Source: Parahalioglobus pacificus
GTDB lineage: Bacteria > Pseudomonadota > Gammaproteobacteria > Pseudomonadales > Halieaceae
Length of the DNA stretch: 64,000 bases
NCBI RefSeq assembly: GCF_014652275.1
Contig: NZ_BMYM01000001.1
Coordinates: forward strand, 124,001-188,000
Direction: 5' to 3'
Below are positions 1 through 64,000 of this stretch, piece after piece. The stretch's first letter is position 1, and each line of letters starts with the position of its first letter. The translations under genes and the position numbers were made by a program. The notes beneath the pieces were generated by a model. The model was given only the letters and a program-made list of their open reading frames with translations, made no database searches and was not told where the DNA came from.

Positions 1-1067
1 AATGGCATCTCGGCAGACAAAACGGTATGGCACCCCACGAACAGGGTTTCGACCAGAGTCTGTTGATGGCCAGCGGGCTTTATCTCCCTGAGGACGACCC
101 CGATGTCGTGAATGCCAAGCTGGATTTTGACCCTATTGATCAGTTTCTGTGGGCGCGAATGGTATATGCCGCATCTTTCAATAGCGGCGACGAGGACCGA
201 TTCAGGCCCAGTGGATATCTGACGGATTATTGGACAGACGAATCCATCAAAATCATTGAGGCCAATAAAAACCGGCCCTTCTTCCTGTATCTGGCCCATT
301 GGGGTCCTCACACGCCGTTGCAGGCCACTCGTGAGGACTACGAGGCGGTAGGCGATATTCAGCCACACCGCGCTCGCGTGTACGCGGGAATGGTTCGCGC
401 TGTAGACCGCAGCGTGGGTCGTGTGATGGCGGCATTGGAAGCCAACGGAATTGCTGACAACACCATTGTGGTATTCACCAGTGACAACGGTGGCGCCGGT
501 TACATCGGCTTGCCCGAGGTGAATAAGCCGTTCCGGGGCTGGAAGATCACCCAGTTTGAGGGTGGCCTTCGGGTGCCCATGCTTGTGAAATGGCCAGCGA
601 AGATCCCCGCCGGCACGGTGTCTGAGGTGCCGGTGGCGCACATTGACGTAATGCCCACACTAGCGGGCGCGGCGGGTGCCGCGCTGCCTGAGGGCGTAGC
701 GATCGACGGGCGCAACGTGATTCCGCTGGCAAGTTCCGATGAGGCTGCGGCGGCTTGGGACAGAGATACCCTGTTCTGGGAGAGCGGTCATTACCGCGTA
801 GTCCGTCATAAAGACTGGAAGCTGCAGGTGGCAGCTCGCCCGGATAAGCAGTGGTTATTCAATCTGGCTGAGGATCCCACAGAGCAAGTGAACCTGGCGG
901 AATCCCGGCCGGAGAAGCTGGCTGAGCTGATGGCCCTGCTCGATGCGCATCGCGCGAACGCGCGTCCACCACTGTACCCTGCTGCGATTGAAGCCGCGGT
1001 GGCGATTGATAAGACGCTGGCGGAGCCCTTCGAAGACGGAGACGAGTACATCTACTCGCCAAACTAA
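1..1067 (+). CDS. Arylsulfatase-type sulfatase, 5' end missing
   Basis: C-terminal part of a type I sulfatase (alkaline phosphatase superfamily) that hydrolyses sulfate esters. The reading frame is open from the first bases: the codons before the ATG at 27 read WHLGRQNG, which is the tail of the second sulfatase signature (GKWHLG). The gene therefore starts left of the window and the ATG at 27 is internal. Visible family features are the FLYLAHWGPHTPL stretch, the metal-binding TSDNGG motif, and the C-terminal WKL/LFNLAEDPTEQVNLA region. The formylglycine cysteine (CxPxR) lies upstream and cannot be checked. Substrate unknown; marine sulfatases usually act on algal polysaccharides. Confidence 0.9.
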   Translation, partial: WHLGRQNGMAPHEQGFDQSLLMASGLYLPEDDPDVVNAKLDFDPIDQFLWARMVYAASFNSGDEDRFRPSGYLTDYWTDESIKIIEANKNRPFFLYLAHWGPHTPLQATREDYEAVGDIQPHRARVYAGMVRAVDRSVGRVMAALEANGIADNTIVVFTSDNGGAGYIGLPEVNKPFRGWKITQFEGGLRVPMLVKWPAKIPAGTVSEVPVAHIDVMPTLAGAAGAALPEGVAIDGRNVIPLASSDEAAAAWDRDTLFWESGHYRVVRHKDWKLQVAARPDKQWLFNLAEDPTEQVNLAESRPEKLAELMALLDAHRANARPPLYPAAIEAAVAIDKTLAEPFEDGDEYIYSPN

Positions 1068-1113
1068 TCGTGGGATAGTTCGTGCGGTTAATCCCGCCAC
1101 GGTGTGACCCGTG

Positions 1114-3522
1114 CTAGGTGGGTGCTGGGATTATCTCAACGAGGCCGCTGTTACCGTCCAACCGCACGCGGTCGCCAGATTGAATCACTTTGGTGCCTAC
1201 ACGGCTGTTCACAACGCAGGGCAGGCCATATTCCCTGGCGATTACCGCACCGTGTGACACCGCGCTGCCCAGGTCGGTAACCAGCCCGGCGATCATGCTG
1301 AAGTAGGGTGTCCAGCCGATATCGGTGATTGGGGTGACCAGAATCTCCCCGGGCTGCAGCGCCGCTGCCTCTGCCAGGGTGTGGGCAACGCGTGCAGTGC
1401 CTTCAACAACGCCATTGGATGCAGGGCGGCCTAAAATCTTCCCATCATCACTGCTGACCTTGGGCGCGCCCAAGGGCTGCGACGCGCCCACGCTAATCTC
1501 TGGAAACTCGAAGCGCTGTTGAAAGGCCAGAGCCTCTCGACGTTTTTCCGCAAGTGCGGTGTTCGCCGCAGACGGTGATGCAACCACATCGGGTAACTCA
1601 TCGAATGCGAAAAAATAGACGAGGTCGGCATCCGGCAGTATATCTTCTGCGAACATCAACTGGCCCAGCTGTTGGAATGCGATCTTGAAGTGATGTGCCA
1701 CGGTCACCAGGTGCGACTTGGTGTGCTCCCGGCGCCGCACAGCGTTGTGAGCCTTTGGCAGTATCCACCGCAGACCGCGCGACAGTTGCTGCGTATCTAT
1801 TGGTTGGTGACTGGCGCTGTGGGTGTCCGCACCGCCGATGCGCGCCCTCGTACCTGCCTGCATGCTCTGGATCAGTGGGATGGGATCTTCGCGCCAGGCC
1901 GGATCTCGCATACACAGCTCGCGATAGCCTCTATGGCCATGCTGCGCCAGGAAGTTGGAAAATGCCTCACTCACGGCCGGCGCAGATTGCACCCAAGAGA
2001 GTGCGTCGCCGGGGTTCGCCTCACAGAAGTACTGCTGGGCGTCCGGTACGGTGGCAAGATGGTCCATGAGCTTGTCGAGCTGTACGACCATGTCGGCACT
2101 TTCTACGCCGCTGGCCCCGGCAAGAAGCCGCATGGCTTCCGCCTGCTCCTGCGCTGTCGCGGCGTTAGACTTGGCCGCGACCATGTTCTCAACAATGGCC
2201 GAAAGAAAGCCGGACAGGGCGGAGGACTGAATGTGCACGGCCATCGCATGTTCATAGAAACTGGCTTTGTCTTGCAGTTCGCGCACCAGCGCCTGTGCTG
2301 TCTGCTTGGGTGCAATCTCAAAGGCGGCGACTTCGTCGTCAAACTTGTCGACAACCTTGGGCGCCGATAGCGCGTAGTGAAGCAGCTTGACGGTATTGAT
2401 TAACTGACGCCACTTCGGTTGCGACGGTAGTGCTTTCAGCTCAGGCACCGGTCTGCCACACAGCGTTTGAGCAGTTTGCTCGGGGGTGCTCCCCAGTACC
2501 CCGGCACTCATTACGATATTGCCGGTCAGGTTAAGGAATAGGTGGCCGAAGCCCCAGGCCGTCACTTGCCATTCGGGACTGATAGATTCCCGTGCGCCCA
2601 CGGTTACCTGCATGTGTTGCAGGCCATAATCGATACTCCACCCCGTTAAAGACCCCGTTAGCGGTGAAACGGCCCCCGGCATCATTTCGCTCACGTTGCT
2701 AATCGTGAGCACGTCGTCTGGTCGCGGCAGCGGTGTATCAAATTCGTTGAGGTCTGCGGGTAAGGTGGTAATAGGGCGAGCCTGCAGCCAGAACAGTTGG
2801 CCGTCGGCATCGATTGCCCACTCGAGGTCTAGGGGCTGGCCTTCGTGAGTCTCTGCCTGACGCGCTTCACGCGCGATCTGTGCAATTTGCGCGTCAGTTA
2901 ACAATGGCTGGTCGCCTGTGAGTGCGTGCTCATCGACTGTGCCTGAGGTGTTTACCACAAAGTGGTCTGGTGTGGCCTCACCACTTACCAATGCCTCACC
3001 CAGTCCTGCCACGGCATCTATGACCAGTAGGTCGCGTCTGGCACTGACTGGGTCGGCGGTGAACACCACGCCAGCAACAGCCGCATCCACCATTTGCTGC
3101 ACAACGACATTCATGTACCGCGCCTCATCGCCGGAACGCTGCACGTAGTCCTTGGCGCGCTGACTATCCAGCGAGGCAACGCAGGCATTGATAGCCGCGT
3201 GCAATTCGCTAAGCCCGGTTACATTCAGCACGGTGTCATACTGACCGGCGAAGGAGTCATCGGCACTGTCTTCGCCCAGGGCAGAGGAGCGTACCGCTAC
3301 CGGCTTATCGCCCAGTGCTTGCCACGCGCTCTGCAGTTCGTCTGGGTGCGCGTCAATACGTGCACCGCGAATAACGAAGGCGGGTGGCACTGTCAGGCCC
3401 ATGGTGACCAGGCGTGACAGGCCATAGGCCTTCCCGCCGGCGGAGGCATCCTGAATGTCGGCCAGCTGCAGTAGCTCTGCCGCAGGTGCGTCGGTGCTAG
3501 GCGCTACCGCCGTTTCGCTCAT
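1114..3522 (-). CDS. PEP-synthase / rifampicin phosphotransferase-like enzyme
   Basis: About 802 residues with the three-part layout of PEP-utilising dikinases. The N-terminal ATP-grasp domain (roughly residues 15-320) shows GGKAYGL, AVRSSALGEDS and the EWAIDADGQLFWLQARP end. A long helical middle region follows. The C-terminal swivelling phosphohistidine domain has GSAVSHGAVIAREYGLP, with the catalytic His near residue 757. PEP synthase and rifampicin phosphotransferase share this design. The absence of the PEP-synthase C-terminal TIM barrel favours a phosphotransferase acting on an unknown small substrate. The start at 3522 (MSETAV) is chosen because the domain begins shortly after it, but no clear Shine-Dalgarno is seen. 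An in-frame start at 3606 is possible. Convergent with the upstream sulfatase. Confidence 0.8.
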   Translation of the reverse strand: MSETAVAPSTDAPAAELLQLADIQDASAGGKAYGLSRLVTMGLTVPPAFVIRGARIDAHPDELQSAWQALGDKPVAVRSSALGEDSADDSFAGQYDTVLNVTGLSELHAAINACVASLDSQRAKDYVQRSGDEARYMNVVVQQMVDAAVAGVVFTADPVSARRDLLVIDAVAGLGEALVSGEATPDHFVVNTSGTVDEHALTGDQPLLTDAQIAQIAREARQAETHEGQPLDLEWAIDADGQLFWLQARPITTLPADLNEFDTPLPRPDDVLTISNVSEMMPGAVSPLTGSLTGWSIDYGLQHMQVTVGARESISPEWQVTAWGFGHLFLNLTGNIVMSAGVLGSTPEQTAQTLCGRPVPELKALPSQPKWRQLINTVKLLHYALSAPKVVDKFDDEVAAFEIAPKQTAQALVRELQDKASFYEHAMAVHIQSSALSGFLSAIVENMVAAKSNAATAQEQAEAMRLLAGASGVESADMVVQLDKLMDHLATVPDAQQYFCEANPGDALSWVQSAPAVSEAFSNFLAQHGHRGYRELCMRDPAWREDPIPLIQSMQAGTRARIGGADTHSASHQPIDTQQLSRGLRWILPKAHNAVRRREHTKSHLVTVAHHFKIAFQQLGQLMFAEDILPDADLVYFFAFDELPDVVASPSAANTALAEKRREALAFQQRFEFPEISVGASQPLGAPKVSSDDGKILGRPASNGVVEGTARVAHTLAEAAALQPGEILVTPITDIGWTPYFSMIAGLVTDLGSAVSHGAVIAREYGLPCVVNSRVGTKVIQSGDRVRLDGNSGLVEIIPAPT

Positions 3523-4023
3523 CGTGGAATCGTTCACGCAATCACTGTATCCCGTGTCCAAGAGTGTGGTGTACAGCCTGCTGAGCAGGCCAGTAACCAA
3601 GTCCAAGGACTATAAGTCAGCGGTTGATTTTTGCTCAAGGCAGCGATGCGATTAGTGGTCGGTGGACTGCTATTTCAGTATCACCACTGCACTGGTGCTG
3701 TTATGCACCGACAAGTAGTACCTCGCTCTCACTAGCTGGGAGACGAGGGAGGGCTGCGCTATGTACGCTGAACTATCAGAATCCTTCGTTCCCTTGATGC
3801 TGCAACGGAGCAGGGTCTAGCCTGTGTCCTACCGGGCTGTAATATGGCACAATCAATGCCATATTGTGATGCCGGCAATGGATGTGATTGCGCCTGTTGC
3901 CGGTGGAAACGTACCTGGCCATAAGCGGCGTTGCAGGTGAATTGCCATGCACCGCAACGTCGGCGGCAGCGAAGTCTTGGTCATTCTCTGACGATAACTG
4001 CAGTTAGCAAAGAGGGTTTATCG
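3523..4023. other. Intergenic region, no gene seen
   Basis: Five hundred bases between divergent genes. Apart from the perfect hairpin/palindrome at 3841-3865, I see no coding frame with a credible start and no RNA gene. Confidence 0.5.
3841..3865. repeat. Perfect 9-bp inverted repeat, 7-nt spacer
   Basis: AATATGGCA and TGCCATATT flank a seven-base spacer. The arms are AT-rich at the outside and no T-tract follows, so an operator is more likely than a terminator. It lies 158 bp before the small membrane protein gene at 4024 and may regulate it, or the divergent gene at 3522. Confidence 0.5.
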
Positions 4024-4398
4024 ATGAACAAAATTTTGACGGTGCTGCTAGCCCTGCCTGCCATACTTTTCTTAACCCTGGGCCTGCGCTGGCTGGTGGC
4101 ACCCGAGGGTGTAGCCGTTGAGTTCGGTATGGCGCTGGACAGTGGTCTGGGCCTCTCCACACAGATTGGTGATCTCTCGGCGTTCTTCCTGACTTTGGGT
4201 TTGAGTATGTTGCTGGCGCTTCTCAGCCGGCAACGGATCTGGTTCTACCCGCCGATCATGCTGCTGGGTTTTGCAGCACTGGGCCGTGTACTGGCCTGGC
4301 TGTTTCATGATGCCGCACTGGCACCGCAGATCGCTATTGAAGTGATCGTCGCTGCCTTGTTGTTCCTGGCATCCCGCCGTCTGGCTGAGGCAGCCTGA
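4024..4398 (+). CDS. Small four-helix membrane protein, DUF4345-like
   Basis: 124 residues with four hydrophobic segments (about 3-22, 46-64, 73-91, 98-117). The overall pattern, including GLRWLVAPEGVA near the end of helix 1 and a GDL start to helix 2, resembles DUF4345-type integral membrane proteins, whose function is unknown. The start at 4024 has an AGAGG Shine-Dalgarno eight bases upstream. An in-frame extension to 3931 looks non-coding. One base separates its stop from the sulfatase start at 4400, so the two are very probably one transcript. Confidence 0.7.
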   Translation: MNKILTVLLALPAILFLTLGLRWLVAPEGVAVEFGMALDSGLGLSTQIGDLSAFFLTLGLSMLLALLSRQRIWFYPPIMLLGFAALGRVLAWLFHDAALAPQIAIEVIVAALLFLASRRLAEAA

Positions 4399-4399
4399 G

Positions 4400-6193
4400 A
4401 TGCTTCCAGCGCTCATATCTAAGCCGGCGCGCGGCATCGTCTGGCTCTGTGCACTGTGGCTGGCATGGGCGCAGACTGCAGCCCAAGCCCAGAGTGATGA
4501 AGGGGTCAATCGCCCTAACATCCTGTTGGTGCTAGCGGACGATCTCGGGTTCAGTGATCTCGGCGCCTATGGCAGTGAGATCAGTACCCCCACCTTGGAC
4601 AGGCTGGCAGAGCAGGGCGTGCGTTTCACCAACTACCATACGGCGGCCAATTGTGCGCCTGCGCGTGCCATGCTGTTAACCGGGGTTGATGCCCATCTAG
4701 CGGGCGTGCCCAATATTCCTGAGATGCTAGCGCCAGAGCAGATGCGCTTTGATCATTACCAGGGCGTGCTGGGCAACAACGTTGTGACCGTGGCGTCGTT
4801 GTTGGAGAACGCGGGTTTTAACACGTACATGGCCGGCAAATGGCATTTGGGAACGGGGCCGGGCAAATTGCCCAGCGCACGCGGGTTCATGCGCACGGTG
4901 GCACTGGCTGACTCGGGGGCAGACAACTGGGAGCAGAAGCCCTATCTGCCAATTTACGACAAAGCCAACTGGTATGCCGATGGCAAGCCATTCGATCTGC
5001 CGCAGGACTTCTACTCATCGCGATTTCTCGTAGACAAGACCATCGAGTTTATCGACAGCAATCTGGATGACGGCAAGCCGTTTTTTGCCTACCTGCCGTT
5101 TCAGGCGGTACACATCCCGGTTCAGGCGCCCCAGTCATTCATTGATCGATACATGGGCGTTTACGACGGCGGTTGGGATGTGCTGCGCCAGCAGCGTCTG
5201 GAGCGCGCGTCAGCGTTGGGCATTGTGCCTGAACACACGGCCATGGTGACGATGAGCACCACGGATGACTGGTCTTCCCTAACTGCCGAACAGCAGCGCT
5301 ACGAGGCCAAGCGTATGGCCGTGTATGCGGCCATGGTCGAGGCCATGGATTTCCATTTGGGGCGTTTGCTGAAGTACCTCGAGCTGCAAGGCAGACTGGA
5401 GAACACCCTGGTGGTATTTACCTCGGACAATGGCGCCGAGGCGAGTGGGCCGCCTCGGCAAAATGCGCCGATCAATCAGCGTCTGCTGGCGAGTATGGAT
5501 TACAACACGGACTACGAGACCCTGGGGCTAAAGGGCAGCTACAACACCATCAGTCCCAGTTTTGCGAGTGCAGTGGCCAGTCCATTGGCCTATTACAAAT
5601 TTTATGCGGGAGAGGGCGGAATGCGGGTGCCGCTGATTGTTGCGGGCCCGGGCGTTGTGGCTGGCGAAATTGATCGCGCCTTCACTTTCGTGACCGATAT
5701 TACCCCCACGCTGCTGTCTTATGCGGGTGTTGCAGCACCCGGCCAGCGCTTTGCCGGGCGCCCCATTGAGCCGATGTCAGGCCGATCGTTAATGCCGCTG
5801 CTGACGGGCGCTGCGGATCGGGTCTATGGGCCTGAGGATGCCGTTGGATATGAGCTTGCAGGACACGCTGCACTGTTTCAGGGCGATTACAAGTTAGTGC
5901 GCAACCGTCCGCCGGTGGGCGACGGTGTCTGGCGACTGTTCAACCTGGCTGATGACCCCGGTGAAACCGAGGACCTGTCGCAGCGCGAACCACGAAGGTT
6001 TGAAGCGATGAAGCAGTCTTACGCGAACTACGCCATTGAGAACAAAGTGCTGGCGCCGCCAGCGGGGTACACGCACACCGGTCAGCTGATTATCAACACA
6101 TTGCATGGGCGCCTGCGAGAGCCCATTCTGGTTGGCCTGCTGTTGGTGTTGTTGCTGATTCCACTGTGGGTGACTTATCGACGCAGGCTCTGA
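4400..6193 (+). CDS. Secreted or membrane-anchored arylsulfatase
   Basis: 597-residue sulfatase. An N-terminal signal peptide (about 1-31) is followed by the metal-binding DD at residues 47-48 and the C-x-P-x-R signature (Cys85, Pro87, Arg89), where Cys is converted to formylglycine. GKWHLG follows at 146-151, with a later TSDNGAE metal-site motif. The C-terminus has one hydrophobic helix (about 573-591) ending in YRRRL, which suggests the catalytic domain is held on the periplasmic face of the inner membrane. It follows the DUF4345-like gene by one base. Substrate unknown. It is longer than the partial sulfatase at the left edge and is not a recent copy of it. Confidence 0.92.
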   Translation: MLPALISKPARGIVWLCALWLAWAQTAAQAQSDEGVNRPNILLVLADDLGFSDLGAYGSEISTPTLDRLAEQGVRFTNYHTAANCAPARAMLLTGVDAHLAGVPNIPEMLAPEQMRFDHYQGVLGNNVVTVASLLENAGFNTYMAGKWHLGTGPGKLPSARGFMRTVALADSGADNWEQKPYLPIYDKANWYADGKPFDLPQDFYSSRFLVDKTIEFIDSNLDDGKPFFAYLPFQAVHIPVQAPQSFIDRYMGVYDGGWDVLRQQRLERASALGIVPEHTAMVTMSTTDDWSSLTAEQQRYEAKRMAVYAAMVEAMDFHLGRLLKYLELQGRLENTLVVFTSDNGAEASGPPRQNAPINQRLLASMDYNTDYETLGLKGSYNTISPSFASAVASPLAYYKFYAGEGGMRVPLIVAGPGVVAGEIDRAFTFVTDITPTLLSYAGVAAPGQRFAGRPIEPMSGRSLMPLLTGAADRVYGPEDAVGYELAGHAALFQGDYKLVRNRPPVGDGVWRLFNLADDPGETEDLSQREPRRFEAMKQSYANYAIENKVLAPPAGYTHTGQLIINTLHGRLREPILVGLLLVLLLIPLWVTYRRRL

Positions 6194-6239
6194 CGCAGCT
6201 GCTTATAGCTAGACCACCGCTACGAAATCTGTCCGCGCT

Positions 6240-6690
6240 CTACGTTGGCACCACGTTCAAAGGCGATGACGGCTGCAATCGCTGCTCCTCTATCAAACCT
6301 ATCGCCCTGGCAACTTGTACCTGGCGTTGCGCCGAGAGTAGTTGGCGAAACCTGTCCAGCATGTGAATGCGCATGGCCTGAAACAAGCTGGCCGGCAGCA
6401 ACAGCCCAAGTAGCGTAAACGACAGCACCAGTAGCGGGGCGGTGAGGCCAGTATTGGCCACCGTGTTGATCAGCATCTGCACGGATATGGGTTTGGGCAG
6501 CGTCAGTATGCTGATGCCGTTTCCCTATACCACGGCAAGAATGTAGAACTCGCTATCGAGCCCGATATTAGTGACGAAGTAATGAAAGCGCTCGCCGAGC
6601 ATGTGGGTGTTTTTCAGTGCTAGATACGCCATCCAGAGTTTCTTGCTACCGCGTTCATGACCGCCTCAATGGTGTTTTTTTAAAGGAGCG
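6240..6690 (-). pseudogene. Decayed integral membrane protein gene
   Basis: Read on the minus strand, the frame gives GSKKLWMAYLALKNTHMLGE and FHYFVTNIGLDSEF, then a TAG stop near 6525. The same frame continues through an 80-residue hydrophobic segment (LINTVANTGLTAPLLVLSF and on) to 6240. Just upstream the apparent coding signal moves to another frame (IEAVMNAVAR), which suggests a frameshift too. The open 80-residue frame alone is only the tail of a larger gene. Family not recognised. Confidence 0.55.
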
Positions 6691-6917
6691 CAGCGACTCT
6701 GACACTCGATAGAGCTATTCATTGACCTAAAGGCCTTATGGGCGAGAGGGTGTATCAGGGCGTGTATAGATAAAACGTGTACGCAGCTGTGGAGCTCGCT
6801 GGATAAAAGCGGGAGTGCGCCAGCCCGAAGTTAAATTGAGCGCACAAGTCTGAGGGCCGGTTTTTCCCTTGAGGTTGTTCCGATCAGGTAATGCGTTGTT
6901 TTCGGCTTTGATGCACT

Positions 6918-6943
6918 TGATATTCATTCTCATTTGCAATATC
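6918..6943 (+). promoter_or_regulatory. Fur-box-like site before TonB receptor
   Basis: An AT-rich imperfect palindrome, GATATTCATTCTCATTTGCA followed by ATATC, resembles Fur boxes, with ATTCTCATT as the recognisable core. It lies about 50 bp before the start of a siderophore-type receptor, where iron repression is expected. The call rests on resemblance and context. Confidence 0.5.
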
Positions 6944-6988
6944 ATTCCCGAAAAATTACCCCCATTACACGATTTTGGAACCCTCGCT

Positions 6989-9094
6989 ATGTCCCGCAAA
7001 CCCATATTTACCGCCGTCACTGCTGCTGTAGCCCTGTCTCTTTCTGTTGTTTCCGCTCAAACGGCGGCGCAGGATGCCAATGGTCAGGAGGAGGTGATTG
7101 TTCGCGGTCAGTACCTCTACAGTGACACCATCAACGCCTTGAAATCGCCCACTCCTATCCTTGACGTGCCTCAGAGCCTCTCGATTGTGACGGCCGATGA
7201 CATCATCAAGCAGGGCTTTACCGGCGTGGGTGACATCATTAACTACACGCCGGGTGTGAATAACTCACAAGGCGAGGGCCACAGGGATTCCGTTGTCTTT
7301 CGCGGCATCCGCTCAACGGCAGATTTCTTTATCGATGGCAATCGGGATGATGTTCAGTACTACCGTTCCCTGTATAACCTCGAGCAGGTGGAAATTCTGA
7401 GGGGCCCGAATGCGCTTCTGTTCGGTCGAGGCGGTACTGGCGGTATCCTCAACCGGGTCACCAAGAAAGGTGCGCTGGGGGAGACCTTCGTGGGTTATCA
7501 GGCCGGTGTTGATTCATTCGGTGGCTATAACTTGCAGTTCGATGGCAACCTCGCGATCAATGATGATGTGGCCTTTCGCCTCAACGCGTACTACGAGGAG
7601 CTGGAAAATCACCGCGATTTTTATGACGGTGAGCGTGTCGGTATCAACCCTACCCTCAAGATGAGCCTGGGCGATGAGACGGTATTGGACCTGTCCTATG
7701 AGTACATCGACAATCAACGATTTATTGACCGCGGAATTCCCACCGGGGCGGACGGCAAGCCCGTCGATGACTTCGACAAAATCGTTTTCGGTGACCCCAA
7801 ACTGAACAATACAGAGCTGGAGGCGCATTTGGTCCGTGCCATCCTGCAACATGATTTCTCAGATTCGTTGAAGGGTAACGTCAGTGCCTTTTATGGCGAT
7901 TACGACAAGCTGTATGAAAACTTTTATGCCTCCGGTTATGACGAGGTAAACACACCTGATCAGGTCACCCTCGATGGCTACGTGGATACCACCCAGCGTG
8001 AAAACCTGATTTTGGCGGCTAACCTGGTTGGTCAGTTTGCCACAGGCAGCATTGAGCATACGGTGGTCACCGGGATCGAGTACATCGATACATCTTCCGA
8101 TCAAGATCGCTTCAATGCATTCTGGGATACAACGGAGGACGATAACGAAATCTTCAATATTGAGCGTCCGCTGAATCTGCGCAATGGTGTGGGCGTAAAC
8201 GCGTTTGGTGAAGTGACGACCAACAACTACACCGTCGACATCAACGACGACACCCGTGTAGATCTCGAGACTCAGTCCCTTTTTATTCAGGACGAAATCG
8301 CGTTGTCTGAGCGCTTCGATTTGGTGCTCGGTGCTCGCTACGATAGCTTCGATATCGATGTGTTCAATGTGGTGGCCGACGAGCGTCGCAGCCGCAAAGA
8401 TGAAGAAGTATCACCGCGGGCGGGCGTGATCTACAAGCCCGCAGAGAACATCTCGCTCTACGCCAGCTACAGCGAAACCTTCTTGCCGCGCAGCGGTGAG
8501 CAGTACGCGAACATTAACGGTGATGCGGATGATCTGGCTCCGGATGAGTTTGAAAATCGCGAAGTGGGCCTGAAGTGGGACTTCGCCAATGGCATTCGAC
8601 TCACAGCAGCTTACTTCCAGAACGAGCAGACGCGTTCAGATCGTGACAATGACACCGGTGAGTCGTTTGAAATCCGTGGCCTTGAAGTCGACGGTTTCGA
8701 GGTGCAACTGGAAGGCCAGATTGGCGATAACTTCTCATTCCGCGGCGGCTACAGCTACTTGGACGGTGACACCGGCGATGGCAAAGAGCCTCGAGAGTTG
8801 CCGCAGAACATGGCATCTATCTGGGGTAACTACCAGCTGTCGTCTCGTATGGGACTGGGCTTGGGGGCAACTTATCAGGATGAGTCTCTGATCAAGGACG
8901 GCAGCGATGCCTACCTGCCCAGCTATACCCGGGTGGATGCAGCCGCTTACTACGACTTAAGTGATAAAATGCGTGTGCAATTGAACGTAGAAAACCTCTT
9001 CGATGAAGATTACTACCCGAACTCCCACAGCACGCACCAGGTAACAGTGGGCGCACCTCTGAATGCTCGTATTTCCTTGATCGGGCGCTTCTAG
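6989..9094 (+). CDS. TonB-dependent siderophore receptor
   Basis: About 701 residues. A signal peptide ends near AQTAAQ, then a TonB-box-like EEVIVRGQ. The plug domain has PQSLSIVTADDI, VFRGIRSTADFFIDG, VEILRGPNALLFGRGGTGG and ILNRVTKK. A 22-strand-type barrel ends in ARISLIGRF with a terminal aromatic residue. The plug resembles the FhuA/FiuA ferrisiderophore class, supported by the Fur-like site upstream. The start at 6989 precedes the signal peptide; the in-frame extension to 6869 overlaps the putative Fur site and is rejected. Followed by a strong terminator, so it is monocistronic. Confidence 0.9.
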   Translation: MSRKPIFTAVTAAVALSLSVVSAQTAAQDANGQEEVIVRGQYLYSDTINALKSPTPILDVPQSLSIVTADDIIKQGFTGVGDIINYTPGVNNSQGEGHRDSVVFRGIRSTADFFIDGNRDDVQYYRSLYNLEQVEILRGPNALLFGRGGTGGILNRVTKKGALGETFVGYQAGVDSFGGYNLQFDGNLAINDDVAFRLNAYYEELENHRDFYDGERVGINPTLKMSLGDETVLDLSYEYIDNQRFIDRGIPTGADGKPVDDFDKIVFGDPKLNNTELEAHLVRAILQHDFSDSLKGNVSAFYGDYDKLYENFYASGYDEVNTPDQVTLDGYVDTTQRENLILAANLVGQFATGSIEHTVVTGIEYIDTSSDQDRFNAFWDTTEDDNEIFNIERPLNLRNGVGVNAFGEVTTNNYTVDINDDTRVDLETQSLFIQDEIALSERFDLVLGARYDSFDIDVFNVVADERRSRKDEEVSPRAGVIYKPAENISLYASYSETFLPRSGEQYANINGDADDLAPDEFENREVGLKWDFANGIRLTAAYFQNEQTRSDRDNDTGESFEIRGLEVDGFEVQLEGQIGDNFSFRGGYSYLDGDTGDGKEPRELPQNMASIWGNYQLSSRMGLGLGATYQDESLIKDGSDAYLPSYTRVDAAAYYDLSDKMRVQLNVENLFDEDYYPNSHSTHQVTVGAPLNARISLIGRF

Positions 9095-9114
9095 ACCAGC
9101 ATCAGCAAACCTGG

Positions 9115-9146
9115 AAACCGCAGGCTTCGACCTGCGGTTTTTTTTG
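9115..9146 (+). terminator. Rho-independent terminator
   Basis: Stem AAACCGCAGG / CCTGCGGTTT with a short loop and a run of T follows the TonB receptor stop by about 20 bp. Confidence 0.9.
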
Positions 9147-9304
9147 GGTCAGGAAAAAGTAGATGGGGTTTGCTTTGAACTTATCGTTCTTGAGACAAAG
9201 CAATAGCGTTACTGGCTTTTTCGGCACGCCATTGACTCTCTTTGCTGATCTGAGGATATTCACCACTCAGTTGGACATGGATATCCTGCGGAGCAGAATT
9301 ACCG

Positions 9305-9685
9305 ATGAGTAGACTCACAACGACTTTGCGCGATGTTTTGACCGTGCAGATTCTGTTGGCGGCGTCCTGCAGCCTTCCTTTTCTGTTTATCGATTATCAA
9401 ATGTTCTTCGGTTTCTGGGGCGTGCTGCTGTGCTATGTGTTGTTTCGGCTCTTCACTGGATCCGCAGAGAGTAGCGCCCGTGCAATTGTCGAGCGCGATA
9501 ACGATCGCTTCGGCGAGTACGACGCACACTTGGTTGAGCGCAAAAAGGTTAAGCGCCAGGCTGTCTACGAGGGCGAAAGCAATTATCGCTCAGCCCGTGA
9601 GAGTGCGCTTGAGGCAAAGCGAGAAGCCGCTGAACGCCAAGGTGTGATCGCCTTTCCCCAAGCAGAGGCTGATGAAAAACCCTGA
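9305..9685 (+). CDS. Small membrane protein with charged C-terminal tail
   Basis: 126 residues: two adjacent hydrophobic segments (about 10-29 and 33-47) followed by a long charged, probably helical tail (ARAIVERDNDRF, ERKKVKRQAVYEGE, ESALEAKREAAERQ). Family not recognised. The ATG has GGAG about 12 bases upstream. Stands alone between the terminated receptor and minus-strand genes. Confidence 0.55.
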   Translation: MSRLTTTLRDVLTVQILLAASCSLPFLFIDYQMFFGFWGVLLCYVLFRLFTGSAESSARAIVERDNDRFGEYDAHLVERKKVKRQAVYEGESNYRSARESALEAKREAAERQGVIAFPQAEADEKP

Positions 9686-9719
9686 CCGGTTTGCCAGGTG
9701 AAGGTAGAGTAATCACCAA

Positions 9720-9938
9720 CTAGCTGTTATCGGACGAGTTTGCTTTACCACTCCGTAACTGACGCACAATGGCGAAAACAGACATCACTGCCGCAGCCAC
9801 AAAAATACCCTCCGCGGAAACCGGGCGTGGATCAAATGCCCACTCGATAATCAGGTTGATCACAACAGCCATTGCAATATACGCAGCAATGGTGAGTGCC
9901 GTGTGGACAGTAGGCCTTTGTGGTTTTTTGGTCTGCAT
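9720..9938 (-). CDS. Small two-helix membrane protein, unknown
   Basis: 72 residues with two hydrophobic segments (about 13-31 and 45-60) separated by EWAFDPRPVSAEG. No family recognised. GGAGCC lies just upstream of the ATG. It is on the same strand as the CPBP-like gene starting at 10525 but 59 bp beyond its stop, so it may be the last gene of that unit. Confidence 0.5.
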   Translation of the reverse strand: MQTKKPQRPTVHTALTIAAYIAMAVVINLIIEWAFDPRPVSAEGIFVAAAVMSVFAIVRQLRSGKANSSDNS

Positions 9939-9997
9939 CCCGGCTCCTATGTGACGGATGTAAGTGAGTGAACGGTGATCTGGGAATGTTCTTTCGA

Positions 9998-10525
9998 CTA
10001 ACTGAACGTCACTAATGTCATCGCCACGGCATTAAGTACTATGTGTGGGACGAGTGCGGCTAAAAATCCGCCGTACTTTAATCCATTGCGCCATGTGAAG
10101 TAGTTCAACGAGAACAAGTAAAAGCTCGAGAACATAGGCAAGAACCGCAGAGGATCCATCAGTGAATGGAGGGTAGCCGCCAAGGCTGCCATTACAATGC
10201 ACGCTATTTGCACGCTTCGGCCTAGTCTCTCTATTGCTCCGAGGCACGCGGTAAGCAGCAGTGTCTCAATCACTGGCGCAGCAAGGATGTAGCCGGCAAT
10301 ATCAATCAGGCTTAAGGTGACAGCTTCTGTTGGGGCGGCCACGCGATCAGATACGAGTTGCGAAAAGCCGAAGCAAATGAGAGCCAGCAGCGTGGCTATT
10401 GCGGAGATCGCTACACCAAGCCATATTCCCGAGAGCATGCACTGCTGGTAGCTCTGGGCCTTGGGTTTGGCAAAAAACTCAATCAGGGCTAGCATTTGTA
10501 AGTTGGTGGGAAGCAGCCGGGGCAA
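9998..10525 (-). CDS. CPBP-fold membrane protein, possible bacteriocin immunity partner
   Basis: 175 residues with about five hydrophobic segments. Late motifs fit the CPBP (Abi/CAAX-like) intramembrane protease fold: a His at AATLHSLMDP, then F-rich FYLFSLNYFTWRNG, then HIVLN (H-x3-N). The first catalytic motif, normally EE-x3-R, is reduced to IETLLL with no following Arg, so protease activity is doubtful. The start is either TTG at 10525, behind GGGGCGG, or ATG at 10495. It follows the double-glycine-leader peptide gene by 30 bp. CPBP proteins are known immunity partners of some class II bacteriocins, so an immunity or processing role is inferred from context. Confidence 0.6.
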   Translation of the reverse strand: MPRLLPTNLQMLALIEFFAKPKAQSYQQCMLSGIWLGVAISAIATLLALICFGFSQLVSDRVAAPTEAVTLSLIDIAGYILAAPVIETLLLTACLGAIERLGRSVQIACIVMAALAATLHSLMDPLRFLPMFSSFYLFSLNYFTWRNGLKYGGFLAALVPHIVLNAVAMTLVTFS

Positions 10526-10555
10526 TTTCCGCCCCGACTGCGCCTCAACTTCCGT

Positions 10556-10759
10556 TCACGGGCGATGTGGTGCAATGCGCCTCTCCCTATTCATTTGCCC
10601 TCCGGAGCTATATGGTAATCCATCCCCAGCCATTGCGGCTGACGCGATCAGCTTGAAACCATCGTAAACAACGCCTCCCACGATCATTAGTCCTAAAGCC
10701 TGTGCAAGCGGATTGCCCCCACCGACTTGATCGATCTCTGTTTGTGTTAAACATCTCAT
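10556..10759 (-). CDS. Microcin-like peptide with double-glycine leader
   Basis: 67 residues. The first 15, MRCLTQTEIDQVGGG, closely follow the class II microcin (colicin V type) leader pattern MRxLTxxExDxVxGG, which C39-peptidase ABC exporters cut after the glycine pair. The remaining 52-53 residues are rich in Gly, Ala and hydrophobic residues (LGLMIVGGVVYDGF, IASAAMAGDG), lack Cys and end in a basic tail. The ATG at 10759 has GGAG eight bases upstream; the in-frame extension to 10819 has no comparable site. A CPBP-fold gene follows 30 bp downstream. No exporter is encoded in this window, so secretion would need a transporter elsewhere. Activity is inferred. Confidence 0.65.
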   Translation of the reverse strand: MRCLTQTEIDQVGGGNPLAQALGLMIVGGVVYDGFKLIASAAMAGDGLPYSSGGQMNRERRIAPHRP

Positions 10760-10908
10760 AATTGCGACTCCATTCGCGGCGCCACAGTAAACGCCACTCT
10801 CATCCATGATCTCACCCAAGCTCGGCGAGCGCGTAAATGATCCATACCTGTTGCTGGATCAAATCTAAATTACTCAACAACTACTCGTCTCCCTTCTGGA
10901 TGTGCGTC

Positions 10909-11685
10909 TTACAGTGATGTTGCGCGATGGTAGAAACGGCAGTTAAAGGCTTCACCTTTAGTAAACGATTTCAGCTCCACTTGAACTATGGAGCTAGCTA
11001 GGTAATGACTTGAGTATAGGTAAGAATTTTGCTTTTTTGGGTTTCCGCGGGCTGTATCGATGTATCCAGACAGATATTGATGGTACACGTTGCAGTCGCT
11101 ACTCAACCCTGAGGCTATAACTAAGAAAAATAAGTTCTCGAGTGCCCCGGCATCACGTTGAAATGCACTGTAGCGGTCTGCATAGCCTTCCTTGTTATGC
11201 CATGTTTGCAAGTCTTTCCAGTCGATGGTGTTACGTTTGGCCACTTCCAGCGTCAGCTCTCGGCATTGAGCGTCTGCCTCCAAAGACCACCACAGTAGAC
11301 GATCCTTCACACAATCAGTCGGGCTAAGTAGGCGCACGGGGCCTAGCGCAGTCTTAAACTCCCGCGTGCGCTCCGTGGTGATCTGCTCTTTGCAAATCGC
11401 CAATGGTGCAGATGGAAACTCCAGTGACCAACGACAGCCCTCCCTCTCGAAATATCGGCTGGATGCCTTGGCAACGAAACCAATGCTGTTGAGAGCTGAT
11501 GCGATCTTGCTCTTCCTGGCGTAAGTCAGGTCGATGAAGTCGAGGTCCAGCGAGCCGAAACGTTCGTTCGTATAAAGACAAACACAAGACCCGCCGACCA
11601 GAACCACATCAATGCCAGCGTCTAGAAGAGCTTATGCAATCAATGCGGCCAGTTCAGCACGGCTTAGCGCATTGATTTCCGTCAC
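10909..11685 (-). pseudogene. AbiEii-like nucleotidyltransferase, early in-frame stop
   Basis: The frame starts at a GTG overlapping the stop of the wHTH gene and reads VTEINALSRAELAALIA, then TAA (11632-11634), then ALLDAGIDVVLVGGSCVC and on to 10909. The nucleotidyltransferase signature is intact after the stop: GGS followed by LDLDFID (DxD). CAA to TAA is a one-base change, so this looks like a recent nonsense mutation. Restart at GTG 11607 would give a 232-residue protein starting right at the GGS motif, so partial function is possible. Nucleotidyltransferases paired with HTH proteins form toxin-antitoxin systems (AbiE family). That role is inferred. Confidence 0.7.
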
Positions 11686-12011
11686 AAGGGTTTGCCTTTG
11701 CGGCGAGGTCTACGGCGATTGAGGATTAGGGTTTCACGTATTTCCTTTGGGGCGAGGTCTAGCGCTTTGGTGAGTAATGCTATGACTTCAACTTTAAACG
11801 CGTAGCGTTCATTGAAAGCAAAAACCCGAGTACGGCCGACCATGTTGCTAACGAGAAGACCGTCTCTCTCCATGCGCTCGAGGTGCTTCTGCACATTACT
11901 AACATTCATCTGAAATGTTTTTGCAATGTCCAGTGCGTAGCCCTCACCTCTGGCCACCAAAAACAACAGCACCCTTTCGGCTCCCTCTGAACCAACTACT
12001 GCTTCGAGCAC
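11682..12011 (-). CDS. Winged-HTH regulator, antitoxin-like
   Basis: 109 residues. A winged helix-turn-helix spans about 8-70 (LDIAKTFQMNVSNVQKHLER then the wing LLVSNMVGRTRVFAFNERY), followed by a basic C-terminus NRRRPRRKGK. Its stop overlaps the GTG of the nucleotidyltransferase gene, a coupled arrangement typical of HTH-nucleotidyltransferase toxin-antitoxin pairs. Two direct repeats just upstream (12037-12071) may be its autoregulatory sites. Confidence 0.65.
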   Translation of the reverse strand: MLEAVVGSEGAERVLLFLVARGEGYALDIAKTFQMNVSNVQKHLERMERDGLLVSNMVGRTRVFAFNERYAFKVEVIALLTKALDLAPKEIRETLILNRRRPRRKGKPL

Positions 12012-12036
12012 GCTGTTCTCCCTGTCCTTTATAAAC

Positions 12037-12071
12037 CTCTAAAGGTGGTTATACTGCCACTAAAAGCGGTT
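12037..12071. promoter_or_regulatory. Direct repeats before wHTH gene, 21 bp apart
   Basis: CTCTAAAGGTGGTT at 12037-12050 and CACTAAAAGCGGTT at 12058-12071 match at 11 of 14 positions. They are spaced 21 bp, two helical turns, in the upstream region of the wHTH/nucleotidyltransferase pair. This fits cooperative binding by the wHTH protein. Confidence 0.5.
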
Positions 12072-12163
12072 TATGTAGCAGGCAAATTTCGCCTGCAGTC
12101 CGGGTCTGTTGACATGGGGTGAGTCGAGGGTTTCGATCCTGTTATCTATACCGGCGCAAAGTA

Positions 12164-12541
12164 CTACTCGAAGATAAAGGCGTTGAGTTTGTTGCCTTCG
12201 GGGTCGCGGAAGTATGCCGCATAGAAACCCTCTATGCGCAGTCCCGGGCCGCCTTCGCAGGTTGCGCCCAGCTCGATAGCTTTGGCATAGAAGGCATCGA
12301 CCTGCTCTCGTGACTCCATATTCATAGCCGCCATTACGCCATTACCCACGGTGGCGGGCTCGCCGTTGAACGGCGGGGTGATCGCGAGTGCTGGCTCTTC
12401 CAGTGAGATGCCCCAGGCGATAAAACCGTTTTCGTCTTGAAAGATGCGGGTATGCCCCAGTGTGCCCAGCAGCTCATCATAGAAAGCTGCCGCCTTTTCC
12501 AGCTCATTGGTGCCCAGCGTAACGTATCCCAGTCGTGCCAT
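12164..12541 (-). CDS. VOC family protein (glyoxalase/bleomycin-resistance fold)
   Basis: 125 residues with the paired beta-alpha-beta-beta-beta modules of the vicinal oxygen chelate superfamily: MARLGYVTLGTNELEKAAAFYDELL opens module one, and the end has the standard YFRDPEGNKLNAFIFE with its metal-ligand Glu region. Typical members are metalloenzymes or small-molecule binders; the substrate cannot be told from sequence. No operon partner: its upstream side faces the arsR promoter and its downstream neighbour begins its own transcription. Confidence 0.85.
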   Translation of the reverse strand: MARLGYVTLGTNELEKAAAFYDELLGTLGHTRIFQDENGFIAWGISLEEPALAITPPFNGEPATVGNGVMAAMNMESREQVDAFYAKAIELGATCEGGPGLRIEGFYAAYFRDPEGNKLNAFIFE

Positions 12542-12707
12542 GATGATTGCTCCTCTTGTTCAGGTTGTACTGATCACAGCATAACTTCGGGGTTGTGCCA
12601 GTGTGTTACACGTGTGAGTGGCGGCGGGTGTGGGTAGGGTGAGCTCACGTAGTTACGCGGCGATGCATTAGTAAAGCGATGTTCCGTCATAAGTTGGGAT
12701 GTTTTCT

Positions 12708-12736
12708 TTGACATAGTTGCACAACTATGCAAATAT
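12708..12736 (+). promoter_or_regulatory. Promoter with perfect ArsR-type palindrome
   Basis: CATAGTTG-CA-CAACTATG (12712-12729) is a perfect 8-2-8 inverted repeat. It overlaps a consensus -35 TTGACA (12708-12713) and fills the spacer before an AT-rich -10 candidate at 12731-12736. ArsR/SmtB repressors bind such elements to block polymerase. If these boxes are used, transcription would begin near 12743 and the mRNA for the ATG at 12745 would be nearly leaderless. Confidence 0.75.
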
Positions 12737-12744
12737 TGCCGCCC

Positions 12745-13062
12745 ATGGCAACGACAACTCAAGAACTGGCGGATCTGCTCAAGGCGTTAGGAGAGTTCAA
12801 CCGGCTCTCCTTGGTTTACGAGCTGTGCGAGTGCAAGGCGCCCCGCAATGCCATGTGTCTGTGCTCCTGCTGCAGCGTGGATGCCTCCGTGGCATCGCGT
12901 CATCTGCGAGTACTGGCTCAGGAGGGTGTTGTTGAAATGGAGAAGCAGGGTCGTGAGCGTATCTACTCGCTTAACCGCGAGGAAGTAGCTCACAAACTAA
13001 GGGCACTGGCCGATCGCATCGAGGGTGCCGGTACCGAATTGTCGAAGGAGACAGAGCTATGA
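12745..13062 (+). CDS. ArsR/SmtB-family metal(loid)-sensing repressor, Cys-rich
   Basis: 105 residues with an ArsR winged helix: ALGEFNRLSLVYEL, recognition region SVDASVASRHLRVLAQEGVV and wing VEMEKQGRERIYSLN. Six cysteines lie between the second and third helices (28, 30, 38, 40, 42, 43), in and next to the part of the fold where CadC/ArsR sensors bind thiophilic metals or arsenite. The ATG at 12745 is preferred because the alternative at 12727 lies inside the palindromic operator. The stop overlaps the ATG of a metallothionein-like gene, so the regulator and a metal-binding peptide are made from one transcript. This echoes cyanobacterial smtB/smtA. The metal sensed is unknown. Confidence 0.88.
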   Translation: MATTTQELADLLKALGEFNRLSLVYELCECKAPRNAMCLCSCCSVDASVASRHLRVLAQEGVVEMEKQGRERIYSLNREEVAHKLRALADRIEGAGTELSKETEL

Positions 13063-13148
13063 GCGACAAATGTGAGTGTGTATGCAGCGGTGGTAGCTGT
13101 TGCAAAGAGAAGTCTTGTGAATGCTGCAGCCAGAGCTGTTGCTGCTAG
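13059..13148 (+). CDS. 29-residue metallothionein-like peptide
   Basis: A short ORF overlapping the arsR stop by four bases (ATGA), with AAGGAG nine bases upstream. Eleven of 29 residues are Cys (5, 7, 9, 14, 15, 20, 22, 23, 27, 28, 29), arranged as CECVC, CC, CECC and a terminal CCC. The other residues are Ser, Gly, Lys, Glu and Gln. There is no His and no aromatic residue, as in metallothioneins. A strong terminator follows six bases after the stop, closing a two-gene operon. Likely role: buffering of the thiophilic ion that the ArsR protein senses. It is shorter than classical bacterial metallothioneins (about 50-60 residues). Confidence 0.8.
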   Translation: MSDKCECVCSGGSCCKEKSCECCSQSCCC

Positions 13149-13154
13149 GAAACG

Positions 13155-13184
13155 AAAAAGCCCGCTGAGAAGCGGGCTTTTTTT
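13155..13184 (+). terminator. Rho-independent terminator of arsR operon
   Basis: AAAAAGCCCGCT-GAGA-AGCGGGCTTTTTTTT: a long perfect stem, tetraloop and T-tract immediately after the metallothionein-like gene. Confidence 0.95.
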
Positions 13185-13290
13185 GTGGCGTGAGTAACGA
13201 TGATCTCCATAGACGTTCTCACAAGGTATCAGCCTATGGTTACCCAGCCCGCATGAGTCTCGAAACGTTAACTGTGTGCGCCCAGATGCG

Positions 13291-15558
13291 TTAAAACTCG
13301 TACGTTGCGCCTACACCCAAGGTGCGAGGGTTCGAGCGAAACGTGTTGTACCCGATAAAGCCGAAACCGGAAACAGCATAATCTTCGTCCAAAAGATTAC
13401 GGCCAAATACGGATAGCTCTAGCCCATTCAGGGGCGTTCGCAGTGTCGCTTCTGCTGACACGGTGGTGTATCCGCTCTGTTCCCGCTCTTCGAGACCCTC
13501 CGCATCCAGATAGAAGTCACTGCGGTATTTTGCGCTCATCCTCAGATTGCCAGCGTAGCCAGTGGCAACTTGCCAGGCGTAGTCTGCTGAAAGTGTTGCC
13601 GATACATCAGACGCGAAGGGGAGCGAGTTCCCGTCAAACAGCGCTGCGTTGCCCGCGAGGTCGCTGCTCTGATCGATCTCCGTGTCCAGAAGTGTGATTC
13701 CACCATTGAAGCGCAACTGTTCAGTGGCCTGCCACTGCACGGTGCTTTCCAGCCCATAGCTGTAGGCGGTATCCAGGTTGGATAGCGAGTTGGAGACAAT
13801 GTTGGAGCCATCGGGCAATTCGAAATCTACGAATATCCTCGCCTGCGGTGCATCGTAGTATTGGTAGAACAGTGCGGCGGTCCAATTAAAACCGCCCACG
13901 TCAACGGACTTGAAGCCCAGCTCCAGGGCGGTAACGGTTTCTGTATCGAATAGACCCTCATCGGAATAGTGCAGCGCATTGTTGGCAACTTCGCCATTGA
14001 AACCACCCGACTTAAAGCTCTGGGCCAATGATGCGTAGGCCATGCCGGCATTGGTTGCGTATTGCAGGGCCAGGTCGCCGCTGAAGCGCAGGTCATTGAT
14101 GCTATTCGATCCGATGGCCGGTCCCACATCACCGCGGTTGTTAAAGGCAACCACACCGTCCTCAAAAATATGCCGACCGTTGCCTTCACCTTCGATGCGC
14201 TCGTAGGCAAGCCGGGCCCCCAGTGTTAACTCCCACTGGCTGTTTAGCTCCACCGTATTACGAGAGAAAATGGCGGCTGTTTCGCGGGTTTGATCGATGT
14301 CTGTAATCAGCGTGCTGGCAGCGGTATCCGAAGCGGGGTTTGATCCGGTGCGCCCCGGCGCACCCACATAGGGGCAGGTTCCCAAGAGCGTGTCAGGGTC
14401 CTGTTTGCCACACCAGATGGTGTAGGTCTGCTCGAAATCGTCGTAGCTGAGTGCCAACCCAACGAGTGCTCTGCCCCAGTCATAGGTGTTCTGTGCCCGG
14501 AACTCCTGGCTGAACTGCAGGTAGTCACGATCGTAGGAGAGATTGGCGTTCAGCGTGGGATCGTCGAAGGGTGCCGGCGTGCCGTCGAAATCAAAGCCGT
14601 ATTGCTGGTTGTAGCCCTCGACGGCCGTGATCGACGTCAGCTGCCAGGCGTTCCAGCTGCCCTCCCATTCTGCTGCCAGGCCGAAGAACTCGTTATCGGT
14701 TGTTTGTTGACCATCACCTGCCACAGATAGCTCGAAGTCCTTCAGCGCTAAGCTGCTGTTGCGTGGACTGGTGTTGATGCCGTTATCTTCTTCGTAGTGC
14801 GCGCGAAGCAGCAGTGTGCTGTTTTTGAACTCAGCGCCGATTGCCGCTCTTAATCCGAACTCATCCAGTTCGCCGGCGGACTCGGACGGGGCGGTTGGAA
14901 ACAGTTCGCTGCTCACGACGTTATCTAGCGCAGCATCTTGTTGTAGGCTGCGGGCGGCAATCCGGTAGTGAGTAGCTTCGCCCGCTGCGCCGCCGATGGC
15001 CGCACGCAGATCGAATCGGCCGTCCTTGGCGGCACTGGCATAGAGGTAGTTCTGCTGATCCGGGCCAGGGCGAGCACTCATGAAGTTAATTGCACCGGAG
15101 GATGCGTTTCTGCCGTACAGAGTCCCCTGTGGCCCCTTCAGTACTTCGACGCGATCCAGATCGTAGAGTAGGGCGCTGGTTTGTACGTTGGTGGCGAGGA
15201 AAACGCCGTCCGAATAGACGGCGGCTGATCCTGGCGTCAGCGCCTGGTGGTCAACGGCGCCTATGCCGCGAATTTGGAAAACCACTTGCGTGCCGTTGGC
15301 GACGGCTGTCTGAACACCGTTTAAGTATTCCGTAATGTCTTCGGCACCGTTAAGCGCAGCGCTGGCGGCAATTTCATCGAAAGCCAGTACCTGCAGCGAC
15401 AAGGGAATCTCTGCTGCTGGTTGCTCCCGGTGGTTTGCGGTGACGACCACCTCTTCCATGGTTTGGGCAGTGGCGATGTTCGCTGCGCCGCCGGCAGTGG
15501 CTAGCAGGCACAGAGTGGCTGTCGAGAGGTGTCGACGTCGAGATAATGGGGATTTCAT
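13291..15558 (-). CDS. TonB-dependent receptor
   Basis: About 755 residues. A signal peptide is followed by the TonB-box-like MEEVVVTANHREQPAAEIPLSL. The plug carries VVFQIRGIGAVDHQ, VYSDGVFLA, VEVLKGPQGTLYGRNASSGAINFMSARP. The barrel ends in GVGATYEF with a terminal Phe. This plug style (GPQGTLYGRNASSGAIN) belongs to the broad receptor group common in marine proteobacteria, often for carbohydrates, lipids or aromatic compounds rather than siderophores. The start at 15558 (MKSPLSRRR) gives a normal signal peptide; 15588 is the alternative. The outer membrane barrel gene upstream is on the same strand, 118 bp away. Substrate unknown. Confidence 0.9.
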   Translation of the reverse strand: MKSPLSRRRHLSTATLCLLATAGGAANIATAQTMEEVVVTANHREQPAAEIPLSLQVLAFDEIAASAALNGAEDITEYLNGVQTAVANGTQVVFQIRGIGAVDHQALTPGSAAVYSDGVFLATNVQTSALLYDLDRVEVLKGPQGTLYGRNASSGAINFMSARPGPDQQNYLYASAAKDGRFDLRAAIGGAAGEATHYRIAARSLQQDAALDNVVSSELFPTAPSESAGELDEFGLRAAIGAEFKNSTLLLRAHYEEDNGINTSPRNSSLALKDFELSVAGDGQQTTDNEFFGLAAEWEGSWNAWQLTSITAVEGYNQQYGFDFDGTPAPFDDPTLNANLSYDRDYLQFSQEFRAQNTYDWGRALVGLALSYDDFEQTYTIWCGKQDPDTLLGTCPYVGAPGRTGSNPASDTAASTLITDIDQTRETAAIFSRNTVELNSQWELTLGARLAYERIEGEGNGRHIFEDGVVAFNNRGDVGPAIGSNSINDLRFSGDLALQYATNAGMAYASLAQSFKSGGFNGEVANNALHYSDEGLFDTETVTALELGFKSVDVGGFNWTAALFYQYYDAPQARIFVDFELPDGSNIVSNSLSNLDTAYSYGLESTVQWQATEQLRFNGGITLLDTEIDQSSDLAGNAALFDGNSLPFASDVSATLSADYAWQVATGYAGNLRMSAKYRSDFYLDAEGLEEREQSGYTTVSAEATLRTPLNGLELSVFGRNLLDEDYAVSGFGFIGYNTFRSNPRTLGVGATYEF

Positions 15559-15676
15559 GTTGAGGTGTACTTCTCTTGCGGAGGGCAACGCGCGTTGCCG
15601 TTGTTAACTCATAAATTAGGTAAAGGTTAACATAAGTTGCGGCGTTAGGGGCGTCTCCTCACACAAAATCGAGGCT

Positions 15677-16639
15677 CTATCGCCCTGTATTTGCTCCGGA
15701 CGGCCTGAACTTTACCGAAAAAGAAACGTAGCTGTTGCTGGAGAACTCGAGGTCAGGCTGCTCCAGTGAGCCATCCGTATAGCTCAGGCCCCGCAAACCA
15801 CTGACACCTACTTCCGCACTCACCCAGAAGTCCCCGGCGAAGCGGTATTCCACACCCAGCCCGAAATCCCATGCATCGATATCCAGTGAGACTGTGTCAT
15901 CACTGGTATCCAGCGCCCATGAGGCACCGGATGGTGCAGCGCCTAGGCGCATCATCCACTGCTTTGAAGGGGAATAGATGAGGGCTGGCCAAGGCATGAT
16001 CGCACTCAGCGTCCACGCCTCGTTGATTGCCCATGAGGCACCCAAGTAAGGCAGGAAAAGGTCGTCGCCGCTTCCGACATCCATGTAGGCACCGAAGGCC
16101 CACCACAGTTCATCGCTCTGGATATAGCGCGCAAAGGCGCCGCCCAGGTATTGCCAGCTCCAGTCGGCGTTGTCACTGTCAGCTTTGTGACCGAGGGGCA
16201 TGAGAAATGCTGCTGCCTGCCAGTTCTCTGAGGTCTGATGTAGCCAGCCTATCGGGACGCCGACAGACAGCACGTCAAAGTCGTCGGCCGCATCATCGGC
16301 AAAATCAAACGCTGACTGACTCGCATAGAGCCCACCAAACAGCGCGTCGTTCTCGCCTAACAATATCGGCAGCACGCCCATTGCAGAAAACTGGTGCACA
16401 TCGTATTCGATATTCTCGCCGGTCTCGGTGGTGACCTCCACATCGCCGTAGTGAGTAGAGTCGGCGAACGCGAGGGGCAAGAAGGGCGCATTAGTCTTGG
16501 TGCGCTGAAACTCGATGTTACTGCTTTTGAAAGCACTGGCGGTCGTCGCGAAAAAAGACTCGGCCTCGGCTGGCGCGCTTAAAAGAGTCCAGCAACACAG
16601 AATATGGGTCAGACCAGGAAGTTCTCGTGATGCGTTCAT
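15677..16639 (-). CDS. Outer membrane beta-barrel protein, DUF6268-like
   Basis: 320 residues: a signal peptide (about 1-27, ending AEAE), then alternating amphipathic strands rich in aromatic residues (WSWQYLGGAFARYI, LWWAFGAYMDVGSG, FGLGVEYRFAGDFWVSAEVGVSG) and a final strand YVSFSVKFRP. This is the pattern of a 10-12 stranded outer membrane barrel; it most resembles DUF6268-type proteins. No enzymatic motif. It may be co-transcribed with the TonB receptor downstream. Confidence 0.65.
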   Translation of the reverse strand: MNASRELPGLTHILCCWTLLSAPAEAESFFATTASAFKSSNIEFQRTKTNAPFLPLAFADSTHYGDVEVTTETGENIEYDVHQFSAMGVLPILLGENDALFGGLYASQSAFDFADDAADDFDVLSVGVPIGWLHQTSENWQAAAFLMPLGHKADSDNADWSWQYLGGAFARYIQSDELWWAFGAYMDVGSGDDLFLPYLGASWAINEAWTLSAIMPWPALIYSPSKQWMMRLGAAPSGASWALDTSDDTVSLDIDAWDFGLGVEYRFAGDFWVSAEVGVSGLRGLSYTDGSLEQPDLEFSSNSYVSFSVKFRPSGANTGR

Positions 16640-16878
16640 GTTGCCCTAGTCTACTCCGTCCCCCAGTAATGTAGGCTGACCGTCGGAGATATCTCTATGT
16701 CTGCGACAGAAAGTCGTGACCATACACGATTGTTTTACGGGGGGGCATTGTTATCTTCGCAACGCTGTATGCAGGCGATACCTGCGATGTGACTCGACTT
16801 TGATTCCGTTCTGGGCAAGCAATGAGCGCAGCGTGATTGATCTGAGGGGTGAGCCGCAGTCATATCACAGGCGGGTGC

Positions 16879-17244
16879 TCACTCAGGCATCATTGAAGAA
16901 TGATGCTCGACGATTTTCCAGTCTCCACCATGGCAACGGTATACGAACGTGAAGCGGGCCTGAACGGAAGAGCCGTCGTTGAAAGAAAAGGTGTAGACAC
17001 CCGAGTTGATGGCTAAGTCACCGAAAAGGCGAACATTAGATTCATCGATCACGCCATGTGGACCTTTGGCGCAAAACATCTTGAAGTAGTCCTCAATTTC
17101 CGCGTGATTGTGCCGGACTTCGTTGGATACAGTAGGGAGCAAGATGCCCCCGTTCTCATACAGTGCCGTGACGAGTGCCGGGTCCCCTGTTTGAAGTGCA
17201 TCGTTCCAGTCAGTGAAAAGAGAAAGGATTTCAGGTTCGCTCAT
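16879..17244 (-). CDS. SnoaL-like / NTF2-fold protein (SgcJ/EcaC type)
   Basis: 121 residues with the NTF2-like cone fold pattern: an opening helix LSLFTDWNDALQTGDPALVTALYENGGILLP, ITF-type middle with EIEDYFKMFC, and closing strands YTFSFNDGSSVQARFTFVYRCHGGDWKIVEHHSSMMPE. That ending, W-x-I-x-x-H-H-S-S-x-x-P, is the hallmark of the SgcJ/EcaC oxidoreductase-like group. Function unknown. Stands alone. Confidence 0.8.
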   Translation of the reverse strand: MSEPEILSLFTDWNDALQTGDPALVTALYENGGILLPTVSNEVRHNHAEIEDYFKMFCAKGPHGVIDESNVRLFGDLAINSGVYTFSFNDGSSVQARFTFVYRCHGGDWKIVEHHSSMMPE

Positions 17245-17469
17245 GAACTTTCCTTCTGTGTGTTTGCGCTAATGAGTCTGCAAAGCGAGGCTGCAAAGAA
17301 TTTCTCAATATTGTAATGCAGGTGCGCCCACCGTTGGTACCGGTAGATTTGGACGCTAATGGCGACCAATGCCTACTTAGGAACGGCAGGGTTTGCACAT
17401 GTACCAAGCGCATCTATAAATAATGCGCTGGGAAACCCGCGCGCGGTGGTTATGCCATTGCGCCAAATG

Positions 17470-17730
17470 TCAGTGCAGGACGATTGCGCCAGTGAAAGGG
17501 TTTCGTGGGCGTTCCCGTGTAGCCATGGCCGAGACGTCTGCAACAAGTTCTGCTCTTTGATCCATTATTCGGTCTAATTCATCGATGTCCTCATCTTTCT
17601 TCGCTTGCTTTTCGAGATTGTCGAGTCTTCGCATGGATCTATTGATAGCTTCATCAACGAATTCCGAGTAGTTCATGATGGTGTCCAGTTCTAGCTCAAT
17701 ACTGAACTCGCCCAGTGAATAAAAAAGCAC
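17470..17730 (-). CDS. Small charged helical protein, unknown
   Basis: 86 residues, largely predicted helix with a coiled-coil-like middle (NRSMRRLDNLEKQAKKDEDIDELDRIM). GTG start with AAGGAG six bases upstream. It lies 47 bp after the GIY-YIG/RAMA gene on the same strand and is probably co-transcribed. No family recognised. Confidence 0.5.
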   Translation of the reverse strand: MLFYSLGEFSIELELDTIMNYSEFVDEAINRSMRRLDNLEKQAKKDEDIDELDRIMDQRAELVADVSAMATRERPRNPFTGAIVLH

Positions 17731-17777
17731 CTTCTCTCCTTGAATCCGTTTGTCTTGTGTATCTTTAGGCTCAGGAA

Positions 17778-18401
17778 TCAGTCCTCATCCCCATAAGTCG
17801 CCTGATAGACCTCAGTGAGCAGCTCCCCGTTGAATGACCAGCGAGGCCCAGGTCTCACATCGTAGTCGTTGTTGAGGAGCTTTCGCGTAACTGCCGTCAG
17901 GTTAGTGACCTCGCCCTCATGGAGTACGTTGCGATTACTACAAACCTCTACGGTAGATACGTTGTCCTCAAAGTTGAGCGTGCTGCCGTCAGGTATCCCC
18001 ATCTCGTGGAAGTCCATCCTCGGACGACGTTGTTTCTTGACCTTCTCCGCCGAAGCCTTTTCAGACGAGGTTACACCCTTGTTCAGATCTGCCGCGATCT
18101 CAGGGGTAACGTCCTCAAGCTTCAGGAGTTTTAGGACGGCGATAGCCTGCTCGGCTTCGATCTCGAAGAACTCCCGTTTGGGATTGATTCGATAGGGGCC
18201 GAATGCAGTGTGGAGCGCTGACTCCACCTTCTGGCAGTCGTCCACCATGGCTGCGTATTCGCAGTCGAAGGGGAGGGGAACGCCGGTGCTGTAGAGCTGG
18301 CTCATCCGATCCTCGACGCCCTTCTGGGTGGTTCTCCCAATCTTGAGGATGCCGGGCATAGCCGCATTGCTCAAAACGTAGACTATCTCATTACTTTCCA
18401 T
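17778..18401 (-). CDS. GIY-YIG (T5orf172-type) protein with RAMA-like domain
   Basis: 207 residues. The N-terminal 100 residues match the T5orf172 branch of the GIY-YIG superfamily: IVYVLSNAAMPGILKIGRTTQ, then the MSQLY and PFDCEYAAMVDD strands, ESALHTAF, and KREFFEIE with the catalytic-type Glu. The C-terminal 80 residues (MDFHEMGIPDGSTLNFEDN to WSFNGELLTEVYQATYG) resemble a RAMA domain, associated with restriction and DNA-modification proteins. ATG at 18401 with GAGGAG upstream; the extension to 18527 has none. T5orf172 proteins occur in phages and islands and may be nucleases. Nearby genes are a truncated ORF and a phage relic. Confidence 0.75.
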   Translation of the reverse strand: MESNEIVYVLSNAAMPGILKIGRTTQKGVEDRMSQLYSTGVPLPFDCEYAAMVDDCQKVESALHTAFGPYRINPKREFFEIEAEQAIAVLKLLKLEDVTPEIAADLNKGVTSSEKASAEKVKKQRRPRMDFHEMGIPDGSTLNFEDNVSTVEVCSNRNVLHEGEVTNLTAVTRKLLNNDYDVRPGPRWSFNGELLTEVYQATYGDED

Positions 18402-18418
18402 CACAGACTCCTCGTGGG

Positions 18419-18645
18419 CTACATCCATATCGCCCTGGCTCGCTCCAAGTATGCCGTTACTGACCCCCGCTCGACTACCTTCTGGAAAGTCGGGACATAC
18501 CGCTCTCGCCGCTCTTCGTATTCGCACACGCGGGGTATCTGCTCCCGAGGCACAACAACGGGGTGCTCCAGCTCATAGTCCGGTGAAAACACCAGAAACG
18601 CCACCTGATCGAAGGGGGTATCTTTAGGTATCCAGTTGAATCGGG
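18419..18645 (-). pseudogene. C-terminal fragment of an unknown gene at a junction
   Basis: The minus frame runs without a credible start from the phage relic border: RFNWIPKDTPFDQ, then VAFLVFSPDYELEHPVVVPR and EYEERRERYVPTFQKVVERG, to a stop at 18419, 17 bp before the GIY-YIG gene. The protein-like character begins close to where the plus-strand phage homology begins (about 18640). This looks like the tail of a longer gene, cut when the phage sequence arrived or was rearranged. A GTG at 18604 could start a 61-residue remnant. Confidence 0.5.
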
Positions 18646-19493
18646 GCGGTCGGAACCGCCGAAGATATGCGCGACTATGCCGACTTGCTGGATCAGGCCG
18701 GTAATGCGCTCGCCAATATCTATATGAAGAAAACCGGGCTCTCTCTTGAGGAGGTAACCGCCTTGCTATCCGCCGAAACGTGGATGGATGGGCCTGAGTG
18801 CGTCCAAAAGGGATTCGCCGATAAGTTGGCCGAGCCGGTCAAAATGGCGGCGACCCTAAACCCGGCAATGTTCGACGTTTACGCCGCTCTCCCTGCCAAA
18901 GCCAAAAAACTGATCCGGAAGATCGAGCCGACAGCGGAGGCGAAACAAGTCGAAGCTGTGCTAGCCGCGAAAAAGCACCGTGAGGAGATCGACCTGCTCG
19001 TCGGCGACTTCGCGGACAACGAATATGTAGCCCCGCTTATCGCGAGTGGCGAAATTTACAAACTGACGCCTGAACAGGCCGGAGATTTTATTTTGGACGC
19101 AATTGGCAAAAACTGTGCCCCCTCAGCCCCTCAGCCCCTCAGCCCCTCAGCCCCTCAGCCCCTCAGCCCCTCAGCCCCTCAGCCCCTCAGCCCCTCAGCC
19201 CCTCAGCCCCTCCCAGCCACGCTATTCATGCCGGTAACGGCGCGATTGTTCGCGATGTAATGCAAGACGCCCTACAGGCGCGCGCGGGCGTTGCCGCACT
19301 GCAAGATAGGACAAACCCCTATCAGCAGTCGACTTTGCTCGAGATGGCGAAAGCATCGCTCACACAAAACGGCATGGGTATAGCCACTCTGGCACCCATG
19401 CAAGCGATCTCAGCCGCGTTTAGCCACGCGTCGGGCGACTTCTCCGCCGTATTGGGTAACGTCGCCGAGAACATTATGAATGCTCAAAAATAA
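18644..19493 (+). pseudogene. Phage ClpP-type head protease / capsid fusion relic
   Basis: The frame AVGTAEDMRDYADLLDQAGN then ANIYMKKTGLSLEEVTALLSAETWMDG and GFADKL matches the C-terminal half of ClpP-like phage head-maturation proteases; the catalytic Ser/His part is missing. After a linker and an 8-bp repeat tract, a second frame (ALQARAGVAALQDRTNPYQQ, LEMAKASLTQ, ENIMNAQK) matches the start of the capsid segment often fused to such proteases, then stops. The gene is truncated at both ends and the halves are out of frame. No other phage structural gene is seen nearby. Confidence 0.75.
19123..19210. repeat. Eleven perfect tandem copies of an 8-bp unit
   Basis: TCAGCCCC repeated 11 times without a mismatch, encoding the octapeptide SAPQPLSP in the present frame. 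Because the unit is 8 bp, each gain or loss shifts the reading frame. Loss of one unit, or gain of two, would join the protease-like frame to the capsid-like frame that starts within 19212-19262, which contains no stop. Confidence 0.95.
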
Positions 19494-19854
19494 CGGTACG
19501 TTAATTCGCGCAAAAGTATTTTGATCGCCTCTAGAATGCAGGGGGTGCTGGAATTTATATCTAATAAAAATGCCTTACAGTATCAAGTGTGGGGCTTTTT
19601 TTGGGCCCGAAGTTGTTGGTCTAAGTAGGAGGAAATTTTTCCCCCGATTTGACTCGTATAAGTCGTGGGATCAATTTAAACCGATTACGTTTTGTAAAAG
19701 GAAACTCAACTTCTAAAAATATTATCACGCCTTTGATGAAGCCCAAATCGCCCGCAAGAATCGCCGGCTGGTGAAAAGCGGCTACGAGGTAAACCAGGCG
19801 AAAGAGTAGTCTGACAGTGGCCGCCAACGTGGACCAGACCGTGCAAAACCTGTC
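19494..19854. other. Intergenic phage-edge debris
   Basis: About 360 bp between the phage relic and the convergent protease gene. Short protein-like snatches occur (for example ARKNRRLVKSGYEVNQAKE near 19747-19809 on the plus strand) but none has a start, a signal or a recognisable family. No RNA gene seen. Confidence 0.4.
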
Positions 19855-21570
19855 CTACAAATTCATCTCAGCGAAAAACGAATCCGCCGGAATCGATGAG
19901 GCCGGTAGCTGCGCGAAGTAGCGGAATACATCGTTGAACCACATTATGAAGCGATCCGCGTGCTTACCGCTGCCGATGGGATACTGGCGCATCTTCCAGC
20001 GATTATTGATGCCGCGGTTTTCATAGACCCCCCCCGCATTATAGGCGCAGGCCACTTTGGGAGGATCATAGCGGGTAATAAACTGCTGCCGCTTGATGTA
20101 GGCCGTGCCGGCCCGGATAGAATTCTGCGGCTGTAGCAGCCAGGATCGATCAATGGCGGTATCACCCAGCGCCTCGCGCGCCGTGCTGATCAGGGTTTGC
20201 AACATGCCCGCCGATACCCGAGACGGTGTCTCCCGGTCGTTCACGTAGCCTGGCTCCTCGCGGGTGGCCGCCGGATTGCCACCGGACTCCGTGCAGAGGC
20301 AGGCGATAATCAGCTCCGCCGGCACCGAAAACTCCCGTGCCGCCTGCCGGATAGCGGGCCCGAACTGCTGCCACACCCTTGGAACGGTCTGCAGTGCGCC
20401 GGGAGTACCGTTCACTGCGCCCTCCACTTCGAGGCCTGATGCTGTTAAACGCCAGGGCACCGAACCGAACACGCTGTGCAGGCCCGTTAATGCCGCCGTT
20501 GCGTAGGTGCCGTCTGCCACTGGCGCAGGCGCCACCGGCGGCGTTGCCGCCGGAGCCGCGCCGTGCGCGCCATCGCGACTGGCCAGGTCAACCTGAAAGT
20601 AGTCGAATATCGGCCGAATCGGCGAGAAGATGCTGCGTTGGCTCGAACCGCCAATGTGCAGGCCGATTACCTGGCGCCGCTCGTTCAGAATCGCCGCACC
20701 GCTGTCACCTGGGTCGCCATAGGGCGAACACAGCACCTGTGCTCCGAACCGGTAGCGCCAGCGTGCCCCGCCCGGGCCAGAGTGCACCAATTCGGTATAG
20801 AAGTCGGTATCCATGATCACGCCACTATCGAGCTCTGACGTGCGGCCGTGCAAGAGCACAAAGCCGTCTTCATTAATCTGGTCGGTCCAACCACTCGGCT
20901 CGCCAATCATCGGCAACTCGCTGTACCAGTCAATGCCCGGTTTCAGTTCGGCCAGCGCAGCGTCCGCGATATTGGGGTAACCCACGGCGTCGTTGAATAA
21001 TGGGAAGGAATACAGGTAGTGAGCCACGTTGTAATAATCGCTGGCGCCGCCATCGTCGGGCGCAGGATGCCGGATAGCTGTAGAGCGATCATCCGGATCC
21101 AGCGGGGCAAGCACGTGATGACAGCTCAACAGGTAACGCTCTGGCCCATTATCCCGCGGCTGCACGACCATACCCAGGGTGCCCGCCGAACGCGTTTTAT
21201 GGGCGACGCTGGCGCCGGGATAGACCGGGCCGGCGTGCAATCGAAGCTGGCCGATCTCCTCAACATCGACAGGAATCTGCCCACCACCACTCAGGGCGGG
21301 TAGTTCCACCGGTGCCGGATCACGCAGCCGACTCTTGCTACGCTTGGACGCCACATACACCTTCAGGCAAGGCACGCCCGTATTTCGGTTAGCCGAGCGC
21401 TTATAGCCAATGCCCAGGCCCTGTATACCCTTGTAGCGCAGCCAAGTTCGGGATTGCTGTTGCAACTCTGCCGCCTGGGGTTGCAGCTTCTTCGATATCG
21501 TACTCGCTGCACCGCCCTGCGTGACCGCCCCCAATAGCTGAGCTATGGGGCGTTTGTCTCGCGCCTTCAT
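19855..21570 (-). CDS. Trypsin-like protease fused to lytic transglycosylase domain
   Basis: 571 residues in two catalytic modules. Residues about 125-330 form a chymotrypsin-fold protease: His151/152 in LLSCHHVLAP, Asp203 in NIADAALAEL and Ser290 in GDPGDSGAA. After a Pro/Ala linker (about 338-352), residues about 400-550 form an SLT/goose-lysozyme-like domain: catalytic Glu428 in CTESGGNP, GMLQT at 455-459 and AYNAGG at 509-514. No signal peptide is visible, which is odd for a peptidoglycan enzyme. The start overlaps the upstream lipoprotein stop (ATGA), so the two are translationally coupled. Role in cell-wall attack, remodelling or phage-like lysis is inference. Confidence 0.75.
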   Translation of the reverse strand: MKARDKRPIAQLLGAVTQGGAASTISKKLQPQAAELQQQSRTWLRYKGIQGLGIGYKRSANRNTGVPCLKVYVASKRSKSRLRDPAPVELPALSGGGQIPVDVEEIGQLRLHAGPVYPGASVAHKTRSAGTLGMVVQPRDNGPERYLLSCHHVLAPLDPDDRSTAIRHPAPDDGGASDYYNVAHYLYSFPLFNDAVGYPNIADAALAELKPGIDWYSELPMIGEPSGWTDQINEDGFVLLHGRTSELDSGVIMDTDFYTELVHSGPGGARWRYRFGAQVLCSPYGDPGDSGAAILNERRQVIGLHIGGSSQRSIFSPIRPIFDYFQVDLASRDGAHGAAPAATPPVAPAPVADGTYATAALTGLHSVFGSVPWRLTASGLEVEGAVNGTPGALQTVPRVWQQFGPAIRQAAREFSVPAELIIACLCTESGGNPAATREEPGYVNDRETPSRVSAGMLQTLISTAREALGDTAIDRSWLLQPQNSIRAGTAYIKRQQFITRYDPPKVACAYNAGGVYENRGINNRWKMRQYPIGSGKHADRFIMWFNDVFRYFAQLPASSIPADSFFAEMNL

Positions 21571-23288
21571 TCTGGCGGCGCCAACACCGCGTCTATGTCT
21601 TCCTGGGCGACTGGATCGGTCTCGGGCTTGCGCTTGGGAGCATCGCCACTGGCGCGAAACGTTAGCAGCGCTTTGCGGGTGCTGGGGCCATAGAAACCGT
21701 CATTACACAAATTCGTTTTCTGGTCACCGTCAGGCAACTTGCCTTTCAACGTCACCTGCAGGATCAGCGTCTTGCCGGCGTCAGTGCACAGCCCTTCTTC
21801 AGCGGTGCTGAGCTTTACAGTCGAGGGAAAACGGCCTTTGCACTTATCTAGGGTCACTTCCCCCGGCATACCGCCAGCCTTGTTCGCTGTGCATTCGGCC
21901 TGCTCTGCACCGGGCGTGGTATCGCCACCTGAACCCTTGGCTTTTGCATCAACCACAACCTGAACCACGCCACTGTTACCAGAGGCATCGCTTACAGTTA
22001 TCAAATACCGGCCCGCAGCGCCCGCTTTCGGCTTAACCTGCAGGCTCCTGCCAAAGGCAGGTACTTGTTTAATACCCAGGGCCGATTCATCCGCGGAGTA
22101 CATGTAGCTGCCCGCACCGCCGGATATCTGCACGGAAAGCACATTAGCGTCTTCACTGCCAAAGGTAAGTTCCGCTGGATTTACCGAGATAGCTTGCTTC
22201 ACGCCAGTTAAATCCACTCCGCACTCCTCGGCGGCTTCCTCAGGCAACTTTGGGGTGAGCATGCCGATATCGATTTCAACCCGCGCCAAGCTGTTCTGCA
22301 GCTCAGTAGCGGCGGTGCGAAGAGCGTCGGTTTTCGCGACTATCTCGGCGGAGGGTGCATCGTCTCTCGATTTAGCCGACTGCGCTTCAATAACCTCTTG
22401 CGTATCCTCCGGGGCCGGGCTGTAGCCGTAGCCACCAAAGTCTTCCAGCAAGCCGCCATACATGCCCAACATACTGCTAAGCGCTCCAGGCAGGGTGGCC
22501 AATGATTGCACTGTAGAGTTGAGGCCAAGGTTTACCGAGGCATTGATACTGTGAACGGAGGCTACCAGTGCATACGGCGCTTGCTTGTGTGTTTTAAGTA
22601 GCGCTGTTCCTGTTTTCACCGAGGTCTCTGCCCGCTCCAGCAACTCCCGGGTAGACTGCACGAGTAACAGAGCGCTCGCAGAACCTCCAACCTTACCTGC
22701 AGCATCAAGGTGCCCACTCAACTCACTCAATTTTCCGCGTGTGTTGTTCATATCAGCGCGCAGCTTCACCAGGTGGCTTTCAACGCCTGCTAAATCCCCC
22801 GCGGTCTTGAACGGCGTAGCCACATCCACCGCACACTGCAAGGCCTTGGCGCCCAGGCCATAGATTTGTGCGCGCTGAGGTTGAGAGAGCCATTGCGACA
22901 TAGCAACCAAGGCGGCAGTGCCTAAGGCAAAGTCAGTAACCTTTGTTGTTGAGCCGTCGTTGATGGCGATGCCGGCAGTGTAGGCGGTAAGCGCAATCAG
23001 GCTCGCGCCGCCGAGGGAGCTCAGCATGGCTTGATCGCCCATCGCGCCGAAATAGGCCGATTCCACTGCGCGAGCACAATTCATGGCATCCTGCATATCG
23101 CCAGGATCAAGCGCGCAGGGATAGATCGTAGCAGCCGACTCACCCCGGGTGCGATCGGCCGCAATAGTTTCAACCATGCTGACATCCATCGGATCCACGT
23201 AGGGATCAAACAGGGAGCAGCTTGCAAGAAAACACACACAGAGCAGAACAAAACCGGCACATCGTGCAAGGCGAAAAATCGAATCCAC
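21567..23288 (-). CDS. Lipoprotein with C-terminal peptidoglycan-binding-like motif
   Basis: 573 residues from a GTG start preceded by GGGGG. A lipoprotein signal ends at the LASC lipobox (Cys24). Then come a hydrophobic pair of segments (about 100-150), a long alpha-helical middle with coiled-coil character (ESHLVKLRADMNNTRGKLSE, LVQSTRELLERAETSVKT), a beta-rich cadherin/Ig-like section (GGAGSYMYSADESALGIKQ, YLITVSDASGNSGVVQVVV), and near the end LCNDGFYGPSTRKALLTF, which fits a PG_binding_1 repeat. The gene overlaps the start of the protease/transglycosylase gene by four bases. The pair plausibly form an envelope-tethered module. The family as a whole is not recognised. Confidence 0.65.
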   Translation of the reverse strand: MDSIFRLARCAGFVLLCVCFLASCSLFDPYVDPMDVSMVETIAADRTRGESAATIYPCALDPGDMQDAMNCARAVESAYFGAMGDQAMLSSLGGASLIALTAYTAGIAINDGSTTKVTDFALGTAALVAMSQWLSQPQRAQIYGLGAKALQCAVDVATPFKTAGDLAGVESHLVKLRADMNNTRGKLSELSGHLDAAGKVGGSASALLLVQSTRELLERAETSVKTGTALLKTHKQAPYALVASVHSINASVNLGLNSTVQSLATLPGALSSMLGMYGGLLEDFGGYGYSPAPEDTQEVIEAQSAKSRDDAPSAEIVAKTDALRTAATELQNSLARVEIDIGMLTPKLPEEAAEECGVDLTGVKQAISVNPAELTFGSEDANVLSVQISGGAGSYMYSADESALGIKQVPAFGRSLQVKPKAGAAGRYLITVSDASGNSGVVQVVVDAKAKGSGGDTTPGAEQAECTANKAGGMPGEVTLDKCKGRFPSTVKLSTAEEGLCTDAGKTLILQVTLKGKLPDGDQKTNLCNDGFYGPSTRKALLTFRASGDAPKRKPETDPVAQEDIDAVLAPPE

Positions 23289-23525
23289 AACAAACCCCCT
23301 TTTATTGTTGATAAGGCAGCATTCATGAAAAAACGATCCCGAATTTGTGAGCCGGTGCCGAATGCCCTTCAAACCAACATAGACCATATTTTGAGAATGC
23401 CGCAACTTCTATGCCACACAAGCGGCTCACAACAACAGGCTCACGAATAAATGGCCGAACTCATGCGTGAAGTTATATTCTATTCAACTAGTTCTTGAGC
23501 TTATCGATAAGAGGAAGGGCGTCGC

Positions 23526-23957
23526 GTGTCTATCGATACATATCTTCGCGAGACACTGAGAGAGAAGCTACTGGACGTGATGCTGTCTGCAGCTGTGTCT
23601 GTTGTTGTGAACGGCGCCTGAAACTATCTCGTTTCCATCCTGCCGGCCGATCTGGAACAGGGCAGCCACCGGCGTTTGATCGATTGGGGTGCTGTGCTAC
23701 TCACCTCCCTGATCGTGCTATATATTTTCGTTACCAACACTTGGAAACGCTGGTGCCTGAGGAGGGACTCAATTGCGAGATGCGGACGCAATACACGAAG
23801 AATAAGCGATCTAACTCTCCGTTATATCCGGAAGCTAAATAGAGCTCTGCTTTGTTCCACGAGAATACGAACGATCAATCGATTGAATGCGTCAAGGAAT
23901 TCACGGGATGTCACTCAGGCACGCCGAATTTATCATCGTACCTGTGCGAGCGGGTGA
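23526..23957 (+). pseudogene. Small membrane protein gene with internal TGA
   Basis: GTG start behind GAGGAAGGG. The frame reads SIDTYLRETLREKLLDVMLS and SVVVNGA, then TGA at 23619-23621, then continues in the same frame with NYLVSILPADLEQGSHRRLI, a hydrophobic helix (WGAVLLTSLIVLYIFV) and a basic tail. TGG to TGA is a single change. Alternatively it is two short genes. A 12-bp palindrome CTTATCGATAAG lies just upstream (23500-23511). The tail overlaps the next gene by about 50 bp. Family not recognised. Confidence 0.4.
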
Positions 23958-24144
23958 TAAATGTGCGCGGATACAGCTAGGCATGTTTGCAACGGTGACA
24001 AGTATGTATGATGTGACTAAGAATGAGGGCACGTTTGCATTGATATTTTTACGCGAAGCGATCTGTCGCACAGCCCGCCTACTGAAGTTTTACGGTATTC
24101 AAAGGCCAGTCAGTCCGCCGGACGAGCGGGCCAAAGCCCTATGA
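23908..24144 (+). CDS. Small unknown protein coupled to following gene
   Basis: 78 residues: SLRHAEFIIVPVRAGDKCAR, then GMFATVTSMYDVTKNEGTFA and a basic second half (LREAICRTARLLKFYG). ATG has AAGGA about nine bases upstream. Its stop overlaps the ATG of the 368-residue gene (ATGA), which is good evidence that both are translated. No family recognised. Confidence 0.5.
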   Translation: MSLRHAEFIIVPVRAGDKCARIQLGMFATVTSMYDVTKNEGTFALIFLREAICRTARLLKFYGIQRPVSPPDERAKAL

Positions 24145-25247
24145 GATTTACCCTCGAACCCAGCCGTTGGTACGCCATGGAGCTCTTTGGCGATGAGTTT
24201 GGTCGCGACGTACGGCAATGCAGCCTTATAGAAGTAGTGGCAGTGAATCCTTTTGGTGGGGGAAAGCGTCAAGTTGAGCTTCGGCTTAATGCCGCCAATT
24301 ACGCGGCTGTGGTTAGAGAAAAAGCTTACGTTATCGAAACCTTTGAGCGCTCTAAGCACTATCTGCTGGGACGAATAAAAGGCGAGAATCGACAGATACT
24401 GCTGCATGGCCTCACCGAAAAGTGGCTAAGGCAACACTTCAAACTTGACCACGCGCAAGACTCACATCGAGTATCGATCGAAAGTTCTAAGGAAGAAGCA
24501 ATTAGCTCGGTTACGTTCGATCATCACTCTGATGAAGATGACACTACTGGGTTTGTGCAGTTCCATTGGGATAGAGACGTACTGTCTGCTCATCGTTTGC
24601 CTGATGTTGGTTATCCAGTTCCACTGGCGTCCTTTCAGGACATAATTTCTGGGAGCGTTGAAGCTGATTTCGCACACTTACTGTACTGGCTGCAAATCTA
24701 CACCTCAGAAGAGGAAGTTGATTGGCTCGCTTACTGTGAAGCGATGCGTCGCCTGACAGAACTTGTGACAACACAACCCGCACAAGAAATCATGACGGTA
24801 CAGACCGACGACTGGTGGTTAGAGGTAGGACCAGTGGATCTCTCAAAAGGCATCGTTACTGTGCAGCGGCAAGAGAGGCTAGTCGCTGCGTTGCAGCCCC
24901 GGGAAGATGGGCGGCTTAGGGTCGCAGTTTATTCTCCATTGGACGGGAGAGCCATCGACTTGCTCGCAGGCATGGGAGTTCGCCCTAGCGACGATGGTAG
25001 CGTCTGTATGCGACGCAACAACTGGGAATATGCTCTTGATGGATCAGCAGGTATGGGGCAAGTGTACGCAAGCGAAGCAGGCAGGTGTTACCTCTCCTTG
25101 TGGGAGTTCGGATTAGGTGTGTCCAGTGACGGATCACTGATCGATGAATGGCATGTCCAGCGCAATCTACCCCCTATCAGCCAGAATTATGTTGTAAAAC
25201 AAATGGGAGTCTACGCACTTCTGAAGCTAGCCTATGAATCATCTTGA
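24141..25247 (+). CDS. Unknown 368-residue protein
   Basis: Soluble, acidic, beta-rich protein with no signal peptide or membrane segment. Notable stretches are MRFTLEPSRWYAMELFGDEF at the start, a region with EAISSVTFDHHSDEDDTTGF near residue 120, and DDWWLEVGPVDLSKG near residue 230. I do not recognise a family. It has a four-base overlap with the small gene before it and sits in an accessory stretch of mostly unknown genes. Confidence 0.6.
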   Translation: MRFTLEPSRWYAMELFGDEFGRDVRQCSLIEVVAVNPFGGGKRQVELRLNAANYAAVVREKAYVIETFERSKHYLLGRIKGENRQILLHGLTEKWLRQHFKLDHAQDSHRVSIESSKEEAISSVTFDHHSDEDDTTGFVQFHWDRDVLSAHRLPDVGYPVPLASFQDIISGSVEADFAHLLYWLQIYTSEEEVDWLAYCEAMRRLTELVTTQPAQEIMTVQTDDWWLEVGPVDLSKGIVTVQRQERLVAALQPREDGRLRVAVYSPLDGRAIDLLAGMGVRPSDDGSVCMRRNNWEYALDGSAGMGQVYASEAGRCYLSLWEFGLGVSSDGSLIDEWHVQRNLPPISQNYVVKQMGVYALLKLAYESS

Positions 25248-25506
25248 TTGAGACAGGCGCGGTTCTTGAGAATTTTAGGCTCTAGCTTTCATCATCAGCG
25301 ATATTGACTCTATCTCAAACGGGGCCATACAAATTGCCCACAGCGACCTCTCGTTTAGAAAGTGTGACTTTCGTCGCGTCGTGGATTTTTCACGTGACAA
25401 TGGAATGATCTAGCTATCCTCTTTGGCGAAAAATCGCATATAGCCTTGTTGCATTTTGAGAATATACGAATAATCGAGACTAGCGATGCTGCATGGAAGC
25501 TGCAAT

Positions 25507-26163
25507 ATGTCGATAACGTATGCCGAGTTAAAGGCCCGCCAACGAGCAGAACGTGATAACCACTCTGATGGTCTCGCTTTGCGTGTACATAGAGCTCTTA
25601 GTTGGCTAGACAGGGCAGAGCAGTGCAAAGATGTGGACGGTCGTACACTCTTCTTGTGGGTGGCACTAAACGCGGCCTATGCCAATGAGATCTCTGGTGG
25701 GGAAAGGCCCAATGAGAAGCAGGCGTTCACTAAGTTTCTTGAGAAGTTAGTGCAGCTGGATTCCGGTGATGTGCTGTATGAGCTTATCTGGTCTGAGTTC
25801 TCTAGTTCAATTCGAGCGTTATTGAATAACAAGTTTGTATTCGAGCCCTTCTGGGAGTATCAGCGCGGTAACATATCTGAGGAGCGATGGAAGACGAGCT
25901 TTGATTCGGCCAAAGTTGCGGCTAATCATGCACTTGCAGAGCACAGAACGGCTGACGCGCTTTCCATCGCCCTGTCCCGAATGTACACCCTACGTAACCA
26001 ACTCGTCCACGGTGGCGCAACGTGGAATTCAAAGGTGAATCGTGAGCAACTGCGTGATTGCAGCGCCTTTCTGGGCAAGCTTGTACCTCATGTCATCAAG
26101 CTGATGCTGGATAACCCTAATACACTGTGGGGAGACGCCATATATCCCGTTGTTGAATCGTGA
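25507..26163 (+). CDS. HEPN-like (Apea-type) protein
   Basis: 218 residues, almost all helical. The C-terminal part has LSRMYTLRNQLVHGGATW, an Rx4-6H-type motif characteristic of HEPN RNases, and the WVALNAAYANE helix of Apea-like HEPN proteins. ATG at 25507 with GGAAG upstream. HEPN proteins of this type are frequent in defence islands and toxin-antitoxin systems; no obvious nucleotidyltransferase partner is adjacent. Whether it is an active RNase cannot be told here. Confidence 0.7.
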   Translation: MSITYAELKARQRAERDNHSDGLALRVHRALSWLDRAEQCKDVDGRTLFLWVALNAAYANEISGGERPNEKQAFTKFLEKLVQLDSGDVLYELIWSEFSSSIRALLNNKFVFEPFWEYQRGNISEERWKTSFDSAKVAANHALAEHRTADALSIALSRMYTLRNQLVHGGATWNSKVNREQLRDCSAFLGKLVPHVIKLMLDNPNTLWGDAIYPVVES

Positions 26164-26177
26164 CCTGCATGAAAACA

Positions 26178-26208
26178 GTACATGTACATGTATACAAGCT
26201 ATACATGT
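26178..26208. repeat. Overlapping palindromes before the NPYG gene
   Basis: GTACATGTAC (26178-26187) is a perfect 10-bp palindrome. Overlapping it, ACATGTATA-CAAGC-TATACATGT (26186-26208) is a perfect 9-5-9 inverted repeat. They sit between the HEPN gene stop and the NPYG-repeat gene start at 26263. No T-tract follows, so a binding site is more likely than a terminator. Confidence 0.55.
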
Positions 26209-26262
26209 GCGCGCGGCTAAGTACCATGAGCGCCTATCAGCCTTTCTAATAGGATTCACAGT

Positions 26263-26703
26263 ATGACGCGTATAACCGTGACTATCGTTGCCCTGTGCTC
26301 TCTCTCTTTTCCCGCCGCTGCGGATAAGTATCTGGGTAACTACAGCGCAAATAAGTTCAACCCCAGCTCTACGTCCAACCCCTACGGTGCAGGTAGCCGC
26401 TACAACGCGAACAGTATTAACAACCCGTATGGCAGGTACGGGAGCCACTACAGCTCAAAGTCAGCCAACAACCCCTACGCTACCGATGCTCCCAAGCTTT
26501 ATGACAATCAGGGTAACTACCGGGGTAAGTTAAGCAACAACCCCTATGATCCAGAGTCAGTGTCAAATCCTTATGGGCGTTACGGCAGCCGCTACTCACA
26601 AGATTCCATAAATAATCCCTATGGGGCTGGAAGCCGCTATCGCAACGACAGTCCGAACAACCCTTACGGTGAAGGGCTGGAAATTTCCGGAGACGATGAC
26701 TAG
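26263..26703 (+). CDS. Secreted NPYG-repeat protein
   Basis: 146 residues: a signal peptide (about 1-21, ending PAAA), then repeated units of the form NxNSxNNPYGxYGSxYS. NPYG/NPYA/NPYD occurs eight times. Low in hydrophobic residues, rich in Asn, Tyr, Gly and Ser, with an acidic end. Similar small repeat proteins are widespread in proteobacteria without known function. Translation may be coupled to the HD gene, whose start follows two bases after this stop. Confidence 0.75.
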   Translation: MTRITVTIVALCSLSFPAAADKYLGNYSANKFNPSSTSNPYGAGSRYNANSINNPYGRYGSHYSSKSANNPYATDAPKLYDNQGNYRGKLSNNPYDPESVSNPYGRYGSRYSQDSINNPYGAGSRYRNDSPNNPYGEGLEISGDDD

Positions 26704-26705
26704 GA

Positions 26706-27197
26706 ATGTCGGTCAGTAATAAACCGTCGCTAATAACAAGCGAATTCATAGTGTATGCGCGTAACGAGTTCCGGTTGGACTGGGATGGGATTCATGGTGC
26801 TCCGCATTGGGCGCGCGTGCGACATAATGGGCTTTTGCTTGCTGAGCACACCGGTGCAAATCGGCGTGTAGTGGAATACTTCGCGTTCATTCACGACCTC
26901 GGTCGGCATAATGATGGCTATGACCCAGAGCATGGACATCGGGCGGTGGATATCGCGCGCCAGATCGCAGGCGATCTCATCGAAATCTCAGGAGAGGAGC
27001 TCGACCTATTGGTTGAGGCCTGTTCGGGACACAGCGACGGACACTTGACCGCCGATGTGACTGTAATGACATGTTGGGATGCAGACCGACTCGACCTGGG
27101 CAGAGTTGGAATTCGCCCTGACCCCGATCGTTTGTGTACTGCAGCGGCTCGTAAGAGCGGGGTGCTGAATGCTGCTTATGAGCGATCGCTACGTTAA
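26706..27197 (+). CDS. HD-domain phosphohydrolase-like protein
   Basis: 163 residues with the metal-binding HD superfamily pattern: His in PHWARVRHNGLLLAEHTG, the HD doublet in AFIHDLGRHNDGYDPEHGHR, a second His pair in CSGHSDGH, and the closing Asp in CWDADRLDLGRVGI. The closing ADRLDLGRVG form is shared with HD proteins annotated as metal-dependent phosphohydrolases. Substrate unknown. Follows the NPYG-repeat gene by two bases. Confidence 0.8.
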   Translation: MSVSNKPSLITSEFIVYARNEFRLDWDGIHGAPHWARVRHNGLLLAEHTGANRRVVEYFAFIHDLGRHNDGYDPEHGHRAVDIARQIAGDLIEISGEELDLLVEACSGHSDGHLTADVTVMTCWDADRLDLGRVGIRPDPDRLCTAAARKSGVLNAAYERSLR

Positions 27198-27290
27198 TGG
27201 CTCGATCGCCTATCTGACGATCTTACGTCAAGTCTCACTAGACACGTTGCAGTGAGTGGTGAGCCAGAATACACAAGGATGTACCGACCT

Positions 27291-27854
27291 ATGACGCAAC
27301 TGGCGACGACACACTTTCTTCTCGTGCCCGATAGCGGCGCAGCTAGGCGGCTTCGACGGATACTCGCCTCCGAAAAAGCCAGGGCAGGAGTGGTGGTAGG
27401 CGTTTGGTCTGAGCTGGTGGTAATGGCAATGGATAGCTATGCGCTGCAATCACCAGAAACCGACTGGAATGGCGCTCTCCATGGCGCCATGTCCAGTCTG
27501 TCAGGCGCATTCTGGCAGGAGAGTTACCAGAACTCCGCTGAAGAAACTGTGAGCGAGGTATCGCATGCTTATGTGCAGCTTCTCGAGGAAACTGACCCGC
27601 TGTCACCGTTCGGTCCGTTCAGCAGTGTCACTCTCCCAGGGCGTGCAGGTGCTCATCTCTCGGATCTGGCTCGTCTGCATGATGAACTAGGAGGCGCTTT
27701 ACCTGAAAACCCTGCCCTCATTCAGCTCCTGCTGGGTATGGAGCCCACGGAGGGATTAAGGCGGTTGCATATCTATTCGGTCGATTCGCATCCCAGACTT
27801 TCTAACTGGCAACAAGCTCTTATAGCGCGTTTCACTCTTTTTCGTTCCACTTAA
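27291..27854 (+). pseudogene. N-terminal fragment of AddB/RecB-like exonuclease
   Basis: The N-terminus, MTQLATTHFLLVPDSGAARR then LRRILASEKARAGVVVGVWSEL, matches the start of AddB-like PD-(D/E)XK exonucleases, in which an inactive helicase domain precedes the nuclease. Those proteins run to 800-1100 residues; this one stops after about 187. No continuation is visible in any frame before the tRNA 285 bp downstream, so the gene seems to have been cut, probably when sequence next to the tRNA was rearranged. Confidence 0.55.
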
Positions 27855-27858
27855 TCCG

Positions 27859-27891
27859 CGAAAAACGCATGCCGAAGGCATGGGTTTTTCG
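27859..27891. terminator. Hairpin with A/T flanks, bidirectional terminator-like
   Basis: CGAAAAACGCATGCC-GAA-GGCATGGGTTTTTCG pairs over almost its whole length, with A-runs on one side and T-runs on the other. It can serve the truncated gene on the plus strand and tRNA-Met transcription on the minus strand. Confidence 0.6.
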
Positions 27892-28139
27892 CCGCGCGGC
27901 GGCGATGCATTTCCGGCACAGATTGAGGTCGATGTCTTTACGGTGGGAAACTGGCGATGGCTGCAGCAGGACCTTTGAGTCAGGGGGGGCGTCCGCTTAC
28001 TTCTCAGCTACAGTAGTGATGGGCTCAGTTTGGGCCCCAGTTGGGCCCCAGCAGAGAGTGGGCAAAAAACGATCGATCTCGCGCGATCGAAAATCTGCGC
28101 TAAGCTTATGAATACTAAAGGGAAAACGGTTCGGTGAGG

Positions 28140-28216
28140 TGGTAGCTACGGGTGGACTTGAACCACCGACCCCAGCATTATGAATGCTGTGCTCTAACCA
28201 GCTGAGCTACGTAGCC
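28140..28216 (-). tRNA. tRNA-Met (CAT), elongator type
   Basis: 77 nt including an encoded CCA. The minus strand begins GGCTACGTAGCTCAGCTGGT, has anticodon CAT flanked by ATT and AAT, a T-loop GTTCAAG and a 3' end CGTAGCTACCA. It closely matches E. coli metT/metU elongator tRNA. The first acceptor pair is a G-U. Its 3' end faces the accessory region at lower coordinates, the side on which tRNA-targeted islands normally insert. Confidence 0.95.
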
Positions 28217-28386
28217 ACATAAAATCGAAGCAAGAGTGCCCCGAAATGAGGCGCGCATTTTGCTGAATCTGGTTCTTCAAGTCAATACTCGTCTGCGACG
28301 AGTTCGTCAACAGTGCAGCCCTTGGGGAATGCAGACTTAATGCGCCTACAGGTGGTTTTCTGCGGACAGTCCGAAAATCGAAACGC

Positions 28387-29730
28387 TCAATCGGAGCCGG
28401 AAGTCAGCCGGTGTATTCTACGCCGCATTATGCGCACAGAGAGGTAGACGAGGCCAAATACTACCGGCGCAGACACCCCCGTCAAAAAATTGCTGTCAAA
28501 GCCGGGAGGAAGATGGTCGAGTGCGTCAAATATGTACTTCAGTACGCCAACGGCGTAGTAGCTGATCGCGAAAATAGAAAATCCCTCCACCGCTTGTTGC
28601 AGGCGGAGCTGACGCTGTGCGCTATTCGCCAGCGATGCCAGTACGGCTTGATTCTGTCGGGATTGCTCAAAGTCGACCATTGCATTCAAGAGGCTGGCGG
28701 AACGGGCAACGCGTTCAGATAACTCATTAACGCGACGTTCGGCAGCGTCGCATGTAGCCATCGCTGGCGCCAGTGCTCTCATCAGAAAGTTCGTATAGCG
28801 CTGATGGCCTGCAACGATCTCTTCCCGCACCTCTTCGGTGCGACGCTCAACGACTCTTGCGTAGGCTCGTGCTCCAGAGAAGGCGGATGCGTGTTCCGCA
28901 GAGAGCTCTTCTACGCGCGTTGAAAGTTCGGTGATTCTATCGAGGGCTTGCTCGCGCGCCGTCAATGTTCCAGCAGTTTTCAGTCTGCGCATAACTGCAC
29001 TCAACTGTGGTTCCAGTGTCAGTGCAGCGGACATAACTTGGCGTGCTGCCGGAAGAGCGCGTATGGCCAGCATTCGGTACCCCTCCATATCTAGCAGTCG
29101 TTGCACCAGTCTGCCGGCCTGTCGTGCAGTCATTCCCCGATCGAAAACGATTATGCGTATAAAACCGTTGGCATCTGATTTGAACGATGACCAAACGGTT
29201 GCGTCGCCGCCTGACATATCTCCACCGTAGAGTGACTCGGCCCCGAGTAGCGAGCGAGCCATTGAATAGCCATTAACGTCCTCGCCGCCCGGGGCGGAAA
29301 GAACCTCGACATGCACGCCTACGAAAATATCCGACATGATCTCCACGCGCTTGTCCCTATCAAGAAAATCGAGTGCAGTTTCACCAAAGGGCGGCTGGGC
29401 GTTGCCGGGTACAAGGATGGTATGCCCGGTGGCCTCGGTATGGCTTTCCCACTTAAGCTTGCAGTTGTTCGCATTGAGCACGTGGAAGCGACTTTCTCGA
29501 GACGGCGTGGGTTGGCCTGTTTCCTCGCAGAAATCGTGAATGCTCTGCCGGGCATCCCCATTTGAGCGGCCGTTCAGTAGTGATAACACATACGAACATC
29601 TGAACGGTGGTTGTAAGCCAACAGTAGGGCGCGCATGCCATTCGTTGAAAAGACTGTTGCGCTCAACTGGTGCCACTTCTTCATTCGCTATGGTCGTCTG
29701 TAATTGCTGGTCCACCCCGACTGCCTCCAA
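28387..29730 (-). CDS. DUF3422 family membrane protein
   Basis: 447 residues. The N-terminal RNSLFNEWHARPTVGLQPP is the family signature (NELHARP). A soluble domain follows, with VGVHVEVLSAPG and FDRGMTARQAGRLVQRLL, then a helical stretch (about 255-350), and two membrane helices near the C-terminus (about 380-400 and 410-430) ending in basic residues. DUF3422 proteins are common in proteobacteria and function is unknown. Start at 29730, close to the NELHARP motif. Confidence 0.9.
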   Translation of the reverse strand: MEAVGVDQQLQTTIANEEVAPVERNSLFNEWHARPTVGLQPPFRCSYVLSLLNGRSNGDARQSIHDFCEETGQPTPSRESRFHVLNANNCKLKWESHTEATGHTILVPGNAQPPFGETALDFLDRDKRVEIMSDIFVGVHVEVLSAPGGEDVNGYSMARSLLGAESLYGGDMSGGDATVWSSFKSDANGFIRIIVFDRGMTARQAGRLVQRLLDMEGYRMLAIRALPAARQVMSAALTLEPQLSAVMRRLKTAGTLTAREQALDRITELSTRVEELSAEHASAFSGARAYARVVERRTEEVREEIVAGHQRYTNFLMRALAPAMATCDAAERRVNELSERVARSASLLNAMVDFEQSRQNQAVLASLANSAQRQLRLQQAVEGFSIFAISYYAVGVLKYIFDALDHLPPGFDSNFLTGVSAPVVFGLVYLSVRIMRRRIHRLTSGSD

Positions 29731-30145
29731 AATAGTCAGTGTTCTCTGAGAAGGTATTTCAAGTTGGCGCGTATGCGGGGCACCATGCGAGTCTCAGAGA
29801 GCGCTGTGTGAAGTGTAAGAATGGGAGAATGCTGAATGAAGCTGAACTAGAGCAATAACCCTGAAGGACTATTGGAGAGCGACGCACCGGCCTTTACTGC
29901 CTGTGCGCAGAACAGGTGCCGATAGGCGTTATACAAGCATCGGGAAAGCTGCGTTTGAAACCGATGAGAGCTAAATAACTACAGGTAGTGAAACGCGGCT
30001 GGTGGTGCATGCGGACCGCTCTGCGCTTGAATGATTGGGGTCACTATAGTCTGTGGGTAGGGCACAGCCGGCGCGGTTAGTCTCTGTCCCATAGTTGCCG
30101 CGACGGCACCGTTAGCCGCAGCACAGCGAACGGTAGGTTCTAACC
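29731..30145. other. Intergenic region, no gene seen
   Basis: About 415 bp between two minus-strand genes. No reading frame with a credible start and no RNA gene seen. Confidence 0.4.
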
Positions 30146-30748
30146 TCAGGCTGGCCGACAGGCCTCTAGAATGGGCAACATCCAGGCCTTGTGCTCCGTA
30201 ATTTCGTCGTTGCTCAGGCCCGTCAATTCGTAGGGTAATACCAGCCAGTCTTTGGTCTCGTGCAGATAGTAATCCGGCACTCTGTCGGTTTGGTTGCGTG
30301 CCGGCTTGAAGTAGGGTGCGGCTACGCGCACATCAGCTGGCATATTGCGCTTGGTTTTCGACCGGAGCCGGTTGAGTACGGCCTCGATACTGCGACCTGT
30401 GCTATAAACGTCGTCGACGATCAACAGCCGGTCATCACTATTGAGATTTTCGAACAGGTACTGCAAGCCATGCACACGGATGTTCTGGGGGCGGTCTATC
30501 CGCTTCAAGTAATCTTCCATACCTCGGTAGGAGGTGCGTATGGAAATGTGGTCAGTTTGTACGCCTAGATACTGCAGACACTCCTGCACGTAAATTCCCA
30601 CCGTGGAGCCGCCGCGCCAAATCCCGACGATGAAATTTGGGCGGAAGCCGCTAGCGTAGACAGCCACCGCCAGTCTGAACGAATCGTTAAGCAGGGCTTC
30701 TTCCGTCACAAAGTGTTTGTTCTTGGGCGAGATGTCATTTCTCCACAC
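30146..30748 (-). CDS. Phosphoribosyltransferase, HPRT-like paralogue 1
   Basis: 200 residues with a type I phosphoribosyltransferase fold: FIVGIWRGGSTVGIYVQECL as the pyrophosphate loop region, IRTSYRGM, and the PRPP-binding loop DRLLIVDDVYSTGRSIEAVL. The end PYFKPARNQTDRVPDYYLHETKDWLVLPYEL is shared almost word for word with the divergent neighbour. Probably a hypoxanthine/guanine-type purine salvage enzyme, given the adjacent purine genes. GTG start 54 bp from the neighbour's ATG, so they share one short promoter region. Confidence 0.8.
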   Translation of the reverse strand: MWRNDISPKNKHFVTEEALLNDSFRLAVAVYASGFRPNFIVGIWRGGSTVGIYVQECLQYLGVQTDHISIRTSYRGMEDYLKRIDRPQNIRVHGLQYLFENLNSDDRLLIVDDVYSTGRSIEAVLNRLRSKTKRNMPADVRVAAPYFKPARNQTDRVPDYYLHETKDWLVLPYELTGLSNDEITEHKAWMLPILEACRPA

Positions 30749-30802
30749 AGGTGCATTTCAGAGCAGTATACTACTCCTCAAATAGCCCTCGACACTTATA
30801 CG

Positions 30803-31372
30803 ATGACTAACAAGGTCTACCTGTCAGCCCAGCAGTTACTGGAGGATTCCTTTACCTTGGGTGCCCAGGTTATTGCCAGCGGTTTCCGGCCCACATTTAT
30901 GATTGCTATTTGGCGCGGCGGCACGCCGATGGGTATCGCCGTGCAGGAACTTCTGGCCTGTAATGGCATCGAGACGGATCACATTGCTATCCGAACCTCT
31001 TCCTACTCCGGCATCGATGGGCGCTCATCTGAGATAAGAATCCACGGGATGAATTACCTGGTCAAACACGTCACTCACGAGGATCGATTATTGATAGTTG
31101 ATGATGTATTCGACACCGGCCACACGATCAGTGCTGTGATTGATCATCTTGCGGAAAAGGCGCGTCGTAACACGCCGGAGGACATACGGGTTGCTGTCCC
31201 CTATTACAAGCCCACTCGGAATCAGACCTCGCGCAGCCCCGACTACTATCTGCATGAAACCGAGGGCTGGTTGAAATACCCGCACTCCCTCGAGGGCCTC
31301 AGTCGCGATGAGATTCGCGTCAATCGGCCAGTCATTTACGACATTATTGCCCCGTATCTACCCCCGGAGTGA
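30803..31372 (+). CDS. Phosphoribosyltransferase, HPRT-like paralogue 2
   Basis: 189 residues, clearly homologous to the divergent neighbour: FMIAIWRGGTPMGIAVQELL, IRTSSYSGID, PRPP loop DRLLIVDDVFDTGHTISAVI and PYYKPTRNQTSRSPDYYLHE. Likely salvages a purine base to the nucleotide. The pair arose by inverted duplication. ATG 30803 aligns with the paralogue; the in-frame extension to 30713 would run into the paralogue gene. The 3' end overlaps the convergent TetR gene by 29 bp. Confidence 0.82.
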   Translation: MTNKVYLSAQQLLEDSFTLGAQVIASGFRPTFMIAIWRGGTPMGIAVQELLACNGIETDHIAIRTSSYSGIDGRSSEIRIHGMNYLVKHVTHEDRLLIVDDVFDTGHTISAVIDHLAEKARRNTPEDIRVAVPYYKPTRNQTSRSPDYYLHETEGWLKYPHSLEGLSRDEIRVNRPVIYDIIAPYLPPE

Positions 31373-31991
31373 GGCCGCAGCCTTTGAGGATAATGTGTTT
31401 CACCGTTCTGGTGATGCGTGCGAAATCCTCTTCCGTATAGTCATCGCGCCCCAGTGCGGTTTTGACCTGTACGTCAAAATCGGCGTAGTGCTGGGTGGTA
31501 GCCCAGATCATAAACAGCAGGTTGAGCGGGTCGATGTCGTCCATCTTGCCCTGGGCGATCCACTGCTGGATGACATCCTGCTTGCGCTTAAGCCACGTGC
31601 TGTAATTTTCCTGTAGAAATGCCTTCAGCAGTGGCGCGCCGCGCAGAATCTCATTCGCAAAGATCTTGGAGGCATTGGGTTCATTGCGAGAGAAATCCAG
31701 CTTGGCACGAATGTATTCGCCCAGCGCCTGGGCGGGGTCATCCTCCGGTGTGATCTCGGGAAAGGAGCGATTCCACGCGTCCAGCACATTGGTTAGCAGG
31801 CGCTGGTAAAGCGCCTCTTTGGAGCTAAAGTAGTAGTGTACGTTGCTGCGGGGGACGCCGGCTTCCTGTGCTATGCGACTGATCGATGTGCCGCTGAACC
31901 CCACGCGCGCGAATTCTTGCTCGGCTGCCTGTAGGATCAGCGCCTCATTGTCGATTCGAATCTGCCCCACACGATACTGGTTTCTACTCAC
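31344..31991 (-). CDS. TetR-family regulator, RutR-like
   Basis: 215 residues. The N-terminal TetR DNA-binding domain reads ILQAAEQEFARVGFSGTSIS, RIAQEAGVPRSNVHYYFSSKEALY. The C-terminal ligand domain (ILRGAPLLKAFLQENYSTWL, IDPLNLLFMIWATTQHYADF) resembles RutR, the uracil-sensing regulator of pyrimidine and purine metabolism in E. coli. It is the last gene of the purine operon, overlapping puuD by eight bases, and is likely to sense a purine or pyrimidine. Its target may be the palindrome at 41806-41829. Confidence 0.85.
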   Translation of the reverse strand: MSRNQYRVGQIRIDNEALILQAAEQEFARVGFSGTSISRIAQEAGVPRSNVHYYFSSKEALYQRLLTNVLDAWNRSFPEITPEDDPAQALGEYIRAKLDFSRNEPNASKIFANEILRGAPLLKAFLQENYSTWLKRKQDVIQQWIAQGKMDDIDPLNLLFMIWATTQHYADFDVQVKTALGRDDYTEEDFARITRTVKHIILKGCGLTPGVDTGQ

Positions 31992-33192
31992 CGTGTAATT
32001 CCCCCGGCGCGCCGGCTGCCAGCCAGCGGGAGACTATGGCGCGCTCTTCGTCGGTCATGTTGGTTTTATTCATAAATGGCATATCAGGTGCATCGATAGT
32101 TCGGGCTTGTATCCGCTGGGCCCAACGCTGCATACCCTGAAGATCGTCGAGTATGACGCCACCCGGCGCGACTTGAAATACGTCATCAGTGGGTGTCGCA
32201 GAGTGGCAGGTGGCGCAGCGCTGCACGATGATAGCCTCCACTCGGGCGGCGTCGGGAACCGTTGCACTTGCCGTCGCCATTGGGCTCGGTCTGGGCATGA
32301 TGGCCCAAGCGAGAGCGGCAGTTGCCAGTAACGATACAACGAGGATGATGGGCTTGTTGATCCCGCGATGGCGCAGGTTGAAATAGTGCCGCGCGAAGGC
32401 GGAGATGGCGATGATGGCCAGCAGAATAATCCAGTTGTACTTGTGTGCGTACGTCATTGGGTAGTGATTGCTGATCATGATGAACAGCAGCGGTAGCGTC
32501 AGATAATTATTGTGGGTGGAGCGAAGCTTCGCCTTCGCCCCCCAAGATGGGTCGGGCTCTGATCCAGATTCAATGGCCGCGACCAGGGCGCGCTGCGAGG
32601 GCATGATCACGCGGAATACGTTGCCCGCCATAATTGTCCCGATGATAGCCCCCATGTGGATATAAGCCCCGCGCCCGGAGAAGAGCTGTGTAAGGCCCCA
32701 GGAGAATGCCACGGCCAAAACGACCAGCGTGAGCCCCAGCAGATAGCCTTTGCCCGCCAGTGGCGTGGCGCATAGCAATTCATAAAGCAACCAGCCCGCC
32801 AGCAGCGACCCGAGACCGATGCCGATAGCCTGCAGTTGGGTCAGCTCTGCTACGCGGGTATCTATCAGGTAAGCGTCGGCGCCAACGTAGAATACGAGCA
32901 CCAGCAACACCATACCGGTTAGCCAAGTGGAGTAGGCCTCCCACTTGAACCAATGCAGGGTCTCCGGCATTTTTTCTGGCGCCATCTGATACTTGGCGAC
33001 CTCGTAGATGCCGCCACCGTGTATCGCCCAGAGGTCACCCTTTATCCCCTTGTCCACTTTCCAGCGAGGGGGCGCCTCCAGATGATTGTCCAGCCACACA
33101 AAATAGAACGAGGCGCCGATCCAGGCGATGCCTGTGATTACGTGCAACCAGCGGAAAATCAGCTGTAACCAGTCGAGAATGTATGCGTCCAT
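31984..33192 (-). CDS. puuD: Urate oxidase, membrane cytochrome c type (PuuD)
   Basis: 402 residues. The N-terminal 300 carry about eight membrane helices of the urate hydroxylase PuuD family (WLQLIFRWLHVITGIAWIGA, RVIMPSQRALVAAIESG, LRSTHNNYLTLPLLFIMISN). The C-terminus is a cytochrome c domain with heme motif CATCH at 326-330 and a Met ligand candidate in DMPFMN. It oxidises urate to 5-hydroxyisourate and passes electrons to the respiratory chain, so no hydrogen peroxide is made, unlike soluble uricase. Start overlaps the guaD stop by one base. Confidence 0.92.
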   Translation of the reverse strand: MDAYILDWLQLIFRWLHVITGIAWIGASFYFVWLDNHLEAPPRWKVDKGIKGDLWAIHGGGIYEVAKYQMAPEKMPETLHWFKWEAYSTWLTGMVLLVLVFYVGADAYLIDTRVAELTQLQAIGIGLGSLLAGWLLYELLCATPLAGKGYLLGLTLVVLAVAFSWGLTQLFSGRGAYIHMGAIIGTIMAGNVFRVIMPSQRALVAAIESGSEPDPSWGAKAKLRSTHNNYLTLPLLFIMISNHYPMTYAHKYNWIILLAIIAISAFARHYFNLRHRGINKPIILVVSLLATAALAWAIMPRPSPMATASATVPDAARVEAIIVQRCATCHSATPTDDVFQVAPGGVILDDLQGMQRWAQRIQARTIDAPDMPFMNKTNMTDEERAIVSRWLAAGAPGELHGE

Positions 33193-34508
33193 CAGGCCAT
33201 TGCCTCGTTTGTTTTGTCGCGGTGGTGTATCGCCTTACCGGCGGCATAGGTGGCCAGTACATTGCGATCGTCGCCCAGTGTTGCGAGGACAAATAGCTCC
33301 TCGAGCAGGGTATTACAGTGCCGGAAACGGAAGTCCAGAAAGGGGGTTGCCTGCTTGTCCAGAATCACAAAGTCTGCTTCCTTTCCTGGGAGGAAGTTGC
33401 CTATGAGATCGTCGCAATCGAGGCTGCGCGCGCCGCCAAGGGTGGCGAGATAGAACGCCTTGAAGGGCGTTAGCTCGTAGCCATTAAGCTGTTGTGTTTT
33501 GTAAGCATCAGCCATGTTTTGCAGCATCGAAAACGTATTGCCGCCGCCCACATCTGTGCCCATGCCCACACAGATGTTGTGTTCAACTGCGCGTTTGAGA
33601 TTGAACAGGCCGCTGCCGAGAAACAAATTTGACGCGGCACAGAATGAAATATTGGAGTGGGTCTCCGCCAACCGCTTCCACTCGGCATCCTCCAGGTGCA
33701 CGCAGTGGGCAAACACACTGCGCCTGCCCAGCAGTCCTGCCTGATCATAGGTGTCCAGATAGTGCTCGCACTGAGGGAAGAGCTCTTTGACCCAGGCGAT
33801 CTCGTCGTGGTTTTCAGCGATGTGCGTCTGCATGTACACGTCGGGAAACTCCGCGAGCAATTGGCCAGCCCGTTTGAGTTGCTCTGGGCTGCTGGTGGGC
33901 GAGAAACGCGGCGTAACGGCATACCGCAACCTGCCGCGGTTGTGCCACTTCTCAATCAGCGCTCGGCTGTCGTCATAACCGCTATCTGGGGTATCGGTGA
34001 GCGCTTCCGGCGCGTTGCGATCCATCAGTACCTTACCCGCGATCATGCGCAGATTACGGCGCTCGCAGGCCGAAAAAAATGCGTCTACTGACTGCGGATG
34101 CACTGTGCCAAACACCATAGCGGTGGTCGTGCCACAGGCGGCCAGTTGGTCGAGAAAGCAGTTGGCGATGCCCAGGGCATAGTCGGCGTCTGCAAACTGT
34201 TCTTCCACCGGAAAAGTGTAGGTCTCCAGCCACTGCAGTAGCTGCTCACCATAGGCGGCGATCATTTCTGTCTGTGGGTAGTGGATATGAGTATCCACAA
34301 AACCCGGTGATATCAGTTTGCCGCAATGGTCCACTAGCGAGACATGCTCCGGGAGTTGCTTCGACAACTCTTTCCAGTGGCCTGCAGCTGCAATGTGGCC
34401 GTTCTCCACCAGCAGCAGACCATCCTCGATGTATTCGAAGCTGTCGGTCTCGCCGAGCTTATCCGGGTCGTCCAGGAAGTGTAGCAGTGAGGCGCGGTAG
34501 GCTTGCAT
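33192..34508 (-). CDS. guaD: Guanine deaminase
   Basis: 438 residues of the amidohydrolase superfamily. Metal site HIH at 74-76 in FVDTHIHYPQTEMIAAYGEQ; later MQTHIAENHDEI, FAHCVHLEDAEW, SNLFLGSGLFNLKRA and the Asp of VGMGTDVGGGNTFSM. The PQTEMIA and TDVGGG forms are specific to guanine deaminase. Converts guanine to xanthine and ammonia. Lies inside the purine operon between allA and puuD, and shares one base with the puuD start. Confidence 0.95.
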   Translation of the reverse strand: MQAYRASLLHFLDDPDKLGETDSFEYIEDGLLLVENGHIAAAGHWKELSKQLPEHVSLVDHCGKLISPGFVDTHIHYPQTEMIAAYGEQLLQWLETYTFPVEEQFADADYALGIANCFLDQLAACGTTTAMVFGTVHPQSVDAFFSACERRNLRMIAGKVLMDRNAPEALTDTPDSGYDDSRALIEKWHNRGRLRYAVTPRFSPTSSPEQLKRAGQLLAEFPDVYMQTHIAENHDEIAWVKELFPQCEHYLDTYDQAGLLGRRSVFAHCVHLEDAEWKRLAETHSNISFCAASNLFLGSGLFNLKRAVEHNICVGMGTDVGGGNTFSMLQNMADAYKTQQLNGYELTPFKAFYLATLGGARSLDCDDLIGNFLPGKEADFVILDKQATPFLDFRFRHCNTLLEELFVLATLGDDRNVLATYAAGKAIHHRDKTNEAMA

Positions 34509-34514
34509 GACGTA

Positions 34515-35015
34515 TTAATGCTCCCCAAGGGCCAGCATGACGTGCGGCTCTAGGTTGATTTCATCGCAGTTATTACCGGGGCCGTCGCGGTCGGCCACCA
34601 GAAAGTCAGAGGTTCTTTCCATGGCCAGGCTGTAGTGATGCCAGGTACCGGCGTGGTAATTGACGCCTTGTGAGCCGCTGGCTAAGAACGCCCGCAGCCC
34701 CGCCGCGTCGAAATCCCCCGCCGGTGCCACCACGACCAGATAAGGCGCGCCACTCAGTGGCATGAAGGCTTGGCTCCCCCGTGGATGGCGCTCCATCACC
34801 TGCAACTGAAAAGGCAGTGATACCGGTTCGCTGCGGAAAATACTAAGAATAGCGCGGTCGTCCGGCCCTGACGTGGCGACCTCTGCAACGGCATGGTGAC
34901 GGGTCGTGCGCCCGTAGTTGATCGCCAGTTGCGTGTTGTCGGGATGGACCTCGATCACATTGCCAAAAGGGGCAAAGGCCTCGCGGGTCAGTAAGCTTGG
35001 GGTCAGGGTGCGCAT
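34515..35015 (-). CDS. allA: Ureidoglycolate lyase
   Basis: 166 residues: MRTLTPSLLTREAFAPFGNV, then LSIFRSEPVSLPFQLQVMER, HPRGSQAFMPL, YHAGTWHHYSL. The HP-x-GSQ-x-F and GTWHH motifs are those of the AllA cupin. Splits ureidoglycolate to glyoxylate and urea, the last ureide step before urease. Start at 35015 with GGGAG upstream; the longer frame to 35084 overlaps uraH. Confidence 0.93.
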   Translation of the reverse strand: MRTLTPSLLTREAFAPFGNVIEVHPDNTQLAINYGRTTRHHAVAEVATSGPDDRAILSIFRSEPVSLPFQLQVMERHPRGSQAFMPLSGAPYLVVVAPAGDFDAAGLRAFLASGSQGVNYHAGTWHHYSLAMERTSDFLVADRDGPGNNCDEINLEPHVMLALGEH

Positions 35016-35016
35016 G

Positions 35017-35358
35017 CTAGCTCCCGCGATAAGTCGAGTAGCCGTAGGGAGAGAGTAGCAGCGGGATATGATAGTGCTGCCCATCGCCCTCTATATTGAA
35101 GATGACTTCTGCCCAAGGGTAGAAGTTCGCTTGCTTGCGGCTTGCGAAATACTCTCCGATCGCAAACACCATGCGATAGGTGCCGGCGGACAGTGGTGTG
35201 CCGTCGCTGCACAGATCGGCGATGCGACCATCGGCGTCGGTTGTGCCGCTGCCCATGGGGGCCCAGCTGTCGCCATCGCGTCGACACAGAGTGATAGCAA
35301 CACCGTTTGCAGGCGCGCCGGTGGCGGTATCGAGTATGTGTGTGGTGATCTGGCTCAT
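35017..35358 (-). CDS. uraH: 5-hydroxyisourate hydrolase
   Basis: 113 residues, transthyretin-like: ITTHILDTATGAPANGVAIT at the start and the C-terminal tetrapeptide YRGS, which is diagnostic for HIU hydrolase. Converts the PuuD product 5-hydroxyisourate to OHCU. Its start overlaps the uraD stop by four bases and it ends one base from the allA start. Confidence 0.95.
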   Translation of the reverse strand: MSQITTHILDTATGAPANGVAITLCRRDGDSWAPMGSGTTDADGRIADLCSDGTPLSAGTYRMVFAIGEYFASRKQANFYPWAEVIFNIEGDGQHYHIPLLLSPYGYSTYRGS

Positions 35359-35855
35359 AACAGCGTTTCCAATCTCAACTGAAAGATTTTGCGCTGCTCC
35401 TCGGCGGCGTTGCGCATTTCTGTATCACGATCGTTGGGCAGGCGAGCCTGCAGTAGCTCCAGCATTTCCGCCGCGCTCTTGCCCGTGGCGAACACGATAA
35501 AAATAAAGCCGAACTTGTCATCATAGGCGCGGTTGCCTTCAGCCAGTGCCGCTAGAACTTCGTCGCTGGCGGTATCGACAGCCGACTGTTCTCCACCAGC
35601 GAGTGCCTTGGTATTCGCGTACTTAGCTTTCAGTGAATTCACATCGCCGATTTTTGGGTGGCCGTCAAAGGCTTCCAGATAGTCGATCTCTGCGAGGTCG
35701 CGCCAGGCTTTATCGGCGGCTGCGGCGAGGCCTTGTGCGTCTGCGAAGGGGCGCGCCTGCAGAAGCCGGCTGATCCACTTTTCACTGGTGCAACACTGTC
35801 TCAGTAGCTGGGCCGCCTCTTGCTGACTGGCCTGGTTCAATGTTGCGACGTTCAT
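35355..35855 (-). CDS. uraD: OHCU decarboxylase
   Basis: 166 residues, all-helical: ATLNQASQQEAAQLLRQCCT, catalytic His in AFDGHPKIGD, then EGNRAYDDKFGFIFIVFATG and RLPNDRDTEMRNAAEEQRKI. These are the characteristic blocks of OHCU decarboxylase, giving S-allantoin. Overlaps uraH and alc by four bases each. Confidence 0.95.
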   Translation of the reverse strand: MNVATLNQASQQEAAQLLRQCCTSEKWISRLLQARPFADAQGLAAAADKAWRDLAEIDYLEAFDGHPKIGDVNSLKAKYANTKALAGGEQSAVDTASDEVLAALAEGNRAYDDKFGFIFIVFATGKSAAEMLELLQARLPNDRDTEMRNAAEEQRKIFQLRLETLL

Positions 35856-36874
35856 GCGCTGCCAACCCAGTGTGGCCGGCCAAAAATGCGCAGGCGGCTA
35901 ATGCCACCGTCTGGAAAGATATTCAGGCGCACATGGGTGAAGCGCTGGTTACTGTCACACTGCAGCTGTCGGATGAAGGTATGTTCCCGGTGCGCCTCGA
36001 GGTCGCTGGGGCCAATCAGTGTCTGCCAGCTGGCGCCTGCGGCCAGGGCATCGTCCTCGGTGCAATCTGTTCCTTCCAGCGTGAAGTGATCGGGATAGTT
36101 GCCCTTGAAGTGAGCGGTGTCTATAACCACGCGACTGATATTTCCGGGGACACCGAGACGAACGATACACCAGTCGTGACCGGCGTCGCGACGCCGGCGC
36201 GTTTCCCAGCCGTCGCCCATGTTGATGCCCGCGTAGGGCATGAGCAGGTTGCTGGGTGAGCTGTAGAACATATCGCTGCACTGTTGCCCGCGCCCACCGG
36301 CCAGTACGCTGGCGAGGTCGATATCTTCGCCTGCTGCAAAGCGACTCGTATCTACCTGGATGTCGCCCCAGGCGCGCAGCCGCGCGATGCCGCCATCGGG
36401 GTACATCTTCAGGCGTAGGTGGGTACAGGCCTCCGAGCTGTCCAGGGCGAACAGGTTATCACTGTGCGCCTCGACCGGAGACTTTGCCAGCAGCGTGCGC
36501 CACTCGGTCGCAGGGTCTGGCTCCCCTTGGATGTAACAGCCATCGAGACCGGCGTATTCAGGAGCGTTGCCTCGAAAGTGTGTGGTCGCGATGTTGACCG
36601 CCCGCAGCATGCCGGGGGCGCCGAGGGCCAGGACACACCAGTCGTGGTCGAGACCGCTTGCCTCGCGCGAGCGTCGACGGAAGCTGCGCCTGGATTCCCA
36701 GCCGTCCATCCACTGGCCGGTTTCCACGAAATGTCCCTCGCGAAAGATCGGCTCCGCGTGTTTTACCAGATTGGCTGCGGGGGCAAACCACTCATCGGAG
36801 CAAGCCAATGCGCAACCGCCGAGGCGTTCGCTGAGCAGATCCGTATAGCGTTGGTTAAGTTGGTCTTTGTTCAT
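35852..36874 (-). CDS. alc: Allantoicase
   Basis: 340 residues made of two repeated jelly-roll halves, each with GWETRRRR/GWESRRSFRRR, a HDWC motif (HDWCIVRLGVPG and HDWCVLALGAPG) and a TRFTHVRLNIFPDGGISRLR / CTHLRLKMYPDGGIARLRAW end. This is the allantoicase architecture. Hydrolyses allantoate to ureidoglycolate and urea. Allantoate itself must come from an allantoinase, which is not encoded in this window. Confidence 0.95.
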   Translation of the reverse strand: MNKDQLNQRYTDLLSERLGGCALACSDEWFAPAANLVKHAEPIFREGHFVETGQWMDGWESRRSFRRRSREASGLDHDWCVLALGAPGMLRAVNIATTHFRGNAPEYAGLDGCYIQGEPDPATEWRTLLAKSPVEAHSDNLFALDSSEACTHLRLKMYPDGGIARLRAWGDIQVDTSRFAAGEDIDLASVLAGGRGQQCSDMFYSSPSNLLMPYAGINMGDGWETRRRRDAGHDWCIVRLGVPGNISRVVIDTAHFKGNYPDHFTLEGTDCTEDDALAAGASWQTLIGPSDLEAHREHTFIRQLQCDSNQRFTHVRLNIFPDGGISRLRIFGRPHWVGSA

Positions 36875-36877
36875 GCG

Positions 36878-37012
36878 CTAGGGCTGCTTTGGTAGCGGGC
36901 GAACCCTGGCGTCGCTAACGATTTTGCCATCGCTGTAAATGTTCTGGCCACGCAGCAATTTGCGCTGGATAACGCCTTTGACGTGGCCACTGCGCAGGGT
37001 AAATACTGTCAT
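36878..37012 (-). CDS. 44-residue unknown protein inside the purine operon
   Basis: A short gene between xdhC and alc. Its ATG shares one base with the xdhC stop (TAATG), and GAGGAG lies nine bases upstream. Sequence is basic: MTVFTLRSGHVKGVIQRKLL, then RGQNIYSDGKIVSDARVRPL. The stop is three bases before alc. The tight, signal-rich packing inside an otherwise all-purine operon argues that it is translated. No family recognised. The longer frame (to 37246) runs inside xdhC and is rejected. Confidence 0.65.
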   Translation of the reverse strand: MTVFTLRSGHVKGVIQRKLLRGQNIYSDGKIVSDARVRPLPKQP

Positions 37013-37869
37013 TATTCGATCTCCTCTTGACGCTGTAGTGCTCGCAGTTGTGCCGGCGCAGGGGAGGGCCCCGGGCGGGCTTGTCCCAGCTGGTGGCGTA
37101 GCGACATAACTTCCCCGGCGACAGATACAGCAACTTCTACAGGCAATTTCCCGGGTACTTGCGACAGGCCGATAGGGCAGCGCACGGCCTGGTAGTCCTC
37201 GGCGCTGAATCCCTGATGCTCCAGGCGCATCTGGAAGCGCCGCCATTTTGTGGTGGATCCGATCAGACCGATGTAGGCGGCATCCCGACGCGTCAGCGCT
37301 TTTGTCAGGATCTCGTAATCATGCTGGTGGTTGTGGGTCATTATGATGTAACAGGTGTCCGGAGGCAGGTCTGCTACTGCATCGGCGGGAGGATCATAGT
37401 GCGCCACATTGCCGGTGGCTGACTCGCCCATGCCGGCGAACGCCTCGCGGCTGTCTATCCAGTGCAGGCGACAGGGTAGCTGGGCCAGCAAGGGTGCCAG
37501 TGCCTGGCCTACATGGCCGGCGCCGAACAGGGCGATGTTGAATGACTCGCCGTTAAACCGTTCGAACAGCAGGTGTGCGCTGCCGCCGCAGCACTGACCG
37601 AGTTTTGGTCCTAGGGGAAAATACTCCAGATGCCTGGCTTCGCCTGTATCGCGCAGCATCCGGGCCGCGCGCGCCGTGGCCTGTAGTTCGAGGTGGCCGC
37701 CACCGATGCTGCCATAGCTCGCCTCTTGCCCGATCACCATCTTGCTGCCATCTTCGCGCGGGGTAGATCCTGTCACCGACAGCACGGTAACGATAACGAA
37801 ATCTTGGCCTTGCTGGCGCAGAGTGGCGACTGCGTCTGCCCAGTGAGTATGTGTTTGTAACTGGGTCAC
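37012..37869 (-). CDS. xdhC: Xanthine dehydrogenase accessory protein
   Basis: 285 residues. N-terminal XdhC/CoxI domain: VTVLSVTGSTPREDGSKMVI, SIGGGHLE, and GQCCGGSAHL; C-terminal Rossmann part FNIALFGAGHVGQALAPLLA, then YIIMTHNHQHDYEILTKAL and AAYIGLIGSTTKWRRF, CPIGL. XdhC inserts sulfurated molybdenum cofactor into xanthine dehydrogenase. GTG start overlaps the xdhB stop (GTGA) and has GGGG-AAGG upstream; the longer frame to 38001 lies inside xdhB. Confidence 0.93.
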   Translation of the reverse strand: MTQLQTHTHWADAVATLRQQGQDFVIVTVLSVTGSTPREDGSKMVIGQEASYGSIGGGHLELQATARAARMLRDTGEARHLEYFPLGPKLGQCCGGSAHLLFERFNGESFNIALFGAGHVGQALAPLLAQLPCRLHWIDSREAFAGMGESATGNVAHYDPPADAVADLPPDTCYIIMTHNHQHDYEILTKALTRRDAAYIGLIGSTTKWRRFQMRLEHQGFSAEDYQAVRCPIGLSQVPGKLPVEVAVSVAGEVMSLRHQLGQARPGPSPAPAQLRALQRQEEIE

Positions 37870-40211
37870 TGCCTTTCCCCCCTGGCCGCACGCACTTGGT
37901 CGCAGGCTGCAAGTATTCGCTCGGGGGTGGCTGGTGCGTCCAGCAGGGGCGCCGTTCTGTGCTCTCCGATCGATGCCACGGCATCGCGCAGTGCAGCCCA
38001 TACCGATATACCCAGCATCAGCGGCGGTTCACCGACAGCCTTGGAGTGGAATATCGTCGCTTCGGTGTTCGGGCTGTCGGGCATCAACTCAACGTTGAAT
38101 ACGGGTGGTGTGTCGCCGATCGTTGGAATTTTGTAGCTCGCTGGATTGTTGGTGAGCAGGCGGCCCTGTTCGTTCCACACCAGCTCTTCTGTGGTCAACC
38201 AGCCCATGCCCTGAATAAACCCGCCTTCAATCTGGCCGATATCCAGTACCGGGTTTAGGGATTGGCCGACGTCTTGGCAGATATCGACTCGCAACACGCG
38301 GTTCTCGCCGGTCAGCGTGTCGATCAACACCTCAGAGCAGGCCGCGCCGTAGGCGTAATAGAAAAACGGCCGGCCGCTGGCATTGGCGCGATCGTAGTGA
38401 ATTTTGGGCGTACGGTAGTAGCCGGTTGCGGATAGCGAGATGCGGCCAAGGTAAGCCTGCTGCACCAGCTCTGCAAACGTTATCCTCTGTGCACCGAGGC
38501 TGACGTGGTCGTTGGCAAACTGGATGGACTCGGCCGGGACAGCAAACTTCTCCGCGGCGAACTCGGTGAGCCGCTGGCGAATCTTGCGCGCTGCATCCCG
38601 GGCGGCCATGCCGTTCAGGTCGCTGCCGGACGAGGCGGCGGTGGGCGAGGTATTGGGCACTTTGTCCGTCCGGGTGGCGGTGCAGGTAATGCTCGACAGG
38701 TCTACCCCAAACTCTGAGGCCACTACCTGGGCTACCTTGGTATACAAGCCCTGCCCCATTTCAGTGCCGCCGTGGTTTAATTGTATGCTGCCGTCGGTGT
38801 ATACGTGCAGCAGAGCGCCAGCCTGGTTCAGGTGCTGCACTGTGAATGAAATACCGAACTTGACCGGTGTCAGAGCAAGGCCCCGTTTGAGGATGGCGTT
38901 CTCGCTGTTGAAGGCTCGCACGGCTTCCCGCCGTTGACGATACTCACTGGTTTTTGTCAGTCGTGCTACCAAAGGTGCGATGATGTGTTGCTCGATGGTC
39001 TGGCCGTAGTGGGTAACGTTGCGACCGTCCGGTCCGTAAAAATTGCGCTGGCGAATATCCAGTGCGTCCTGTCCGGTGGCTTGGGCAATGTTTTCTATAA
39101 TCTGCTCGATAGCCAGCATGCCCTGGGGGCCGCCGAAGCCGCGAAAAGCAGTGTTCGAGGCCGTATGGGTTTTCACCCGGTTGCCGATAATACGGGCGGC
39201 AGGCAGGAAGTAGCAGTTGTCGGCATGGAACATGGCGCGATCGACAATGGCATCAGAGAGATCGGGCGAATGGCCACAGTTGCCGCTGAGCTTGAGGTTC
39301 AGCCCCAGGATTCGGCCCTCATCGTCAAAGCCCACCTCGTAGTCGCTGTGGAACGGGTGTCGCTTACCTGTGGTGGTCATGTCGTCAGCTCGAGCCAGGC
39401 GCAACTTGACCGGTCGTCCCGTGCGCCGCGCCAGCAGCGCCGACAAGCATGCCCACTGGTTGGCATTGGTCTCTTTGCCGCCGAAAGCACCGCCCATGCG
39501 CCGCACGGTCACTGTGACGAGGCTCATTGGTAAACCCAGCACTTCCGCGACAAGCTTCTGCGTTTCTGCAGGGTGTTGAGTCGAGCTGTGGACCAGCATG
39601 CTACCGTCTTCACCGGGAATACTCAGCGCTATCTGCCCCTCCAGGTACATCTGTTCCTGCCCGCCGATCTTGAAGTGGCCACTCAAGCGGTTCGGTGCTG
39701 TCGCGATGGCAGTGTCGGCATCGCCACGCCGCTGCGTGTGTGTGGGTCGAACGAAGTGCTCCTGCGCCAGGGCTGACTCGAGGGTCAGGTCAGCCTGTTG
39801 TGCCTCGTACTTCACGTCGGCCAGGCGTGCAGCGCGGCGTGCGGCATCTTGGCTGGTGGCGGCCACTGCGAACAGTACCTGACCATGGAAATTGACTTTA
39901 CCCTCGGCTAACAAATGGTCGCCAGGGAACACCGGCCCAATGTCTGTCAGTGCGGGCAGGTCCTTTGCGGTCACCACATCCATCACTCCGGGCGCAGTGC
40001 GCACGGCGTCGAGATTCATTTGTTTGAGCGTCGCATGCGCAATGCTGCTCAGCCCGACGTATCCGTACAGCATGCCTGCAGGTTCCGGTATGTCGTCCAC
40101 GTACAGGGCATCGCCGCTCACGTGCTTGTGGGCGCTCTCATGGCGCGTTGCGCTCCCGGCTCGACCGCTGATCAAACTGTGTGCGGGGCGTGTGTCGGGC
40201 AGCTTACGCAT
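37866..40211 (-). CDS. xdhB: Xanthine dehydrogenase, molybdopterin subunit
   Basis: About 781 residues. Motifs of the large subunit in order: HVSGDALYVDDIPEPAGMLY, EGQIALSIPGEDGSMLVHSS then TQHPAETQ, RRMGGAFGGKETNANQWACL, NTAFRGFGGPQGML, GGTEMGQGLYTKVAQV and the terminal KAVGEPPLMLGISVWAAL containing the catalytic Glu. Oxidises hypoxanthine and xanthine to urate. ATG 40211 overlaps the xdhA stop by eight bases. Confidence 0.95.
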   Translation of the reverse strand: MRKLPDTRPAHSLISGRAGSATRHESAHKHVSGDALYVDDIPEPAGMLYGYVGLSSIAHATLKQMNLDAVRTAPGVMDVVTAKDLPALTDIGPVFPGDHLLAEGKVNFHGQVLFAVAATSQDAARRAARLADVKYEAQQADLTLESALAQEHFVRPTHTQRRGDADTAIATAPNRLSGHFKIGGQEQMYLEGQIALSIPGEDGSMLVHSSTQHPAETQKLVAEVLGLPMSLVTVTVRRMGGAFGGKETNANQWACLSALLARRTGRPVKLRLARADDMTTTGKRHPFHSDYEVGFDDEGRILGLNLKLSGNCGHSPDLSDAIVDRAMFHADNCYFLPAARIIGNRVKTHTASNTAFRGFGGPQGMLAIEQIIENIAQATGQDALDIRQRNFYGPDGRNVTHYGQTIEQHIIAPLVARLTKTSEYRQRREAVRAFNSENAILKRGLALTPVKFGISFTVQHLNQAGALLHVYTDGSIQLNHGGTEMGQGLYTKVAQVVASEFGVDLSSITCTATRTDKVPNTSPTAASSGSDLNGMAARDAARKIRQRLTEFAAEKFAVPAESIQFANDHVSLGAQRITFAELVQQAYLGRISLSATGYYRTPKIHYDRANASGRPFFYYAYGAACSEVLIDTLTGENRVLRVDICQDVGQSLNPVLDIGQIEGGFIQGMGWLTTEELVWNEQGRLLTNNPASYKIPTIGDTPPVFNVELMPDSPNTEATIFHSKAVGEPPLMLGISVWAALRDAVASIGEHRTAPLLDAPATPERILAACDQVRAARGERQ

Positions 40212-41667
40212 GCGGTGACCCGGCCCTGTATTGGCTGACCCGGAGCTGGCGGCCATCACCTTGCTGGTGCACCAGCAGCAGGCGCTGCAAGAGGTTGCGT
40301 GCTACGCGCTGACGGTAGTCCGCGCTGGCGCGGAAGTCCTCTATCGGTGTGAAATCGCGGTCGAGGGCGTTCATAGCATCGGTGATAGCCGCCTGGCTCA
40401 ATGGCCTGCCGCGCAATGCCGCCTCGGTCTGTGTCGCACGCTGGGGCACAGCAGCCATACCGCCGTAAGCAATGCCCACATCTTCGACAGTACCCGCGCG
40501 GTACCTTAGGCGAAAGGCGCCACAGACCGCTGAGATATCATCCTCAAGGCGTTTGCTGACCTTGTAGACCTGGAACCAGTCATCCGAATGGGGCAGTGGG
40601 ATATGAATTGTGCGGATGAACTCGCCTGCGCCCAAGGCCGTTTGTCGGTACCCGGTGAAAAAGTCCGCCATAGCAACCTGACGCCGGCCAGTCTTGCTTT
40701 GCAACTCCACGCGGGCGTCCAGCGCAATCAACACCGGCGGGAAGTCACCAATGGGCGATGCGTTGCCTATGTTGCCGCCGAGCGTACCGCGATTGCGGAT
40801 CTGCTGAGCGCCCAGTCGCCTGAGCAATTCATCGAGATCCGGCCAATGAGTACACAGTATCTCGGCGCAGTCCTCATAGGTGACGGCGGCGCCGATACTG
40901 AGCGTGTCTGCGGACTGCTCTACCTTCTGCAGTTCCGGGGCGCGAGCAGTCGAGATCAGAGTGCTGAACTGTTTCAGCTGTTGGGTAATCTCCAGTGCCA
41001 AGTCGGTGCCGCCGGCAATAAGCCTGGCTCCGGGGTTTGCGGCGAGCGCATCGGCCAAGGCCGATGCGCTACTCGGCGCGAGAAAGTTACGTCCGTCTGC
41101 TGCACAGCTTGGTGTGCTGGGCTCGGCCCGCAGCCCTTCAAGTGCTCGCAGGGTGGCGAGTGTACCCTTACTGAACGAGTCACTGGCATCGGGCTCATAC
41201 ATCTTTACAGCCGCGTCGACAATGGGACGATAGCCCGTGCAGCGGCAAAGGTTGCCGCCCAGTGCTGTTTCGATAGCGTGTGCATTGAAATGACGGTTCG
41301 ACTTGCGATAAGCAAACATCGACATCACAAAGCCCGGGGTGCAAAAACCGCATTGGGAGGCGTGGCAGTCCACCATTGCCTGCTGTACCCGATGCAGTTG
41401 ACCGTCGCGAGCCAGGCTTTCAACGGTAAGCAACTGGCAACCGTCCAATGTGGCCAGTAACGTGATACAGGCATTGATGGCGAGATAGCTCAGTGCGTCA
41501 CCTTGGGGATACGTAACGACCACTGTGCAGGCGCCACAGTCGCCTGATGCGCAGCCTTCTTTTGTACCAGTAAGGCCAAGGTTCTCGCGCAGGTAGTCGA
41601 GCACCGTAGTATTGGGGTCCAGTTGTTCGAGGCGGTGTTCTGTCCCGTCGAGAAGGAATGAGATCAC
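40204..41667 (-). CDS. xdhA: Xanthine dehydrogenase, FeS/FAD subunit
   Basis: About 487 residues. Two [2Fe-2S] domains: GTKEGCASGDCGACTVVVTY and QCGFCTPGFVMSMFAY with NLCRCTGYRPI. Then the FAD domain: ARLIAGGTDLALEITQQL, RNRGTLGGNIGNASPIGDFP and KRLEDDISAVCGAFRLRY. Passes electrons from the molybdenum subunit to NAD. First gene of the 11-gene purine operon. A GTG at 41667 begins the ferredoxin domain but has no strong ribosome site; upstream starts are possible. Confidence 0.94.
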   Translation of the reverse strand: MISFLLDGTEHRLEQLDPNTTVLDYLRENLGLTGTKEGCASGDCGACTVVVTYPQGDALSYLAINACITLLATLDGCQLLTVESLARDGQLHRVQQAMVDCHASQCGFCTPGFVMSMFAYRKSNRHFNAHAIETALGGNLCRCTGYRPIVDAAVKMYEPDASDSFSKGTLATLRALEGLRAEPSTPSCAADGRNFLAPSSASALADALAANPGARLIAGGTDLALEITQQLKQFSTLISTARAPELQKVEQSADTLSIGAAVTYEDCAEILCTHWPDLDELLRRLGAQQIRNRGTLGGNIGNASPIGDFPPVLIALDARVELQSKTGRRQVAMADFFTGYRQTALGAGEFIRTIHIPLPHSDDWFQVYKVSKRLEDDISAVCGAFRLRYRAGTVEDVGIAYGGMAAVPQRATQTEAALRGRPLSQAAITDAMNALDRDFTPIEDFRASADYRQRVARNLLQRLLLVHQQGDGRQLRVSQYRAGSPHA

Positions 41668-41805
41668 GGCAGGTTGGCCACTTGAAAAGTTAACAGTAGT
41701 GGTAGGAAATATAGCAAACCTTCTGTCCGTCGGCCACAAAGGAGTTGATCTTCGTGTCCAGTAGGCCAAAATCTGGCATGTAAATTGCTACGGCACTACT
41801 GTAAT

Positions 41806-41829
41806 ATTCTTAACAGCGGTGTTAAGAAT
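41806..41829. promoter_or_regulatory. Perfect 10-4-10 palindrome between xdhA and TonB receptor
   Basis: ATTCTTAACA-GCGG-TGTTAAGAAT is a perfect inverted repeat with 10-bp arms. It sits in the 316-bp divergent region, 139 bp before the xdhA start and 154 bp before the receptor start. It is the best candidate for the operator of the operon's own TetR regulator, able to control both directions at once. No T-tract follows. Confidence 0.65.
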
Positions 41830-41983
41830 TGGTTTTGCACGATTATAAGGCAAGAAAAGAGTGCGCCCTCCTATTTTTGCCCTGATTTGGTGCGCGCCCT
41901 TCGTGAACAACTCACGGCCTCCGTGCGCGACTTGGGCATAATTTTGAGTTATACACACGTTTTCTAATGAACGAGGAACTACG

Positions 41984-44281
41984 ATGAAACAAGCAAGCCC
42001 GTCCCTGCGACCGCTGGCCCTCGCTGTTGCGGTGGCCGCCGCACCTCTGGTGTCAACATATACTATGGCTCAGGACGCCAAACCCGTTTTCGAGGAAGTT
42101 CTCGTCACCGCTGAGAAGCGGTCGGAAAGCCTTCAGGATTTGTCCCAAGCGGTTACCGCCTTCAGCTCTGAAGACCTGGACCAGCGCGATCTCACGACGT
42201 TTGTCGACCTCAGCGCAGTCGCTCCCGGGGTTAATATTGCAAAGAACGAGGGCTTCAAGACGGTCATCACCATTCGCGGTGTCGGAAATGAGGCCAACCA
42301 GAATGCGATTGCCAACCCGTCAGTGTCCTATCACCTTGATGGCATCTATGTGGCTTCGCCTTTCGCGCTGCAGACAGATTTTCTCGACCTTGAGCGCATC
42401 GAGGTACTGCGAGGGCCTCAAGGTACACTGTTTGGTCAGAACTCGACCGGTGGTGCTATTAATGTGATTTCTATCGCACCAACCACGGATGAGATCTACG
42501 GCACCGCTGATCTGACGTTGGGTAACTATGACCTTGTGCGTGCTCGCGGCGCGATCAACCTTCCACTCGGTGACACCGTAGCAATGCGGGCTTCCGTGGC
42601 CAGCAACAAACACGAAGGCTTCACCGACAATATCGTGTTAGATCAAGACTTGGACGACGCTGATAGTGTGTCTGCACGTCTGCGTGTTTTATGGGAGCCA
42701 AGCAGCAACTTCCGAGCCAACCTAACCGGGCAGTATTTCAAAGAGGATGCAAATGGTGCAGCGCAGAAGGGTATTCTGGATCCTACGCCCGACGCTCGCG
42801 AACTGGCTCAGGACTCGCTTTCTTCGTACGAACTGGAGTCGCAACTCTACTCACTGGTGCTCGAATGGGACTTGGACGCAGTCACGGTGAAGTCTCTCAG
42901 CAGCTACCAGGACGACGATATTGCTATCCTACGCGACAATGACCGCAATGATCTGGCGACCCTGCCGCCCTTTACTCTGCTGCCAAGCTATTTTGCACCG
43001 GAAGAGAACCGTCAAAAGACGGTCACCCAAGAATTCAATCTGATTTCTGCAGAACCTGCCTTCGGTAAGCTCGACTGGACCGCCGGCGTCTTCTACTTGG
43101 ATACCGAGGTTGATATCACCATTCGTGAGTTGTTGGACTTTGGCTTTGACGGCACCTTTGACCCGTTCACAGTCGAAGAGGTTGTGTCCTTCGCGCCGAC
43201 CGACACCGGTTTCATTTCAGACTCCAAGCCGGAACGTGACTCTGTCTCCGTATATGGTCAAGGCACCTGGAACTTCAATGACGACTGGCGTCTTGTAGTC
43301 GGTGCCCGTTATACCGAGGATGAGGTTAACTCTGAGGTCACCAACTTTTTCGGCCGCGCCGGTACTGACATCCTTGAAATTGAAAGCGAGAAGTGGACCG
43401 GGCGCGTTGTGGTAGAGCACGACTTTGGCGACGCGACGATGGGCTATGTTTCTTACACGCGTGGATTCAAGCCTGGCGGCAGTAACCTGACTTATGGTCG
43501 CGAAGAAGAGATCGCGCAGATTTTGGTATTGCCGGTTTTCGAAGAAGAGGTTGTGGACGCGTATGAAGTGGGTTTGAAGACAGACCTGCTGGACGGCCGT
43601 GTACGCGTTAACACAGCTGCTTTTTATTACGACTATGACAACCTGCAGTACCAAGCGACCGATCCCGAGGTCTTCGAGGGTGGCGTAGGCAATATCCCAG
43701 AGTCTGAGATCTACGGTGCCGAATTGGAGTTTGCTTCGTTCATCACGGACAACCTGATCTTCGACGCTCGCATGGCCTGGCTGGAGACCGAAATTACCTC
43801 CTCGCACCTGGCACTTGATAACGTCGACTCGGAGGCCGCGACCAACGCGTTGCTGGCGGATGGCTTCAATCTCTTCAGCCCGGAAATCCAAATGGCTCGA
43901 GCGGGGAAGATTACCGACGTGCGTGGTAACGAATTGGCGAAGACGCCTGGCTTCACCGCCAACCTTGCACTGACCTATGACACGGCGCTGGGAGACTGGG
44001 GTGAACTCCTCGGCACCCTGAGTTACACCTACCGTGGTGACTTTAGCCACCGTATATTCAACAACCCCACCACCGATCAGGTAGACAGCTACGACATTAT
44101 CGATCTAGCGGTTCGTTTGTCGCCGAACGATGCGCCCTGGCGTGTTGAGCTGATCGGCAAGAACTTAACCGATGAGGACGGTATTAACGCTCGCTTTACC
44201 GACGTGTTCGGTGTGGGCGCGACCGGTGACGAGTTGATTTCACCGCGTCAGTACATGGTGCGAGTGGGTGTCGATTTTTAG
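41984..44281 (+). CDS. TonB-dependent receptor of the purine locus
   Basis: 765 residues. Signal peptide (about 1-29), TonB box-like EEVLVTAEKRSESLQDLSQA, plug motifs VITIRGVGNEANQNAIANPS, SYHLDGIYVASPF, IEVLRGPQGTLFGQNSTGGA; C-terminal strand YMVRVGVDF ending in Phe. Divergent from the purine operon across a shared palindrome, which suggests co-regulation and an outer-membrane uptake role for a purine, nucleoside or ureide. Substrate is inferred from position only. Terminator follows 20 bp downstream. Confidence 0.88.
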   Translation: MKQASPSLRPLALAVAVAAAPLVSTYTMAQDAKPVFEEVLVTAEKRSESLQDLSQAVTAFSSEDLDQRDLTTFVDLSAVAPGVNIAKNEGFKTVITIRGVGNEANQNAIANPSVSYHLDGIYVASPFALQTDFLDLERIEVLRGPQGTLFGQNSTGGAINVISIAPTTDEIYGTADLTLGNYDLVRARGAINLPLGDTVAMRASVASNKHEGFTDNIVLDQDLDDADSVSARLRVLWEPSSNFRANLTGQYFKEDANGAAQKGILDPTPDARELAQDSLSSYELESQLYSLVLEWDLDAVTVKSLSSYQDDDIAILRDNDRNDLATLPPFTLLPSYFAPEENRQKTVTQEFNLISAEPAFGKLDWTAGVFYLDTEVDITIRELLDFGFDGTFDPFTVEEVVSFAPTDTGFISDSKPERDSVSVYGQGTWNFNDDWRLVVGARYTEDEVNSEVTNFFGRAGTDILEIESEKWTGRVVVEHDFGDATMGYVSYTRGFKPGGSNLTYGREEEIAQILVLPVFEEEVVDAYEVGLKTDLLDGRVRVNTAAFYYDYDNLQYQATDPEVFEGGVGNIPESEIYGAELEFASFITDNLIFDARMAWLETEITSSHLALDNVDSEAATNALLADGFNLFSPEIQMARAGKITDVRGNELAKTPGFTANLALTYDTALGDWGELLGTLSYTYRGDFSHRIFNNPTTDQVDSYDIIDLAVRLSPNDAPWRVELIGKNLTDEDGINARFTDVFGVGATGDELISPRQYMVRVGVDF

Positions 44282-44301
44282 GACGACAGTCGCACGGTTC
44301 G

Positions 44302-44334
44302 AAAAGCCCGGCCATATGTGCCGGGCTTTTTTTT
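44302..44334 (+). terminator. Rho-independent terminator
   Basis: AAAAGCCCGGC / GCCGGGCTTTT with a short loop and a long T-run after the TonB receptor gene. Confidence 0.92.
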
Positions 44335-44385
44335 GCCGCTGCCTGGCCAAACAGGTTACTCGGTACACACGTTAACGAAACGCGG

Positions 44386-45687
44386 TTACAGGAAGATAAA
44401 TCGGCCCAGGAACACAGTTACCATGAACCACGCGCCAAAGCCGATATCCTCACCGCGGCCTGCCACCAGTTTGATCACGGCGTAGCTTATAAAGCCCACT
44501 GCTATACCGTTTGCAATAGAAAAGCTCAGCGGCATCATAATGATGGTGAGCAAGGCGGGAATGACCTCGGTGTCGTCCTCCCAGTTCAGTTCCCGCATGC
44601 CAGTCAACATTAGCAACGCCACGTAAATAAGTGCACCGGCCGTCGCAAATGCCGGAACCATGCCTGCCAATGGCGCGAAGAAAATAGCGACGAGAAAAAG
44701 GGTGCCCACGGTGATTGCGGTCAGACCGGTGCGACCTCCTGCGGCAACCCCTGCGGCGCTCTCCACATAACTGGTAACCGGCGCGCAGCCTAGGAAGGCG
44801 CCGGCCACGCTGGCGCTACTGTCGGCTTTGAGTGCACGGTCTACGTTGTGGATATTGCCCCCGTCGTCTATCAGCCGTGCCCTCGTGGCCACGCCCATCA
44901 GGGTGCCTGCTGTGTCAAATAAGTTGACGAACAGGATCGCGATGATCACGCTGATCATGCCCACTTCAAATGCGCCGGCGATATCAAGCTCGAACAGCAC
45001 CGGGGCAATACTCGGTGGGGCAGATACCAGGCCGTTGTACTCAATCTCGCCCACGAATAGGCCTGCGAGAGTGGTCAGTAGTACGCCCAGCATGATCGCG
45101 CCATGTACCTGGCGCACCGCCAGAGCCGCGATTAGCAGAAAGCCCAGCGCTGCCAGCAGGGTGGCTGGTTGGGTCAGGTCACCGAGGGCGAGGTAAGTGG
45201 CGGGGTGAGCAACGATCAGGCCGCCGCTTTTCAGGCCGATAAAGCCGATAAACAGCCCCACGCCGCAGCCCATGGCGATGCGCATATTCATGGGAATACT
45301 ATTGAGCATCCAGGCACGTAGTCTGGTGACACTCATGATCACGAACAGAACTCCTGCGAGGAACACAGCGCCCAGTGCAACCTGCCAGCTATAGCCCATT
45401 TCGCCGACCACGGTGTAGGTAAAAAAGGCGTTCAGACCCATGCCCGGTGCAAGACCTACCGGCCAATTAGCGTAAAGGCCCATTGAGAAACAGGCCAGGG
45501 CAGCTGCAAGGCACGTCGCAACGAAGCTGGCGCCCTGGTCCATGCCTGCGGCAGCCATCAGCTGCGGATTGACGAAGATGATATAGGCCATCGTGATGAA
45601 GGTAGTGGCACCGGCGAGGAGTTCAGTCGAAACCCGCGTGCTATGCGCTTGGAGCTTGAAAATGCGCTCAAGTGAAGAGGTGATCAA
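44386..45687 (-). CDS. AzgA-type purine permease
   Basis: 433 residues with 12-14 membrane helices. AzgA/PbuG signatures: TELLAGATTFITMAYIIFVN near the start, then YANWPVGLAPGMGLNAFFTY, FVNLFDTAGTLMGVATRARL and TSYVESAAGVAAGGRTGLTA. Proton symporter for adenine, guanine or hypoxanthine in this family. TTG start at 45687 has GGAG upstream and avoids overlap with the deaminase gene; the extension to 45780 lies inside that gene. Third gene of a permease-deaminase-permease unit. Confidence 0.9.
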   Translation of the reverse strand: MITSSLERIFKLQAHSTRVSTELLAGATTFITMAYIIFVNPQLMAAAGMDQGASFVATCLAAALACFSMGLYANWPVGLAPGMGLNAFFTYTVVGEMGYSWQVALGAVFLAGVLFVIMSVTRLRAWMLNSIPMNMRIAMGCGVGLFIGFIGLKSGGLIVAHPATYLALGDLTQPATLLAALGFLLIAALAVRQVHGAIMLGVLLTTLAGLFVGEIEYNGLVSAPPSIAPVLFELDIAGAFEVGMISVIIAILFVNLFDTAGTLMGVATRARLIDDGGNIHNVDRALKADSSASVAGAFLGCAPVTSYVESAAGVAAGGRTGLTAITVGTLFLVAIFFAPLAGMVPAFATAGALIYVALLMLTGMRELNWEDDTEVIPALLTIIMMPLSFSIANGIAVGFISYAVIKLVAGRGEDIGFGAWFMVTVFLGRFIFL

Positions 45688-45718
45688 GTGCCTATCTCCA
45701 GAATAGTTAATTGCGCTG

Positions 45719-47086
45719 TCACGCACTGTGACGAGCGGTAAGTCGCTTTGCCTGCTCGCGCTGACGTGCGGCGAGCGCATTCAGGTCGATCCCGACAATC
45801 TCCCCGTCGGTAACGCGCCATTGTCCGCCGACCAGCACGCGATCCGCGCGCTGGGCGTTGCACAGGAGCAGTGCCGCGAGCGGATCGTGACTGCCGGCGA
45901 AGGCCAGATCGTTTAGCTTGTAGAATGCAAGATCGGCCTGCATGCCGGGGGCAAGCTGGCCAATGTCTGATCGCCCGAGCACGGCGGCTGATCCGGAGGT
46001 AGCCCAGCGCAGCGCATCGAGGTGGGTTACAGCGGCTGCGCCATACCGCAGCCGCTGTAAATACAGTGCCAAGCGCGTTTCGACGATCATATTGCTCGCA
46101 TCGTTGGACGCCGAGCCATCCACTGCCAAGCCTATTTTTGCCCCGGCAGCTTCGAGCTCCTGGGTGCGGCATATGCCGGAGGCCAGCATCATATTGGACC
46201 CGGGGCAGTGGCTGATGCCGACGCCTGCTGCACCCAGACGCCTTACTTCCTCATCGTCGAAATGAATGCCATGGGCCAGCCAGGTGCTGTCTCGCAACCA
46301 GCCCACACGCTCGAGATAGTCTACGGTACGGCAGCCAAAATGCTCGCGGCAGAACATCTCTTCGTCGAGCGTTTCAGCAAGATGTGTATGCAGGCGCACG
46401 CCGTGACGGTTGGCGAGCTCTGCGCTATCGCGCATCAGCGATTCGGTAACTGAGAAGGGCGAGCAGGGTGCAAGGGCAAGCTGCACAAAGCTGCCTTCAC
46501 CACCGTCGTGGTAGCATCCGATGACGCGCTCGGAATCTTTCAGTATGGTCTCTTCTCGCTGTACGGTAGTCCTCGGTGGTAGGCCACCGTCGTCTTCTCC
46601 CAGCGACATGGATCCCCGCGTCAGCGTGACTCGACTACCCACGACCTCCCGGGCAGCAACCTGGACGTCGATTGCGTTCTCTAGCCCCTCGGGGAAGAGA
46701 TAGTGGTGGTCAGCTGCCGTAGTGCAGCCGCTGAGCAGCAATTCTGCCAACGCTACCTGCGTTGCGGTATGCAGCATTTCCTCGTCGAGGCAGGCCCATA
46801 CTGGGTAAAGGCTCTTCAGCCAGTCGAAGAGCTCTTTGTTCAGTGCGGCGGGTAGCGCGCGGGTCAAGGTTTGGTAAAAATGATGGTGCGTATTGACCAG
46901 CCCCGGGAGCACGACGTGGGAACTCGCATCAAAGGCATTGTCTACTGGCTCTCCCGGTGTTTCCCCAGCCGCGAGTATCGCTTCGATTTTCGTGCCGCAG
47001 ATGACTAGCCCACCGCTGGCGTCAAGACTATTCGCTGTGAATATAGCCATGGGGTTCTTAATCCACGTACGTAGCTCATGACGCAC
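45719..47086 (-). CDS. 8-oxoguanine deaminase
   Basis: 455 residues, amidohydrolase superfamily, of the branch formerly called hydroxydechloroatrazine ethylaminohydrolase. Motifs: VVLPGLVNTHHHFYQTLTRA, GCTTAADHHYLFPEG, LHTHLAETLDEE, HGIHFDDEEVRRL, ISHCPGSNMMLASGI, IGLAVDGSASNDASNM. Family members convert 8-oxoguanine to urate and ammonia, feeding oxidised guanine into the same pathway at the PuuD step. GTG 47086 has GGAGG upstream and overlaps the permease end by 11 bp. Confidence 0.88.
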   Translation of the reverse strand: MRHELRTWIKNPMAIFTANSLDASGGLVICGTKIEAILAAGETPGEPVDNAFDASSHVVLPGLVNTHHHFYQTLTRALPAALNKELFDWLKSLYPVWACLDEEMLHTATQVALAELLLSGCTTAADHHYLFPEGLENAIDVQVAAREVVGSRVTLTRGSMSLGEDDGGLPPRTTVQREETILKDSERVIGCYHDGGEGSFVQLALAPCSPFSVTESLMRDSAELANRHGVRLHTHLAETLDEEMFCREHFGCRTVDYLERVGWLRDSTWLAHGIHFDDEEVRRLGAAGVGISHCPGSNMMLASGICRTQELEAAGAKIGLAVDGSASNDASNMIVETRLALYLQRLRYGAAAVTHLDALRWATSGSAAVLGRSDIGQLAPGMQADLAFYKLNDLAFAGSHDPLAALLLCNAQRADRVLVGGQWRVTDGEIVGIDLNALAARQREQAKRLTARHSA

Positions 47087-48464
47087 TTGATGCCTCCTGC
47101 TCTGGAGAGCTGCGGGGTATAAGAAGTTCGAGAAAAATCGCAAGAAAAGTGGTGCTGGATACGGGGAAACCGAGCAGCATGGCGAGCGTGGGCGACAGGT
47201 TGGGCAGCAAGGCTGGAGCCTGGGCGGCGAGGAGGCCACCCGCCATGGCGAGCGAGCAGATCAGCCAGGTGCGCTTGCCGGGCTCTGCGTTGAGGATGAT
47301 CTGCAGCCCCGACCACGCAACAAGAGCAAACATCAGTCCCGTAGCGCCGTACAGGACACCCTTTGGCAGTGCCATGAACAGGCTGCCCAGTACCGGGAAA
47401 AAGCCGAGTAAAACGAGCATCCCGGCTAGCCAGGCGCCTACGTGGCGGCTGGCCACTCCGGTTAGGCGTATCACGCCATTATTCTGACTGAAGGTGGTGT
47501 TGGGAAATGTGCAGAAAACGGCTGCCAATAGGGAGTTAAAGCCGTCGCCCAACACGCCATTACGGATGCGGCGCCAGTACGAGTTCCCTGCCACCGGCAA
47601 GCGAGACAGGTTTGAGGTGGCGGTCAAGTCGCCAACGGACTCAGCTGCGGTCACCAGGTAGATAGGCACCAGCGACAGGAATACGCCCCAGTGGAACGCG
47701 GGGGGGTAAAGGAATGGCACTGGGTAAAATACATCCGATGATCTATCGCCGACAGGTAGGATGAGCTGTCCTGCCACTGCTGCAGCGACACAGCCCAGCC
47801 CGAGCCCAATAGCAATGGAAGAGAGGCGCCACCAGGGTGAACGACGCGTGCTCAACAGTGTGATCACCGAAATAACCCCTAGTGCGGAAGCGGCTATCTG
47901 CCAAGCGGCTTGCCCCGCCTCGGCGAGACGCTGGTACTCACTGAGTAGATTGTTGATCGTCACCATCACCAGTGACAGACCCAGCATGATCACGGCGGTG
48001 CCGGTAACGGTTGTGGTGACAACACGCTGCAGGAAGGTCAGGCAATGGCTTAGCAGCATCAGCATGAGCGCTCCCACCAAAGTGCAGCCGAATATGACGC
48101 CCAGAATTTCATCCTGAGTATGCGTGTCAGCAAGGGTCTGCGAAATAAATATGAGCGGACCGACAAAGGTGAAGCTGGTGCCTTGTACCGATAGCAGTCC
48201 AGAGCCGATGCGGCCCAGGGTATGTACCTGCACCCAGGTTGCCACGCCGGAAATGATCAGAGCGCTGCTAATCATGTAGCTGGTAGTGGCAGCATCAAGT
48301 CCCATTCCAAGGCAAATCAACAAGGGAGCGGTGGCAATGCTAGCGAAAATCGCCAGCAAGTGTTGTGCTGCAGCTAGGAACTTTGCCGGCAGAGGCGGAT
48401 CTTCGTCCAGCCCATAAAGCAGCGCTTTGTTACCGGGCGCCGGTGACCGAAAGTGTGAAGGCAT
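47076..48464 (-). CDS. Xanthine/urate-type NCS2 permease
   Basis: 462 residues with about 13 membrane helices. The start GLDEDPPLPAKFLAAAQHLL is the usual NCS2 (UraA/XanP/PbuX) opening. VQGTSFTFVGPLIFISQTLA, TAAESVGDLTATSNLSRLPV and FCTFPNTTFSQNNGVIRLTG carry the QH, TAESxGD and NTTFSQN signature residues of xanthine/urate transporters. Brings xanthine or urate across the inner membrane. First gene of the unit. Confidence 0.9.
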   Translation of the reverse strand: MPSHFRSPAPGNKALLYGLDEDPPLPAKFLAAAQHLLAIFASIATAPLLICLGMGLDAATTSYMISSALIISGVATWVQVHTLGRIGSGLLSVQGTSFTFVGPLIFISQTLADTHTQDEILGVIFGCTLVGALMLMLLSHCLTFLQRVVTTTVTGTAVIMLGLSLVMVTINNLLSEYQRLAEAGQAAWQIAASALGVISVITLLSTRRSPWWRLSSIAIGLGLGCVAAAVAGQLILPVGDRSSDVFYPVPFLYPPAFHWGVFLSLVPIYLVTAAESVGDLTATSNLSRLPVAGNSYWRRIRNGVLGDGFNSLLAAVFCTFPNTTFSQNNGVIRLTGVASRHVGAWLAGMLVLLGFFPVLGSLFMALPKGVLYGATGLMFALVAWSGLQIILNAEPGKRTWLICSLAMAGGLLAAQAPALLPNLSPTLAMLLGFPVSSTTFLAIFLELLIPRSSPEQEASSAS

Positions 48465-48641
48465 AAGATGTGGGATGCTAGAGTTTGACGTGAATCACCA
48501 TCGCATACGGCGTAGGCTCAGGGAAATACAGAGACCGGCTTAGCCATCATCTCTATGCTCAAGCTCGGCAGAGTCCGCGTGGCGAGCTGCGCTAGGGGAT
48601 ACCAGGCGGTCTCCAGACTCCGCATTTGCCGTAAGTGGCAG

Positions 48642-48860
48642 CTAGAGGGTCTTTCTAGATTTGCCTAGACGCATCACACCCGCCAAAACTGCTATCGCGG
48701 CAAGCACAACGAGGCCATGATCGGGAGCAGTAGCAAAGTGCAGCATTTCCAAAAGCACGCCTGCTGCCTCAGGGGAGGCTCCGTGCTCGGAGTGGGCCAG
48801 TGCGGAGCCGGTCATTGCCAGATTGGGCAGCGCAATCGTCGCGAATATAAAATTTTTCAT
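48642..48860 (-). CDS. Small His-bearing membrane protein at end of urease operon
   Basis: 72 residues: signal-like N-terminus MKNFIFATIALPNLAMTGSA, then AHSEHGASPEAAGVLLEMLH, a His in ATAPDHGLVVLA, one membrane helix and a basic end. The ATG at 48860 has GAGGAG upstream, 31 bp after ureG. The AHxxHG sequence right after the signal peptide recalls the mature N-terminus of HupE/UreJ nickel permeases, but the rest is too short for one. A metal-related role in the urease operon is a guess. Confidence 0.6.
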   Translation of the reverse strand: MKNFIFATIALPNLAMTGSALAHSEHGASPEAAGVLLEMLHFATAPDHGLVVLAAIAVLAGVMRLGKSRKTL

Positions 48861-48891
48861 GGGTTTTCTCCTCTTGATTATCATAGGCTCG

Positions 48892-49590
48892 TCACAACGT
48901 GCGTGATGAGTAGCTCGGGTCCGACTCATCTACCAGGTGTGCCGGCGTCATTTTTTCCAAGGCCGGTTCTATACCTGCCTTCGGTTGTAACATGCCGTGC
49001 TTAACAATAAAGCGCACTATCTCCGCAATGCCCTTGCCGGTTTCTACATTGGCCAGGACGAACGGCTTGTCACCGCGCATCTTTCGGGTATCGCGATCCA
49101 GCACTGCCAGGGACGCCCCTACATGCTCGGCGATATCGACTTTGTTGATGATCAGCATGTCAGACTTGGTGATGCCGGGCCCGCCCTTGCGTGGGATCTT
49201 GTCGCCTGCGCACACATCGATCACATAAAGCGTGAGATCTGACAGTTCCGGGCTGAACGTCGCCGACAGGTTGTCGCCACCACTTTCCACCAGTACCAGC
49301 TCCAGTCCCGGGTGTCGATCCTGCAGCTGCTGCACGGCAGCAAGGTTCATCGACGCGTCTTCGCGGATAGCCGTATGCGGGCAGCCGCCGGTCTCCACAC
49401 CGAGTATACGATCCTCCTCCAGCGCCTCATTGCGTAGCAGGAACTGCGCGTCTTCCTTGGTGTAGATGTCGTTGGTCACCACTGCAATATTATAGTGCTC
49501 CCGCATGGTGTGGCAGATTTGTTGCAGCAGCGCAGTTTTGCCGGAGCCTACCGGTCCACCCACGCCTACTCGTAATACCTGTTGATTCAT
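48892..49590 (-). CDS. ureG: Urease accessory GTPase UreG
   Basis: 232 residues. P-loop [20 protein letters not shown], then [20 protein letters not shown], the metal-binding [18 protein letters not shown] (CPH motif), [17 protein letters not shown] and [17 protein letters not shown]-dependent nickel delivery to urease. Extended C-terminal tail beyond the usual HG(M/L) end. Start 49590; upstream frame lies in ureF. Confidence 0.96.
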
Positions 49591-49619
49591 AGCAGCATTT
49601 CTTTTCAATTGATTGGGTT

Positions 49620-50297
49620 TCAGGAGCGGAATAAACGCGAATACTGGCACTCATGCAGACTAGATGCTATCGCCATGCCTACCAGACCGGAGCCGATCTG
49701 GTCGTCTCTGAGCGCTGCTGATCCCTGCACTGCAGCCTCAATGACTGGCAACATCGCCTGCAGAATGCGCTGTCCGTCGGTCTGCCCCATGGGCATTGCC
49801 TTGCTCGCAGACGCCACCTGATTTTCACACCAGCTCCAGGTAAACCCGAGCAGCGCTTGCTCGATTGGGATATACCCAAGTATCGACGCCAAAGCGTGCA
49901 TGCTCACGACCGTGGGTGTCGGACAGAGCGACAACTCGGCCTGACGCCCCCTGTCCTGACCCAAGTGCCATTGAGCGAATGCTGAGCCTACCTGCACATC
50001 TTCATCGTATAGCTCGCGGCTCTCGCGAAAGGCCAGCAGTGTCTGGTTCCAGTGCTGCAGCTCGCTCTCACTGCGGTTCTGCCAAGCATGGTACATGCGC
50101 CGATAGATCGGCATGTCCAGCTGCCCTAGACCCGTTTTAAGGTTGCATTCAATCCACGACTGCACCTCGGTGGCATTGCTGCACCAGCCGCAGTCGAGTG
50201 CATATTCGAGGCCCTGGGAGTAGGCGAACGCGCCTATCGGCAGTCCCGGGCTGGAAAGATGCAGCAGTGCCAGCAGGCTTTGGCGATCTCTCCTCAT
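49620..50297 (-). CDS. ureF: Urease accessory protein UreF
   Basis: 225 residues, helical: [32 protein letters not shown] opening typical of UreF, then [20 protein letters not shown] and [20 protein letters not shown]. Gates activation with UreD and UreG. ATG 50297 follows the ureE stop directly; the much longer frame upstream lies within ureE and is rejected. Confidence 0.95.
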
Positions 50298-50298
50298 G

Positions 50299-50811
50299 TC
50301 AGTCGCCGTCGTGGCCATGATGGTGTCCCGTGCTTTGGCCGTGGCGGTGCTCGTGATCGTCTGTGTGTGAATGACTGTGGCCTTTGGCATAGGCTCCGGA
50401 CTCCGGTTCAAAGACGGCCGGCGTGTGTACCACTTCAATCCCCAGGCCCCTGAGCATGTCATCCAGCACATAGTCCTTTTGGTAGCGTAAAAAACCCGTG
50501 CCGATCTGTAGCGAAACGTGCCGATTGCCCAAGTGATAGCAGGCGCGAGCAAACAGGGTAGGGTCGCTGACGTTGGCCGTAGACACGGCTTCATCGGCAG
50601 CATTAACCTGCAGCCATTCGTCGTTGTCGTTGGTCAGCCAGGTGCCGTGGCGCAACACCTGGCCGCGCGTTATCTGAATCCCAGCTGTCTTGCCGCTTCT
50701 GCAGGTCAATATCAAGCGGCCCCGCTTGCGATCGTCGTAGCTGAGATCAACGCTTTCGAACGCCGTAATTCCTGCGGCCAGCTGATTCTCAATCCGGGTG
50801 AATATTTTCAT
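50299..50811 (-). CDS. ureE: Urease nickel metallochaperone UreE
   Basis: 170 residues. N-terminal UreE domain (LSYDDRKRGRLILTCRSGKT, ITRGQVLRHGTWL), metal-binding domain ARACYHLGNRHVSLQIGTGF with the conserved HLGNRH, and a His-rich C-terminal tail (about 142-168, 12 His) for nickel storage or delivery. Confidence 0.96.
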   Translation of the reverse strand: MKIFTRIENQLAAGITAFESVDLSYDDRKRGRLILTCRSGKTAGIQITRGQVLRHGTWLTNDNDEWLQVNAADEAVSTANVSDPTLFARACYHLGNRHVSLQIGTGFLRYQKDYVLDDMLRGLGIEVVHTPAVFEPESGAYAKGHSHSHTDDHEHRHGQSTGHHHGHDGD

Positions 50812-50813
50812 AC

Positions 50814-52517
50814 TCAGAACAGGTAATAGCGTTGTGCCATGGGTAATTCGGTGGCAGGTTCGCAGCTGAGCTGCTGACCATCAGCTTTAACAACATAGGT
50901 CTGTGGGTCCACCTCCATTGCCGGTTGATAGTCGTTGAGCTTCATGTCTTGCTTACGAATGCCGCGGGTGTTCTTGACAGGTGCCAGGGTTTTTCGCAGT
51001 GACAAGTGTTCAAGGCTGCCGCTATCGAGTGCAGCCTGTGAGACAAAACTGATACTGGTGGCCTTCACGGCCTCACCCATGGCACCAAACATCCTTCGGT
51101 AGTGCACCGGCTGCGGTGTGGGAATAGAGGCATTTGGGTCGCCCATTGGTGCTGCTGCGATCATGCCACCTTTGATGATCATAGAGGGCTTGGTGCCGAA
51201 AAACATTGGCTTCCAAAGTACGATATCAGCAAGTTTGCCAACTTCGATAGAACCAACTTCATGGGCGATGCCCATGGTGATAGCGGGATTGATGGCGTAC
51301 TTGGCAAGGTAGCGGCGCGCGCGAAAATTGTCGTGTCCCTCCTGATCTTCGGGCAGGGGGCCTCGCTGTGCTTTCATCTTATGGGCTGTCTGCCAGGTGC
51401 GGGTGACTACTTCGCCGACGCGTCCCATAGCCTGGGAGTCAGACGCGATCATGCTGAATGCTCCCAGATCATGCAGTATATCTTCGGCAGCAATGGTCTC
51501 GCGGCGAATCCGGGAATCTGCAAATGCGACGTCCTCTGGAATATTGGGGTCTAGGTGGTGGCAAACCATCAACATGTCCAAGTGTTCATCGACCGTGTTG
51601 ATGGTATAGGGCCGAGTTGGATTGGTTGAAGAGGGGAGTACGTTTGCCTCGCCGCAGGCCTTGATGATATCCGGTGCGTGGCCGCCGCCAGCACCCTCGG
51701 TGTGATAAGTGTGAATCACCCGGCCTTTGAGGGCTGCGAGGGTGTCTTCGACAAAACCGGATTCATTCAGCGTATCGGTATGAATCGCAACCTGAACGTC
51801 GTACCGCTCCGCTACGGACAGGCAGTTGTCGATCGATGCCGGAGTTGTGCCCCAGTCCTCGTGCAGTTTCAGGCCAATGGCGCCCGCCTCAATCTGTTCG
51901 CTCAAGGCCTCAGGCAGGCTGGCGTTGCCCTTGCCGAGAAAGCCGATGTTCATGGGCAGACCTTCCACCGCCTGAAGCATTTTGCCGATATGCCAGGGTC
52001 CGGGGGTGCAGGTGGTGGCATTGGTGCCTGTGGCGGGGCCGGTGCCGCCGCCCAGCATGGTGGTGACGCCGCTCATCAGCGCTTCTTCCACCTGCTGCGG
52101 GCAGATAAAGTGTATATGGGCATCGACACAACCCGGCGTTACGATCTGACCCTCGCCTGCAATCACTTCCGTGCCGGGTCCTATCTGAATGGTAACGCCC
52201 TCTTGGGTGTCCGGATTGCCGGCTTTGCCGATGGCCTGGACCCGGCCGTCCTTAATGCCGATGTCTGCTTTGACCACACCCCAGTAGTCGAGGATAAGAG
52301 CGTTGGTGATTACCGTATCGGGCACTTGGTCGGCGATCGCCTGGCTTTGGCCCATGCCGTCGCGGATTACCTTGCCTCCACCAAATTTCACCTCATCGCC
52401 GTAGATGGTGTAGTCCGTCTCGGGCGAGATAAAGAGCCCACTGTCGCCCAGGCGAACCTTGTCGCCCACTGTGGGTCCGTACATGTCGGCATAGGCCTTT
52501 CTGTCTATACTGGCCAT
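50814..52517 (-). CDS. ureC: Urease alpha subunit
   Basis: 567 residues, full length. Nickel ligands HIHFICPQQ; the carbamylated Lys in [49 protein letters not shown]; the flap Cys/His in [13 protein letters not shown]; and the Asp of [15 protein letters not shown]. All catalytic residues present. Hydrolyses urea to ammonia and carbamate. Two bases separate it from ureE. Confidence 0.98.
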
Positions 52518-52518
52518 A

Positions 52519-52824
52519 TTACAGGTCTCCCATTACGTCGCCGCGAAAGCCAAATACTCTGCGTTTACCGGCGAATTCGACCAGTTCCACTGCCCTGGTC
52601 TGTCCCGGTTCAAACCGCACTGCGGTGCCCGCAGGGATATTCAGACGAAAGCCGCGGGTTGCGGTGCGATCGAACTGCAGCGCCGGATTGGTTTCAAAAA
52701 AGTGGTAGTGGCTGCCAATCTGGATCGGGCGATCGCCAGTGTTGGCGACTTCCACCGTGATGCGATTGCGCCCTGCGTTTATTTCGATACTGCCTTCGGC
52801 ACTGATTACTTCACCGGGAATCAC
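52519..52824 (-). CDS. ureB: Urease beta subunit
   Basis: 101 residues: [20 protein letters not shown], then [60 protein letters not shown]. Complete, normal length. One base before ureC. Confidence 0.97.
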
Positions 52825-52859
52825 GTGTATCTCCTATTGTCGTTATCTTGTGGCTGCAT

Positions 52860-53162
52860 TCAGGCAATCGGGTTGTGCACGGTGACCAGTTTCGTGCCAT
52901 CGGGGAATGTGGCTTCTACCTGTACCTCGTGAATCATCTCCGGGATACCCACCATCACATCATCGCGAGTTAGCACGTTTCGGCCAGAGTTCATCAGCTC
53001 GGACACCGTGCGGCCATCGCGGGCGCCCTCCAGAATGAAGGCGCTGATCATAGCAATACTCTCCGGGTAGTTAAGCTTTACCCCGCGATCTTTGCGCTTT
53101 TGCGCCAGGTCTGCCGCCACGTGCAGCAGCAGCTTGTCCTTTTCTCTAGGCGAGAGTTCCAT
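52860..53162 (-). CDS. ureA: Urease gamma subunit
   Basis: 100 residues: [40 protein letters not shown] and the end [20 protein letters not shown]. Complete, normal length. 35 bp before ureB. Confidence 0.97.
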
Positions 53163-53244
53163 AAGGGATTCCCATATCGGTCTGTGTTACTTGTTCTAGT
53201 CAAGCTCAGTAAGCCGCCGGACGAGATGAACGATACACCTACGT

Positions 53245-54153
53245 CTACGTGCGCCAAATACGTGGTACGCAGGCGGGCCGCTGGACTATCGCCGGACGCA
53301 ACTGTGTCCAGAGCTCCTGAAAACGGTCCCGGGCCCACTCGGCTTTGTCGGTCAGAAGGCGGGCGACAAAGACGCCAGGTTTTTGTGTGACCGCCACCAA
53401 CCCCCGCGGGTTTCCGGCGGCCTCTCCAGCATTAATCCGCTCCTGCCATGCGTGTATCTGTGCTGTTAGCTCACGGTTACCCAAAACGTCTTCGGTCACT
53501 ACGAACGCACCGGTCACTCTTTGATCGGCCAACCCTGCTCGGTTCGCCAGCATTGCATCATCGGCCGAGAAATTGATCTGATCAATGAATAACGGTGAGC
53601 CGTCACGTGTGATCTCAAGGCGCTGTCTCAGGCTACCGCTGCGGAAAGGTTTCTCACCTTCTGGACGACCAAGGCATATGATTTCCCAGCCGCTGTAAAT
53701 TGCGGTGCCGTAAAGGGCAATTCGACTACATAGCTCTCCCGTCGCGCCATCAAACAGGATATTTTCTTGGGGTAGCCACTCTAGTACCCCGCCATCGGCA
53801 ATTGTGGCTGACACCGTTTGGCCTTGGCTCATGTCGGTTATGTTGCGATAAAGTTTTCCGGCGGATGGTGTGGTCACGAGTACTTTTGCACTCGACTGTA
53901 CTTCGAGTTCTATGTTCAGATGATCGCCGCCTACTAGTCCCCCCGGCGGATGCAGCAGGTAGATGTGAGCAAGGTCGGCTCCTTCGGGAAAGAATGGGCG
54001 CTGAACGCGCAGTGGACCGAAATGTGAAGTGGCCCCCAGTCGAGTTGCCGTTGCTTGGCCCTCCAGATCATGCGCTGTAAAACAGGCGGTAAACTCTGCC
54101 AGCCAGCGGCGCTGGGACTTTTTGAGGAAAGGTATTGAAGTCATCTGACCCAA
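53245..54153 (-). CDS. ureD: Urease accessory protein UreD
   Basis: 302 residues. GPLRVQRPFFPEG, then IYLLHPPGGLVGGDHLNIEL, TTPSAGKLYRN, LEWLPQENILFDGA and WEIICLGRPEGEKPF are the classical UreD/UreH blocks. Scaffold of the activation complex with UreF and UreG. First gene of the ureDABCEFG operon, 82 bp before ureA. Start 54153 (or the ATG three codons in). Confidence 0.95.
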   Translation of the reverse strand: MGQMTSIPFLKKSQRRWLAEFTACFTAHDLEGQATATRLGATSHFGPLRVQRPFFPEGADLAHIYLLHPPGGLVGGDHLNIELEVQSSAKVLVTTPSAGKLYRNITDMSQGQTVSATIADGGVLEWLPQENILFDGATGELCSRIALYGTAIYSGWEIICLGRPEGEKPFRSGSLRQRLEITRDGSPLFIDQINFSADDAMLANRAGLADQRVTGAFVVTEDVLGNRELTAQIHAWQERINAGEAAGNPRGLVAVTQKPGVFVARLLTDKAEWARDRFQELWTQLRPAIVQRPACVPRIWRT

Positions 54154-54895
54154 CGTTGCTCACTGCGCTACGCACCACGTACGTTCAAAGCGGGCCGTGT
54201 CCGCTGTGGCGCTTAATGGGGCGCTCGACAAAAGAATAGAGCATCGATAATGCAAATATCTGTTTGTGCTGTCCAGTTAATTTGCGCATCCTTCCTGATG
54301 CTCATCTACGGTTCTGCCAGAGTGCTTTACTTGGCTATTTGCAGTCTGGCGGGCCCAATCTATATCCGGCTTGTTTATGCGCGCTGCCGAATGGTCTCCC
54401 ACCACCGCAGATTGCGTTCTCGTTTCGGTCCGTCGTGATCGTAGATTGTTCAGTGGCATGCAAGGTGCGTCACTGTGGGCCTCAAGTGGATGCCAGTTTT
54501 CCTGAGATCGCTTCCCACGCCAGTAACGTGACTTCAGAATTGCCCGCGCCAGGCTAGCTACTTTAGCCAAGAGTTTCTAGCTAACAGACGCCCGGCGTTG
54601 GAGCGAGGCTAGGAAACTGAAGTATATGCTCTATCGTAATACTCGCGTTGACGAATTTGACATTAAAAGACTCGAACTCCGCGCGTGGGTGTTGAGCTAT
54701 TCTGAATAGCACAATTTTCAATCTTCCATGTATAGCTGGGCAGATATTTATGCGCGGTTTTTAAAATGATGGCTCCGAGTAAGTGATACGGCTCTGGCAG
54801 CGGCAGCAATAGGCGCAAATAATATAAGAATTGCGGCCCGACCGTAGCTGAGAAAAACAAGACCTCTGAGTTGAGCTGTCAATGAGGACTTCTGT
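54154..54895. other. Intergenic region, no gene seen
   Basis: About 740 bp between the urease operon and the collagen-like gene. Short open frames exist on both strands (for example 54277-54570 minus) but have Arg/Ser-rich random-looking sequence and no ribosome site. No RNA gene or insertion sequence recognised. Confidence 0.4.
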
Positions 54896-56842
54896 TTGGC
54901 AGGATATTCAGGTCCGCTCCCACGGCTAGCAACATTGAAAAATATAAAGAAAAGTTTCCCGCCTCGATTCCGTCGAAGGCTCCTCTACACCGCGACTGTG
55001 TCGGTGTTAATGGGCTCTGTGGCAGCCTACTCGCAAGACGTGGATATCGCTCCTGCGCCCGGTGGTGCAGTAAATGTGCGTGGGATTGTGCGCCTACCTG
55101 ACGTCGTTGGCACGGCGCAAAATAACGATCCACTTTGCTACAACCCTGCAACTGGGTAAGTCACCAACTGCGCAGCCGGGTCGAATGTTGGCCCGCCTGG
55201 TCCTGCCGGTCCTGCCGGTCCTGCCGGAGCGGATGGTGCTGATGGTGCCACCGGTTCGCCGGTCCTGCCGGTCCTGCCGGAGTAGATGGGTCGGATGGTG
55301 TTGATGGTGTTGATGGTACCGCCGTATTAAATGGCGCCGGCGTGCCGGCCGATACCCTTGGCGTAGATGATGATTTCTACATCGATACCACTGACCCCAA
55401 TAATTTTCAGATCTGGTGCCCCAAGGGTAGTGGCTCCTGGCTAGGCACTGGCCCCACCGATCTACGGGGTCAACAGGGTGATCCTAGTCCTGCCGGAGCG
55501 GATGGTGCTGATGGTGCTACCGGTTCTGCCGGTCCTGCCGGAGTAGATGGGTCGGATGGTGTTGATGGTGTTGATGGTACCGCCGTATTAAATGGCGCCG
55601 GCGTGCCGGCCGATACCCTTGGCGTAGATGATGATTTCTACATCGACACCACTGACCCCAATAATTTTCAGATCTGGGGCCCCAAGGGTAGTGGCTCCTG
55701 GCTAGGCACTGGCCCCACCGATCTACGTGGTCAACAGGGTGATCCTGGTCCTGCCGGAGCGGATGGTGCTGATGGTGCTACCGGTTCTGCCGGTCCTGCC
55801 GGTCCTGCCGGTCCTGCCGGTCCTGCCGGTCCTGCCGGTCCTGCCGGAGCAGATGGTCCTCAGGGTCCTCAGGGTGCTACTGGTGCCCAGGGTCCTGCCG
55901 GTCCTGATGGTCAACCGGGTCCAGCGGGTCCAGCGGGTCCAGATGGTGCTGTAGGACCCACAGGTGCTCCTGGTGCTCCTGGCCCCACAGGCCCCCCCAG
56001 GCGTGGTTCCGTTTGATGGTAATACCTGTACTCTTGATGGGGATATTTTTCGAGAGGGACGCGTAGGTATTGGTGCTACCGGTGCTCCACAGTCGGTGCT
56101 AGATGTTCAGAGCTCAGATTCAGGAGTACTGGTGCCGAGGCTGGGAGAGGGAAGTGTCATCACGCCGCTTCCAGGAATGGTCATTTTTGATACCGATGAC
56201 CAAAAGCTGAAGTATTATGACGGCGCAGCTTGGGTTACTGTGGACGAGCCTGAGGTTTCAGATGCCGGGCAAATAAAGATTAACGGATTTAATACTACAG
56301 GCGTCACGCAACAGCCCGAGTTCGAAATTCCGGCGTCACCTGAAAACGCTCCGTTAACTTTTGTCCGCATCGTTTACGATGGACTGGATGTAAACGACAA
56401 TCCCTCAAGTACAGTTCAGCCAGGCAATATAGTCCTAGCAGCGCCCCCAACGACGAGTTTCCCAGCGAACGGACCCACTGATTCGACTGCGATCTATGAC
56501 ACTGCCACGGACAGGTTCATAGAGAATTCGGTCGAAGGACAGGTGAACATTTGGCGCGTCGACTTTAATTACAGCGAAAGAGCCGGCAATGGTGGCACAA
56601 CCTTCGTTGTACGGCTGGAAAACCCCAATCCACAATCGACGTTTGTGATTGAGAGCGCGCTCACAGTTACAGGAGACAATGCAAACGATCAACGGGAAAT
56701 ATCAATCGTACTTATAACTATCGCTGATTCGTTAAGCCTTCCCAGCCCACAATATGATGGAGGCTATGAAATCTCCATTGGCGCGGACGACGCGGCCAGA
56801 GTCACCGTGACAAGCGTCACGCGAATTTCTCTCCGTACGTAG
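54896..56842 (+). pseudogene. Collagen-like surface protein gene, three lesions
   Basis: A single long gene in pieces. Part 1: hydrophobic signal (RRRLLYTATVSVLMGSVAAY), then GIVRLPDVVGT to PATG and TAA at 55157-55159, where CAA (PATGQVTNCAAG) would be expected. Part 2: Gly-x-y collagen repeats that lose frame near 55257, where GGTTCGCCGG replaces the GGTTCTGCCGG of the next copy. Part 3: intact repeats up to a run of seven C (55992-55998); six would continue into part 4. Part 4: a non-collagen C-terminal domain with VGIGATGAPQSVLDVQSSDS, LKYYDGAAWVTVD and a long beta-rich end. Restored length would be about 640 residues. Confidence 0.75.
55321..55805 (+). repeat. 261-bp direct repeat in the collagen-like gene
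   Basis: Nearly identical units start at 55321 and 55582, exactly 87 codons apart. Each codes [40 protein letters not shown] and a Gly-x-y run. The second copy stays identical through about 55805, where it runs into tandem GGTCCTGCC units (six copies, 55792-55845). Differences are single bases, so duplication or gene conversion is recent. Confidence 0.9.
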
Positions 56843-57279
56843 AGCGCACTCTTTGGCGGCGACGAGAAATAGATGTCATCGGATATCCAATCCAAACAAC
56901 GTGCGCAGATAATTAAAACTCCTTTATCGAGTCGATTAGCTTTTATGGAGGTGCAAAGGGCATTGATATGAGCGAGCATTTGCCAGCTTAAAGTCACGTG
57001 AGCGGCGACATCATTTTGGAATTCGATACAGCTGCAACCTTGGGTGCCGTGAACGGCTGATCTAATAGGGACAATCCTTTACCAGGGCGAGCGGATCTGC
57101 TTTCACTGGCGGCCATCTGTGAATAGATAGCCGATGTGGCATCCATTTATACATGCCGGTTAACGTAGTGCTGGTGTTGGATCTGCGATCCGGCGCAAAG
57201 CTCTGAGCTGATATGCTTGTCCTAGCGTATTATCCCAGTACGTAACAGATAGCGTTCTAAATAATGAAGGCGTTTAAAC
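56843..57279. other. Intergenic region, no gene seen
   Basis: About 435 bp between the collagen-like gene and the SDR gene. No credible start-bearing frame, RNA gene or terminator hairpin found. Confidence 0.4.
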
Positions 57280-58032
57280 ATGTTGAAGACTGTTTATTTT
57301 TCACTGTTGCTGTCCCTGACAGCAAGTCTTTGGTCTAGTGCGACGATGTCTGACACTGTAATGACTGTACTGGTGACCGGCGCTAACCGCGGCATTGGCC
57401 TTGAAATGGTTAAGCAGATGGAGGCGCGCGGCTTTGAGGTTATCGGCACTGCGCGTAACCCTGATAGGGCCACTGAACTGAAGGCCACGGGGGCCGAGGT
57501 GCTTGCGCTTGATGTCACTGACGGCGAGAGTGTTGCCGCACTTACGGCTGCGCTGGATGGACGCAAGATCGATATGTTAATCAATAACGCAGGCACAGGC
57601 GGGCAGCGGGTTGCGAACTTTCTTGACTATGACGTCGACCGCATGAGGCAAACTTTCGATGTGAATACCTTTGGACCTATGCGTGTCACACAGGCCCTGT
57701 TGCCGAACCTTGAGAAAGGAAAGGTCAAGACTGTGGTAAGTGTCAGCTCAGTGATGGCAAGCATTGAACGCAATGGGGGTGGTGCCTATGGTTACCGCGC
57801 CAGCAAGACCGCTCTCAACATGCTGAACTCTTCCCTGGCGAAAGAGTATGCCGATGCCGGCTTTACCTGCGTTGTGGTGCACCCAGGTTGGGTGCGCACA
57901 CGCATGGGCGGCGAACAGGCACCGGTCAGCACCGAAGACAGCGTGAAGGGCTTGATGGATGTCTTTGCCGGTTTAAGCACGGAAGACAACGGCAAGTTTT
58001 ATGACTTTCAGGGTGAAGAAATTCCCTGGTGA
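57280..58032 (+). CDS. Short-chain dehydrogenase/reductase with signal-like N-terminus
   Basis: 250 residues. Classical SDR: cofactor motif TGANRGIG (TGxxxGIG), LALDVTD, INNAGTGG, catalytic Ser in VVSVSSVMAS and Tyr-x3-Lys in YGYRASK. The first 22 residues (MLKTVYFSLLLSLTASLWSS and on) are hydrophobic like an export signal, unusual for an NAD(P)H enzyme; an internal ATG at 57346 would give a normal cytosolic SDR. The ATG at 57280 has GAAGG about ten bases upstream. Substrate unknown. Confidence 0.85.
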   Translation: MLKTVYFSLLLSLTASLWSSATMSDTVMTVLVTGANRGIGLEMVKQMEARGFEVIGTARNPDRATELKATGAEVLALDVTDGESVAALTAALDGRKIDMLINNAGTGGQRVANFLDYDVDRMRQTFDVNTFGPMRVTQALLPNLEKGKVKTVVSVSSVMASIERNGGGAYGYRASKTALNMLNSSLAKEYADAGFTCVVVHPGWVRTRMGGEQAPVSTEDSVKGLMDVFAGLSTEDNGKFYDFQGEEIPW

Positions 58033-58126
58033 GTGACCCCTGGTCGGTATTGGTACCTCACTGTCACAGTGGTGCGCCGATGCTGCTCACGCGGGAACCT
58101 CTGCACTAGCCCGCTGTCGCAGAGGT

Positions 58127-58885
58127 ATGAACGTAAAATACTTTCTCTGGTTCCTAGCGTGTCTGCCGCTGTTGTCTCAGGCACAAACTCAGTTTCTTTC
58201 TGGCGACCAACAGACGACCTTGGTTGAACTGTATACGTCCGAGGGTTGTAGTTCCTGCCCGCCCGCAGACCGTTGGTATTCGCGGCTGAGGGAACACCCT
58301 GATCTATGGCAGTCGGTGATTCCGATCGCGTTTCACGTGGACTACTGGAACTACCTGGGTTGGCCCGACAGATTCTCCGATCGCAGTTATTCCAGTCGAC
58401 AGCGCAAGTACCGGTCTCAAGGCAGTGCCAGTGGTGTGTACACCCCTGGCGTGTTTGCTGCAGGGCGCGAGTGGCGTGGCTGGCGGCGGGCTGGACTCAC
58501 TGTGCCCACGACAGGACAGTCGGTTGGTAGCCTGTCACTGTCCGTCGATAGCCAGGCCTTCAATGCTGAGTACACCCCGGCGGCAGCTGAACAAACCCCG
58601 CCGATGCAGCTGCATGTTGTGGTTTTGGGTTTTGGCCTTGAGACCCCAGTGAAGCGAGGAGAGAACCGCGGTGAATTTTTGCGCCACGACTTCGTCGTAT
58701 TGGGCCACACTGTGTACCGCGGCGACGGCAGTCGTTGGGAGGGTGATCTACCCGATGCGGCACTGGCTCACGAAGCAGAGCAACTGGCCGTTGCGGCGTG
58801 GGTTACCACTGCGGGCAAACAGCAGCCGCTGCAGGCGGTTGGAGGCTGGCTGCCAGAGCAGCGAGCCTCAATAGAGAGGCACTAG
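58127..58885 (+). CDS. DUF1223 secreted thioredoxin-like protein
   Basis: 252 residues: signal peptide [20 protein letters not shown], then [18 protein letters not shown] with a CSSC redox-type motif, [18 protein letters not shown] and [18 protein letters not shown]. These are the DUF1223 blocks (thioredoxin-like fold). Probably periplasmic; function unknown. 3' end overlaps the convergent ychF stop by four bases. Confidence 0.9.
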
Positions 58886-59976
58886 ACGTTAAAGCGGAAG
58901 TGGATGACGTCGCCATCCTGGACCACGTAGTCCTTGCCCTCCAGACGCCAGCGTCCTGCGTCCTTGGCGCCTTGTTCACCATTGTGTGAGATGAAATCGT
59001 CGTAGCCCACGATTTCCGCACGGATGAAGCCTTTTCGAAAGTCTGTGTGGATGACGCCTGCGGCCTCCGGTGCGGTAGCACCGACTTTCACCGTCCAGGC
59101 GCGCACCTCTTTGGGGCCAGCCGTAAAGTAGGTGTGAAGATTGAGCAGTTCGTAGCCGGCACGGATAACGCGGTTGAGTCCCGGCTCATCCATTCCCAGG
59201 TCCTGCAAAAACTCTGCTCGCTCATCATCGTCCAGCTCAACAATCTCCGACTCGAGTTTGTTGCAAATGGCCACAACCACCGCACCTTCCTCAGTGGCGA
59301 TAGCGCGGACGGTGTCCAGGTGCGGGTTGTTCTCGAAGCCATCCTCGTCAACATTCGCAATGTACATAGTGGGCTTGGTAGTCAGCAGGTGCAGCTTGCG
59401 CACCATCTCCGCTTCGTTCTCATTCAGGCTGACCGCGCGCACCGGCTTTGCTTCGTTCAACTGGGGAAGCAGTTTGTCTTCCAAGAGGGCCTTGAGTGCA
59501 ACCGCCTCCTTGTCACCGCTCTTGGCAGTGCGCACGACCTTCTGCAGCTGCTTCTCGCAGCTCTCCAGGTCCGCCAGCGCAAGTTCCGTATTGATCACCT
59601 CGATATCCGCTGCGGGGTCGATCTGGTTCGCAACGTGAATGACATTCTCGTCGTCGAAGCAGCGCACCACATGAGCAATTGCGTCAGTCTCTCGGATGTT
59701 GGCCAGAAACTGGTTGCCCAGTCCTTCGCCCTTAGAGGCGCCAGCAACCAGGCCCGCAATGTCGACGAACTCCATGGTAGTCGCGATCTGGTTCTCGGGC
59801 TTAACGATGGCAGCGATTTTGTCCTGTCGTGGGTCGGGCACAGGTACAACACCGGCATTAGGCTCAATGGTACAGAAGGGGAAGTTTTCAGCGTCAATGC
59901 CTGCCTTGGTCAGTGCATTGAATAATGTGGATTTACCGACGTTGGGTAGTCCAACAATTCCGCATTTGAAACCCAT
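58882..59976 (-). CDS. ychF: Redox-regulated ATPase YchF (Obg-like)
   Basis: 364 residues, normal length. [21 protein letters not shown]-loop, [20 protein letters not shown], the NVDE ATP-specificity motif in [10 protein letters not shown], and the C-terminal TGS domain with [33 protein letters not shown] and [15 protein letters not shown]. Conserved next to pth, as in E. coli. Confidence 0.97.
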
Positions 59977-59991
59977 AATGGTGTCCTTTAT

Positions 59992-60588
59992 TTAAGGCTG
60001 CTGTGCCTTGAAACTGTGTAGGCGCGTCATCGCCTTGGTGCTGTCGCCGTCGAGGTATTGGGGTAGCGCTGCCAGCGCCTCATCGATAGCGGCGTCGATT
60101 GCCGTTCTATCGGCGGGGGCAGGGCGGCCCAGCACATATCCGCTGACTTTAGAGGCGTGACCGGGGTGACCTATGCCCAGCCGTAGTCGGTGGAAATCGC
60201 TGCGATTGCCCAGAGACGGTACGATGTCCCGAAGACCATTGTGACCGCCATGGCCGCCGCTCTTTTTGAATCTCGCTTGCCCGGGCGGAATATCGAGTTC
60301 GTCGTGGGCGATGAGAATCTGTTCGGGCGACAACTTGTAAAACCCGGCCAGTGCCGCAACGGACTTACCGCTTCGGTTCATAAAGGTGGTGGGTATGAGC
60401 AGTCGGAGATCGTGTCCGGCTAAGGTTGCGCGACCAGTCAGGCCGAAAAATTTGGCGTCAGACTGCAGGGTGCTTCCTGCTTGTCGCGCCAGGGATTCAA
60501 CGAACTCGGCGCCCGCGTTATGCCGGGTACCCAGGTACTCTGTACCCGGGTTGCCCAGGCCAACGATCAAGCTGATGTTGGCAGTCAT
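59992..60588 (-). CDS. pth: Peptidyl-tRNA hydrolase
   Basis: 198 residues. [20 protein letters not shown] with catalytic His, [40 protein letters not shown] and [10 protein letters not shown]. Recycles peptidyl-tRNA. 15 bp before ychF, 26 bp after rplY; one operon. Confidence 0.97.
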
Positions 60589-60614
60589 AAGGGGGGCCGA
60601 TGTCGTTGGGAGGA

Positions 60615-61274
60615 TTACTCCTCGCCGGCTTCTTCTTCACCGTCAGCGTCGGCGGCAGGCGCGTCCGCTTCATCGTCCGCGTCAGAGCCACCCTTAGGCG
60701 GAATCACGGAAGCCACGGCCAGGTCGTGGTCGTCGCCCAAGGCTAGAGCCACGGAAGTCACACCTTCAGGCAGAGTAATGTCAGTCAGGTGAACGATTTC
60801 ACCAGACTTAACCTCTGCCATATCCACTTCGATGTACTCGGGGATATCGGCTGGCAGACAGGAAACTTCGATGTCGGTAACCTGGTGCTGCACTATGCCG
60901 CCTTCCATCTTGACGCCGTAGCAGGTGTCTTCGTTGATGAAGTGAATGGGCACGTGCACCTTAATGGCAACTTTGTCGTCTACGCGCAGGAAATCCGCGT
61001 GCATTACAACGTCTTTGGCCGGGTGGCGCTGTAGATCCTTAAGGATCGCTTTTTCAGTGGTACCGCCCACGTTAATGCTCAGTACGTGAGAGAAGAATGC
61101 TTCGTTCTCGAGCGCTTTCTCGAAGTCCTTGCGCACCAGTGTCAGTGGCTTGGGATCTTCTTTACCGCCGTAGATGATAGCGGGTACCAGGTCCGCGAGA
61201 CGACGCAGGCGGCGGCTCGCACCTTTCCCTTGGTCTTCGCGCAGTTCTGCATTCAGTTCAAATTGGTCAGACAT
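60615..61274 (-). CDS. rplY: 50S ribosomal protein L25, Ctc form
   Basis: 219 residues. N-terminal L25 domain ([29 protein letters not shown]) binding 5S rRNA, plus the C-terminal TL5/Ctc domain ([33 protein letters not shown]) and a very acidic tail (about 194-219). Longer than E. coli L25 (94 residues), as in most gammaproteobacteria other than enterics. Confidence 0.96.
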
Positions 61275-61346
61275 TGTCCGAACTCCTTTGATAGCTCATC
61301 ACAGCGCTTGCGACCGGCGCGGTGATGGGTTCATTGTTAGCGCCGT

Positions 61347-62294
61347 TTAATCGAACAGCGCGCTGATTGACTCCTCGTTAGAAACGCGACGAATCGACTC
61401 TGCCAACAGGTCAGCAATTGTCAGCTGACGAATCTTGGATATCGCCTTCGCCTCATCACTCAGAGGAATCGTATCGGTAACGACCAGCTCATCGAGCTGG
61501 GAGTTCCGAATATTTTCCAGGGCCTTACCTGACAGCACCGCATGGGTGCAGTAGGCGACAACCTTGGTTGCGCCGCGCTCTTTCAGAGCGTCGGCTGCTT
61601 TACACAGTGTGCCCGCAGTGTCGACCATGTCGTCCACCAGCAGGCAGGTTCGGCCATCAACCTCACCAATGAGGTTCATGACCTGCGATTCATTGGCCTT
61701 GGCACGACGCTTGTCGATGATGGCCAGGTCTGCGTCGTCCAACTGCTTGGCGATCGCTCGTGCGCGGACCACGCCGCCGATGTCAGGCGAAACAACCATT
61801 AGATTGTCGTAATTGCTCGCCTGAATGTCGTCATTCAGTACCGGCGAGCCGTAAACATTGTCCACGGGGCATGCAAAAAAGCCCTGGATTTGCTCAGCAT
61901 GTAAATCAACCGTGAGTACGCGATCAACGCCGACAGTGACCATCATATCCGCAACCACCTTGGCGGAAATGGGCACGCGCGATGAACGCACGCGCCGATC
62001 TTGCCGTGCGTAGCCAAAGTAGGGCACCACTGCGGTGATTCGCTGCGCTGATGCCCGCCTGAGGGCATCGATCATCACGATCAATTCCATCAGGTTGTCG
62101 TTAGTTGGCGCGCAGGTGGACTGAAGGACAAATACGTCCTTGCCGCGGACATTTTCGTTCAGCTCAACAGCCACTTCGCCGTCACTGAACTGACCCACGT
62201 CAGCTTTACCCAGTGACAAGTACAGTCGGCTGGCTACTTTCTGGGCCAGCTCCGGGTTGGCATTACCCGTAAACACCATCATTTTCGAGGACAC
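61347..62294 (-). CDS. prs: Ribose-phosphate pyrophosphokinase
   Basis: 315 residues, normal length. [71 protein letters not shown] and the PRPP loop [20 protein letters not shown]. Makes PRPP, which also feeds the two phosphoribosyltransferases of this window. Confidence 0.97.
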
Positions 62295-62377
62295 GGTAGC
62301 TTCCTTTACTGGGGCTATTGCTGAAAACCGGTATCACATATAAAAGTGCCACGCACCGCAGGCACATGGCACCGAAA

Positions 62378-62400
62378 AATATGGCTGGGGTGGCAGGATT
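62378..62400. repeat. 23-bp partial copy of the tRNA-Gln 3' region
   Basis: The 23 bases at 62378-62400 (starting AATATGGCTGGGGTGGCAGG) recur exactly at 62552-62574, where they form the CCA end, acceptor and part of the T-arm of tRNA-Gln plus four flanking bases. The copies are 174 bp apart and in the same orientation. This could be an old att-like duplication or a leftover of a deleted tandem tRNA. Confidence 0.85.
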
Positions 62401-62417
62401 GACTCGGGCTATGCCCT

Positions 62418-62465
62418 CGGGCTTCGCCCGTCGCCCTGTGGGCGACGCCCCAACGCGTGCGTTGG
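62418..62465. repeat. Three adjacent perfect hairpins
   Basis: CGGGC-TTC-GCCCG (62418-62430), GTCGCCC-TGT-GGGCGAC (62430-62446) and CCAACGC-GT-GCGTTGG (62450-62465) follow one another with almost no spacing, between the tRNA fragment and tRNA-Gln. No T-tract. May be an RNA processing or mRNA-stabilising element, or a REP-like unit. Confidence 0.7.
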
Positions 62466-62555
62466 TCGAACCTGCAGCAGGGTCTCATCCTGCTATGGCC
62501 CCACTACTTACACTTTGCCAAGTTCAAACCGAGCTCAGCGAACGTGCCAATAATA

Positions 62556-62630
62556 TGGCTGGGGTGGCAGGATTCGAACCTGCGAATGCCGGGATCAAAA
62601 CCCGGTGCCTTGCCACTTGGCGACACCCCA
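62556..62630 (-). tRNA. tRNA-Gln (TTG)
   Basis: 75 nt including CCA. Minus strand begins TGGGGTGTCGCCAAGTGGCA, anticodon TTG within GTTTTGATC, T-loop GTTCGAATC, end CACCCCAGCCA. Matches gammaproteobacterial tRNA-Gln, including its weak U1-A72 acceptor pair. Lies between ispE and prs. Confidence 0.96.
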
Positions 62631-62644
62631 AGTAATTGTTTGGG

Positions 62645-63490
62645 TCAGACGAGTTGCTGTGTAGCCGGTGAGCGGTTTATGCCGCGTGCTACATAGGCTG
62701 TCCAGCCCTCGGGTAACTGAGCCATCGCACTCTCGGCAGAGGCTTGCGATTCGAACCGTGCGAAAACACACGCTCCGGTTCCTGTCAGTTTGGCTTCTCC
62801 AAAATTTCCTAACCATTTCAGTGCTTTATCGACCTCGGGGTAGAGGTTTTGCACCACTGGTTGGCAATCGTTTCTGGAGGCCCCCGCAAAAAAGGTCGCC
62901 ATTGTGATGGGAGGCGTTGTCCTTGTCAATTCTGGTCTGGAAAAAATTTCTGCCGTGCTGACGGGGCAATCTGGCGCCACAATCAGGTACCAGCTTTCCG
63001 GCAACGTCACCGGCGTTAGCGCTTCTCCAATACCCTCGGCCCAGGCACTGTTGCCGGCGACGAAAACGGGTACGTCTGCGCCCAGTTCACGGCCCAAATC
63101 CTGTAGTTCGTGGTTGTTGAGCCCGCACTGCCACAGGTGGTTCAGAGCCAGTAAGGTGGTGGCTGCATCAGAACTGCCACCGCCGAGTCCGCCTCCTGCG
63201 GGAATCCGCTTGTGAAGCGTGATGTGGGCACCCCGGGGGTCACTCGCAGTCGGGGCTGCCTCGCGTAATTTAAGCGCAGCGCGCACGACCAGGTTCTCGC
63301 TGTTGGCGATGCCCAGGTCGGGCCCTTCAAGGGTGATGCTCTCGGTCTGCGTGAGGCGAACGTCCAGGGTGTCGTGAAGGTCCAGTAATTGAAACAGCGT
63401 TTGCAAGGTGTGGTAACCGTCGTCTCGCTGGCCTGTCACGTGTAAAAACAGGTTCAATTTCGCCGGCGCGGGAAGTCTCATAGACGTCAT
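62645..63490 (-). CDS. ispE: 4-diphosphocytidyl-2-C-methyl-D-erythritol kinase
   Basis: 281 residues. GHMP kinase: LPAPAKLNLFLHVTGQRDDG YHTLQTLFQLLDL opening, ATP loop IPAGGGLGGGSSDAATTLLA, and KLTGTGACVFARF near the end. Isoprenoid MEP pathway. ATG 63490 overlaps the lolB stop by four bases. The conserved lolB-ispE-tRNA-Gln-prs order supports the calls. Confidence 0.96.
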   Translation of the reverse strand: MTSMRLPAPAKLNLFLHVTGQRDDGYHTLQTLFQLLDLHDTLDVRLTQTESITLEGPDLGIANSENLVVRAALKLREAAPTASDPRGAHITLHKRIPAGGGLGGGSSDAATTLLALNHLWQCGLNNHELQDLGRELGADVPVFVAGNSAWAEGIGEALTPVTLPESWYLIVAPDCPVSTAEIFSRPELTRTTPPITMATFFAGASRNDCQPVVQNLYPEVDKALKWLGNFGEAKLTGTGACVFARFESQASAESAMAQLPEGWTAYVARGINRSPATQQLV

Positions 63491-64000
63491 TGGCCGCGAC
63501 CTGCCTGCCAGTCGCGAATGAGGAGCCGGGCTGTGACGGTACCATTGGTGAGCGTGACACGGGTTGGCAGTTTCAGATTGGCCTGCTGCTGCCAGCCGGA
63601 ATAGGACACCGTCCAGCCATCCTGCACAAAACCCGAGAGTTCGCCATTGTTCGTGTCAAGCTCCGCAGGCAAGTCGCCAGGCGCGGGAACACCGCGGACC
63701 CAAAAGGGTAAGGCTGTCACAGGAAGCGGCCAGCCCAGGCGAGCCTCTATTACGTCGGTGGCGGTGATGTCATAACGCTGCTGATCATCGCCTGCATCAA
63801 TTAACAGCCAACGTTCATCAGCTGTTATTCGTGTTGCACCCGCCCCCAGCGGACCGCTGAGTTCGAGTTCAGCGAGATTTCCCTGCTGTTGCCAGGATAG
63901 ATTGACCGACTCAGAGGTCGACGGTGTTCGCACTGCTAGCTTGCCGCGCATCAGCCACTCATCGAAAGCCTCGAGGCTGGCCCGTGCGTTATGCCATGAA
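63487..64000 (-). CDS. lolB: Outer membrane lipoprotein insertion protein LolB, partial
   Basis: C-terminal part; the frame stays open to the window edge (…SLEAFDEWLMRGKLAVRTPS). SVNLSWQQQGNLAELELSGP LGAGATRITADERWLLI, GWPLPVTALPFWVRGVPAPG and WTVSYSGWQQQANLKLPTRV are the standard LolB blocks. The ATG at 63951 is internal; the true start and lipobox lie beyond 64000. Confidence 0.92.
   Translation of the reverse strand, partial: SWHNARASLEAFDEWLMRGKLAVRTPSTSESVNLSWQQQGNLAELELSGPLGAGATRITADERWLLIDAGDDQQRYDITATDVIEARLGWPLPVTALPFWVRGVPAPGDLPAELDTNNGELSGFVQDGWTVSYSGWQQQANLKLPTRVTLTNGTVTARLLIRDWQAGRGQ

Follow-up and report, generated by a model that had tools for sequence, protein, structure and literature searches.

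An open reading frame of 29 codons before its stop, eleven of them for cysteine, lies directly behind a gene for an ArsR-type repressor in Parahalioglobus pacificus. The questions raised by this locus are whether such a short frame is a gene and, if so, what it does together with its repressor. The window analysed is a stretch of 64,000 nucleotides (contig NZ_BMYM01000001.1, positions 124,001 to 188,000), for which a preliminary description made from the sequence had proposed a metal sensor with its own metal sink.

Organization of the operon and its promoter

On the plus strand, the operon runs from promoter to arsR, peptide ORF and terminator, with the Shine-Dalgarno sequence AAGGAG of the peptide located inside the end of arsR. 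With its length of less than 500 bp, the entire cassette can be tested directly and could serve as a compact metal sensor. Its predicted features and flanking genes are the following:

12164-12541, minus strand: glyoxalase-like gene flanking the operon (Pfam PF00903)
12708-12736, plus strand: promoter, TTGACA-17-AAATAT, read from the sequence (the scan gave TTGACA with AATATT at 18 nt)
12712-12729: exact 8-2-8 palindrome CATAGTTGCACAACTATG within the operator region, read from the sequence
12713-12736, no strand: putative operator, a 24-bp imperfect inverted repeat covering the promoter spacer and the -10 element
12745-13062, plus strand: ArsR/SmtB-family repressor gene, 105 aa, from ATG 12745 to TGA 13062 (NF033788)
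13045-13050, plus strand: Shine-Dalgarno sequence AAGGAG of the peptide gene, from the sequence
13059-13148, plus strand: metallothionein-like peptide MSDKCECVCSGGSCCKEKSCECCSQSCCC, 29 aa, from the sequence and its retention downstream of ArsR in 9/9 cassettes
13155-13185, plus strand: intrinsic terminator AAAAAGCCCGCT-GAGA-AGCGGGCTTTTT followed by a T-run, from hairpin folding (z -4.5)
13291-15588, minus strand: TonB-receptor-like ORF flanking the operon on the other side, named by eye

The earlier reading of a 29-residue ORF with 11 Cys, preceded by AAGGAG and overlapping the ArsR stop, was confirmed by the sequence (13059-13148), where the peptide ATG and the ArsR TGA share the ATGA at 13059-13062. 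The strong terminator that had been assigned to the end of this ORF also held, the hairpin folding with -25.9 kcal/mol and a z of -4.5. The 13155-13185 hairpin escaped the pattern scan for terminators, apparently through pairing of its A-tract with the T-run.

The locus was compared with its close relatives, giving nine ArsR cassettes with that of the window included. The same -35/17/-10 layout with a 17-bp spacer is common to all nine (eight by script; for G101 the register of G094 was used), and in each of them an arsR start codon lies 5-8 nt after the -10 element, with a further candidate start at 0 nt in G503. Given this distance, the arsR messenger is probably leaderless. ATG 12727, the listed ArsR start, falls inside the promoter spacer and was rejected; the relatives agree with ATG 12745, where the protein very probably starts. 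The peptide of the window is preceded by a good Shine-Dalgarno sequence, while those of some relatives are poorer (e.g., G066).

An operator element close to ATATTTGCrCAnnTrTGCAAATAT was found in 9/9 cassettes, with 7-11 of 12 pairs symmetrical in the eight correctly registered rows. A perfect 8-2-8 palindrome had been noted in the promoter; it is exact at 12712-12729, but in that form and register it belongs to this genome only among the nine. When the operator consensus was searched with up to 3 mismatches, a single match was obtained in the genome of 3,418,305 bases, and none with the reversed control pattern. Since the operator occurs once, the repressor probably serves only its own operon, and the circuit looks dedicated.

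The eleven-cysteine peptide

A Cys-rich frame behind a regulatory gene could arise by chance and, as would be expected of such a frame, neither Pfam or NCBIfam models nor PDB sequences match the peptide. Chance frequency and conservation were therefore both considered. The window has 737 ORFs of 20-60 aa, and of these the 29-aa peptide alone contains at least 30% Cys; in 60 copies of the window generated by a first-order Markov model, none of 62,059 ORFs of this size reached 30%. An 11-Cys ORF follows ArsR in all nine cassettes. The preliminary description had named stops or frameshifts in this ORF beside a retained arsR as the observation that would speak against a gene; these were looked for and none was seen. 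A tenth peptide comes from G067, whose contig starts within the peptide gene, so that the N-terminus is absent.

In the eight peptides that align without gaps, the 11 Cys columns comprise 88 codons, each of them TGC or TGT, and both codons appear at every column. The columns between them vary freely, indicating that the peptide is constrained as a Cys scaffold only. Pairwise codon differences amount to 56% at third positions, 30% at first and 28% at second. dN/dS is of limited use here: dN is 0.2-0.6 in most pairs, and dS was obtained in only 9 of 28 pairs, in all of which dN < dS, with one dS of 26.7 reflecting saturation. For the only close pair, G094/G101, dN is 0.016 and dS 0.294. Taking the 9/9 conservation, the Cys codon pattern and the Markov estimate together, chance origin of the frame is refuted by the comparative data with hardly any doubt left, and the 29-residue ORF is, as judged from these sequences, a real gene.

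The number of Cys is 11 in 10/10 peptides even where their spacing shifts, and lengths are 29-32 aa. In the G096 peptide, the central CC pair is reduced to a single Cys and there is one CxC unit more, the total still being 11, and the Woeseiaceae peptide retains 11 Cys with an insertion in the first motif. Neither His nor aromatic residues are present in any of the ten (that of G067 without its N-terminus). The peptides show the sequence features of functionally defined metallothioneins, being small and Cys-rich with conserved CxC/CC motifs.

No NCBIfam model matched the peptide, and the only Pfam match was a meaningless one to LSR (E 8.1). The Pfam model of the prokaryotic metallothioneins SmtA/BmtA/PmtA (PF02069) gave no match at E up to 10, a result to be read with the caution that HMMER filters may hide weak composition-biased matches. 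Nothing in the PDB sequences was matched by the peptide profile up to E 1. In titles and abstracts of the open PMC library, no paper was found describing such a peptide or an arsR followed by one. As far as the models tested go, the peptide could be placed in no known metallothionein family and can be called metallothionein-like.

The repressor and the proposed circuit

The NCBIfam ArsR/SmtB family model NF033788 matched the repressor with 57.2 bits, above its cut-off of 55, and Pfam HTH_5 with 16.6 bits, below its cut-off of 22. Counting from ATG 12745, C28, C30, C38, C40, C42 and C43 are invariant in 9/9 ArsR. By BLASTP against E. coli K-12 ArsR, C38, C40 and C43 align with C32, C34 and C37, giving a CxCxxC triad, while MAFFT places C42, not C43, on C37. 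C32/C34/C37 is the arsenite triad as set out for R773 ArsR in PMC4287715. Alignment with CadC places C38 and C40 on C58 and C60. No Cys precedes C28 in the nine proteins (seven aligned, plus G066 and G503), so that a counterpart of the N-terminal C7/C11 pair of CadC was not found, nor was a conserved His found in the last helix that could correspond to the alpha5 ligands of SmtB/CzrA, the CzrA alignment included.

The best PDB sequence match of ArsR was Lmo1102, with CadC close behind. The AlphaFold2 model has a middling mean pLDDT of 69.7, falling to 52-62 in the blocks of the Cys loop, and shows an ArsR-like layout in which the Cys-rich loop, residues 28-46, is not helical. For this model, no PDB match of Foldseek reached E ≤ 0.001; the best, at 0.014, was an SmtB, and the best matches were ArsR-family proteins. 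From the alignments and the model, the sensor is read as a putative multi-thiolate site of the alpha3N region.

SqrR, BigR and RexT were among the structural matches, and the NCBIfam BigR model matched ArsR weakly, at 28.3 bits, far below its cut-off of 155. These matches would suit an operon answering reactive sulfur or oxidants, with ArsR sensing through its Cys as in SqrR/BigR or RexT and the peptide acting as a thiol buffer. This reading is considered unlikely: the CxCxxC/CxC arrangement of the sensor fits the sites at which E. coli ArsR and CadC bind metals and metalloids, the constant 11 Cys without His suggest metal clusters, and no sulfur or redox gene was recognized by eye beside the nine cassettes.

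The operon is, with good probability, a self-contained response to a thiophilic metal or metalloid, with ArsR as sensor and the peptide as sink. Without metal, an ArsR dimer would sit on the operator in the -35/-10 spacer and shut the promoter, as expected from the family and the layout. A thiophilic metal(loid) would then bind to C28, C30, C38, C40, C42 and C43 in the Cys-rich loop that joins helix 2 to the recognition helix, and the DNA would be released. A single transcript, stopping at the terminator, would yield ArsR from its probably leaderless start and the peptide from its good Shine-Dalgarno sequence. The peptide probably soaks up the toxic metal, enclosing it in a thiolate cluster, for which 11 Cys would be enough to form one M(II)4Cys11 cluster per peptide; ArsR would return to the apo form and the circuit would switch off.

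The spacing of the two genes bears on a different role, in which the peptide would carry the metal or compete with the sensor, setting its threshold or passing the metal to a distant exporter, and would not be a bulk sink. The ATGA of the window, a 4-nt overlap, and the 11-nt overlap in G094 and G101 would fix the product ratio by co-translation, and the unique operator implies that no exporter belongs to the same regulon by sequence. However, the spacing is not conserved, ranging from the 11-nt overlap to genes 56 nt apart: in the other cassettes the gaps are 23, 26, 27, 37 and 56 nt, and 43 nt in G096 (the latter derived from locus coordinates, the other spacings from a regular-expression scan). 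Moreover, a leaderless repressor next to a Shine-Dalgarno-led peptide suggests unequal amounts. A carrier or competitor is considered very unlikely.

No conserved neighbor pointing to the metal was found in the nine loci. As a guess, the inducer would be Cd(II)/Zn(II)-like or, about equally, As(III)/Sb(III), with Cu(I)/Ag(I) next. The cassette of G014 has as its divergent neighbor a gene for an aquaporin (L021, 6535-7224, minus strand; Pfam MIP, E 1.7e-50). Aquaporins are present in some arsenic operons, and the gene is a weak hint of arsenic.

Known systems, distribution and possible mobility

As in smtB/smtA of Synechococcus, sensor and sink lie in one locus, with an ArsR/SmtB-family repressor dedicated to one Cys-rich product. 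Judged by its layout, the cassette would work like SmtB/SmtA, and its repressor is by sequence a member of the ArsR/SmtB family. The smtB/smtA-like circuit of the preliminary description stands with regard to the single operon, the ArsR/SmtB repressor, its own operator and the terminator, but features specific to SmtA and SmtB are missing and the gene orientation is different. SmtA has about 56 aa. The SmtB of Synechococcus 7002 has a single target according to PMC4628125, and smtB/smtA is divergent in the accounts of PMC8790569 and PMC7387436, whereas the present pair is co-directional. SmtA-type proteins, as outlined in PMC10612145, use His ligands within a zinc-finger-like fold, in contrast to a peptide without His, aromatic residues or a match to the Pfam metallothionein. 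SmtB uses the alpha5 site, which is absent from the present sensor with its six invariant Cys.

The Pseudomonas metallothioneins and the mycobacterial MymT are likewise small Cys-rich proteins. MymT is a copper metallothionein, longer than the present peptide. The Pseudomonas operons have no metal-responsive regulator in the description given by PMC7387436. Equal in Cys number to the peptide is the alpha-domain of mammalian metallothionein, although it is half of a two-domain protein and no homology is claimed. It has about 30 residues, with a Cys spacing unlike that of the present peptide. Its 11 Cys form Zn4Cys11, as stated in PMC10243857. With E. coli ArsR and Staphylococcus CadC, the repressor shares the fold family and the counterparts of the triad and of C58/C60, but it has three extra invariant Cys (C28, C30 and C42) and a shorter stretch from the Cys cluster to the recognition helix, lacks the N-terminal Cys pair of CadC, and is not accompanied by an efflux gene in its operon. 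In Oscillatoria, the ArsR-family repressor BxmR is linked with BmtA, a metallothionein of the cyanobacterial type. BxmR is also named in PMC8790569.

Relatives of the ArsR were found in 6/140 genomes of the family (own included), in 2/369 of the class sample (own and G503), with 1/57 in the family of G503, and in two MAGs, from Woeseiaceae and Planctomycetota. The latter came from a contig pattern scan whose patterns, taken from the window protein alone, reach close relatives only. No further ArsR of the cassette subtype appeared in the order and phylum samples; the genome samples are partial and overlapping, and in the class, order and phylum searches 12-13 of up to 34 first-look candidates were scored in some genomes, which leaves absence unproven. 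The peptide profile was found in 7/140 family and 2/369 class genomes, at the same loci as ArsR plus G067. Within the genome samples, which amounted to 1,866 genome searches in addition to one pattern scan, no peptide occurred without ArsR, except at the contig edge of G067, and no ArsR of the subtype without peptide. Viral contigs contained no relative of ArsR or of the peptide profile, and plasmids no ArsR relative at E 1e-5. No Cys-rich ORF was present in 4,001 bases at E. coli K-12 arsR.

The order search also gave an ArsR in G615 with 60.7 bits, which was rejected as another subtype, since the MCLC motif is missing from it and its 3,255-base locus contains no Cys-rich ORF; it was left out of the nine cassettes. 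In L019 of G615, a different ArsR, with the motif CCGIDFSGVSRHL, is followed by an ORF resembling by eye a glyoxalase-type ArsI/CadI, and a second ATATATGCGCAAATAT-like site lies in the intergenic region.

Identity to the ArsR of the window is 84% for the Woeseiaceae MAG, 80% for the Planctomycetota MAG (L009, host assignment as binned) and 60-78% for genomes of the same family, while the ArsR of G066 and that of G094, two genomes of one genus, are 56% identical to each other. Predicted neighbors differ among the nine loci by eye, except for G094 and G101, of one genus, which share an upstream 185-aa ORF. Since ArsR similarity does not follow kinship and the neighbors differ, these data suggest a cassette mobile between bacterial lineages. 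The ArsR tree is poorly supported, with 2/6 inner branches passing, so transfer rests on the identities, the shifting neighbors and the spread of hosts.

Somewhat short of an even chance, in our estimate, is the broader proposal that these peptides represent a new family of stand-alone M4Cys11 metallothioneins of about 30 residues, with exactly 11 Cys in drifting spacing, carried between bacterial lineages in a mobile cassette whose other gene encodes a leaderless repressor with a new six-Cys type of sensor site. Few bacterial metallothioneins are known, and they are about twice the length of the present peptide. A conserved peptide of 29-32 residues with 11 Cys and its own repressor would broaden the definition of bacterial metallothioneins and would rank among the smallest genetically encoded metal sinks. 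Short length is suggested as the reason why such genes escape notice.

Further small genes were observed on the minus strand of the window. A winged-helix protein of 109 aa at 11682-12011 (Pfam HTH_5, E 5.5e-5) comes before a 232-aa protein (10909-11607) that has no Pfam match and is nucleotidyltransferase-like by eye; the pair at 10909-12011 presumably resembles two-gene abortive-infection or toxin-antitoxin pairs. At 9998-10819, a membrane protein resembling Rce1/CAAX proteases (Pfam E 0.0083, below cut-off) is preceded by a small ORF whose start, MRCLTQTEIDQVGGG (ATG at about 10759), resembles a double-glycine leader, and the two are possibly a bacteriocin-like peptide and its immunity or processing protein.
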